This document shows positions 1 through 38,909 of a stretch of 38,909 nt of DNA, in pieces (the stretch's first letter is position 1; every line of letters starts with the position of its first letter). The stretch comes from Halanaerobium saccharolyticum (GTDB taxonomy: Bacteria > Bacillota > Halanaerobiia > Halanaerobiales > Halanaerobiaceae): NCBI RefSeq assembly GCF_003053565.1, contig NZ_QAXS01000029.1, positions 1 to 38,909 of the forward strand. The letters are read 5' to 3'. Below the pieces are notes generated by a model, which searched no databases, was not told the origin of the DNA, and worked only from the letters and a program-made list of their open reading frames with translations. Made by a program: the position numbers and the translations under genes.

Positions 1-23
1 CAAATAATTAATTCAACGGAGCC

Positions 24-41
24 AGGCAGATGCCTTTTTTT
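24..41 (+). terminator. Weak terminator-like hairpin at the left edge
   Basis: AGGC-AGAT-GCCT is a four-base-pair stem followed by a run of Ts. It may be the end of a terminator of a gene left of the window. The stem is very short, so this is tentative. No coding region is visible in bases 1-99. Confidence 0.25.
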
Positions 42-99
42 ATTTAGATATTTTTAGATTTACATTTTTTTCTTCACAACATTAATTATACAACCAAAT

Positions 100-1395
100 T
101 TGCTTTTAGTTTTAGCTTTAGTTTTTGTTGTTGCCTTTAGTGGTGCAGTAATGGCTGATAGTCATGGGGAAGAAATTTCTTTAACAGTTGCTGGGGGTGC
201 TGTTGGTCAGGAAAAAGAATTGACAATCAAGGCAGCTGAAATGTATATGGAAAGAAATCCTAATGTAACAGTTGAAGTATTAGAAACACCTGACTTAGCT
301 AATGATAGATTAGGTCTTTACTTACAGTTCTTAGAAGCTGAAAGTCCTGAAGTAGATGTTTATCAGATTGATGTAATCTGGCCTGGTGATTTAGCCGAGC
401 ACTTTATCGATTTTTATGATTATGGTGCAGAAGAAGTAGTAGACAAGCATTTTCAGGCAATTGTTGAAAACAACACAACAACTGATGGACGTTTAGTTGC
501 AATGCCCTGGTTTACAGATGCTGGACTTTTATATTACAGAACAGATCTTTTAGAAAAATATGATCGTGAAGTTCCAGAAACCTGGGATGAATTAGAAGAA
601 ACAGCTCAATATATTATGGAAAAGGAAAGAGAAGCTGGTAATGAAGACTTTTATGGTTATGTCTGGCAGGGAGATGCCTATGAAGGCCTAACCTGTGATG
701 CATTAGAATGGATTTATTCTAATGGTGGTGGTAAAATTGTAAATAATGATCAGGAAATAACCATCAACAATGACAAAGCAATTGAAATTATTGACCAGGC
801 AGCTGGTTGGGTTGGAACTATTTCTCCAACTGGTGTAACAGGTATGGGCGAAGAAGATGCTCGTTCTATGTGGGAAGCTGGAAATGCACTATTTATGCGT
901 AACTGGCCTTATGCTTATGCTTTAGGAAATCAAGAAGATAAGGTTATTGCTGGAAACTTTGATGTCTCACCTCTACCTGCTGGAGATAGTGGTAAATCTG
1001 CAGCAACTTTAGGTGGCTGGAACTTAGGTGTAAGTAAGTACAGTGAACATCCTGAAGAAGCAGCTAAATTAGCCATGTTCTTAGCTGGAGAAGAAGTACA
1101 AAAAATGCGTGCTGTTGAAGGATCTTTCAACCCAACAATTAAGTCATTATATGAAGACGAAGATGTATTAGAAGCAGTTCCATTCTTCGGTAGTTTATAT
1201 GATGTATTTACAAATGCTGTTGCACGTCCTTCTACTGCAACTGCTCCTCAGTATAATCAGGTATCTGAGCTATTCTTCCAGGCAACACATTCAGTATTGA
1301 CTGGTGAAAGTGATGCTCAAACTGCTATTGAGTATTTAGAATTAGATCTGATGGATACTACAGGATTTGAAACTGGTGAACCAACACAGCCATAA
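100..1395 (+). CDS. malE: Trehalose/maltose-type ABC importer, extracellular sugar-binding protein; 5' end suspect
   Basis: This is the family 1 solute-binding protein that delivers a disaccharide, probably trehalose or maltose, to the membrane permeases encoded just downstream. The protein has about 431 residues. It starts with a hydrophobic stretch ending in VVAFSGAVMA, followed by DSHGEE, which looks like a type I signal peptide and its cleavage site. The mature part carries GGAVGQEKELTIKAAEMY and YQIDVIWPGDLAEHF, which I associate with the archaeal/Thermotoga trehalose-maltose binding proteins. The first available start, TTG at 100, has no ribosome binding site, and the usual positively charged signal-peptide N-region is missing. 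No ATG lies in frame before the upstream stop at 55-57. The real start may therefore have been lost by a rearrangement or assembly break near base 96. The malE assignment is secure at family level; the sugar is inferred from the neighbouring GH65 gene. Confidence 0.85.
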   Translation: MLLVLALVFVVAFSGAVMADSHGEEISLTVAGGAVGQEKELTIKAAEMYMERNPNVTVEVLETPDLANDRLGLYLQFLEAESPEVDVYQIDVIWPGDLAEHFIDFYDYGAEEVVDKHFQAIVENNTTTDGRLVAMPWFTDAGLLYYRTDLLEKYDREVPETWDELEETAQYIMEKEREAGNEDFYGYVWQGDAYEGLTCDALEWIYSNGGGKIVNNDQEITINNDKAIEIIDQAAGWVGTISPTGVTGMGEEDARSMWEAGNALFMRNWPYAYALGNQEDKVIAGNFDVSPLPAGDSGKSAATLGGWNLGVSKYSEHPEEAAKLAMFLAGEEVQKMRAVEGSFNPTIKSLYEDEDVLEAVPFFGSLYDVFTNAVARPSTATAPQYNQVSELFFQATHSVLTGESDAQTAIEYLELDLMDTTGFETGEPTQP

Positions 1396-1422
1396 GTAAA
1401 ATTCTTTAATGTTGTTTATTAG

Positions 1423-1448
1423 CTGGAGAGGGAATATTCCCTCTCCAG
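1423..1448 (+). promoter_or_regulatory. Perfect 26-bp intercistronic palindrome between malE and malF
   Basis: CTGGAGAGGGAAT is followed immediately by its exact reverse complement. There is no T-run after it, and the malF ribosome binding site (AGGGGGG) follows within about 10 bases. In binding-protein operons such hairpins usually protect the 3' end of the abundant binding-protein mRNA or reduce read-through into the permease genes. That role is inferred here. Confidence 0.7.
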
Positions 1449-1471
1449 ATTTCATAAAGGGGGGAAATTAA

Positions 1472-2542
1472 ATGGCAATAAGTAGTTCATCCAATCTGGC
1501 AAAAGAAGAACAGAAACTGGCATTAAAGTTATTAATACCAGCATTTTTAATCTTAATTATAATTGCTTTATATCCTTTAGGTCAGGTTTTTTATACAAGT
1601 TTTACTAATCGAGAATTTGCTTCAAGTACTGAAACTGAATTTGTTGGATTAGACAATTATAAAGCGCTGCTTTCAGTTACAGTTAAAGAATTACCACCTG
1701 TAATAGATGAAGAAACAGGTGAACAGGCTGTTGATGAGGAAACTGGCGAGGCGGTTTTTGAAAGACCAATCAGAGTTTTACCAAGAGATCCGCATTTATA
1801 TCGGCCTTCATTTGAGTTCAGCTTTTTTGGAAACAAGTATGTTGTTGGTGCTCGAACTCCGGATTTTATTAGGGCAGTCTGGAATACCTTATTATTTACA
1901 TTTTTCTCAGTCTTTTTTGAAACTGTGCTTGGTTTAATAGTTGCCTTAGTAGTTAACAGTGAGTTTAAAGGACGAGGTGCAATGCGAGCTGTAATGTTGG
2001 TTCCCTGGGCAGTTATTACAGTTGTTTCTGCCAGAATGTGGGAATGGATGTTTGAGCCAACCAGAGCTGGATTATTCAATATGCTTGGAGATAGATTTGG
2101 TTTAATTGATGGCAGTTTTGCTTTTTTAAGTAATAACGCCCTGCAGCTGCCGGCAATTATAGCGGTTGATGTCTGGAAAACTACTCCGTTTATGGCTTTA
2201 TTAATTCTTGCGGGTTTACAGATGATACCGGGTGAACTTTATGAAGCGGCTGAAGTAGATGGAGCCAGCAAATTAAGACAGTTCTTTAATATAACCTTAC
2301 CATTATTAAAACCTTCACTTGCTGTTGCTTTAATTTTTAGAACTTTAGATGCTTTAAGAGTCTTTGATGTGTTCCAGGTAATGCTGTCTCAGAAAAGATA
2401 TTCAATGGCAAGTTTTAATTATTTTCAATTGATTTCAGCCAGACAAATGGGAATGGCATCTGCAATTGGAGTTATAATCTTTATCATTATTTTTGCCTTC
2501 GCTATTCTTTATATGAAATCCCTGGGAGTTGATACAGAATGA
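1472..2542 (+). CDS. malF: ABC sugar permease, MalF type
   Basis: This is an integral-membrane permease of the MalF/UgpA family, pairing with the next protein to form the sugar channel. It has 356 residues, with a first membrane helix near 17-40 and five more from about 135 to the C-terminus. The cytoplasmic EAA loop that docks the ATPase is visible as LYEAAEVDGASKLRQFF. The external loop after helix 1 is enlarged (about residues 60-125) and contains an imperfect acidic duplication, DEETGE at 79-84 and again at 88-93. The ATG start has a strong AGGGGGG site. The stop overlaps the malG start by 4 bases (ATGA), so translation is probably coupled. No ATPase gene of the MalK type is in the window, so a shared MalK/MsmX-like protein encoded elsewhere must energise it. 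Confidence 0.92.
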   Translation: MAISSSSNLAKEEQKLALKLLIPAFLILIIIALYPLGQVFYTSFTNREFASSTETEFVGLDNYKALLSVTVKELPPVIDEETGEQAVDEETGEAVFERPIRVLPRDPHLYRPSFEFSFFGNKYVVGARTPDFIRAVWNTLLFTFFSVFFETVLGLIVALVVNSEFKGRGAMRAVMLVPWAVITVVSARMWEWMFEPTRAGLFNMLGDRFGLIDGSFAFLSNNALQLPAIIAVDVWKTTPFMALLILAGLQMIPGELYEAAEVDGASKLRQFFNITLPLLKPSLAVALIFRTLDALRVFDVFQVMLSQKRYSMASFNYFQLISARQMGMASAIGVIIFIIIFAFAILYMKSLGVDTE

Positions 2543-3405
2543 CAAGAGAGCAGAAAGAAAAACTTAGAAAAGTCTTATTCTATTTTGTGCTGGCAGTAAT
2601 TGTAATCTACTTACTTTTTCCATTTTACTGGGCTATAGTTTCTTCTTTAAAAAGCGAAGCACAGCTGAGTATGACTCCTGCTACCTTGATTCCTAGAGAT
2701 CCGGAAACAGGAGAAATATCGTTCTTTACCAGAAATTATAGAGCTATTTTTGCAAACGGTGGTTTTGTTAGAGGATTAATTAACAGTACAATTGTAGCAA
2801 CTTCGACTACAATTTTAGCTTTATTAACTGGTTCTTTTGCTGCCTTTGCTTTAGGAAAGTTAAGATTTAAAGGGAAAGCGCCTGCACTCTATGTAATACT
2901 GGCAATGACAATGTTTCCTCAGGTTACAGTACTATCTGGTTTATATGCAGTAATAAATGCCTTGAATTTAAGTGCCAGGGTAAGTATGATCTTTACATAT
3001 TTATTATTTACCCTACCATTTACAACCTGGGTGCTGACTTCTTTCTTTAGAGATTTACCAAATGAAATTATGCAGTCAGCCCAGGTGGATGGAGCAACAC
3101 CCTTTCAGACATTTTATATGATTTTACTGCCGCTGACGGCGCCAGCTTTAGTTACAACTGGATTGTTATCGTTTATTCAGGCCTGGAATGAGTATCTCTT
3201 TGCTTTAACCTTTACCTCTATTGATCCAAGTGCAAGAACTGTACCGGTAGCTATTCAATTTTTCTCGGGAGAGTTTGCACGGCAGGAGCCATTTGGAGAA
3301 ATCATGGCAGCTGCAGTTATGGTTACAGTGCCAATTGTTGTTTTAGTATTAATTTTCCAGAAGCGGATTGTAGCTGGATTAACAGCTGGAGCTGTAAAAG
3401 GATAA
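2539..3405 (+). CDS. malG: ABC sugar permease, MalG type
   Basis: This is the second permease subunit of the disaccharide importer, 288 residues with six predicted membrane helices. The EAA loop reads EIMQSAQVDGATPFQTFY, the motif contacting the nucleotide-binding subunit. The length and the short loop after the first helix fit MalG. The gene overlaps malF by 4 bases. It is followed by a 173-base gap containing a hairpin before the phosphorylase gene, so the two may be differentially expressed within one transcript. The substrate is inferred from context to be trehalose, maltose or a related alpha-glucobiose. Confidence 0.92.
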   Translation: MTREQKEKLRKVLFYFVLAVIVIYLLFPFYWAIVSSLKSEAQLSMTPATLIPRDPETGEISFFTRNYRAIFANGGFVRGLINSTIVATSTTILALLTGSFAAFALGKLRFKGKAPALYVILAMTMFPQVTVLSGLYAVINALNLSARVSMIFTYLLFTLPFTTWVLTSFFRDLPNEIMQSAQVDGATPFQTFYMILLPLTAPALVTTGLLSFIQAWNEYLFALTFTSIDPSARTVPVAIQFFSGEFARQEPFGEIMAAAVMVTVPIVVLVLIFQKRIVAGLTAGAVKG

Positions 3406-3511
3406 TTATCTATGCAGTATAGTAAGGAGATATAAGAAAAAGACAGCCGTAAATAGACCAATTTTATTTATTAAAACTAAATATTTAACTGATTAGAAAT
3501 TAGAGAAAATC

Positions 3512-3550
3512 AGGCCATCAAACTATGGGATAACTATATTTTGATGGCCT
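3512..3550 (+). promoter_or_regulatory. Hairpin between malG and the GH65 phosphorylase gene
   Basis: AGGCCATCAAA (3512-3522) pairs exactly with TTTGATGGCCT (3540-3550) across a 17-base loop. The tail AATTTATTT is only weakly T-rich. It could be a leaky terminator or an mRNA-stabilising structure. The rest of the 3406-3578 gap shows no gene, only the GGAGG site of the next gene at 3566-3570. Confidence 0.6.
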
Positions 3551-3578
3551 AATTTATTTGTTATAAGGAGGCGTAAAA

Positions 3579-5882
3579 TTGGATTATCAAGATTTTTTTA
3601 GAATTAAAGATGACTGGAATATAAAAATTGAAGAATTAAAAGATGAACAATTAGTTCATTATGGAAGTAACCTATTATGTGGTAATGGTTATCTTGGTTA
3701 TAGAGGAACTTTAGAAGAGTGGGGTAAAGATGAGTATCAGGCCTGTGTTATCACAGACACCTATGATATGGCTGATGGAAAGTGGCGGGAATTATCCAAT
3801 TCTCCCAATGCTCTATTTACAGAAGTAAAAGTTGGAGGAGAAAAATTAGGTGATTATCCAGAAGAAGACTTAATGACTACCGAACTCGATTTTGATTATA
3901 AATATGGAGTTTTTAAAAGAAATTCTAAAGCAAAAAACTCAACAGCTGAAATTGTATCAGAAAGATTTGCCTCTTATGATAATCTTCATTTAATTGCTAA
4001 TAAATATCAATTAAATAACCTGGAAGAAGATGAAGTTGAAATTAAGTTAGGAATTAAAGGGGATATCTGGGATTTAAATGGCTCTCATCTTGAAAATTTT
4101 AGTGGAGAGTATGACAGTCAGAAAAATATTTTATATTTAAAAGCAAACACTGTTGAAAAAAATATTGATTTGATTACAGCACTATCTTTTGATTTTAAAA
4201 AGGGTGAAATTGAAAGCTTAAAAGTAGAAAATGAGGAAAAGTCAATCTATTTATTATTAAAAATTAAGCCAGAAAATAAGCTGGTTAAATTTGAAAGAAA
4301 TATGCTTGTTTATTCCAGTAATGATTTAGAAAATCCTTTAGAAAAAGCAGTGGAAGCGGCAGCAGAAGCAGCAGCTGAGGGTTATCAGCAGCTGAAGCAA
4401 GAACACCAGCATGTCTGGGATAAAAAATGGGAACTGATGGATATAAAAGTAGCTGGTAATCAGCTTGATCAGTTAGCAGTACATTTTAACCTCTACCACA
4501 ATATTATTGCAACTCCTGCTCACAGCGAATTCTTACCGATTGGAGCTAGAGGTTTATCATGTCAGGCTTATCAGGGAGCAGCTTTCTGGGATCAGGAAAT
4601 ATTTAATCTGCCCATGTTTTTATTTACGGAGACAGAAACGGCTAAGAATATTTTGAAATATCGCTATCACACTCTTGATGGTGCCAGGAAAAAAGCAAAA
4701 GACTTAGGTTATGATGGTGCGTTTTATGCCTGGATTAGCGGTAAAAGCGGCCAAGAATTGTGTCCATCATTCTTTTTTAAAGATGTAATCAGCGGCCGTA
4801 AAATAAGAAACCACTTTAATGACTGGCAGATCCATGTATCTCCTGATATCAGTTATACAATCTGGAAATATTATATAGCAACTGATGATCTTGATTTTGT
4901 AGTAGACTATGGTAGTGAAATTCTATTTGAGGTAGCAAGGTTTTTACATTCCCGCGTACACTACAATCAGTATAAGGACCAGTATGAGATAATTAGACTT
5001 TTGGGACCGGATGAATATCATGAAAATGTTGATAATAATGCTTTTACAAATTATCAAACTCGCTATGCACTAAAAAAAGCACTCTATTTTTATTATAAAA
5101 TGGAAAATGAATATCCCGAAAAACTTAAGAATTTGAAAGAAAAAATTGATCTTCAGGAAAGTGAAGTTACAGCCTGGCAGGAGATTGCAGAAAAGATTTA
5201 TTTACCAGAGCCTGATGAAAATATGCTGATTGAACAGTTCGATGGTTACTTTGATCTAGAAGATACCACTGCTGAAGTTTTAGAAGAAAGGTTGATCGAT
5301 AAACAGGAATACTGGGGTTGGCCAAACGGTGTGGCTGTATTTACCCAGGTAATTAAACAGGCCGATGTAATTCAGCTTTTCACAATGCATGATATTTTCT
5401 CTGAAGAAGTACTTGCAGCTAATTATGATTATTATGAACCAAGAACTCAGCATGGTTCATCTTTGAGTCCTTCTCAGTATGCGATTGTAGCTGCTCGTTT
5501 GGGTAGGGCAGAAGAAGCCTATGATTATTTTGAAACCTCTGCCTTTATTGATCTGATGAGTACTAATAAGGCTGTCAGTGGAGGAACCTTTATTGGTGGA
5601 GTTCATACTGCAGCAGCAGGTGGCATCTGGCAGTTGATTGTTAATGGTTTTGCCGGCATGAAGGTTAATCGTAAGGGACTTTCTTTTATGCCTATACTGC
5701 CGGAAGAGTGGGATTCAGTTGAATTCAACCTGAACTATAAAGCAAATAAACTTAAAATAAAGCTGAGTTCTGATAGTTTTACTGTTAAAGCTTCAGCTTC
5801 AAATAAAAATTTAGTTGCGTTCAAAGTTGAGGATCAGCACTATAAAGCTGCAGCTGGAGAAGAAATAAATATTAAGATTTAG
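3579..5882 (+). CDS. Glycoside hydrolase family 65 disaccharide phosphorylase (trehalose/kojibiose phosphorylase type)
   Basis: This cytoplasmic enzyme would phosphorolyse an alpha-linked glucobiose brought in by the adjacent importer, releasing beta-glucose 1-phosphate and glucose. The 767-residue length is normal for GH65. Domains run in the usual order: an N-terminal beta-sandwich (about 1-270), a linker, an (alpha/alpha)6 barrel (about 330-700) and a small C-terminal beta domain. The barrel carries LLGPDEYHENVDNNAFTN, in which Glu479 fits the general acid. It also carries EPRTQHGSSLSPSQY, the phosphate-binding segment of phosphorylases rather than hydrolases. The start is TTG at 3579, 8 bases after GGAGG. 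Exact specificity among trehalose, kojibiose, nigerose and maltose cannot be read by eye. The trehalose-type binding protein upstream favours trehalose. No beta-phosphoglucomutase gene follows, which is unusual because such genes are often adjacent. Confidence 0.88.
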   Translation: MDYQDFFRIKDDWNIKIEELKDEQLVHYGSNLLCGNGYLGYRGTLEEWGKDEYQACVITDTYDMADGKWRELSNSPNALFTEVKVGGEKLGDYPEEDLMTTELDFDYKYGVFKRNSKAKNSTAEIVSERFASYDNLHLIANKYQLNNLEEDEVEIKLGIKGDIWDLNGSHLENFSGEYDSQKNILYLKANTVEKNIDLITALSFDFKKGEIESLKVENEEKSIYLLLKIKPENKLVKFERNMLVYSSNDLENPLEKAVEAAAEAAAEGYQQLKQEHQHVWDKKWELMDIKVAGNQLDQLAVHFNLYHNIIATPAHSEFLPIGARGLSCQAYQGAAFWDQEIFNLPMFLFTETETAKNILKYRYHTLDGARKKAKDLGYDGAFYAWISGKSGQELCPSFFFKDVISGRKIRNHFNDWQIHVSPDISYTIWKYYIATDDLDFVVDYGSEILFEVARFLHSRVHYNQYKDQYEIIRLLGPDEYHENVDNNAFTNYQTRYALKKALYFYYKMENEYPEKLKNLKEKIDLQESEVTAWQEIAEKIYLPEPDENMLIEQFDGYFDLEDTTAEVLEERLIDKQEYWGWPNGVAVFTQVIKQADVIQLFTMHDIFSEEVLAANYDYYEPRTQHGSSLSPSQYAIVAARLGRAEEAYDYFETSAFIDLMSTNKAVSGGTFIGGVHTAAAGGIWQLIVNGFAGMKVNRKGLSFMPILPEEWDSVEFNLNYKANKLKIKLSSDSFTVKASASNKNLVAFKVEDQHYKAAAGEEINIKI

Positions 5883-5896
5883 TTTTACTGGATAAA

Positions 5897-5924
5897 AAAA
5901 GCTCCCTTTAAAAAGGGAGCTTTT
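5897..5924. terminator. Bidirectional intrinsic terminator
   Basis: AAAAGCTCCCTTT pairs with AAAGGGAGCTTTT across a two-base loop. On the plus strand it ends the GH65 transcript. On the minus strand it is followed by seven Ts and would end the ABC importer transcript whose last gene stops at 6018. Confidence 0.9.
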
Positions 5925-6017
5925 CTAAAATATTAAGCTTTAAACTACTAAACTACTCTTTAAATTAAATTTGTAAAAAGTTAAATAGTTATATAAACCT
6001 GATTCAAGAAACAAAAA

Positions 6018-6815
6018 TTAAACTGAGAGCAGCATCCGATCATTATTGAATTTACCGCCATGTTTAATTTCAAACATTTTGAGCAGTTTTTCAATAGTCA
6101 GGTTTTCTTTTTCTTCACCCTGAATATCATAGATGATCTGGCCGCCATCCATCATAATTAGTCGGTTACCCATCTTAATTGCATCTTCCATATTATGAGT
6201 GATCATTAAGGTTGTAATATTATTACTATTGACAAGTTCTGCAGTTAGATTTTTTATTTTAATAGCAGTTGCAGGGTCTAAAGCTGCAGTGTGCTCATCT
6301 AATAGCAGTAATCTTGGATTAGCAACTGTGGCCATCAAAAGAGTTAGAGCCTGCCGCTGGCCTCCAGATAACAATTTTACTTTAGTTGTTAATCTTTTTT
6401 CTAAACCCAGGTCAATTTTTTCTAAATGTTTCTGCATTATCTCCCGCTTGTGCTTACTTAATCCCCATTTTAAAGAGAGATTATTTGACTTTGAGATAGC
6501 AAGAGAAAGGTTTTCTTCTATCGTCATCTCAGGAGAAGTTCCTGCCAGAGGGTTTTGAAAAACTCGACCAATTTTTTGAGCACATTTGTACTCTGTTTTG
6601 GCAGTAATATCTTCATCATCTAAAAAGATATTTCCATTATCAACCGGGAAGACACCTGCAATTGAATTTAAGAGAGTTGATTTTCCAGCTCCATTACTTC
6701 CAACAATTGTAATGAAATCTCCTTCATTTACAGTCAGATCAATTTTATTAATTGCCACATTTTCATTTGGAGTTCCTTTATAAAATATTTTTTCTAGATT
6801 TTTAACTTTTAGCAT
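6018..6815 (-). CDS. ABC importer ATPase (COG1101 type, partner of COG2984/COG4120)
   Basis: This nucleotide-binding subunit energises the importer encoded with the next two genes. It has 265 residues with Walker A GSNGAGKST at 39-47, signature LLSGGQRQAL and Walker B LLLLDEHTAALDP, all intact. The signature spacing and the HTAALDP variant fit the COG1101 subfamily, which in firmicutes pairs with a PF04392 binding protein. The ATG has GAGGTGAT 8 bases upstream and lies 7 bases after the permease stop. Members of this transporter family have been predicted to import tryptophan or other amino acids where a T-box precedes them. No T-box is recognisable here, so the substrate is unknown. Confidence 0.9.
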   Translation of the reverse strand: MLKVKNLEKIFYKGTPNENVAINKIDLTVNEGDFITIVGSNGAGKSTLLNSIAGVFPVDNGNIFLDDEDITAKTEYKCAQKIGRVFQNPLAGTSPEMTIEENLSLAISKSNNLSLKWGLSKHKREIMQKHLEKIDLGLEKRLTTKVKLLSGGQRQALTLLMATVANPRLLLLDEHTAALDPATAIKIKNLTAELVNSNNITTLMITHNMEDAIKMGNRLIMMDGGQIIYDIQGEEKENLTIEKLLKMFEIKHGGKFNNDRMLLSV

Positions 6816-6822
6816 TTTTTTA

Positions 6823-7689
6823 TCACCTCAATGCTTTTTTAATTCTTGGTGTTGATAAGAAAACTATTACTATAACTGCTGTTAAAAGTTTTAAATCAGA
6901 AGCAGCCAGCCCCAGATTTAAAGCAATTGATATACTAAAACGGTATAGAATAGAACCAATGATGACTCCGATAGTTGCAATCATAATTGACTTTTCGCCA
7001 ATTACTACCTCACCTATTATTACCGAAGCCAGACCAGCAACAATAGTACCAACACCCATGTTTACATCTGCAAATCCCTGATACTGTCCAACAAGAGCCC
7101 CAGATAGAGCAACTAAAGCATTAGAAATAATAAGCCCCAGCATTTTCATAGAATTTGTGCTGATTCCCATACTTCTAATCATTTGTGGATTATCTCCGGT
7201 AGCTCTTAAGGCAAAACCAATTTGAGTATTTAAAAATGCATCAAGTAAGAATTTAACTACTACTATCACCAGAATCAATAATAAAAGGTTATTCCAGGGA
7301 TAGGGAACACCTAGATCTCTAATGAATGAAAAAATAGTATCTTTTCCAATCAGTGGAATATTTGGCCTTCCCATTACCCGTAAGTTAATTGAATAGAGGG
7401 AGGTCATAGTTAAAATACCTGACAAGAGTGGAGCTATTTTTAGTTTTGTATTTAAAAACCCAGTTATAGCTCCTGCCATTCCACCAGCCACGACCGCTGC
7501 TGCAAGTGAATAAAAAGGATTAACCCCTGCAACCAGCAGCCGAGCTGAAACAGCAGCTCCCAGAGGAAGACTGCCGTCAACTGTCAGATCAGCAAAATCA
7601 AGAATCCTAAAAGATATAAATACTCCCAGGGCCATTATCCCGAAGGCAAGCCCCTGTTCTAACGACGTTATTGCAAAACTTAGATTCAT
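6823..7689 (-). CDS. ABC importer permease (COG4120 type)
   Basis: This is a membrane permease of the branched-chain/LivH-like superfamily, about 288 residues with some eight to ten hydrophobic segments. Its start, reading MNLSFAITSLEQGLAFG, is chosen at 7689 because AGGTG lies 4 bases before it. A GTG 12 bases upstream would place the ribosome binding site inside the gene. The segment RILDFADLTVDGSLPLGA matches the conserved N-terminal motif of this permease family. It sits between the binding protein and the ATPase with short gaps, a standard three-gene operon. Confidence 0.88.
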   Translation of the reverse strand: MNLSFAITSLEQGLAFGIMALGVFISFRILDFADLTVDGSLPLGAAVSARLLVAGVNPFYSLAAAVVAGGMAGAITGFLNTKLKIAPLLSGILTMTSLYSINLRVMGRPNIPLIGKDTIFSFIRDLGVPYPWNNLLLLILVIVVVKFLLDAFLNTQIGFALRATGDNPQMIRSMGISTNSMKMLGLIISNALVALSGALVGQYQGFADVNMGVGTIVAGLASVIIGEVVIGEKSIMIATIGVIIGSILYRFSISIALNLGLAASDLKLLTAVIVIVFLSTPRIKKALR

Positions 7690-7746
7690 AACACACCTCA
7701 CACCATTTCTAAACTACTTATTTTCTAGCTACTTATTTTTTTCGAA

Positions 7747-8727
7747 TTATTCCTGTGTAATTTCTTCATAAATAACATTTGCTCTATCCATTACAGCTGC
7801 TGGAATTTCCAGCTCAAGATTTTCAGCTGCTTTGGTATTTAAATATAATTTTAGCTCATCAGAAGATTCTACACTCATTTCAGCCGGAGATTCTCCATTT
7901 AATACTCTGGCAGCCATTTTCCCGGTTTGAATTCCAAGTAATTTGTAATCGATACCAAGGGTAGCAATTGCACCCTGTCTAACCTGTCCATTTTCAGAGG
8001 CAAAAACTGGAATCTTATTTTGATTTGTAATGTTTAAAACCGAAGGTAAGGCAGATACAATAATATTATCTGTCGGAACATAAATCGCATCAACATCTCC
8101 AATCAGCGAAGAAGTAGCAAGACTTACCTCACTGCTGTTGCTGACAGTACCTTCGTGTAAATTAATTCCCATTTCTGCAGTAGTTTCTTTAACTAGATCT
8201 ACCTGAACAACTGAGTTAACCTCACCTGGATTATAAAGCACACCTAGATCTGTTATTTCTGGAATAAATTCTTTAATTAATGCAATTTGATCAGCAACAG
8301 GATTCATATCTGTAGTTCCGGTTAGATTACCACCAGGCTGTTCCATACTTGCAACAATACCTGCTTCTACAGGGTCAGTAACAGCAGTAAATAATACAGG
8401 AGTATCAGTAATTACATTTGCTGCTGCCTGTGCATTTGGAGTTGCAATGGCTAAAACCAAGTCTAAATTATTACTTTTAAACTGCTGAGCTATAGATTGA
8501 GCAGTGGCAAAATCAGCCTGTGCATTTTGTACAGTAAATTCTACCATATCTTCAGTAAACCCTTCTTCCGCCAGCCCTTCAATAAAACCTTCTCTGGCTG
8601 CATCTAAAGCAGGATGTTCTACAAATTGAGAAATACCAATCTGATAATCCTGAGCCCCTACCTGAGCTGCTGTAAATACCAATAAAGCAAAAGTTAAAAT
8701 AAATAAAACTAAAATTTTCTTTTTCAT
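7747..8727 (-). CDS. ABC importer substrate-binding protein (PF04392, COG2984)
   Basis: This is the exported binding protein of the importer, 326 residues. A basic start (MKKK) and a hydrophobic core to about residue 25, ending AAQVGAQDY, indicate a type I signal peptide. There is no lipobox cysteine, so the protein would be released or held by its permease. Two alpha/beta lobes follow in the periplasmic-binding fold; IGISQFVEHPALDAAREGF at the start of the mature region is typical of the family. AAAGGGGA precedes the ATG. Expression is probably controlled by the structured leader upstream. Homologues are annotated as tryptophan or tyrosine importers in some clostridia, but nothing here fixes the ligand. 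Confidence 0.9.
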   Translation of the reverse strand: MKKKILVLFILTFALLVFTAAQVGAQDYQIGISQFVEHPALDAAREGFIEGLAEEGFTEDMVEFTVQNAQADFATAQSIAQQFKSNNLDLVLAIATPNAQAAANVITDTPVLFTAVTDPVEAGIVASMEQPGGNLTGTTDMNPVADQIALIKEFIPEITDLGVLYNPGEVNSVVQVDLVKETTAEMGINLHEGTVSNSSEVSLATSSLIGDVDAIYVPTDNIIVSALPSVLNITNQNKIPVFASENGQVRQGAIATLGIDYKLLGIQTGKMAARVLNGESPAEMSVESSDELKLYLNTKAAENLELEIPAAVMDRANVIYEEITQE

Positions 8728-8784
8728 TTTTTTATTCCCCTTTCTAACTGGTAGTGGGAATAAGAATAAATTTACTACTTAAAA

Positions 8785-8810
8785 TAAAAAAACACTCCTG
8801 GTGGAGTGTT
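8785..8810 (-). terminator. Regulatory terminator in the importer leader
   Basis: On the minus strand AACACTCC-ACCA-GGAGTGTT is followed by seven Ts. It lies about 58 bases upstream of the binding-protein start, inside the transcript, so it must be bypassed for the operon to be expressed. Confidence 0.88.
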
Positions 8811-8942
8811 AAAGATTCTGCTTTCTGCTTTAGTTTAAACAGGTTAATCTAAAAAAAGATATAAAAACCCCTTGTTTAAACAAAACTGAAGCTTCCCTAC
8901 AAATTTCTCCTACCGTATTACCATGCTACCAGTTATTTGATT
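8785..8942 (-). ncRNA. Structured leader RNA with intrinsic terminator upstream of the COG2984 importer; class unrecognised
   Basis: From the start predicted by the promoter at 8949-8978, about 157 bases are transcribed before a strong terminator. Within them are three GGTA repeats 8 bases apart, three UAG triplets (8928-8926, 8912-8910, 8899-8897) and a GUAGGGAAGCUUC segment. A long stem joins GUUUAAACAAGG to CCUGUUUAAAC around an AUCU/AGAU hairpin, followed by a GCAGAAA-GCAGAA direct repeat. The layout is that of a riboswitch or protein-controlled attenuator. I could not match it to a T-box, SAM, glycine, lysine, purine, FMN or cobalamin element. The GUAGGGAAG end recalls TPP riboswitches, but their other conserved parts are absent. 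Confidence 0.6.
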
Positions 8943-8948
8943 TTCTTT

Positions 8949-8978
8949 ATTATACTATTAATTTTGTACCTTTGTCAA
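8949..8978 (-). promoter_or_regulatory. Consensus sigma-A promoter for the ABC importer
   Basis: On the minus strand TTGACA (8978-8973), an 18-base spacer and TATAAT (8954-8949) give perfect hexamers. The promoter lies just downstream of the hutP-like gene and about 220 bases upstream of the binding-protein start, leaving the long leader. Confidence 0.88.
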
Positions 8979-9009
8979 CTTTATTGGAGTATCAAATTTG
9001 CTCTGTTTA

Positions 9010-9432
9010 CTAAGATTTATTATCAAGGAGTGAGCGGTGACTTAAGCCCACTGTTACCTCATTTAAGTTAAACATGCCGACACCAAAGAAAACAGCAACG
9101 ACAATATGCTCTCCGCTGCGGGCAACTCCAATCTTTCCACCTACATTTAAGCCCATAGTTCTAGGCATGATCTGGGTTACTGCATCATGGGCTGCTCCAG
9201 CAACCGCTCCCTGGGCTACATGGGATTCATCAATGATATTTTCCCGCTTAGCTGCAATAACAGCTCTTTCTATAATATCTGGGACTGATTTATTAAATTC
9301 ACCACCAAAATCGACTGCGCCAGTATTGATATCATCAGCTGCAAATTCTTTTTTTAATTTCTTTTCTTCACTTCTGGTAGAAATAGCCATTTTAATAGCT
9401 GCTTTTGCGGTTTCTAAACTATTATGTTCCAT
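9010..9432 (-). CDS. HutP-family RNA-binding antiterminator-like protein
   Basis: This 140-residue protein aligns by eye with Bacillus HutP, the histidine- and magnesium-dependent antiterminator of the hut operon. Shared stretches are DESH (His71), RTMGLNVGGKIGVAR, the hydrophobic VVAVFFGVG and the C-terminal VGLSH (His132). The second histidine of the Bacillus HxxxH pair is not at the same spacing: here glycine occupies that place and His82 lies further on. Ligand or metal use may therefore differ. The gene has GGAGG before its ATG and a TATAAT at 9468-9463. No hut catabolic gene is present. The next gene in the same direction is the ABC importer with an attenuator-type leader, so a regulatory link is a reasonable but unproven idea. 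Confidence 0.8.
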   Translation of the reverse strand: MEHNSLETAKAAIKMAISTRSEEKKLKKEFAADDINTGAVDFGGEFNKSVPDIIERAVIAAKRENIIDESHVAQGAVAGAAHDAVTQIMPRTMGLNVGGKIGVARSGEHIVVAVFFGVGMFNLNEVTVGLSHRSLLDNKS

Positions 9433-9462
9433 AATTTTTCCTCCTTTGTCATTGCTGTCTTA

Positions 9463-9468
9463 ATTATA
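9463..9468 (-). promoter_or_regulatory. -10 element of the hutP-like gene
   Basis: TATAAT on the minus strand, about 31 bases before the ATG. The -35 region at 17 bases spacing reads TTTATT and is weak. It is divergent from the MntP-like promoter at 9529-9557. Confidence 0.5.
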
Positions 9469-9528
9469 GCAGAAATAAAGCTTAAAATAAATACTTTGAG
9501 TTAATTGAAGAGACTTTGAGCTATTTTG

Positions 9529-9557
9529 TTGCATATTTTAAATCTCTGTTTTATAAT
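9529..9557 (+). promoter_or_regulatory. Promoter of the MntP/YtaF-like gene
   Basis: TTGCAT, 17 bases, TATAAT. The transcript would start near 9564, about 36 bases before the predicted ATT start. Confidence 0.65.
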
Positions 9558-9599
9558 TAATAATACTGTAGATAATATTTTATCCTGGAGGGGATTAAA

Positions 9600-10145
9600 A
9601 TTAATATTTTATTAGTGGCTCTAGCACTGGCTCTGGATGCAGCAGGTGTAACAATGGCTATTGGCTGTGGCACCAGAACAAATCTTAGAGAAAAATTTAA
9701 AGTTATTTTTTCATTCGGATTTTTTCAATTTTTCTTTGCTTTGACTGGTGGTTTTCTTGGAAATTATATAGATGCAAATTTCTTTACTATTTCTAATTAT
9801 TTTAGTGGCTCGGTAATTTTTTTATTGGGAATTTTTCTGATTCGTGAAGGATATAAAAATGGTGAAGAGTGTATTTACAGACAGCTTAATTTCTGGACAG
9901 TTGTAGTTTTAGGGGTGAGTGTCAGCATCGATGCTCTGGGGGCAGGATTTTCGCTACTTTTTAATTTAGATTATGCTTTGATATTAAATAACTCTTTAAT
10001 AATCGGTGCTGTTGCTTCAGTAATTACTGCAGCTGCGTTTAAAATTGTATTATATATTAAACATATTTCTCTTGTTGAAAAATATGCTGATTATGTGGGT
10101 GGTCTGATTTTACTTTTAATAGGGATTAACACTTTTTTAGCCTAA
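9600..10145 (+). CDS. MntP/YtaF-like small integral membrane protein, probable ATT start
   Basis: This is a six-helix membrane protein of about 181 residues in the MntP/YtaF (formerly DUF204) family, which includes manganese exporters and a sporulation-associated branch. It shows two internally similar halves, each with a conserved aspartate in a helix (LALDAAGVTMAIG near the start and VSVSIDALGAGFSLLF near the middle). The usual reading would start at GTG 9615, but that is 21 bases beyond the only good ribosome binding site (GGAGGGG, 9587-9593). ATT at 9600 is 6 bases after that site and gives MNILLVALALALDAAG, matching the family N-terminus. I therefore favour the rare ATT start. Whether it exports Mn2+ or another ion is not visible. 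It stands alone between its promoter and a terminator. Confidence 0.82.
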   Translation: MNILLVALALALDAAGVTMAIGCGTRTNLREKFKVIFSFGFFQFFFALTGGFLGNYIDANFFTISNYFSGSVIFLLGIFLIREGYKNGEECIYRQLNFWTVVVLGVSVSIDALGAGFSLLFNLDYALILNNSLIIGAVASVITAAAFKIVLYIKHISLVEKYADYVGGLILLLIGINTFLA

Positions 10146-10196
10146 AAAAACCGATTCAGAGCTGGGAAATCAGCTTCTGGAATCGGTCTTTTTATT
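10144..10196. terminator. Bidirectional intrinsic terminator
   Basis: ACCGATTC pairs with GAATCGGT and an inner AGCTG pairs with CAGCT. Seven As lie on the left and CTTTTTATTT on the right. It serves the MntP-like gene (plus) and the RlmD-like gene (minus). Confidence 0.88.
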
Positions 10197-10226
10197 TACC
10201 TATAAAGTTTCTCTTATTTTTAATAA

Positions 10227-11396
10227 TTATTTATTTTTCTTTAATAGAGTTATTACTTCTAAATGTTTAGTGTGGGGGAACATATCTACAGCTTTAAACT
10301 TTTCCAGTTGATAATTGTGCATTTTTAGAGAAACTAAGTCTCTGGCCAGTGATTTTGGATTACAGGAAATATAGAGTATTTCATCTGCACCAGCCGAAGC
10401 TATTTTGTCTAGAGCTTTCGGATTTATTCCGGGTCTTGGCGGATCGATAATAATTAAATCAGGATTTTCTTTCAGATTATTAATCTTTTCTAAAACATCA
10501 CCGGCAATATATTCTGCATTGTCGACATTATTTAATTCAGCGTTTTCTGCTGCTTTTTTTACTGCATCTTGATCAATTTCTATTCCGAAAATTTTATCTG
10601 CATCTTTTGCTATAGCCTGGGAGATAGTTCCGGCCCCACAGTATAGATCATAAACTACCTTATCTTTAGCGCTGCTGATATAGTCGGCAGCTTCTGAATA
10701 TAATAATTCAGCTCCCTTAGTATTGGTCTGAAAAAATGAAAGTGAGTCGATTTTAAATTTATTATCAAGTAATTTATCATAGAAATAATTACGGCCATAA
10801 TGAATCTTCATTTCATCACAGCTTACCTGGTCAGAAAAATCATCATTAATCGTCTGGACAAAACCAACCAGCTCACCTTTTAAATCGAGATTTTTGAGTT
10901 CTCTGCTGAGAGGCTCAAAGTCATGCTCAACCTGAGAAGTAGTTACCAGATTTGCAACGACTTCTCCTGTATTGATTCCCTTTCGGATAATTAGGTTGCG
11001 CAGAAAACCTTCTCTCAACTTAATATGATATTTTTTAAAATCATGTTTGCGGCAGTAGTCTATAATTGTGCTTAAAATATTCCTAAAATCTCTGTCAACT
11101 AATAAACAGTGATCAACTGTAATCACATCATACCTTTTACCCCGTGGATGCATTCCCAGCTGAAGTTTTCCTCCCTTTTTTAAATCGCCAAAACTAAACT
11201 CCATATTGTTGCGGTACTCATAAATATCAGGGCTTGCCAGTATTTCTTCAAAATTGTCTGTACTAATTTCCTGATCAGAAAAGATTTCTAAAAGCATTTC
11301 TTTTTTATCTTTTAACTGCTGCTGATAGGGTATTTCCTGAATAGAGCAACCTCCGCAGCGGTCATAATGCACACATAAATCCTTATTTTCCTGCAA
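10227..11396 (-). CDS. rlmD: 23S rRNA (uracil-5-)-methyltransferase, RlmD/RumA type
   Basis: This is a SAM-dependent RNA m5U methyltransferase of the TrmA/RlmD/RlmCD family. The 389-residue protein lacks an N-terminal TRAM domain but retains the iron-sulfur cysteines Cys8, Cys14 and Cys17 (CVHYDRCGGC), with Cys97 in VDHC as the likely fourth. The C-terminal Rossmann domain has VYDLYCGAGTISQAIA for SAM binding, IIIDPPRPGI, and YISCNPKSLARDL with the catalytic cysteine. The exact uridine (U1939, U747 or a tRNA position) cannot be decided from sequence alone. Firmicute members of this length are commonly called RlmD or RlmCD. AGGAGGATT precedes the ATG. It lies 60 bases behind the NSS transporter gene with no terminator between, so they may be co-transcribed. 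Confidence 0.88.
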   Translation of the reverse strand: MQENKDLCVHYDRCGGCSIQEIPYQQQLKDKKEMLLEIFSDQEISTDNFEEILASPDIYEYRNNMEFSFGDLKKGGKLQLGMHPRGKRYDVITVDHCLLVDRDFRNILSTIIDYCRKHDFKKYHIKLREGFLRNLIIRKGINTGEVVANLVTTSQVEHDFEPLSRELKNLDLKGELVGFVQTINDDFSDQVSCDEMKIHYGRNYFYDKLLDNKFKIDSLSFFQTNTKGAELLYSEAADYISSAKDKVVYDLYCGAGTISQAIAKDADKIFGIEIDQDAVKKAAENAELNNVDNAEYIAGDVLEKINNLKENPDLIIIDPPRPGINPKALDKIASAGADEILYISCNPKSLARDLVSLKMHNYQLEKFKAVDMFPHTKHLEVITLLKKNK

Positions 11397-11456
11397 ATTA
11401 AATCCTCCTAAAATTAAATTTATTTAAAGTTTGATCATTTGTAATTTCTCTTTGAA

Positions 11457-12782
11457 CTAAATGGTCTGATAGATATTAAAAAGCATAATAAATAATACAG
11501 CGGCCGGCACAATATATTTTAATAAAACACTATATATTTTACCAATATGAAAGCGGCTGTTTTTATTTGCTTCTTTAACTGCATTTTTGCTGCCCCAGAT
11601 ATGACCGACAAAGATTGAAGTTAAGATTCCACCTGTAGGTAAGAAAATGGAGTTTGAAAACCAGTCATAGGTATCTAAAACATCCATTCCTAAAAAACTA
11701 AAATTAGAAAACGAGCTGTATCCTAAAAGAGGTGGTATTCCAACTAAAAAGATTAAAAAGCCCATCAGATAAGAAGCTTTTTTTCGATTCCAGTTGTGTT
11801 CATCAACTAAAAAAGCTACAACTACTTCCAGCATTGAAATAGAAGATGTGAGAGCAGCAATTGTCAATAAAACAAAGAATATGACTGAGAAAAAGATACC
11901 AAAAGGCATCTGAGTAAAGACTGCCGGCAGAGTAATAAAAGTTAAGCCGGGGCCAGAAGCCGGATCAAGACCAAAGGCAAAAACGGCCGGAAAAATTGCG
12001 AAACCTGCCAGTAAAGCAACAGCTGTATCAAAGACTAAAACATAGGCGGCACTTTCATTAATGCTTTCCTTTTGACTTAAATAACTACCATAGGTTATCA
12101 TTGCTCCCATACCGAGACTTAAAGTGAAGAAAGCCTGAGAGATAGCATCAGCAAAGGTTTGAAAAGTAATAGCAGAAAAATCTGGTTTTAAGTAAAAACT
12201 TAAGCCCGCTCCCGCACCTTCAAGTGTTACAGAACGGATAATTAGTAAAAATATGATTCCAAATAAAATAGGCATTAAGATCTTAACTATTCTTTGGATT
12301 CCATTAACTACTCCAGCTCCAATTACAGCAATTGTAAGAAACATAAAAACCCCGTGCCAGATAATTGGCTCAGCAAGGCTGCTGATATGTGATCCAAAAA
12401 CTTCTGGGAAACTGCTTTCAGCAGTAAAAGTAAAAGATTTAAAAATGTAGGACATTCCCCAGCCGGCAACTACGGAGTAATAACTTAAAATTACAAAGCC
12501 GGATAAAACTCCAAGAGCACCAACCAGCGGCCAGCTAGAATCTGGAGCCATTTTTTTGAAGGCACCAATTGGATTTTTTTCTGTAAACCTTCCTAAAGAC
12601 ATTTCGGAGACTAAAATTGGATAACCAATAAATAATATTGCAGCTAAATAGATTAAAATAAAAATAGCCCCTCCATTTGTTCCAGTTATAAATGGAAAAC
12701 GCCAGATATTTCCCAGGCCGATTGCAGATCCTGAGGCAGCCAGAATAAATCCTAATCTGGAAGTCCAGTTTTCTCTTTTCAT
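11457..12782 (-). CDS. Neurotransmitter:sodium symporter family transporter
   Basis: This is a sodium-dependent amino-acid-type transporter of the NSS (LeuT-fold) family, 441 residues with about eleven membrane helices. The N-terminal TSRLGFILAASGSAIGLGNIWRFPF is the conserved helix 1 with its unwound sodium and substrate site. The helix 6 region is seen at TFADAISQAFFTLSLGMGAM. The substrate is not predictable by eye; bacterial members carry tryptophan, tyrosine, leucine or alanine. GGGAGG precedes the ATG. It is divergent from a second NSS gene across a 420-base control region. The two proteins share only family features, so they are not a recent duplication. Confidence 0.92.
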   Translation of the reverse strand: MKRENWTSRLGFILAASGSAIGLGNIWRFPFITGTNGGAIFILIYLAAILFIGYPILVSEMSLGRFTEKNPIGAFKKMAPDSSWPLVGALGVLSGFVILSYYSVVAGWGMSYIFKSFTFTAESSFPEVFGSHISSLAEPIIWHGVFMFLTIAVIGAGVVNGIQRIVKILMPILFGIIFLLIIRSVTLEGAGAGLSFYLKPDFSAITFQTFADAISQAFFTLSLGMGAMITYGSYLSQKESINESAAYVLVFDTAVALLAGFAIFPAVFAFGLDPASGPGLTFITLPAVFTQMPFGIFFSVIFFVLLTIAALTSSISMLEVVVAFLVDEHNWNRKKASYLMGFLIFLVGIPPLLGYSSFSNFSFLGMDVLDTYDWFSNSIFLPTGGILTSIFVGHIWGSKNAVKEANKNSRFHIGKIYSVLLKYIVPAAVLFIMLFNIYQTI

Positions 12783-12824
12783 GATAATTTCCTCCCTATT
12801 AATTTTATATTGCTTGTTTATTTT

Positions 12825-12852
12825 ATCATACTACTAGTTAGGCATCAATCAA
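12825..12852 (-). promoter_or_regulatory. Promoter of the leftward NSS transporter gene
   Basis: On the minus strand TTGATT (12852-12847), a 16-base spacer, and TATGAT (12830-12825), about 43 bases before the ATG. Confidence 0.55.
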
Positions 12853-12912
12853 TTAATTATTGCGGTTGCTCGGGTTTGAAGTTCTGAAAATCAGGTATGC
12901 TTAATGAATTTC

Positions 12913-12926
12913 TGAAAACGATTACG
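12913..12926. promoter_or_regulatory. Candidate catabolite-responsive (cre) site between divergent NSS genes
   Basis: TGAAAACGATTACG matches the firmicute CcpA consensus TGWAANCGNTNNCA at nearly every position; only the last base departs. It lies about 40 bases upstream of the rightward -35 and about 60 bases upstream of the leftward -35, a position that suits activation or shared control. The rest of the 12783-13202 gap holds the two promoters and a 200-base AT-rich leader with an AGCAG(A/T)AGT direct repeat at about 13040-13070. Confidence 0.5.
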
Positions 12927-12965
12927 TAAATCAGAATACATTTACTAGATTTTTGTCGCAAATGC

Positions 12966-12994
12966 TGGAAATAATTCAATTAATTTGTTATAAT
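12966..12994 (+). promoter_or_regulatory. Promoter of the rightward NSS transporter gene
   Basis: TGGAAA, 17 bases, TATAAT (12989-12994). The -35 is weak. It implies a 5' untranslated leader of about 200 bases before the ATG at 13203. Confidence 0.5.
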
Positions 12995-13202
12995 ACATTC
13001 AACCTGATTAGTTTAGTTTAGAAACATGCAGTCTTAAGATTAGCAGAAGTAATAATTATTTAGCAGTAGTTAATGATTGTATGAGAGTAGAGATTAGCTG
13101 ATATTTTATAATATTTTTTTAAAAAAATTTAGATGAGCTGAGCCAGGAAAAATCGGGAAAAATAAAAAATGAGTAGAAAGAAGAGAGGGAGGAAAGAAAA
13201 AA

Positions 13203-14678
13203 ATGGAAGAGAATCGTGATCAATGGGGAACGAGACTTGGTTTTATTTTAGCAACAATTGGTTCAGCAGTAGGGTTGGGAAATATCTGGCGCTTTTCGTA
13301 TCAAGCGTATGAAAATGGTGGAGGTGCCTTTTTATTCCCCTATTTATTTGCATTAATAACTGCGGGTATACCATTATTATTACTTGAAATGGGATTTGGA
13401 TTTTTTACAAGAAACTCTGCACCAAGTTCTTTTCGTAAAATTAATGAGAAATTTGAATGGGTTGGCTGGTGGTCAGTATTAATTGCTTTTGTAGTAACAG
13501 TTTATTATATTGTTATTATTGCCTGGAGTTTATTATTTGTATTTGAATCATTTTCTTTGGGCTGGACTGCTGATCCAGAAGGATTTTTCTTCGGAGAATT
13601 TCTTAACTTTTCGGGTAGTGCTTTTGAATTAGGAGGAATTCAGTGGCCGATCTTTTTTGCTTTATTGGCGATCTGGTTAATTAATTATTTAATTATTGCT
13701 GGTGGAGTAGAGAAGGGGATTGAAAAAGCCAGTAAGATTTTTATGCCACTTTTAGCTGTGATGGTCTTAGTAATTGTCTTTAGAGGTGTTACACTTCCCG
13801 GAGCAATGCAGGGAGTTAAAGCATTTATAACACCTGATTTTTCCAAGATTTTAGATTGGAATATTTGGGTTGGGGCTTATGGTCAGATTTTCTTTACTTT
13901 AAGTCTCGGCTTTGGAATTATGATCGCTTATTCCAGTTATCTGCCTAAAAAATCGGATGTAGTGAAAAATGGAATTATAGCAGCTTTATCAAACAGCATT
14001 TTTAGTATTGTTGTTGGATTTGGTGTTTTTGGGATACTAGGTTATATGGCCGGACAGCAGGGTGTAGCAATTGGTGATGTTGCAACTTCTGGGATTGGAC
14101 TTGCTTTTATTGCTTTCCCAAAAGCTATTAACCTCTTACCCGGTTTACCGCAGATATTTGGTTTTGCATTTTTCTTTTCATTAACAATTGCAGGGCTTTC
14201 ATCAAGCATCTCATTAATTGAATCAGTTGTATCATCTTTGATTGATAATTTTAGTTTAAGCCGCAAAAAGGCTGTTACTTATGTTTCAATTGTTGGATTT
14301 TTACTTGGAGTACCAATGGTTACTCAGGGTGGTTTAGCTATTTTAGATATTGTTGATCACTTTGTTAATATTTTTGGTCTATTGGTAGTCGGTCTGGTAG
14401 AAATGCTGGTTCTAAGTTATGCCTTTGATTTAGATAAGATTAAAGATAATATGAATGTCAGTTCTGATCTTCATATCGGTGGTGGCTGGAAAACCATGAT
14501 TAAGGTTGTTGCACCTTTATTTATTGGTATTGGATTTATTCAGAATACTATTTCTGAATTTAGTGCAGCTTATGGTGGTTATCCAATGAGTGAACTTCTT
14601 ACTTTTGGTTGGCTGGTTGTAGCCTTACTTGTAATATTTGCAGTTATGCTCGGCAGAAACAGCAGTAACCGAGTTTAG
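13203..14678 (+). CDS. Neurotransmitter:sodium symporter family transporter
   Basis: This is a second NSS-family sodium-coupled transporter, 491 residues and about twelve membrane helices, slightly longer than its divergent neighbour because of a larger external loop around residues 125-150 and an extra C-terminal helix. The helix 1 motif is LGFILATIGSAVGLGNIWRF and the helix 6 region is WVGAYGQIFFTLSLGFG. The serine pair SLSSSISLIE in helix 8 fits the sodium 2 site region. A purine-rich stretch with GGGAGG lies 10 bases upstream of the ATG. The substrate is unknown. Sodium-coupled uptake suits a halophile; that link to lifestyle is inference. Confidence 0.92.
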   Translation: MEENRDQWGTRLGFILATIGSAVGLGNIWRFSYQAYENGGGAFLFPYLFALITAGIPLLLLEMGFGFFTRNSAPSSFRKINEKFEWVGWWSVLIAFVVTVYYIVIIAWSLLFVFESFSLGWTADPEGFFFGEFLNFSGSAFELGGIQWPIFFALLAIWLINYLIIAGGVEKGIEKASKIFMPLLAVMVLVIVFRGVTLPGAMQGVKAFITPDFSKILDWNIWVGAYGQIFFTLSLGFGIMIAYSSYLPKKSDVVKNGIIAALSNSIFSIVVGFGVFGILGYMAGQQGVAIGDVATSGIGLAFIAFPKAINLLPGLPQIFGFAFFFSLTIAGLSSSISLIESVVSSLIDNFSLSRKKAVTYVSIVGFLLGVPMVTQGGLAILDIVDHFVNIFGLLVVGLVEMLVLSYAFDLDKIKDNMNVSSDLHIGGGWKTMIKVVAPLFIGIGFIQNTISEFSAAYGGYPMSELLTFGWLVVALLVIFAVMLGRNSSNRV

Positions 14679-14705
14679 AGTAAACATTATCTAATATTTT
14701 AAATT

Positions 14706-14737
14706 AGGTCCTCAGATTATTCTGGGGGCTTTTTTTA
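14706..14737 (+). terminator. Intrinsic terminator after the NSS gene
   Basis: GTCCTCAGA pairs with TCTGGGGGC (with G-U pairs) around a TTAT loop, followed by seven Ts. Confidence 0.85.
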
Positions 14738-14780
14738 TTGTAAATAATTTTATATAATACTAATGAGGAGGTTTTAAACT

Positions 14781-15281
14781 ATGGAAGAAATTTTTGAACG
14801 CAGAAGTATTAGAAAATATCAGAGCAAAAAGGTTGAATCAGAAAAAATAGATAGGTTATTGGAAGCAGCAGTCTCTGCCCCCTCAGCAGGTAATGAGCAG
14901 CCCTGGCATTTTATTGTGATAAAAGATAGAAAAAGACTCAATCATCTGGCTGAGATTCATCCCTATGCTAAGATGTTAAAAGAAGCGCCACTGGCAATAG
15001 CGGTCTGTGCTGATCTCAGCCAGCAGAAACATCAGGGGTTCTGGGTTCAGGACTGTTCAGCTGCCACACAAAACATTTTATTGGAAGCTCAATCTTTAGG
15101 TCTAGGTTCAGTCTGGATAGGCTGTCACCCGGCTGAAGATAGAGAGAAAAAAGTCAGCAGTTATTTAAAAGTACCTGCAGGTTTTAAAACCCTATCTTTA
15201 GTGGCAGTTGGTTATCCGGCCGAGGAAAAAGAAAGAGTTAATCGGATGAATGATGAGATTGTTCATTTAGAAGAGTGGTAA
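14781..15281 (+). CDS. Nitroreductase-family flavoprotein
   Basis: This is a small FMN-dependent oxidoreductase of the nitroreductase superfamily, 166 residues. The start, FERRSIRKYQSKKVE, carries the family RRSIRxY phosphate-binding motif for FMN. SAPSAGNEQPWHFIVI follows, and the central GLGSVWIG is the usual substrate-side segment. These compact versions are common in anaerobes and have varied or unknown substrates. GAGGAGG precedes the ATG. The PHP-domain gene starts 5 bases after the stop, so the two are probably co-transcribed. Confidence 0.9.
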   Translation: MEEIFERRSIRKYQSKKVESEKIDRLLEAAVSAPSAGNEQPWHFIVIKDRKRLNHLAEIHPYAKMLKEAPLAIAVCADLSQQKHQGFWVQDCSAATQNILLEAQSLGLGSVWIGCHPAEDREKKVSSYLKVPAGFKTLSLVAVGYPAEEKERVNRMNDEIVHLEEW

Positions 15282-15285
15282 AATT

Positions 15286-15963
15286 ATGAGCGAATATAAA
15301 ATAGAATTGCATGCTCACAGTGCTGAAAGCAGCCGCTGTGGTTCAATTAAAGCTGAGGCTCTTGTCAAAAAATATAAAAGAGCGGGTTATAGTGCTTTAG
15401 TTTTGACTGATCACTATTATGCCCGTTTTTTTGATAAAGTTAAAAGTTTAAACTGGGAAGAGCAGTTCGAAAAATATTTAAAAGGCTATAAAATTGCCAA
15501 AAGAGCTGCTGCCGAAATGGACTTCAATCTATTTTTAGGAATAGAGATTAGATTTAATGATGATCCCAATGAGTACTTAGTTTATGGTCTCGGGGAAAAA
15601 TTTCTCTTTGAAAATCAAAACCTGCATCATCTTAATTTAGAAAAATTTAAAGAGCTGACTGATTCCCAGAGTAATAAAATATTAATTTATCAGGCCCATC
15701 CTTATAGAAAGGGAATGTCACCTGCTGCAGATTATCTGTTAGATGGCTTAGAAGTTTATAATGGTAATCGCCGCCATAACTCTCAGAATGAGAAGGCTCA
15801 TAATTATGCAGCAGAACATCAGTTGAAAATGATTTCGGGTTCTGATTTTCATGAAGACGAAGATCTGGCTCGTGGTGGTATAGTTACTCAACAGAAAATT
15901 GAAGGAATAAGAGATCTGCTACAGATCTTAGAGCTTGAAAATTATAGATTAATTAAATCCTGA
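15286..15963 (+). CDS. PHP-domain metal-dependent phosphoesterase
   Basis: This 225-residue protein has the polymerase-and-histidinol-phosphatase (PHP) fold. Metal ligands are visible in order: the N-terminal IELHAHSAESSRCG (H-x-H), LTDHYY, FLGIEIRF (Glu), YQAHPYR, and GSDFHEDEDLARGG near the C-terminus. Such proteins hydrolyse small phosphoesters at a di- or trinuclear metal site. The true substrate is unknown. The ATG is preceded by a modest GAAGAG site inside the end of the nitroreductase gene. Confidence 0.87.
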   Translation: MSEYKIELHAHSAESSRCGSIKAEALVKKYKRAGYSALVLTDHYYARFFDKVKSLNWEEQFEKYLKGYKIAKRAAAEMDFNLFLGIEIRFNDDPNEYLVYGLGEKFLFENQNLHHLNLEKFKELTDSQSNKILIYQAHPYRKGMSPAADYLLDGLEVYNGNRRHNSQNEKAHNYAAEHQLKMISGSDFHEDEDLARGGIVTQQKIEGIRDLLQILELENYRLIKS

Positions 15964-15966
15964 TGG

Positions 15967-15997
15967 AAAAAATCCCCTTCTTAAATGGAAGGGGATT
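15967..15997 (-). terminator. Intrinsic terminator of mnmH
   Basis: AATCCCCTTC pairs with GAAGGGGATT around a 7-base loop. The T-run (six) lies on the minus-strand side, so it mainly ends the mnmH transcript. On the plus strand it may weakly end the PHP gene. Confidence 0.75.
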
Positions 15998-16052
15998 AAA
16001 TAATTGAGGCTGCAGCTGGAAGCAGAACTTTTAACATTAAAACAGCAGTTGT

Positions 16053-17117
16053 TTACTGGTAAAGATCAACAATTTTTGCTGCAGCTTTTTTAATATTTTC
16101 TGCCTCGATTTCTGCTTTATAAAAGTCAATTTTATTCTGAGAGTGTTCATACATCGGGTCATAATAACTTTCTAAAAGGATTCTAGTTAGTTCTCTAAAT
16201 TTTCCACTTTCAGCAAGTTCCAAAAGCTGATAATATGCTTTTTTACCTGCCTTTTTGATAAGATATTTTTTGATGGCAGTCAGAGATTCTAAAACTCTTT
16301 CAATAAATTTTTGCTGGTCACTTTCAATATCTTTTATATACTCTAAATAGATATTTTCTACTCTTTTTTTGGTTGAAGCTGTAATTAAAATATCTTCTCC
16401 AGCTTTCATTTTTTTGTAAAAAAACTCCGGAATCACAGAATGACCAACCCTTCTGCTTTCAGCTTCTACAAATATATAGCCATCTGGCTGATCCTTTTTC
16501 TTTAATTCTTCCCAGAGCAGTGATTCAAAATATTTTTGATTATAGGGTTCATTAAGGCCAATACTGCCAAAAGCTGAACCTCGGTGGTTGGCGATTCCTT
16601 CTAAGTCAATAATGTTTGCTCCCAGCTTATCCATTTCCTTTAGAATATAGGTTTTACCAACTCCAGTATTTCCATGGAGAACTACTATTTCACCCTTAAA
16701 TTGATAATTATCCAGTTTATCAATTATATAATGGCGGTAACCCTTATAACCATTTTCAAGCCGGTAGACTTCGATTCCAGCCAGATCAGAAAACTCAGCC
16801 AGGCTTTTACTGCGCAGACCGCCGCGAGAACAGAAGATGATTATGTTATCATATTCTCGGGCCAGCTGATTAACTTCAGCTATTAAATCTGGAATTTTAG
16901 GAGATACAAGTTCAACACCTTTTAATTTAGCTTTTTTAGGGCTCTGCTGTTTATAAATTGTACCGATGATTTTTCTTTCCTGATGATCAAGCAGTTCGAT
17001 ATTGACAGCTCCAGGAATAGTTGCTTCCTGATATTCCTCTTTAGTACGGGCATCAATATAAATACTGTTTTCTAAATTCAAACTCTGCTGATATGTTATC
17101 AGTCTTTCTTTTCTCAT
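16053..17117 (-). CDS. mnmH: tRNA 2-selenouridine synthase
   Basis: MnmH (SelU/YbbB) replaces the sulfur of wobble 2-thiouridine in Lys, Glu and Gln tRNAs by selenium, using selenophosphate. The 354-residue protein has the expected two parts. The N-terminal rhodanese domain carries the catalytic Cys96 in IIFCSRGGLRSKS. The C-terminal P-loop domain carries Walker A GNTGVGKT at 149-156. The segment GIANHRGSAFGSIG after the P-loop is diagnostic for the family. Its presence implies that SelD, the selenophosphate synthetase, is encoded elsewhere in the genome. The ATG at 17117 is preceded by TAGGTG. Confidence 0.92.
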   Translation of the reverse strand: MRKERLITYQQSLNLENSIYIDARTKEEYQEATIPGAVNIELLDHQERKIIGTIYKQQSPKKAKLKGVELVSPKIPDLIAEVNQLAREYDNIIIFCSRGGLRSKSLAEFSDLAGIEVYRLENGYKGYRHYIIDKLDNYQFKGEIVVLHGNTGVGKTYILKEMDKLGANIIDLEGIANHRGSAFGSIGLNEPYNQKYFESLLWEELKKKDQPDGYIFVEAESRRVGHSVIPEFFYKKMKAGEDILITASTKKRVENIYLEYIKDIESDQQKFIERVLESLTAIKKYLIKKAGKKAYYQLLELAESGKFRELTRILLESYYDPMYEHSQNKIDFYKAEIEAENIKKAAAKIVDLYQ

Positions 17118-17260
17118 TTATTACACCTACTAGATAAATTTATTATTTAACTTTTTGTCTGTTAACTGTGATAAATAGATTCCTTAATTCATATTTTATC
17201 CTATTTAGCAGAAAAATCAAAATTAAAAGCTAAAAAATTCCTAGAAGGTAAATAGACTAC

Positions 17261-17289
17261 TTGAATTGAAATTAAAAAAGTGTTATATT
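17261..17289 (+). promoter_or_regulatory. Promoter of the Mrp/NifX gene cluster
   Basis: TTGAAT, 17 bases, TATATT. The transcript would begin near 17296, followed by a GAGGTGATT ribosome binding site before the ATG at 17342. The rest of the 17118-17341 gap is AT-rich and shows no gene. Confidence 0.6.
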
Positions 17290-17341
17290 TAATACAGCTA
17301 AATGAACAAATGACCATAATATATAATGAGGTGATTATTTA

Positions 17342-18184
17342 ATGTATGATGTGAAAGATAAAAAGGTTGTCTTAGAACATGGAACTATTAACAAAGGAAT
17401 TATAGCTGTTGCCAGTGGGAAGGGTGGAGTTGGTAAATCAACTGTTACTGTAAACCTGGCTACTGCTCTGGCTGAGTTAGGATATAAGGTGGGGATTATA
17501 GATGCTGATGTAAGAGGATTTAGTGTTCCTCGAATTCTTGGAGTTACTGATAAGCCAAGAGCAGTCAGTGAAAAGGAAATTATACCTCCTGAAGTAAAAG
17601 GGATTAAAGCAATTTCTATGGGTTCATTTGTAGATGAAAATAGTCCCGTAATCTGGAGAGCGCCACTGCTGGCAGGAGCACTAGAGCAGTTTTTTAAAGA
17701 TGTGCGCTGGGGAGAAATTGATTATATGCTGATTGATCTGCCTCCAGGAACAGGAGATATGCCATTAAATATTATGCAGAAAGTTCCTCATGCTGAAACG
17801 TTAGTTGTAACTACTCCTCAGGTAACAGCAACTAAGGTAGCAGGAAGAATTGGTGCTATGGCTGATAAGATGGACCATGAGATTATAGGTGTAGTTGAAA
17901 ATATGGCTTATTATAGATGTTCAGAATGCGGCCATAAGGATTATATCTTTGGTGAAGATGGCGGCAAGGATCTGGCTGATTTTATGGAGACCGAACTGCT
18001 CGGACAGCTGCCGTTAATTTCGGAAGTTAGACGCCGCAGTGACTCCGGAAATCCTATTGTTTTTGATGAACCGGAATCTGAGATTTCTCAGGAGTTTATT
18101 AAGATTGCAAAGAAATTAGCTGAGAGAGAACAGGGCTTTGATGAGAAGGTTGAGCCGCTTAAATTAAATATGGATGTAAATTAA
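17342..18184 (+). CDS. Mrp/NBP35-type iron-sulfur carrier ATPase
   Basis: This is a P-loop ATPase of the Mrp/ApbC/NBP35 family that holds and delivers [4Fe-4S] clusters. It has 280 residues with the deviant Walker A ASGKGGVGKST near 28-38, DADVRGFSVPRILG (switch I region), SPVIWRAPLL and LIDLPPGTGDMP. A C-terminal CSECGH provides the CxxC that would bridge a cluster between two subunits. The N-terminal DUF59/MIP18 domain of longer Mrp proteins is absent. It heads a cluster of NifX-like and ferredoxin-MinD proteins, so a role in metallocofactor assembly or storage is likely. Confidence 0.9.
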   Translation: MYDVKDKKVVLEHGTINKGIIAVASGKGGVGKSTVTVNLATALAELGYKVGIIDADVRGFSVPRILGVTDKPRAVSEKEIIPPEVKGIKAISMGSFVDENSPVIWRAPLLAGALEQFFKDVRWGEIDYMLIDLPPGTGDMPLNIMQKVPHAETLVVTTPQVTATKVAGRIGAMADKMDHEIIGVVENMAYYRCSECGHKDYIFGEDGGKDLADFMETELLGQLPLISEVRRRSDSGNPIVFDEPESEISQEFIKIAKKLAEREQGFDEKVEPLKLNMDVN

Positions 18185-18196
18185 AACTGGAACTTT

Positions 18197-18272
18197 GGTA
18201 CCGGGTACTTGTAAAATATTACTAATTAACAAACTGGATTCAGATGGTAATATTTTACAAGTACCCGGTACC
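18197..18272. repeat. Perfect 26-bp inverted repeat in the Mrp-NifX gap
   Basis: The left arm is 18197-18222 and the right arm is 18247-18272, separated by 24 bases. The arms are exactly complementary, begin GGTACCGGGTACTTG and end CAAGTACCCGGTACC. There is no terminator-type T-run. The core GTACC(C/T)GGT(A/T)C also occurs in the palindrome at 20810-20853, suggesting a dispersed palindromic repeat family. Confidence 0.85.
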
Positions 18273-18295
18273 CTTAAAAAATGGGGGTTTTAAAA

Positions 18296-18655
18296 ATGAA
18301 ATTAGTTATACCTGCAGTAGCAGAGGGGAATATGGAAACAGAAGTACATGATAATTTCGGGAGAGCAACATTTTTCGCTTTTATTGATACTGAGACAGAA
18401 GAGATTGATTTTGTAGAAAATACTGCTGCTAAAAAAAGCAGTGGTGCTGGAGTAGGAGCCGCACAGTTATGTGCTGATAATGAAGCAGATATTGTTACTG
18501 CCTATCATTTTGGGCCAAAAGCATTTAAGGCACTGACTGCTGCCGGCATTGAAGTTTTAGATTTGAATGAACAAAAATTAATTAAAGAAGTATACAGCGA
18601 TTACAAGGCAGGCAAATTAGCTGAGGCCGAAGCTGGCCCGGGGGGACATCATTAA
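18296..18655 (+). CDS. NifX/NifB C-terminal-like dinitrogenase iron-molybdenum cofactor family protein
   Basis: This small protein of about 119 residues has the NifX-like fold used for binding iron-molybdenum-type cofactors or their precursors. Recognisable features are MKLVIPAVAEG at the start, VHDNFGRATFFAFID with its conserved N/H-F-G pattern, and the alternating hydrophobic DIVTAYHFGPKAFKALTAAGIEVL. The C-terminus ends in a short GGHH. The ATG at 18296 is chosen because TGGGGG sits 8 bases upstream; an ATG at 18281 overlaps that ribosome binding site. It abuts the next gene, which starts 2 bases after its stop. No nitrogenase genes are present, so cofactor transfer for another Fe-S or Mo protein is more likely. 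Confidence 0.86.
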   Translation: MKLVIPAVAEGNMETEVHDNFGRATFFAFIDTETEEIDFVENTAAKKSSGAGVGAAQLCADNEADIVTAYHFGPKAFKALTAAGIEVLDLNEQKLIKEVYSDYKAGKLAEAEAGPGGHH

Positions 18656-18656
18656 A

Positions 18657-19517
18657 TTGGCTGAAGAAATTTCACTTTCAATTTTAAGTGGTAAGGGAGG
18701 AACCGGAAAAACTACTCTGGCTGTTAATCTTGCTCTGGCGCTGGAAAATGTTCAGCTGCTGGATGCCGATGTTGAGGAGCCAAATGATTACCTATTTATT
18801 TCTCCAGAAATTGAAAGTAAAGAAACTGAATCAGTAATGAGGTTGATTCCAGAGGTCAATGATGATAAATGTACTGCCTGCCGAAAATGTGTTGACTTTT
18901 GTGAATATAATGCTCTGGCTATGATGCTGGATAATGTACTGGTCTTTGAAGAAGTCTGCCACAGCTGTGGTGGCTGTAAAATTGTTTGTCCGGAAGATGC
19001 GATTACTGAAAAGGAAAAAGAACTGGGTAAATTGCGCCATGACTCTCTCTCCAATTTAGATTTCTGGCAGGGAGAATTAAACACCAAAGAAGAAAAAGCT
19101 GTACCGGTAATTGAAAAGTTAAAAACAAAAATAGATCGGGATAAAAAGGTGATTATTGATTCACCACCAGGAACAACCTGTCCGACTATTGAAGCAATTA
19201 CAGATACAGACTTTACAATTGTGGTCACTGAGCCTTCACCTTTTGGTCTGCATGATTTAAAGATGGTAATTGAAATGTTAAATGAAATTGAGCAGCCTTT
19301 TGCGGTTGTGATTAACAGGGCAGAAGCTGACAGTGATTATTTAATTGAAGATTACTGTCAGGAAGAAGGAATTAAAATAATACTTAAAATTCCATTCTCC
19401 CGGAAGATTGCAGAACTATATTCAGAAGGAATTCCTTTTGTTGATAAACTGGAAGGATGGGATGAAAAACTGCAGCAGTTATATCAGGAAATTAGAGAGG
19501 AGGCCCTAAAACAATGA
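18657..19517 (+). CDS. MinD-superfamily ATPase with inserted 2x[4Fe-4S] ferredoxin domain (first copy)
   Basis: This is a P-loop ATPase of 286 residues, the COG1149 type. Walker A is SGKGGTGKTTLA, near residue 11. A ferredoxin module is inserted at about residues 70-120 with CTACRKCVDFCEYNA and CHSCGGCKIVCPEDAI, enough cysteines for two [4Fe-4S] clusters. The Walker B/switch region is VIIDSPPGTTCP. The start is TTG at 18657, with GGGGGGA inside the preceding gene as ribosome binding site. It overlaps the next, homologous gene by 4 bases. The pair probably act as a heterodimer coupling ATP hydrolysis to electron or cluster transfer; that function is inferred from architecture. Confidence 0.88.
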   Translation: MAEEISLSILSGKGGTGKTTLAVNLALALENVQLLDADVEEPNDYLFISPEIESKETESVMRLIPEVNDDKCTACRKCVDFCEYNALAMMLDNVLVFEEVCHSCGGCKIVCPEDAITEKEKELGKLRHDSLSNLDFWQGELNTKEEKAVPVIEKLKTKIDRDKKVIIDSPPGTTCPTIEAITDTDFTIVVTEPSPFGLHDLKMVIEMLNEIEQPFAVVINRAEADSDYLIEDYCQEEGIKIILKIPFSRKIAELYSEGIPFVDKLEGWDEKLQQLYQEIREEALKQ

Positions 19518-20377
19518 AAGAAATTACTGTAATTAGTGGTAAGGGTGGAACCGGAAAGACTACCTTTACAGCTAATCTGGCTTCCCTGCTTGATAATTTA
19601 GTTGTTGGAGACTGTGATGTAGATGCTCCTAACCTGCATCTTTTATTAAATCCAGAAAATAAAAGTGAAGCAGTTTTTAAGGGAATGAAACTGGCGGTTA
19701 AAAATGATGATCTCTGTATTGACTGTGGGCTCTGTTATGAAAACTGTCGTTTTAATGCTATTACGGCTGCTGATTATCAGATTAAAAATTTAAAATGTGA
19801 GGGCTGTGCTGTCTGTGCCTATGTCTGTCCAACTGATGCCATTAAGATGGAAGAAACTGAAACCGGCACTCTTTATGAAGCAGAAAGCAGATTTGGTGAG
19901 ATGGTTCACGCTAAATTAATTCCTGGTGCAGATACCTCAGGGAAACTGGTAAGTGAGGTAAAAAATCGGGCTTCAGAGCTGGCAAAAGAGAAAAATAAGG
20001 ACTGGATTTTGATTGATGGATCACCCGGGATTGGCTGTCCTGTAATTGCTTCTCTAACTGGTTCCGATCTGGCGGTTTTAGTTACTGAGCCAACCATGTC
20101 AGGCTTTGCGGATCTCAAAAGAGTTATGGAAGTTGTCAATCATTTTAAAATTCCAGCCGGGATAGTAATTAATAAGTATGATTTGAATGAAAATATTTCA
20201 GCTAAAATAGAAGCCTATGCAGCAGAAGAAAAAATTGAATTACTTACTAAAATTCCTTACAGCAGAGTGATAGTGGATTCACTTAAAAAAGGCGAGCTAT
20301 TTGTTGATAACGATGCAGAACTACGAACAAAAATGCTGACTGTTAAAGAAAAACTTACAAAAATACTGGAAAAATAA
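19514..20377 (+). CDS. MinD-superfamily ATPase with inserted 2x[4Fe-4S] ferredoxin domain (second copy)
   Basis: This is a tandem paralogue of the preceding gene with 287 residues. It has Walker A SGKGGTGKTTFTANLA, ferredoxin motifs CIDCGLCYENCRFNA and CEGCAVCAYVCPTDAI at about 72-117, and ILIDGSPGIGCPVIAS in the switch region. The two copies share the full domain order but differ in much of the sequence, so the duplication is old. Translation is likely coupled to the first copy through the ATGA overlap, supporting a fixed two-subunit complex. A NifX-like gene follows after 23 bases. Confidence 0.88.
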   Translation: MKEITVISGKGGTGKTTFTANLASLLDNLVVGDCDVDAPNLHLLLNPENKSEAVFKGMKLAVKNDDLCIDCGLCYENCRFNAITAADYQIKNLKCEGCAVCAYVCPTDAIKMEETETGTLYEAESRFGEMVHAKLIPGADTSGKLVSEVKNRASELAKEKNKDWILIDGSPGIGCPVIASLTGSDLAVLVTEPTMSGFADLKRVMEVVNHFKIPAGIVINKYDLNENISAKIEAYAAEEKIELLTKIPYSRVIVDSLKKGELFVDNDAELRTKMLTVKEKLTKILEK

Positions 20378-20400
20378 GATTTAAAGGAGGCTTTAATAAA

Positions 20401-20796
20401 ATGAAAAAGATTGCTGTACCCGTACAGGGCGAAAATGTATCAGCTCATTTTGGTCATGCACCTGAATTTAAACTTTTTAGTACAGAAGATAATACGATCA
20501 GCGCTGAAGAAGTAATAGAAAACCCGGGCCATCAGCCGGGTCTGCTGCCAAAATTGTTGAATGAGGCTGGAGCAGATATAATAATTGCTTCCGGCATGGG
20601 CCAGAAAGCGATTGCCATCTTTGAGCATAATAATATAGAAGTTGTCTGTGGAGCAGCTGGTAATGCCAGAGAAGCGGTTTCTAATTACTTAAATGATAAA
20701 TTAGATGCTTCTGATAATGCCTGTTCCCATGGAGAAGGAGATGGGCATCATGATCATGACCATCATGGTCATGGAGGTCATGGACATCACCATTAA
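20401..20796 (+). CDS. NifX-like cofactor-binding protein with His-rich tail
   Basis: This is a second dinitrogenase-cofactor-like (NifX/NifB-C) protein, 131 residues. MKKIAVPVQGENVSAHFGHA opens the domain and DIIIASGMGQKAIAIF and VVCGAAGNAREAV complete it. Residues from about 108 on form a His/Asp/Gly tail (HHDHDHHGHGGHGHHH) able to bind nickel, zinc or iron. The AGGAGG site is well placed before the ATG. Together with the Mrp and ferredoxin-MinD genes it resembles a widespread but poorly understood Fe-S cluster operon of anaerobes. The operon appears to end here at the palindromic element that follows. Confidence 0.88.
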   Translation: MKKIAVPVQGENVSAHFGHAPEFKLFSTEDNTISAEEVIENPGHQPGLLPKLLNEAGADIIIASGMGQKAIAIFEHNNIEVVCGAAGNAREAVSNYLNDKLDASDNACSHGEGDGHHDHDHHGHGGHGHHH

Positions 20797-20809
20797 TTTT
20801 ATTAATTTC

Positions 20810-20878
20810 ATTTGAACCAGGTACAAAACGCGCGTTTTGTACCTGGTTCAAATAAGCAATTTTGGACCTGGTTCAAAT
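20810..20878. repeat. Perfect 44-bp palindrome plus a third partial arm
   Basis: Bases 20810-20831 and 20832-20853 are exact reverse complements, centred on AACGC|GCGTT, with outer ends ATTTGAACCAGG and CCTGGTTCAAAT. A direct copy of the right arm (TTTTG(T/G)ACCTGGTTCAAAT, 18 of 19 bases) follows at 20860-20878. GGGTCAAATTTTTTT lies after it. It could end the NifX operon as a terminator, but the size, extra arm and resemblance to the repeat at 18197-18272 suggest a mobile palindromic repeat such as a REP- or MITE-like element. Confidence 0.85.
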
Positions 20879-20906
20879 TACAGGGTCAAATTTTTTTACT
20901 TTATTC

Positions 20907-20935
20907 TTGACATATGTTCAAAATGGAGTTATAAT
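20907..20935 (+). promoter_or_regulatory. Consensus promoter of the DUF5320 gene with candidate operators
   Basis: TTGACA, 17 bases, TATAAT is a perfect sigma-A promoter. CATATGTTCA overlaps the -35 (20911-20920) and recurs at 20955-20964, just after the expected transcription start. With the flanking TTGA the first copy is nearly the palindrome TTGAACATATGTTCAA. These look like binding sites for a dimeric repressor, perhaps the MarR protein encoded at 21653 or an ArsR-type protein elsewhere. Confidence 0.75.
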
Positions 20936-21048
20936 ATAATTACAGAATAAAGAGCATATGTTCATTAAGGTAATTTTAATTATTACTTTCCAATTTATAT
21001 CTTGATGAACAGTGCCAACAAACTAAAAATTAAAAGGAGTGATTGTTT

Positions 21049-21432
21049 ATGCCACGCGGAGATAGAAGAGGTCCAGAAGGTAGAGGTCCAATGACAGGAA
21101 GAGGATTAGGTTACTGTGCAGGTAATGATCAGCCGGGATTTGCAGCTGATGCCGCTCCTCAGGGAGCAGGAAGAGGTTTTAGAAATGGTGCCGGACGAGG
21201 CCCAGGATTTGGACGCGGACGCGGTTTTGCTGGTGCAGGTAAAGGTCGCGGAATGGGCTATGGATTTGCCGCTGGAAGAGGAGCAGCTTATGCTCCAGCT
21301 GGTGAAGATGTAGATTATGACAGTGAGGAAAATAAAAACCGAGAAATAACACGTCTCGAAAATCTGGCAAATACCCTTTCAAGTGAGCTTGAGATTGTAA
21401 AAAAACAGATAGAAGAGCTAAAAAATAATTAA
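21049..21432 (+). CDS. DUF5320 Gly/Arg-rich protein
   Basis: This is a 127-residue protein of the DUF5320 type, frequent next to NifX-like and Mrp genes in anaerobes, with no proven function. The start MPRGDRRGPEGRGPMTGRG followed by LGYCAG is the family hallmark. A low-complexity Gly/Arg/Ala/Phe region with GRGF-type repeats runs to about residue 85. The last 35 residues (ENKNREITRLENLANTLSSE and on) form a coiled coil. The ATG at 21049 is favoured over a TTG 6 bases earlier because it begins MPRGD. Its own strong promoter and possible operators suggest regulated, high-level expression. Confidence 0.85.
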   Translation: MPRGDRRGPEGRGPMTGRGLGYCAGNDQPGFAADAAPQGAGRGFRNGAGRGPGFGRGRGFAGAGKGRGMGYGFAAGRGAAYAPAGEDVDYDSEENKNREITRLENLANTLSSELEIVKKQIEELKNN

Positions 21433-21463
21433 GTTCAAAAATAAAGTTAATATATAAACTCTA

Positions 21464-21518
21464 ACCCTTATTACAGAGAAAATTTGTTTCTGATAGACTC
21501 TGTGATAGGGGGTTTTTG
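21464..21518 (+). terminator. Intrinsic terminator after the DUF5320 gene
   Basis: CCCTTATTACAGAG pairs with CTCTGTGATAGGGG (G-U pairs allowed) around a loop of about 20 bases, followed by TTTTT. Confidence 0.82.
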
Positions 21519-21566
21519 TTCTTAAATGGAACTAAAGTTAAATACTGAGAGTTAACTGCTGATTTC

Positions 21567-21595
21567 TTGTTTTTATAGTTAAATTATTATATAAT
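21567..21595 (+). promoter_or_regulatory. Promoter of the MarR regulator gene
   Basis: TTGTTT, 17 bases, TATAAT, about 57 bases before the ATG at 21653. Confidence 0.6.
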
Positions 21596-21652
21596 AATTT
21601 TAAATAATGGTTAGTAATTTTAAAAAAAGTTAAATTGATGAGGGAGTTTAAG

Positions 21653-22096
21653 ATGGGAAAAAAAACAAATAAAAAGATTGAAGAAAAAATAAGAAATATC
21701 GCTAAATACTTAAATCAATACACAAAAGACCACCTTAAATGCTATAATCTTACTTTGGGAAGATTTCATGTTTTAAGAGTAATTATCGAATCACAGCCTG
21801 TTAGTATGGGTGAGATTCATGAGGAACTTCATATGGCAAATAGTACTGTTACTGTTATCGTTGACTATCTTCATGAAGCAGGATTAGTTAAAAGAAGAAG
21901 AGATGACAATGATCGAAGAGTTGTACTCTTAGAGATAACTGATCAGGGGCGAGAAATTATGGAGAGCCTTCTTAAAAAAAGACAGGATTTTATGGAAAAA
22001 GCACTTGTAGATATGGAAGATTCTGCCGAAGAATTAGCTCAGCTTTTAAGCAAGTTACTGGATAAAATTGAAGAAATATATCAACCAGATAAATAG
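21653..22096 (+). CDS. MarR-family transcriptional regulator
   Basis: This is a winged-helix DNA-binding protein of about 147 residues. Helices at either end form the dimer interface. The recognition region reads SMGEIHEELHMANSTVTVIV with DYLHEAGLVKRRRDDNDRR as the wing, followed by VVLLEITDQG. The ATG at 21653 is chosen because AGGGAG lies 6 bases upstream; an ATG at 21638 precedes this site. It sits directly downstream of the DUF5320 gene, whose promoter carries repeated CATATGTTCA sites, and upstream of cell-wall genes. Either group could be its target. The effector is unknown. Confidence 0.88.
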   Translation: MGKKTNKKIEEKIRNIAKYLNQYTKDHLKCYNLTLGRFHVLRVIIESQPVSMGEIHEELHMANSTVTVIVDYLHEAGLVKRRRDDNDRRVVLLEITDQGREIMESLLKKRQDFMEKALVDMEDSAEELAQLLSKLLDKIEEIYQPDK

Positions 22097-22118
22097 ATAA
22101 GTTGAGGAGGAGAGTATT

Positions 22119-23768
22119 TTGAAAAAAAGACTCTTATTTTTTTTAATTATATTTTTAATTTTATTTTCATATAATCCAACTTTGTATGCTCAAAGTGACC
22201 TTGCTATGTCAATTAGAAATCATTTACTGGTTATTGAAGAATATGAGGGGCTTTTCCCTGAAGGTGAAGAGGTTAGTTTTTACCGAGAATTAATCGAGTT
22301 TTATGATCAGCGCTATCATCGTTCAATTTGGTTTGATGGTGACCAGTTTAAAAAAGATCCTGAAGTTTTAATTGCTGAAATTAAAGATAGTTATGGAGAA
22401 GGTTTAAAGCCTGCAGATTATCATTTGGATTTTATTGAAAACTCAGTTAAAGATCCAGATCTTTTTACGGCTGATTCTCTAGGGAAAAAGGCCTTGCTGG
22501 AAATATTATTGACAAATGCCTATTTGAGCCTGGCCTCTGATTATTTAAATGGCAAAATTGATCCAGAAATTATTATAGAAGATTATAATCATCAGGATGA
22601 TAATTTAGAAGCTCAAAAATTATTAAAGCTGCTGGTTGATGAAGAAAAGCTGGCCCAGATATTAGAAACTCAGCTGCCGACATCCTCTAATTACACTCAG
22701 CTTAGAGATAAATTATATCTGTACAGAGACTCGGGGAAAATTAAAGAGTGGCCCCAGATTAATACAGATGAAACTTTAGCTTTAGATGCTGAAGGGAAGG
22801 CAGTAGCTCAACTGGTGGAAAATTTATCGGCAAGAGCATATTTAAATTTAGAGAGTCTTGATAACAGAGAATCTTTCAGCCAGCAGGTTAAAAGATCTGT
22901 AGTCAGGTTTCAGCTGGATAATGGTTTAAATGCTGACGGGATAGTAGGCCGTAAAACCAGAAAAGCTTTAAATATTCCACTTGAGCAGCGAATTAAGCAG
23001 ATAATAGTTAACATGGAAAGATGGCGCTGGCTGCCGGAGAATTTAGGCAGCAGATATATTTATGTTAATATTGCTGACTATAATTTAAAGCTTTATGAAA
23101 ATAATCAGTTGAAGATGGAGATGAAAACAATAGTCGGGCAGGAACAGCGGAGTACTCCAGTTTTTAGTGATGAAATTGATTATCTTGTTTTAAATCCTTA
23201 CTGGTATGTTCCAAAATCAATTGCAGTAAAAGATAAATTGCCGCTAATCAAAGAAGATTATAAATATCTTCAGGAAAACAATTACTCATTATTTCAATAT
23301 ACCGGAAATAATAATTTAAAAGAGATAGATCCAGCAGAAGTTGACTGGTCAGAAATTGATAAAGACAGCTTTAATTATCTTTTAAGGCAGAATCCGGGTG
23401 ATGAAAATGCTCTGGGAAGAGTTAAATTTATGTTTCCCAATCGCTTTAGTATTTATTTACATGACACTCCCAGCAAGTACCTTTTTTCCGAAACAGAAAG
23501 AGGCTTTAGCTCTGGCTGTATTCGGATTGAAAAACCGGTAGATCTGGCAGAATATTTATTAAAAGATCAGGAAAAATGGGATCGTCAGGCAATCGAAGCA
23601 GAAATGAAAAAAGATAAAGAAAAGACAGTTTATTTAAATAATCCAATTAAAATTTATCTGCAGTATAATACAGTCTGGGTAGATTCTTTGAGTAATTTAC
23701 ATTTTAGAGAAGATATATATGGACGCGATCAAAAAATAATTGAAGAATATTTTCAGCAAAACAATTAA
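22119..23768 (+). CDS. L,D-transpeptidase of the YcbB/LdtD type
   Basis: This cell-wall cross-linking or anchoring enzyme acts outside the membrane. It has 549 residues: an N-terminal signal/anchor helix (about 3-22), a scaffold region to about residue 220, a peptidoglycan-binding module around 235-290 (VKRSVVRFQLDNGLNADGIV), and the YkuD catalytic domain from about 320. The catalytic triad region is intact, with His448 in YLHDTPS and Cys467 in GFSSGCIRIEKP. The large insert within the catalytic domain, including YWYVPKSIAVKDKLP, is the YcbB capping loop. The start is TTG at 22119 after GAGGAGGAG. The MarR gene is 22 bases upstream and an M15-type peptidase follows, so a small envelope operon is likely. 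Confidence 0.9.
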   Translation: MKKRLLFFLIIFLILFSYNPTLYAQSDLAMSIRNHLLVIEEYEGLFPEGEEVSFYRELIEFYDQRYHRSIWFDGDQFKKDPEVLIAEIKDSYGEGLKPADYHLDFIENSVKDPDLFTADSLGKKALLEILLTNAYLSLASDYLNGKIDPEIIIEDYNHQDDNLEAQKLLKLLVDEEKLAQILETQLPTSSNYTQLRDKLYLYRDSGKIKEWPQINTDETLALDAEGKAVAQLVENLSARAYLNLESLDNRESFSQQVKRSVVRFQLDNGLNADGIVGRKTRKALNIPLEQRIKQIIVNMERWRWLPENLGSRYIYVNIADYNLKLYENNQLKMEMKTIVGQEQRSTPVFSDEIDYLVLNPYWYVPKSIAVKDKLPLIKEDYKYLQENNYSLFQYTGNNNLKEIDPAEVDWSEIDKDSFNYLLRQNPGDENALGRVKFMFPNRFSIYLHDTPSKYLFSETERGFSSGCIRIEKPVDLAEYLLKDQEKWDRQAIEAEMKKDKEKTVYLNNPIKIYLQYNTVWVDSLSNLHFREDIYGRDQKIIEEYFQQNN

Positions 23769-23808
23769 CAAAAAATTAATTAGAGTAAAAGGAGCAAAAA
23801 CGATCTAA

Positions 23809-24744
23809 ATGAAAAAATTATTTTATCTATCAATAGCAGTACTTTTTATATTAATCAGCAGTTGTTCAGTTGGTGCAGAAGCTTTTACAGAAGATCATGC
23901 GGATTTTTCTATAGTTTATGATGAACTTAAAATTCCGCTAAAAACTTTCAGCATATTTGTGCTGCCCCGGGAAGAAATTGAAGTAAAAATAGCCGAAGAA
24001 GATAGAAACCAGCAGTATATAATTGAGCTTGGTGGCAAAAAATATGAGAGTGGGAGTTCTTTTAGTTGGAAAGCACATGGAAAAAGTGGCCATTATCCGG
24101 TTACAATTAGCAGAAAAAATGCTTCTGGAAAAAATTCTGAGATTAAATTAAATGTTTTTGTACTACACCCGTATTCAGAAAAAGAGGGTGAATATATACA
24201 CGGCTTTAAAATTGGTAATTATCCAGCAGATTCTTCAAAACCAAAAGGCTTCTTAAAAATTGAGAAATCAATACTGGATTTAAATTTAACTCCTCATTTT
24301 AAGGTCGAGCAGTTCTTAACAAATCAGAGTGATCAACTGCCTCAATTTATTGTGATTCAGGAGCCACTACTTTTAAAGTTGGAATATTTTTTAGCAGAGG
24401 TTAATAAGGCGGGTTATTCTGCCGAAACTTTTGGGATTGTAAGTTTTTATCGCTCACCTTATTTTAATAAAAAGATTGGTAATGGCACCCATTACAGCCG
24501 CCATCTTTTTGGTGATGCTGTTGATATATATATAGATAACAGGGGTAATGAGTGGATGGATGATCTAAATGGTGATGGCAAATTAGACATAAAAGATGCA
24601 GATGTTTTATTTGAAATAGCAAAGAAATTTGATCAGAAGGAGAAATATGCTGCTCTTCAGGGTGGTTTGAGCAGTTATCATGCTAATGGTGTGAGAGGTT
24701 CTTTTATTCATATTGATACCAGAGGAATTCATGTCACCTGGTAA
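23809..24744 (+). CDS. Exported M15-type (DUF882-like) peptidase with EF-hand-like insert
   Basis: This 311-residue exported protein resembles zinc D-Ala-D-Ala or murein endopeptidases of the M15_3/DUF882 group. A signal peptide ends near residue 24; ISSCSVGAEA could be read as a lipobox-like site or a type I site. The N-terminal half looks like a beta-rich domain. The C-terminal zinc site is visible as SRHLFGDAVD (Ser230, His232, Asp239) and FIHIDTRGIHVTW. Between these lies DLNGDGKLDIKDA (252 onward), a calcium-binding EF-hand/dockerin-type loop. It follows the L,D-transpeptidase gene by 40 bases, consistent with peptidoglycan remodelling. Confidence 0.82.
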   Translation: MKKLFYLSIAVLFILISSCSVGAEAFTEDHADFSIVYDELKIPLKTFSIFVLPREEIEVKIAEEDRNQQYIIELGGKKYESGSSFSWKAHGKSGHYPVTISRKNASGKNSEIKLNVFVLHPYSEKEGEYIHGFKIGNYPADSSKPKGFLKIEKSILDLNLTPHFKVEQFLTNQSDQLPQFIVIQEPLLLKLEYFLAEVNKAGYSAETFGIVSFYRSPYFNKKIGNGTHYSRHLFGDAVDIYIDNRGNEWMDDLNGDGKLDIKDADVLFEIAKKFDQKEKYAALQGGLSSYHANGVRGSFIHIDTRGIHVTW

Positions 24745-24805
24745 TTAAGTATAATATTTTTGGAAGCTTAATTAAATTTATCAAATTGGCTGGGAGGTTA
24801 TTAAG

Positions 24806-26305
24806 TTGTTAATTGGAGATATTGTTTCAAAAACAGCTGCAGAAAAGGGAGATAAAACAGCTGCAGTTCTTGATGACAAAAAAGTTACATATCAGGATTT
24901 AGAAAAGGAAAGTAATCAGCTGGCACACGGCCTGATCGATTTAGGGATAAAACCTGCAGATATGGTGAGCATTATGCTGCCCAATAGTATTGAGTTTTTA
25001 ACTGCTTATTTAGGGGTTATTAAGTCGGGAGCGACAATGGTTCCTTTAAATATCAGTTTTAAAAAGGCAGCTGTTGAATATATTTTGAATAATTCAGAAG
25101 CTAAGATTATTATCAGTTCAAAAAAGTTTCTGCCTTTAATTAAAGACTGTGATTTAGATCATCTGCAAAAAATAATTTTAGTCGATGGGGAAAAGTCTGA
25201 TGATTATCTGGCTTTATCTGAACTGGCAGACCAGCAAAGCACCCTGCCTGAATTAAAAGAGATTGACCAGGAATATACGGCGGCCTGTCTTTATACTTCG
25301 GGAACGACCGGTCAGCCTAAAGGAGCAATGCTGACTCATCACAATCTTATTTTCGATACCCAAAAAACAATTGAACATTTAAAAGTTGATGATAGTGACC
25401 GCTATATTTGTGTGCTGCCGATGTTCCATGCCTTTGCAGAAACTGTCTGTATGCTGATGCCCCTCTTTTTGGGTGCAGAAATAGTAATTGTAGATAGATT
25501 TTTACCGGAAAAAGTATTAAAAACCATTCAGGAAGAAAATGTAACATTTTTTGCCGGGGTACCGACAATGTATTCTGCTCTCTTAAATGTTAAAAATAAA
25601 GATGAATATGATCTTTCTCATTTGAATCTTTGTATTTCTGGTGGAGCAGCAATGCCCCAGCAGACAATGGAGGATTTTGAAGAAACATTTAATGTAAAAA
25701 TACTTGAAGGTAATGGACCAACTGAAACTTCTCCGGTTGCTTATGTGAATCCGGTTGATGGCGAAAGAAAGTCCGGTTCTGTTGGTTTACCAATTCCAGA
25801 AACAAAAGTTAAGATTGTAGACGAAAATGATAACGAGCTGGAGCGAGGGGAAATTGGTGAGATTGTTGTTCAGGGAGAACACGTAATGAAGGGCTATTTT
25901 AAAATGCCTGAGGCAACAGAAAAAACTCTGCGCGGCGGCTGGTTACACACTGGTGATTTAGGTAAAATGGATCAGGACGGATATGTTTATATTGTTGACC
26001 GCAAAAAAGATATGATTAATGTTGGAGGAATGAATGTTTATCCAAGAGAAATAGAAGAACAGTTATATAAACATCCTAAAATTAGAGAAGCGGCTGTAGT
26101 TGCAACCAAGGACGAATTAAGAGGGGAAATCCCCAAAGCAGTTATTGTCCTAAAGGAAGGCGAAACGGCTGATGAACGGGAGATAAAAAAATACTGTCAG
26201 CAGTATTTCGCTAATTATAAAGTTCCCAAACTAGTCGATTTTCTGGATGAATTACCAAAGAATGCAACCGGAAAGATTGATAAAAAATCATTAAGTGATC
26301 TTTAA
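24806..26305 (+). CDS. AMP-forming acyl-CoA ligase (long-chain fatty acid type)
   Basis: This is an adenylate-forming enzyme of the ANL superfamily that activates a carboxylic acid to acyl-AMP and then acyl-CoA. It has 499 residues. The P-loop is YTSGTTGQPKGAML, followed by GNGPTETSPV (motif A5), WLHTGDLGKMDQDGYVYIVD, and the C-terminal lysine motif PKNATGKIDKK. Its length and motifs fit medium- or long-chain fatty acyl-CoA ligases of the FadD/LcfB group. The start is TTG at 24806 with GGGAGG upstream. It stands alone before a terminator. A fatty or aromatic acid substrate cannot be chosen by eye. Confidence 0.87.
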   Translation: MLIGDIVSKTAAEKGDKTAAVLDDKKVTYQDLEKESNQLAHGLIDLGIKPADMVSIMLPNSIEFLTAYLGVIKSGATMVPLNISFKKAAVEYILNNSEAKIIISSKKFLPLIKDCDLDHLQKIILVDGEKSDDYLALSELADQQSTLPELKEIDQEYTAACLYTSGTTGQPKGAMLTHHNLIFDTQKTIEHLKVDDSDRYICVLPMFHAFAETVCMLMPLFLGAEIVIVDRFLPEKVLKTIQEENVTFFAGVPTMYSALLNVKNKDEYDLSHLNLCISGGAAMPQQTMEDFEETFNVKILEGNGPTETSPVAYVNPVDGERKSGSVGLPIPETKVKIVDENDNELERGEIGEIVVQGEHVMKGYFKMPEATEKTLRGGWLHTGDLGKMDQDGYVYIVDRKKDMINVGGMNVYPREIEEQLYKHPKIREAAVVATKDELRGEIPKAVIVLKEGETADEREIKKYCQQYFANYKVPKLVDFLDELPKNATGKIDKKSLSDL

Positions 26306-26314
26306 AGAGTAAAG

Positions 26315-26352
26315 CATCCCCTTCTTTTTTAAGGAGGGGGATTTTCTCTTTT
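26315..26352 (+). terminator. Intrinsic terminator after the acyl-CoA ligase gene
   Basis: ATCCCCTTCTT pairs imperfectly with AAGGAGGGGGAT, followed by TTTCTCTTTTT. Confidence 0.78.
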
Positions 26353-26401
26353 TATGTCCTTAGCTGATTAAATTAAAATATTTAAAGCGGAGGCGATTAA
26401 A

Positions 26402-27052
26402 ATGACAGTTGATTATGAAAAACTTCGCCTGGAAATGGTTAAAGAGCAGTTAGAAAAAAGAGGAATTAAAGATCAATCCGTACTTGAAGCCTTTAAAAAA
26501 GTTCCCCGCGAAAGGTTTATGCTGGATGAAAATAAGGAACTGGCCTATGCAGATGGTGCTCAAACAATTGAAGCAGGTCAAACCATCAGCCAGCCCTATA
26601 TTGTTGCTAAAATGCTGGAGGCACTTAATTTAAGCCAGGCAGATAGGGTTCTGGAAATTGGGACCGGTTCAGGTTATGCAGCAGCACTACTTGCTGAGAT
26701 TGCCGGAGAAGTTTATACTGTAGAGAGAATAGAGAAACTTGCAGTCAAAGCTAGAAATGTGCTTTCAAAATTAAATTATGAAAATGTCAGAGTTAAAACT
26801 GGTGACGGCACCCTTGGCTGGGAAGAATATGCTCCTTATGATGCAATTTTAGTTTCGGCAGCAGCTCCCTACCTGCCTGAAAAATTAAAAACACAGCTCA
26901 ATAAAAAAGGTCGGATAATAATTCCAATCGGGGAGCGGGGAGGTATTCAGCAGTTAAAGCTTTATACCAGAAGGTATAATGGGAATTTAAAAGAAGAAGA
27001 CTTAGAGTATGTTAGATTTGTACCTCTTTTAGGAGAAGACAGCTGGAGATAG
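26402..27052 (+). CDS. pcm: Protein-L-isoaspartate O-methyltransferase
   Basis: Pcm methylates L-isoaspartyl residues in damaged proteins using SAM, starting their repair. The 216-residue length is normal. Diagnostic segments are VPRERFMLDENKELAYADGA, the GQTISQPYIVAKMLEAL motif, the SAM site VLEIGTGSGYAAALLAEI, and the ending IIPIGERGGIQQLKLY. GGAGGCG precedes the ATG. It is probably transcribed alone or with the following symporter; no terminator is apparent in the 87-base gap. Confidence 0.92.
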   Translation: MTVDYEKLRLEMVKEQLEKRGIKDQSVLEAFKKVPRERFMLDENKELAYADGAQTIEAGQTISQPYIVAKMLEALNLSQADRVLEIGTGSGYAAALLAEIAGEVYTVERIEKLAVKARNVLSKLNYENVRVKTGDGTLGWEEYAPYDAILVSAAAPYLPEKLKTQLNKKGRIIIPIGERGGIQQLKLYTRRYNGNLKEEDLEYVRFVPLLGEDSWR

Positions 27053-27139
27053 GAACCTTAGCCAGTGATTAATCAATTTATCTCCAGCTGATTTGTACTA
27101 TAATATAATATAAAAAGTAGATAGGAGTGGAGTATTTTA

Positions 27140-28594
27140 ATGGCAGCAACAATAACATCTTTTTCAGTTTATTTAGTATTTTTGATGAGTATTGGAGTCT
27201 ATTTTTATAGGAAAACAGCAAATCTTGAAGATTATTTAATCGGTGGTCGGGCAATGGGCAGCTGGGTTACAGCTTTATCTGCTCAGGCCAGTGACATGAG
27301 CGGCTGGCTTTTAATGGGGCTGCCTGGAGCAGTTTATCTTGGCGGTTTAAGCCAGGCCTGGATAGCAGTTGGGCTTTTTGTTGGTACGGTCTTAAACTGG
27401 AAGTTTGTAGCAGCCCGTTTACGGGTTTACACAGAAAAGACTGATTCTATGACTTTACCTTCATTTTTTGAGGACCGCTTTGGTGACCGGACAGGTCTTT
27501 TAAGAATTATTTCAGCGTCAATAATTCTTTTGTTTTTTACAATTTATTCTGCTTCTGGTTTAGTTGCTTCCGGGAAACTTTTTGAGTCATTATTTAATAT
27601 TGAATATACGGCAGCAGTAATTTTTGGTGGGCTGGCCATAGTTTTATATACTTTTTTAGGAGGATTTATGGCAGTCTCCTGGACTGATTTCTTTCAGGGG
27701 ATTCTGATGTTTTTTGCAATTACAATTGTACCAGTGATTGCTTATGGTGAAATTGGAGGCATGAGTGAGATTATAGCGATGACCGCAGAAAATGGTGTTT
27801 CACTTTCTCTAATGCCGGAAGGCTTTACTATTACAGCAGTTATATCTGCACTTGCCTGGGGGCTTGGTTACTTTGGACAGCCACATATACTGGCGCGTTT
27901 TATGGGGATAGACACTATTAAAAAAGTTGCCCCGGCTCGAAAAATTGCGGTTATCTGGGTTGCAATTTCTTTAAGTGCAGCGGTACTGGTGGGAATTATT
28001 GCAGTACCAATGTTTCCAAATATAGTAGACAGTGAAAAAGTCTTTATTGAAATGATTGCTGCTATTTTTAATCCCTGGCTGGGAGGAATTTTATTAGCAG
28101 CTATTTTATCTGCAATTATGTCAACAATTGATTCACAACTTTTAGTTTCTTCATCAACCTTAACTGAGGATTTTTATAATAAAATTATTAAACGCGAGGC
28201 AAGTGAATTAGAAAAGATGTGGGTTGGAAGAGCTTTTGTAATAATAATTGCAGTTGTGGCCTTTATTCTTGCCTTAAACCCGGAAAATACAGTCCTAGAT
28301 CTTGTTGCTTATGCCTGGGCAGGACTGGGAGCTGCTTTTGGACCGGCAGTATTATTTTCACTTTTTTCAAAAAAGGCATCCTGGCAGTCAATTTTAGCAG
28401 GAATGATTACAGGCACGGTTACCTTAGTTATCTGGAAAGAAAGTGGTCTGGGTGCTCAATTATATGAGATTATTCCCGGCTTTTTTGTAAACATTATAGT
28501 AATCTTGGTAGTTAATAAATTTTATGCTCAGCAGGATGATGAAATATTAGCTGAGTATGAAGAGGTAGAAAAAATTTATCAGAGAGATATTTAA
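27140..28594 (+). CDS. putP: Sodium/proline symporter
   Basis: This is a member of the SSS (sodium:solute symporter) family, closest to PutP. The 484 residues form about thirteen membrane helices. SAQASDMSGWLLMGLPGAVYL covers the helix 2 sodium and substrate region, and FFTIYSASGLVASGKLFE and STIDSQLLVSSSTLTEDFY are characteristic of proline carriers. Proline is an osmoprotectant, so sodium-driven uptake would serve salt adaptation as well as nutrition; that use is inferred. GGAGTGGAG lies before the ATG. The xth gene begins 31 bases downstream, so the two probably share a transcript. Confidence 0.9.
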   Translation: MAATITSFSVYLVFLMSIGVYFYRKTANLEDYLIGGRAMGSWVTALSAQASDMSGWLLMGLPGAVYLGGLSQAWIAVGLFVGTVLNWKFVAARLRVYTEKTDSMTLPSFFEDRFGDRTGLLRIISASIILLFFTIYSASGLVASGKLFESLFNIEYTAAVIFGGLAIVLYTFLGGFMAVSWTDFFQGILMFFAITIVPVIAYGEIGGMSEIIAMTAENGVSLSLMPEGFTITAVISALAWGLGYFGQPHILARFMGIDTIKKVAPARKIAVIWVAISLSAAVLVGIIAVPMFPNIVDSEKVFIEMIAAIFNPWLGGILLAAILSAIMSTIDSQLLVSSSTLTEDFYNKIIKREASELEKMWVGRAFVIIIAVVAFILALNPENTVLDLVAYAWAGLGAAFGPAVLFSLFSKKASWQSILAGMITGTVTLVIWKESGLGAQLYEIIPGFFVNIIVILVVNKFYAQQDDEILAEYEEVEKIYQRDI

Positions 28595-28624
28595 CTCATA
28601 AATATAGAGAGAAAGGATGATAGG

Positions 28625-29392
28625 ATGCGAATTTATTCCTGGAATGTTAATGGAATAAGAGCAGTTAAAAGAAAAGGGTTTTTAGACTGGATTGACGAAG
28701 AACAGCCAGATATACTGGGGCTGCAGGAAATAAGAATTCAGGATCATCAGCTGAAAAATAAATTAAGGAATATAGATGATTATTATTCTTATTTTACCTT
28801 TGGTGAGAAAAAAGGCTACAGTGGGGTTGCCCTTTATACAAAAATAGAACCGATTGATGTCTGGCATGGACTTGGTATTAAGAGGTTTGACCGGGAAGGG
28901 AGAGTTATTGCAGCAGAATTTGAAGACTTTTATCTGCTTAATATTTATTTTCCCAATGGCAGAAGAAATAAAGAAAGACTCAACTATAAGCTTGATTTTT
29001 ATGATGCTGTTTTGGATTATATTGAGGATTTAAGAAATAACGGAAAAGAAGTTGTAGTTTGTGGTGACTATAATACAGCTCACCACCCGATAGATCTTCA
29101 TGATCCTGATTCAAATGAAAATACTTCCGGTTTTATGCCGATTGAAAGAGAGTGGCTTGATAAACTCGAAGATCATGGATATATAGATACCTACCGTCAT
29201 TTTCACCCTGAAGAAGAGACCTATTCCTGGTGGAGCTACAGAACCAGAGCCCGTGAGAGGAATGCCGGCTGGAGGATTGATTATCATTTCATTTCCGAAG
29301 GTCTGGAAGATAGATTGGAAAATGCAGATGTTTTAACTGATGTTATGGGATCAGATCACTGTCCCGTGACAATTACTCTGGATTTAGAATAA
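28625..29392 (+). CDS. xth: Exodeoxyribonuclease III
   Basis: This AP endonuclease and 3'-5' exonuclease acts in base-excision repair. The 255-residue protein opens with MRIYSWNVNGIRAV. It has LGLQEIRI with the metal-binding Glu, VVCGDYNTAHHPIDLHDP with the catalytic Asp and Asn, and ends with DVMGSDHCPVTITLDL with the Asp-His pair. WWSYRTRARERNAGWRIDY is the substrate-binding segment of the bacterial ExoA/Xth group. It ends in a terminator shared with the convergent transporter genes. Confidence 0.94.
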   Translation: MRIYSWNVNGIRAVKRKGFLDWIDEEQPDILGLQEIRIQDHQLKNKLRNIDDYYSYFTFGEKKGYSGVALYTKIEPIDVWHGLGIKRFDREGRVIAAEFEDFYLLNIYFPNGRRNKERLNYKLDFYDAVLDYIEDLRNNGKEVVVCGDYNTAHHPIDLHDPDSNENTSGFMPIEREWLDKLEDHGYIDTYRHFHPEEETYSWWSYRTRARERNAGWRIDYHFISEGLEDRLENADVLTDVMGSDHCPVTITLDLE

Positions 29393-29407
29393 ATAAGATT
29401 AAAGAAA

Positions 29408-29455
29408 AAAAGCAGCCCCACTTTAATTAAAAGCTGGAGGCTGCTCTTTTTTGTT
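29408..29455. terminator. Bidirectional intrinsic terminator between xth and the split MFS genes
   Basis: AGCAGCC pairs with GGCTGCT around a 21-base loop. Six Ts follow on the plus strand and seven on the minus strand. Confidence 0.85.
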
Positions 29456-29486
29456 TTATAAATTGATCTTTAGCTGTTTAAAACAT

Positions 29487-30095
29487 TTAATTAATTTCAG
29501 CTGTCTTTTTTCTGTCCTTATTTAAAAAGAAGACGGCAATTATAATTCCAAGAGCTGCAATAATTAGGGTTGGATAGAATACATATTGATAACTACCCAG
29601 TATATCTCTAATCTGACCGGAAAAGATATTTCCAATTACAGCGCCAACACCATAGGCAGTAAATAGATAGCCGTAATTTCTGCTGTAATTTTCTTTACCA
29701 AAAAAGTAAGAGGTAGCTGCAGGAGCAATAGCAAGCCATCCTCCCAGATTAAGCCAGAAAATGGAAAAAGAAATAAAGTAAAGAATTTGATTTGCAGAAT
29801 CGTTGATAATCATTAAAAAAGAAGCCAAAATTATCATTGAAAATGAGATTACAGCAGTCTTTTTTGGCTTGAATTTGTCAGTTAAAGCACCAAAAATTGG
29901 CCGACCAATACCATTGAAGATTGCAAATAAAGACACATAAATTGAAGCAGCAGTAGAATCCAGATTTATTAGTTCTTCTGCCACCGGGCCAGAGATTGCA
30001 ATAGCCATTAACCCAATAATTGTTCCGATAACAAAGGTGGTCCAGAGAGCATAAAAGCTTCTGCTTTTTAACATTTTTTTAGGTCCAATATTCAC
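29487..30095 (-). CDS. C-terminal half of a split OFA-type MFS transporter
   Basis: The 202 residues form six membrane helices matching the C-terminal half of an oxalate/formate-antiporter-family (OFA) major facilitator. The segment PKKMLKSRSFYALWTTFVIG is the usual start of helix 7 after the central loop. NGIGRPIFGALTDKFKPKK is the helix 8-9 loop repeat motif. The GTG start overlaps the stop of the N-terminal half (GTGA), and no strong ribosome binding site precedes it. Either translation is coupled and a two-chain carrier forms, or the gene is frameshifted. An extra A in the A7 run 16 bases upstream would restore one 12-helix protein. Confidence 0.78.
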   Translation of the reverse strand: MNIGPKKMLKSRSFYALWTTFVIGTIIGLMAIAISGPVAEELINLDSTAASIYVSLFAIFNGIGRPIFGALTDKFKPKKTAVISFSMIILASFLMIINDSANQILYFISFSIFWLNLGGWLAIAPAATSYFFGKENYSRNYGYLFTAYGVGAVIGNIFSGQIRDILGSYQYVFYPTLIIAALGIIIAVFFLNKDRKKTAEIN

Positions 30096-30712
30096 TCTTG
30101 ATTTAGCTTTATTTTTTTCTTTGAAATTGATTTTTTGCTTTCTGGAAATTTCAGCGGTAAAGCAAGTAAAGTAATAATTACTGCAAATAAAACACCTAAA
30201 ACCTTAAAAGTGCTAAAGGCTCCAAAATGTCTAATTAACCAGCTTGCTGCAGGTGCGGTTAAAAATGGTGATAAGCCAAAACCACCAAGAGTTAAACCGA
30301 CTGCCAGTCCTTCTTTATCAGGGAACCATTTAGCAGCTACTGCCATCGGCGCACCATAGGCAATACCAACTCCAGTACCTCCAATTACCCCATAAGTAAT
30401 AGTCAGGAGTGTAATTGAAGAGGTGAAGCCTGATAAAAACCAGCCGATAGAAATTAAGATACCACCTGCAATTGTCATTACTCGGGGGCCATATTTATCC
30501 ATGTAATTACCGGCAAAAGGCATTCCAAGGGCATAAAAAACTAAAAAGATCATATAAGGTAAGCCACTTTCAGTCGCACCAATATTAAAAGCTGTCTCAA
30601 TTGGTTTTCGAAAAATACTCCAGGAATAAATTGTTCCCATACACATAAAGATAATAAGTCCTAACGGAATATAGATCCACCTACTCTTGTTCTCAGTTAC
30701 TGAAGATGTCAT
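30092..30712 (-). CDS. N-terminal half of a split OFA-type MFS transporter
   Basis: The 206 residues with six membrane helices correspond to the N-terminal half of an OFA/YhjX-type major facilitator, proposed to move oxalate, formate or other small carboxylates. IPLGLIIFMCMGTIYSWSIF is the family's helix 1. AGNYMDKYGPR is the MFS loop 2-3 motif, and GVGIAYGAPMAVAAKWFPDK is strongly conserved in OFA. The reading frame ends in ISKKKIKLNQE after an A7 run, inside the central loop. The -1 frame from that run leads directly into the second half. The ATG has a good AGGGAGG site. Confidence 0.82.
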   Translation of the reverse strand: MTSSVTENKSRWIYIPLGLIIFMCMGTIYSWSIFRKPIETAFNIGATESGLPYMIFLVFYALGMPFAGNYMDKYGPRVMTIAGGILISIGWFLSGFTSSITLLTITYGVIGGTGVGIAYGAPMAVAAKWFPDKEGLAVGLTLGGFGLSPFLTAPAASWLIRHFGAFSTFKVLGVLFAVIITLLALPLKFPESKKSISKKKIKLNQE

Positions 30713-30826
30713 ATTTTTTAATTTCCTCCCTGTGATTAATTAACTTGATTTTCTAAGAATTTACAGTTAAGATATTATTATAAAATAAAAAAGTTAATAT
30801 AGTTAAAATAATCATAACAAAGGCAC

Positions 30827-30844
30827 TTAACTTTATCAAGTTAA
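30827..30844. promoter_or_regulatory. Candidate operator between divergent genes
   Basis: TTAACTT-TATC-AAGTTAA is a perfect 7-bp inverted repeat lying between the MFS (minus) and flavoprotein (plus) starts. It could be a site for a dimeric regulator. The sequence fits no consensus I am sure of. TATAAT-like -10 elements are present on both strands nearby. Confidence 0.3.
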
Positions 30845-30884
30845 ATCATTAAAATCTAAATATTTAAACTTCAGGGTGATCGAA

Positions 30885-32063
30885 TTGAAAAAAGACTTAA
30901 TAGTTATCGGTGCTGGCCCCGCTGGAAGTTCAGCGGCTTTTCTGGCTGCCAGAGCCGGGCTTGATGTTTTAATCTTAGAAAAAGAGAGCTGGCCCCGCTA
31001 TAAAGCCTGTGGTGGCGCATTATCTGCAAAGACAGTAGATATTCTATCAGAACATGATATTCAAATTGGACCAGAACTTATTAAGAATCAAATTAGTGAA
31101 TTCAAATTTTCTTTTCCAGGCAGAGAAGAATTTGGGCTTAATTATAAAAAAACACCGATTAAATTGATCAATAGGAAGACATTTGATGATTTTCTCTTAA
31201 AAAAAGCAGCTGCAGCAGGAGCTGAGTTTATTGATCAAATGGAAGTGCTCAGGGTAAAAGAAAATGGAAATGAGGTTCTAGTTGAAACTTTAACTGAGAA
31301 CTATACCTCTCAGTTTTTAGTTGCAGCTGATGGGGCTAATAGTAGAACAGCTAAATATTTGAATCGAGAGAAAAAAGGAATTATAAAAAATAAAGGGATA
31401 GCAATCGAAGCAGAAATTGAATATCAAAATTTAATCGATAATAATTTTAAAGATCAAATCTTAATTGACTTTAAACATTTAGATAATGGTTATGGCTGGG
31501 TTTTTCCAAAAAAAGATTTTCTGTCAATCGGACTTGGGATATTAAATTTTGAAAAAGTTGATCTTAATAAAATTCTGGCTGAATATCTCAGAGAGCTGAA
31601 TATTAGAATCAAAAAAGATGATTTTCTAGTTAAAGGTCATCCAATACCTGTTTATTCCGATCAGACAGAATTTAAAAGAGCCTCCAACAGAATATTTTTA
31701 GCTGGAGATGCTGCATATCTGGCAGATGCTTTTATTGGTGAAGGTATTTATTATTCCCTTGTTAGTGGTTTTGCAGCTGCAGAAACTATAGTTGATTATC
31801 TGGATAGTAATTCTGCGGAGCCTAATTATATTCCTGCTGAAAACTATGAATTTAAGCTCAAAAATAATATTTTTACAGAGCTCAAAGAAGCAGAAAAGAT
31901 AGCTCGTTTGTTTTATAATAACAAAAAAATTGTACAGCTTTTGCTGAAGAGTAGAAGAGATTTATTAATTATCTTTATGGATGCAGTGCAGGGATTAAAA
32001 AGTTATTCTGAACTGGGAAATCTTTTTAATTTTTTTAAGAATTTATTTAAAATCAAAATTTAA
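30885..32063 (+). CDS. Geranylgeranyl-reductase-family FAD oxidoreductase
   Basis: This flavoprotein of about 392 residues belongs to the geranylgeranyl/digeranylgeranyl-glycerophospholipid reductase family. FAD-binding VIGAGPAGSSAAFLAARAG is at the N-terminus. The PRYKACGGALSAKT segment (PxxxxCGGxl) is diagnostic, and FLAGDAAYLADAFIGEGIYY is the second FAD motif. These enzymes reduce isoprenoid chains; in bacteria the substrate may be a quinone tail, carotenoid or lipid. A TTG at 30885, 4 bases after AGGGTGAT, is the more likely start; a GTG 9 bases upstream overlaps that site. The lipid kinase gene begins 26 bases later, suggesting a joint lipid role. Confidence 0.83.
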   Translation: MKKDLIVIGAGPAGSSAAFLAARAGLDVLILEKESWPRYKACGGALSAKTVDILSEHDIQIGPELIKNQISEFKFSFPGREEFGLNYKKTPIKLINRKTFDDFLLKKAAAAGAEFIDQMEVLRVKENGNEVLVETLTENYTSQFLVAADGANSRTAKYLNREKKGIIKNKGIAIEAEIEYQNLIDNNFKDQILIDFKHLDNGYGWVFPKKDFLSIGLGILNFEKVDLNKILAEYLRELNIRIKKDDFLVKGHPIPVYSDQTEFKRASNRIFLAGDAAYLADAFIGEGIYYSLVSGFAAAETIVDYLDSNSAEPNYIPAENYEFKLKNNIFTELKEAEKIARLFYNNKKIVQLLLKSRRDLLIIFMDAVQGLKSYSELGNLFNFFKNLFKIKI

Positions 32064-32089
32064 AACTACAACAGTAAAGAGTTGATAAA

Positions 32090-33013
32090 ATGGATAAAAA
32101 AATCATGGCTATTGTTAATCCTGTTTCAGCAGGTGGAAAAACTGCTAAGCTGTGGCCTAAAAAAAGCAGAGTTTTTAAAAAAGAATTTAAATATTTTAAG
32201 GAAGTATATACTGAAACTGCAGGTGAGGCAGTAGAAATCGCCAGAAAAGCTGTCAACTTAAATTATGATTATCTAATGGCTGTTGGTGGAGATGGCACTG
32301 TTAATGAAATTGTAAATGGAATGCTTGCAGCGGATCTAGCTGATAATTTAAAAACAAAATTAATTATTTCTGCTCATGGTACTGGTTCTGATTTAAGTAG
32401 AGTTCTGCCATTACCAGAAAAAACAGAAGCTGTGATTAAAAGAATCAAAAAGAATCAAAGCAGAGAAGTTAATTTAATTAAATCCAGCTATCTTAATCAT
32501 CAGGGAGAAGAGACCAGCAGATATTTTATTAATATTGCTGACTGTGGAATGGGAGCAGAGGTTGCAAAAAAGTTAAATGCCAGCAAAAAAAATATAGATG
32601 GGAGTTTAAGCTACCTCTTTAAGCTTTTTCAAACTTTGTTTTCCTATCAAAATAAATTTGTTAGAGTTGAGGCTGATCAAAAATTAATCTATGAGGGACT
32701 TTTGAATTCAGTTGTTATTGCAAATGGAAATTATTTTGGTGGTGGTATAAATATTGCACCGGAGGCTGATCTTTTTTCAGAAAATATCAATCTAATTTTA
32801 TTAAAGGATTTTTCAAAGGCAGCAATAATTGACAATTTGATCAAGGCTTATCAGGGAAAGCACTTAAGTCACCCTCTGGTTGAGTCTCATTTTGTTAATG
32901 AAATTAAGATCAGTTCTGATAGAGAAGTTCAGCTGGAAATGGATGGAGAAACTGTTGGCACAATAGATGCAGAATTTAAAATTTCTGCAAAAAAAATTTC
33001 ATTATTAGTTTAA
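32090..33013 (+). CDS. Diacylglycerol-kinase-like lipid kinase (DgkB/YegS family)
   Basis: This soluble lipid kinase of 307 residues with the DAGK catalytic domain phosphorylates diacylglycerol or a related lipid with ATP. Visible motifs are MAIVNPVSAGGKT at the N-terminus, VGGDGTVNEIVNGML (the GGDGT nucleotide motif), AHGTGSDLSRVL and the C-terminal VQLEMDGETVG. In firmicutes DgkB recycles diacylglycerol released during lipoteichoic acid synthesis. Whether that applies to a Halanaerobium-like diderm is unclear. The flavoprotein gene upstream is 26 bases away and probably co-transcribed. Confidence 0.9.
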   Translation: MDKKIMAIVNPVSAGGKTAKLWPKKSRVFKKEFKYFKEVYTETAGEAVEIARKAVNLNYDYLMAVGGDGTVNEIVNGMLAADLADNLKTKLIISAHGTGSDLSRVLPLPEKTEAVIKRIKKNQSREVNLIKSSYLNHQGEETSRYFINIADCGMGAEVAKKLNASKKNIDGSLSYLFKLFQTLFSYQNKFVRVEADQKLIYEGLLNSVVIANGNYFGGGINIAPEADLFSENINLILLKDFSKAAIIDNLIKAYQGKHLSHPLVESHFVNEIKISSDREVQLEMDGETVGTIDAEFKISAKKISLLV

Positions 33014-33104
33014 CAGTTAATTGAGATATTTTTAAAAGGAAAAATATAACATAAAAAGAAATAAAAAATAAAATAGTGTTTTGAAAATCACATATGTTCA
33101 TAAA

Positions 33105-33132
33105 AAAACCGGCCAGAATAAACTGGCCGGTT
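33105..33132 (-). terminator. Intrinsic terminator of the secreted-protein gene
   Basis: AACCGGCCAG pairs with CTGGCCGGTT around a 6-base loop. Seven Ts follow on the minus strand. On the plus strand the tail is weak (AGTTATTG). Confidence 0.85.
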
Positions 33133-33158
33133 AGTTATTGTTATAAGTAAAAATTTAT

Positions 33159-33650
33159 TTACCAGTTATTTACTAAGTCACCTGTAACAGTAGCGCCGCC
33201 TTCAATAGTAAATGTTTCTTTAGCAGCTTTGTTTTCGAAGTAAACATTACCTTCTACAGTGAAACCAGTTGTTAATCTAAAGTTTTCAGCCTGAACATAA
33301 ACATCTCCAACAAAGATTCCAGCTTTGAATCTTGTGCTAGGGCTATTAACAGTAATACTTGGAGCTTCTAAAGTATATCTGTCAGTTACATTATGGTCAT
33401 CATCCTGATCATAAAGAGCTAACTTACGGTCAACTGTATCACGGTTTTTGAACTCACCATCTAATACAATTTCTTCATCAACACTTAAGTCCTGCTGAAT
33501 AATTACTATCCAGGATTCCTCTGCAGCTGTCTGTAAACTTGCCTCATCCACCACTACAGATGGAGAAGAAACTGTGTCCTGAGCACTTACTGTAGGTGCA
33601 ACTAATAAAGCTGCTACCGCGATCATTAATACAATTGTTTTGATTTTCAT
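33159..33650 (-). CDS. Small secreted beta-rich protein of unknown function
   Basis: This 163-residue protein has a clear signal peptide (MKIKTIVLMIAVAALLVAP to VSAQ, cleaved near residue 23). The mature part is rich in Val, Thr, Asp and Glu and alternates short strands: FKAGIFVGDVYVQAENFRL, FTVEGNVYFENKAAKETFTI, and GGATVTGDLVNN at the end. This pattern recalls right-handed beta-helix or bactofilin-like repeats, but I do not recognise a family. It has a TTGACA promoter, an AGGAGG site and its own terminator, all signs of strong single-gene expression. A surface or envelope role is a guess. Confidence 0.75.
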   Translation of the reverse strand: MKIKTIVLMIAVAALLVAPTVSAQDTVSSPSVVVDEASLQTAAEESWIVIIQQDLSVDEEIVLDGEFKNRDTVDRKLALYDQDDDHNVTDRYTLEAPSITVNSPSTRFKAGIFVGDVYVQAENFRLTTGFTVEGNVYFENKAAKETFTIEGGATVTGDLVNNW

Positions 33651-33704
33651 AAATAAATCCTCCTTTAAAATTTTATTAATTGACTCAACTTAACTATATC
33701 TTAA

Positions 33705-33734
33705 CATATATGATATATGTGAAAAATGTGTCAA
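33705..33734 (-). promoter_or_regulatory. Promoter of the secreted-protein gene
   Basis: On the minus strand TTGACA (33734-33729), an 18-base spacer, and TATATG (33710-33705), about 55 bases before the ATG. Confidence 0.65.
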
Positions 33735-33854
33735 GTGCTATTTGTAATTTATTTAACTTTTTTGAATAAAATCTTGCTTTTTAATAAAGGAAAGAGAAAA
33801 CAGATATTGAATATAATTAATAGAATAAACATTTTAGTAATTGAGGTGGAAATT

Positions 33855-35429
33855 ATGAAAGAAATTATAGAAATAGCAGAATTAAGAAAGAGATTCAAAC
33901 TGGAACTGGATATTATGGCAGAATTTTTTCAGACTGATAATTTAAAAATGGCTGTTCTGACGCCAGAGAATTCAGCCAAAATTTTCAGCCATAGTAATTC
34001 TGATTTCGAAAAAACTGTAAAAAAAATTAATTTAAGTAATGATGACTATAAGCAAATTATTTCAGCTGATGATTTTCAAACTAAAGCTATTTTATCAAAA
34101 TATCTGGATGATTTTAGTTCTGAATTAAATTTTTTAAAGGTTAAAACAGGAGTTTATATCTATCTAATATATTTTCCGCTAAATAAAGAGATAAAAACTC
34201 ATAATTCAGCAGCTTTAAAACTTTTTCAAAAACAGATAAAAGCCGTATTAGATGATATTTACCGGCAGGAAGAAATACGAGATAATTTGAGTCAAAAGAA
34301 TTTAGAAAATCAAAGTTTAAAAAAAGAAAAGTATATTACCGCTTCTGCACTTGATTCAGTCCCGGGTAATATTTCAATTTTAGATAAAGAAGGAAATATA
34401 GTTTATACTAACAGCTCCTGGGAAGAATTTGCTTATCAAAATGGGGCAGTGGCTGAGAACACTGGAGTTAATGAAAACTATTTAGAGGTCTGTAAAAAAT
34501 CTGCAGAAATGGGAGATCTGATTTCTGCTCGTGCCTATAATGGAATTCTTTCTGTTTTAAATAATGAACAGGATAATTTTAGTATGGATTATCCCTGCCA
34601 CTCCCCGAGAGAAAAAAGATGGTTTAGAATGCATGTATCTTCTTTTAAAGGTATAGGTGCTTATGAATTAATGATTCTGCACCAAAACATAACTAAAGAA
34701 ATTATGGCTGAAAAAAAATCGGAAGAGATTTTAAATAAATTACCAGCTGCTATTTTAAAATTTGATTCTAAGAAGAAACTTATTTATTTTAATAAAAAAG
34801 CGATGAACTTATTAGATTTGAATGAGAATAATTTAGGAAGCAGATTAAAGGAAATTAAAATTGCTGATCAGAGAGCTGATGATTTTCTGGATAAACTTGA
34901 TTATGCTGCAGTTAATAATAAACGAATTAATTTCAGAATATATATCAGTCAGAATGGTTTTAAACAATATTTTAATAATTATTTAGTTCCTGAATTTGAG
35001 GACGGTCAGTTAAAAACCATCACTTCAATTATCCCGGAGGAAATGATTAGTAAAAACACTAATCAAAAAACAGAAAAACAGCGCAACCACTATTTACAGC
35101 TGTTTAATAATTTTCCAGAGGCTCTGGTTTTACTTGATATTGATGAAAGAATAATAAATGTTAATAAGAAGTTTTCTCAGCTTTTTGAATATGAAATCGA
35201 TGAATTAAAAAACAAAAAACTTGATGATTTAATTGTACCAGCAGATCAAAAGAAAAATGGACGCGAATTATCTCATCAGGTTCTGACAGGAGCTAGAGTG
35301 GAAGAAAAAGTTTACCGGATTAATTCTCAGGGAGAGAAACTGGAGTTAAATTTAAAAGCTTTTCCTGTACTTTTGCAGAATAACCAGATTGGTATCTATG
35401 CAATTTATAAGAATATAAATAGAGATTAA
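33855..35429 (+). CDS. Multi-PAS sensory protein without output domain
   Basis: This is a soluble protein of 524 residues. After an N-terminal helical/GAF-like region (about 1-150) with a short coiled coil, it shows three PAS modules at about 168-290 (SVPGNISILDKEGNIVYTNS), 300-410 (LPAAILKFDSKKKLIYFNKK) and 425-524 (FPEALVLLDIDERIINVNKK). The protein stops right after the last PAS domain (IGIYAIYKNINRD), where a kinase, GGDEF, HD or sigma-54 domain would usually begin. The ATG at 33855 with GAGGTGG 5 bases upstream is favoured; longer readings from GTG 33726 have no ribosome binding site. The first PAS contains CHSPREKRWFRMHV, a pattern common in periplasm-free redox or ligand PAS domains. 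A DUF342 gene follows after 22 bases. It may relay signals by protein contact alone. Confidence 0.8.
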   Translation: MKEIIEIAELRKRFKLELDIMAEFFQTDNLKMAVLTPENSAKIFSHSNSDFEKTVKKINLSNDDYKQIISADDFQTKAILSKYLDDFSSELNFLKVKTGVYIYLIYFPLNKEIKTHNSAALKLFQKQIKAVLDDIYRQEEIRDNLSQKNLENQSLKKEKYITASALDSVPGNISILDKEGNIVYTNSSWEEFAYQNGAVAENTGVNENYLEVCKKSAEMGDLISARAYNGILSVLNNEQDNFSMDYPCHSPREKRWFRMHVSSFKGIGAYELMILHQNITKEIMAEKKSEEILNKLPAAILKFDSKKKLIYFNKKAMNLLDLNENNLGSRLKEIKIADQRADDFLDKLDYAAVNNKRINFRIYISQNGFKQYFNNYLVPEFEDGQLKTITSIIPEEMISKNTNQKTEKQRNHYLQLFNNFPEALVLLDIDERIINVNKKFSQLFEYEIDELKNKKLDDLIVPADQKKNGRELSHQVLTGARVEEKVYRINSQGEKLELNLKAFPVLLQNNQIGIYAIYKNINRD

Positions 35430-35451
35430 TAGTTTTTGGAGGTGACTGATT

Positions 35452-37224
35452 TTGGAAAACAAAGATGGAATAGTATATCTCGAAAATGGTCAATTAACCA
35501 TTATTAATCCGGAAGGGCTCGGTAGATATCCCCGGGTAACTGCTGGTGAAAATGTTGAAATATATATTGATGGAGAAAAAGAAAACAAAGAAGTAGTTGT
35601 CAGTCAGGATATAGAAGATTTAATTAGTTTTGAGCTTAAAAAAGTTAAAAAAAGTAAAGAGTTAAATCTGAAAGTTACTGAAGACAAACTAAAAGCTTAT
35701 TTAATAATTAAACTGACTCCTGAACAGCAGCTGGAAATTAAAGATACAGAACCGGCCAATCACATTAAAATAGAGACTAAAAGCCAGGATGAAATATTTC
35801 CTGAGCTGAGTAAAAATGAAATAATTGAGCTGCTTAATTTTCATAATATAAGTTATGGGGTTAAACATGATCAAATAAGTGAAATTCTGGCTCAAAAAGG
35901 AAATAAAAGTGGTGAATATCTGATTGCTGAAGGTAGAAAGGCAAAAAGGGGTGAAGATGCTCAGATAATAAAAAGTGAAAACTATCAGCAGCGGGAAGAA
36001 AATTTATTTAATGTTATAGATTCGATTGAAAAAGGAGAAACTATCTGCTACAAAAAGAAAGCTGTTGAGGGTAAAGCAGGGGTTAATGTCTATTCTGATA
36101 GAATATCTCCTCCACCTGTAAAAGATATTAGTCTTAAGGCGGGGAAAAATGTGCAGCTGACAAAAGATGGTTTAAAAGCCATAGCTCTGGAAGGTGGCCA
36201 GCCTAAGTTAATTAGAAGAAGTTCTACTGTTGAGGTGCATATTTATAAACAGTATATTATCAAAGGTGATGTCGACAAACATACAGGCCACATTAAATAT
36301 GAGGGAGATTTACTTGTTAAGGGTGATATTAAGGATTATTTTAATGTTGAGGTAGGTAATGATTTAAAAGTTCAGGGGAATATTGCCAATGCGGAGGTTA
36401 AGACTCAGGGAGACCTTTATGTCAATAATAATATAATTGCCAGCAAATTATTTATTGGAAATTATCTGGAAAAAGAGATTATACTATCTTTGAAGAAAAT
36501 TATCAGCTATTTAGAAAATTTAAATAAGGCAGTGGATCAGATTTTAGGGGAAGCCAGCCAGAGAAAGATGAATCTCAGCAACTTTAAAACTGGAAGAGTT
36601 TTAAGACTGCTGATTGAAAACAAGTTTCCTGAACTAAAAAAGTTAATTTTGAGTCTTAATCAGAGTGTTAAAGATAATGAGCAGCTAAAAGATTATTTTA
36701 GAGAAATAATACCCTATTTTAATAATATGGCTAATTTAGAAAGAATTAAAGATGAAAGCATGCTCAATAATTTCAAAGAAAATTTAGCTGAATTTATGAA
36801 TCACAAACTGGATAACAGTGGGGTATTAAATATTTATACCGGCTATATTCAGAACTCTGAAATTAACATAGGTGGTTCAGTAATTATTAATCGGCTTGGT
36901 TGTTATAATTCAACAATTAAAGCAAAAAAATCAATTATTGTTAAGAGCAACCCGGGATTCCTAAAAGGCGGCTCATATCAGGCTGAAGAAATAATATTTA
37001 CCCAGGAAGCGGGGAGTAAACTGAGCAAAACTTATTTTAGAATAGGAGAGCAGATTTTTATTAAAGAAGTTTTGGGAACACTGGTGATCAAAAGTGAAAA
37101 TGACCGAAAAATTATTGAAGAGGGAAATAGGAATATAAATTTTAGAGTCAATGACTTTGGTGAGCTGGTGACAGCTGCCACCCTCCCAAATATAAATCAA
37201 TATCTCTTGAAGGATGAAGGATAA
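35452..37224 (+). CDS. DUF342 (FapA-type) protein
   Basis: This 590-residue protein belongs to the DUF342/FapA family, seen widely in clostridia and Thermotogales with no settled function. The N-terminal half holds the FapA domain, with NEIIELLNFHNISYGVKHDQ, a GKAGVNVYSDRISPPPV turn, and repeated G/V strands. A beta-helix-like middle reads KHTGHIKYEGDLLVKGDI. A long helical segment (about 345-440) precedes further beta repeats (ILNIYTGYIQNSEINIGGS-like spacing) at the C-terminus. The start is TTG at 35452 after GGAGGTGA. It probably forms an operon with the PAS protein upstream. Confidence 0.83.
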   Translation: MENKDGIVYLENGQLTIINPEGLGRYPRVTAGENVEIYIDGEKENKEVVVSQDIEDLISFELKKVKKSKELNLKVTEDKLKAYLIIKLTPEQQLEIKDTEPANHIKIETKSQDEIFPELSKNEIIELLNFHNISYGVKHDQISEILAQKGNKSGEYLIAEGRKAKRGEDAQIIKSENYQQREENLFNVIDSIEKGETICYKKKAVEGKAGVNVYSDRISPPPVKDISLKAGKNVQLTKDGLKAIALEGGQPKLIRRSSTVEVHIYKQYIIKGDVDKHTGHIKYEGDLLVKGDIKDYFNVEVGNDLKVQGNIANAEVKTQGDLYVNNNIIASKLFIGNYLEKEIILSLKKIISYLENLNKAVDQILGEASQRKMNLSNFKTGRVLRLLIENKFPELKKLILSLNQSVKDNEQLKDYFREIIPYFNNMANLERIKDESMLNNFKENLAEFMNHKLDNSGVLNIYTGYIQNSEINIGGSVIINRLGCYNSTIKAKKSIIVKSNPGFLKGGSYQAEEIIFTQEAGSKLSKTYFRIGEQIFIKEVLGTLVIKSENDRKIIEEGNRNINFRVNDFGELVTAATLPNINQYLLKDEG

Positions 37225-37252
37225 AACAATTGTTTTAAATATTCAAGCTGAG

Positions 37253-37282
37253 CTGCTGGTTAATTTTTGTCAGCAGTTTTTT
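37253..37282 (+). terminator. Intrinsic terminator after the DUF342 gene
   Basis: CTGCTG pairs with CAGCAG around a 12-base loop, followed by six Ts. A short palindrome AAACAATTGTTT lies just upstream at 37224-37235. Confidence 0.75.
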
Positions 37283-37353
37283 GCCATTTTATTAGGTCAC
37301 GATTTATGTTACAATGAAAATATAATTAATTTAAGAAAGGTGCTGATTGGATA

Positions 37354-37818
37354 ATGAGAAGTAGTGATATTGATACAACAGGAATTGAAGAAGCTCCAGA
37401 AAGTGTTGAATTTAGTGAAGGGGATAAGGTAGATATTTTAGTATATAAATTTACTGATTTAGGGGCTACAGTTATTATCAATGATAAATATTTTGGTCTG
37501 GTGTATGAGAATGATATTTATAAGGAAATTACTGTTGGTGATCAGTTAAAAGGATATATTAAAAAGATTAGAGAAGATAATAAAATTGATGTTAGTCTGC
37601 GCAAGATTGGTTATGGTCGGATTGAAGATGCAAAAGAAAAAATACTGGCCCGACTTAAAGCTAAGGGTGGATCTTTACCTTTAAATGATGATAGTTCACC
37701 AGAAAAAATCAAAAAAGCTCTTCAAATTAGTAAAGGAAGTTTCAAAAAAGCGATTGGTGGTTTATACAAGGAAAAAATTATTGATATAACTTCTAAAGGA
37801 ATTAAGTTAAAAAAATAA
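37354..37818 (+). CDS. Short CvfB-like S1/winged-helix protein
   Basis: This 154-residue protein corresponds to the C-terminal part of CvfB/YitL RNA-binding proteins. One S1-type beta-barrel (about 20-85, EGDKVDILVYKFTDLGATVI through IREDNKIDVSLRKIGY) is followed by the winged-helix domain (about 90-154, ending GGLYKEKIIDITSKGIKL). Full-length CvfB has about 280 residues with two or three S1 domains before this point, so the protein is a natural short form or a truncated relative. The upstream 130 bases do not encode the missing S1 domains; they hold a terminator and a weak promoter region. AAGAAAGGTG precedes the ATG. Confidence 0.82.
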   Translation: MRSSDIDTTGIEEAPESVEFSEGDKVDILVYKFTDLGATVIINDKYFGLVYENDIYKEITVGDQLKGYIKKIREDNKIDVSLRKIGYGRIEDAKEKILARLKAKGGSLPLNDDSSPEKIKKALQISKGSFKKAIGGLYKEKIIDITSKGIKLKK

Positions 37819-37834
37819 GTAAAGAAAAGAGCTG

Positions 37835-38533
37835 TTGAAAGTGAGAGACAATAATTCTTTTTTTGACTGCCTCAACTTTGAAGTTATAGTCTTGGCTGCA
37901 GTTGTATTGCTTTTTCTGACAGCAGCCTCGGCTGCAGCTTTCGAGGTTGTTTCAATTCCAGTGGAAAAGACTGAAAAAGATGTTTATCAGATTGAAGCAG
38001 AGATTCCAATTTTAATGGAGTTAAATCGCAAAAATACCCAGGAAAAATATAATGATCTTTTTAGAGACAACATCATGACTTTTGTAGAATATACGATTAA
38101 TATGGCACGACAGAGTCAGCAAGATTTTGCAGAGGCCGAGTTTCCGAGGCGAGAATTTGTGGCTAAAGTTGATTTTGAAATCAAAAATAGTAAGCAAATA
38201 TTAAGTATTAAGTTTGATTACTATCAGTATACCGGGGGAGCTCACGGGAACCCCTACAGTCTGACATATAATATTGATCTTGCTGCAGGAGATGATTTAA
38301 AATTAATCGATTTTCTGGAACTTCAAAATATGAATTTAAATGAAATAGAAGAATTTATTCGAGCTGAAATAAAAAAAGAACCGGAACTCTATTTTCAGGA
38401 AGAGTATGGCTTTCAGAGTTTAGATCAAGATCAGTGTTATTATCTTGAAGATGGTGAACTGGTTGTATATTTTCAACCTTATGCTATAGCTCCCTATTCA
38501 ACGGGGATGCCAGAATTTAGAATAAAATATTAA
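37835..38533 (+). CDS. Exported DUF4163/DUF3298 (RsiV-like) protein
   Basis: This 232-residue protein has an N-terminal hydrophobic segment (about 14-34, FEVIVLAAVVLLFLTAASAAA) that acts as signal or anchor. The DUF4163 domain follows (EIPILMELNRKNTQEKYNDL), then DUF3298 (YYQYTGGAHGNPYSLTYNID and YFQPYAIAPYSTGMPEF). The same domain pair forms the extracellular part of the anti-sigma factor RsiV, where it binds lysozyme. Here there is no cytoplasmic anti-sigma domain and no sigma factor gene nearby, so function is open. The start is TTG 37835 (or GTG 37841); the ribosome binding site is weak. Confidence 0.8.
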   Translation: MKVRDNNSFFDCLNFEVIVLAAVVLLFLTAASAAAFEVVSIPVEKTEKDVYQIEAEIPILMELNRKNTQEKYNDLFRDNIMTFVEYTINMARQSQQDFAEAEFPRREFVAKVDFEIKNSKQILSIKFDYYQYTGGAHGNPYSLTYNIDLAAGDDLKLIDFLELQNMNLNEIEEFIRAEIKKEPELYFQEEYGFQSLDQDQCYYLEDGELVVYFQPYAIAPYSTGMPEFRIKY

Positions 38534-38542
38534 CTTTTTAAG

Positions 38543-38568
38543 CTGCTGTGTAAAACAGCAGTTTTTTT
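38543..38568 (+). terminator. Intrinsic terminator after the DUF3298 gene
   Basis: CTGCTGT pairs with ACAGCAG around GTAAA, followed by seven Ts. A putative group II intron starts 6 bases after the T-run. Confidence 0.9.
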
Positions 38569-38574
38569 AATGTC

Positions 38575-38909
38575 GTGTGCTCCGTAAATTATTCTGATAG
38601 TAGGTGGAAGTCCTACCTATGTTGTGGCATGTATCATGTAGAAGTCAACAATGACAGGGTGTTCACCGTGAGGTGGAATCTGAAGAGTCTGAGACGGGCT
38701 GTTAGTCCAAAAAACATTATGTGAACCAGATGTGGCATCTGTAAATGGCGATTCGCCGACTTAACGAAGAAGCTCAATGCCGGCATAAAAACCATGCAAT
38801 CTAGGCTGGATTTGCAGATGTGATTAGGGTTGGAATGACAGTAAGATGGAATAGTTGACCGGAGGAGTTCTGTGTTTGCCTGAAACTAAAACTAGTTTTA
38901 GTAAGTCGA
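38575..38909 (+). mobile_element. Probable 5' part of a group II intron (continues beyond the window)
   Basis: The segment begins with GTGTGC, fitting the group II intron 5' splice consensus GUGYG. It has no open reading frame of note but is densely structured, for example GTAGGTGGAAGTCCTACC and the AGGTGGAATCTGAAGAG segment, both familiar from bacterial domain I RNAs. Its base composition is richer in G and C than the flanks. It lies directly downstream of a terminator stem, the preferred target of group IIC introns. A six-base complement of the bases before the junction (TAATGT, 38568-38573) occurs inside at 38714-38719 (ACATTA) and could be an exon-binding sequence. The reverse transcriptase gene and 3' end would be outside the window. 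Confidence 0.72.

Follow-up and report, generated by a model that had tools for sequence, protein, structure and literature searches.

What signal governs the ABC-importer operon of Halanaerobium saccharolyticum (8727-6018, minus strand), and how does the leader RNA ahead of it convey that signal? The window analysed here, the whole stretch of 38,909 nucleotides, had been predicted to hold an unclassified attenuator-type leader upstream of this operon, with a perfect promoter, GGTA repeats at 8-base spacing, a long bulged stem, a GCAGAAA repeat and a terminator ahead of the first gene. All of these sequence features exist, on the minus strand (Table 1). The leader promoter was the sole 12/12 site in the scanned region. 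The repeats, spaced at exactly 8 nt, form one cluster of three, of which two contain UAG and the middle one UAA (not NAG). The long bulged stem and GCAGAAAGCAGAA are both present, and the terminator hairpin AACACTCC-ACCA-GGAGTGTT (8810-8791) is followed by a T run. Visual inspection also showed a CCC/GGGG hairpin that covers the ribosome-binding site. When Rfam covariance models were run against the window, none, the T-box included, matched at gathering score, and the best match at relaxed thresholds reached E = 0.09 (23 bits vs 55 needed), in agreement with the unclassified status of the leader.

Table 1 Coordinates of the leader elements and of the genes flanking them.
Feature	Positions	Strand	Remarks
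Sigma-70 type promoter TTGACA-18-TATAAT	8949..8978	-	12/12 consensus; conserved genus-wide; TTGACA 8978-8973, 18-nt spacer, TATAAT 8954-8949
Three GGUA repeats, 8-nt period (GGUAGCAU GGUAAUAC GGUAGGAG), candidate binding site	8907..8930	-	Near-invariant in genus; period-8 enrichment near short hutP; repeat starts 8930, 8922, 8914
Third repeat GGUAGGAG, candidate antiterminator strand	8907..8914	-	Duplex with terminator 5' arm and loop, -10.3 kcal/mol
Variable spacer with long bulged stem and GCAGAAA repeat	8811..8906	-	Sequence unconserved; stem in most relatives
Intrinsic terminator AACACUCC(ACCA)GGAGUGUU and U run	8784..8810	-	
Possible Shine-Dalgarno hairpin UUCCC...GGGGAA	8735..8760	-	Loop CUACCAGUUA (8754-8745) is the complement of UAACUGGUAG (8935-8926)
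Short HutP-family gene, 140 aa, candidate regulator	9010..9432	-	PF09021; directly upstream of leader, same strand
ABC importer substrate-binding protein, predicted tyrosine-binding	7747..8727	-	PF04392
ABC importer permease	6823..7701	-	PF02653
ABC importer ATPase	6018..6815	-	PF00005

The leader had also been described as structured. Its elements exist, but the whole-leader fold was no better than that of shuffled sequence (z = -1.1), and structure is therefore not the informative property. Across 11 Halanaerobium genomes, there is almost no variation in the first ~40 nt, which comprise the three repeats and GGAGAA, or in AACACUCC...GGAGUGUU; between repeats and terminator both sequence and length vary. 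The long stem and GCAGAAAGCAGAA, present as predicted, diverge rapidly between species; being unconserved, the GCAGAAA repeat and the stem sequence were rejected as functional elements. A single copy of the pattern GGTAN4GGTAN4GGTAGGAG is present in the 3.2-Mb genome, and 15 other genomes of the order likewise have one apiece, while its reversed control gave 0 matches in the same order-wide scan. One additional triple-repeat match, from a more distant genome, fell within a low-complexity GGTAG tract. The triple repeat with GGAG is therefore no chance match, and the leader proves to be conserved in relatives. What is conserved is a linear repeat array and a terminator, rather than a folded aptamer.

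The original prediction had overlooked the HutP-family gene that precedes the leader (9432-9010). Its 140-residue product belongs to Pfam PF09021 (E=7e-45; 152.8 bits vs a curated cut-off of 25), and its AlphaFold model (pLDDT 83) matches the HutP structures 1vea, 1wmq (an RNA-bound structure) and 4ok9 with Z 14-16, the highest being 1vea at 16.4 and the next unrelated fold reaching 7.3. This was a match of fold: phmmer and profile searches of PDB sequences returned no HutP entry. Identity to Bacillus HutP is ~21% over the profile alignment, with a shorter loop. In B. subtilis HutP, His73, His77 and His138 are the residues that we take to form the L-histidine/Mg2+ site; according to the profile alignment, which is weak here, these positions read Gly75, Gly79 and Leu123 in the short protein, and Gly, Gly and Leu are invariant or near-invariant there. 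Most genomes of the order also encode longer PF09021 proteins; the present genome has two (contig C3, 132656-133042, and contig C7, 11115-11483; open frames of 163 and 263 aa), both conserved across the order.

The order hutP-leader-importer recurs in Halanaerobiaceae, in families f2 and f6 of the same order and, outside the class, in families f48 and f120; the class of genome G171 contributed one new locus of this arrangement (L314). Within f48, every genome in which the exact pattern turned up also has short HutP (G171, G278 and, judged by its locus, G472), and the f48 members sampled that had no short-HutP match showed no repeat pattern. The leader-bearing MAG behind locus L080 gave no short hutP match, possibly on account of an incomplete assembly.

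The ligand of the importer had been left blank in the original prediction, and the substrate-binding protein now suggests one. Its best PDB match is 6hni, the CD0873 protein of C. difficile, in which Glu-263 contacts the tyrosine hydroxyl and Tyr-279 excludes tryptophan; the tryptophan-binding SP1069 has Ala and Gln at these positions (PMC6816091). Glu245 and Tyr261 of the substrate-binding protein correspond to CD0873 Glu263 and Tyr279, and the same Glu and Tyr are kept in every leader-bearing homologue checked. Furthermore, the NCBIfam TrpX model scored 303.8, below its cut-off of 390. On the strength of these residues and of the sub-threshold TrpX score, tyrosine is the predicted substrate. 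Near the importer lie two PF00209 sodium:neurotransmitter symporter genes (11457-12782, minus strand; 13203-14678, plus strand). Bacterial members of PF00209 can carry aromatic amino acids, and the two genes may be part of the same physiology.

We then consider the relation between repeats and terminator. In most leaders GGUAGGAG, the last repeat, shows complementarity to both the 5' arm and the loop of the terminator. The duplex of GGUAGGAG with GGUAGGAGAA had a median of -9.9 kcal/mol in 38 leaders vs -3.6 for 191 other terminators of the same loci (Mann-Whitney p = 2e-18, relatedness ignored). Before the 3' arm of the terminator is made, pairing between the repeat region and the terminator 5' side reaches a probability of 0.8 or more in 15 of the 16 leaders examined, and for the third repeat of the window this probability is 1.0. 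Holding the repeats unpaired allowed the terminator to form in nearly all of the 16 leaders tested. Additionally, in the window's family and in f48, importer leaders carry a repeat-complementary sequence ahead of the start codon; the repeat/anti-repeat duplex amounts to -18.8 kcal/mol in the window, under all 200 shuffles, and to -24.8 at L244 (shuffle mean -13.8).

The leader is probably a protein-dependent transcription attenuator, in which binding of tyrosine-loaded short HutP to the repeats lets the terminator form and so shuts off the importer. Anatomy, conservation, association with short hutP, aromatic context, complementarity and the importer's Tyr-type residues are computed; the RNA binding, effector, repressing sign and translational control that we infer would operate as follows. 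The short HutP-family protein, with an aromatic amino acid bound (most likely tyrosine), would occupy the three GGUA repeats, which lie close to the transcript's 5' end, whereupon the terminator would form and transcription stop. Were the repeats free, GGUAGGAG would pair with CUCC-ACC in the 5' arm and loop of the terminator, allowing RNA polymerase to read through and the tyrosine importer to be made. In the read-through mRNA, free repeats could pair with the anti-repeat beside the ribosome-binding site and leave that site open; as a second tier, this pairing may couple the same signal to translation. The effector is taken to be aromatic, and probably tyrosine, because of the predicted importer ligand and the regulon described below. 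Tryptophan or phenylalanine is possible instead, since some operons are of a hutP-aroH-pabA/trpG-like type.

The main rival keeps the same HutP-like protein on the repeats and reverses the sign, with binding promoting read-through as in the hut operon of B. subtilis. Such a precedent exists: HutP with L-histidine and Mg2+ prevents terminator formation, acting on clusters of three NAG repeats (PMC7430163). In the present leader, however, the repeats are themselves the strand that competes with the terminator, and covering them should therefore favour termination. End-product repression, moreover, suits an importer and biosynthesis genes. We regard read-through as unlikely, although it fares best among the alternatives.

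If a short HutP-family protein reads the repeats, which genomes hold both? A short-HutP profile was run on 398 genomes sampled across the phylum and found short hutP in 228. Association was assessed at 76 short-hutP loci, the leader-bearing Halanaerobiales families being left out, over 400 nt upstream and 300 nt downstream of hutP. These intervals held 27 sense-strand GGTA pairs at 8 nt, vs 3.4 expected by scaling from the rest of the same loci, a maximum of 5 in 100 dinucleotide shuffles and 1 on the antisense strand, statistics that take no account of phylogeny, loci from related genomes not being independent. With all 256 tetramers ranked by period-8 excess, likewise regardless of phylogeny, GTAG came first (37, other periods giving 3.8), followed by GGTA (27, other periods giving 1.5). 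Exact repeats lie within these intervals at only 16 of the 76 loci, and many short-hutP genomes are thus without a recognised target; relaxed GGCA/AGUA variants with the same spacing occur in further loci with the same terminator type. Scanning the 398 genomes for the triple repeat gave 26 matches vs 6 for the reversed pattern. Five of the 26 (L284, L294, L295, L297 and L304) were discarded as coding or low-complexity sequence. Matches ahead of genes were present in 18 genomes, and all 18 encode short hutP.

A further layout was seen upstream of hutP in family f8 (L193, L194, L196, L198 and L202), where a repeat array lies ~100 nt before a second GGUAGGA(G) element; this element is flanked by complementary arms (CUUGGU...GCCAAG in L202) and followed by a terminator, a two-cluster arrangement reminiscent of hut mRNA.

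The distribution bears equally on TRAP (MtrB) as the protein that binds the leader. TRAP is encoded in this genome and in most of the order, and the leader does carry spaced UAG triplets. Described TRAP sites, however, consist of 11 U/GAG repeats spaced by 2-3 nt, compared with three at 8 nt here. Family f6 retains both leader and short HutP, yet five of its genomes gave no TRAP match; conversely, genomes that have TRAP and lack short HutP do not show the repeat pattern. The pattern is likewise missing from genomes of the order that have no short HutP. We therefore consider a role for TRAP at this leader very improbable.

The length of the leader, its stem and terminator, and the transporter downstream would also befit a riboswitch that binds a small ligand directly, as the original prediction had in mind. 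That idea loses its footing in the comparison of leaders. No structured aptamer is conserved, only repeats and terminator are, and the number of repeats ranges from 2 to 5. The middle stem is optional: it usually still folds (z as low as -3.3 in relatives, compared with -0.9 in the window), but some other families have almost none of it, the minimal form, L244, having 9 nt between repeats and terminator. With a HutP-family gene alongside and no Rfam match, a riboswitch is scarcely to be expected here.

The genes that follow repeats and hutP point to aromatic metabolism. Triple repeats precede DAHP synthase genes accompanied by pheA or tyrA, a hutP-aroH-hisC operon, aroH itself and Tyr-type importers. 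At 54 of the 76 hutP loci, the start of aroH lies less than 150 nt from the hutP stop; DAHP synthase (34 loci), hisC (17), pabA/trpG-like genes (16) and tyrA (13) also follow, and a recognised aromatic neighbour is absent at 18. Repeats directly precede the start codon of aroH in L285 and of the DAHP synthase gene in L307; no terminator was seen at either, which suggests translational control. Importer genes in f2 and f6 bear more GGUA-like repeats over the start codon, e.g. AUGGUAAUUAAUGGUAAG (L116, 1197-1172, minus strand; L121, 2076; L124, 2096), a possible second binding site for translation. GGUA-repeat leaders were also observed ahead of lyase-like or DctP-family transporter genes (L282, L283, L298 and L305), among them a beta-eliminating lyase of the tryptophanase/tyrosine phenol-lyase type (L283, 504-2027); these may be a branch of the regulon devoted to catabolism or transport, which was not expected.

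This gene content also weighs on the idea that short HutP controls histidine use and that the importer carries histidine, for which the protein's membership of the HutP family speaks. Searches for histidine ammonia-lyase found none in this genome and almost none in the rest of its family, the substrate-binding protein belongs to the Tyr type, hutP stands beside aroH at the loci counted above, and Gly, Gly and Leu replace the three histidines in the weak profile alignment. A histidine circuit accordingly has very little to recommend it. A T-box reading was set aside, there being no T-box match.

Beyond this locus, a widespread branch of HutP may well be an aromatic-amino-acid-responsive, RNA-binding attenuator that reads GGUA/GUAG repeats with a period of 8 nt and, in many Firmicutes, governs both the import of tyrosine and the biosynthesis of aromatic amino acids. 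The open-access literature searched held no description of such HutP-like aromatic attenuation, nor of any HutP role other than that of a histidine-responsive antiterminator. If the proposal is true, HutP would join TRAP as a general protein attenuator, the second of its kind, and its RNA code would be readable; the branch found in 228 of the 398 sampled genomes would sense an aromatic amino acid and read a different repeat; the control of aroH, DAHP synthase, pheA and tyrA in many Firmicutes would have a testable answer; and regulons would become predictable from sequence.

The proposed attenuator shares with Bacillus HutP and the hut operon the PF09021 family, the fold (Z 14-16), a UAG-containing cluster of three repeats and control at a terminator. 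It differs in its low sequence identity (~21%), its shorter loop and its lack of the residues presumed to bind histidine and Mg; the GGUA repeat with its 8-nt period lies on the antiterminator strand, and the linked genes are aromatic rather than those of histidine utilisation. In logic it resembles trp attenuation by TRAP, where bound repeats block the antiterminator so that the terminator forms, with a possible second, translational tier; the protein, however, is unrelated, there are about three repeats rather than eleven, their period is 8 nt and the target genes are others. In Streptococcus, a Trp T-box controls the homologous importer operon trpXYZ by attenuation (PMC9382623), whereas here repeats and a HutP-family gene take the place of a tRNA-binding leader. 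With the CD0873 tyrosine importer of C. difficile, finally, the present system has in common the specificity residues of the substrate-binding protein.
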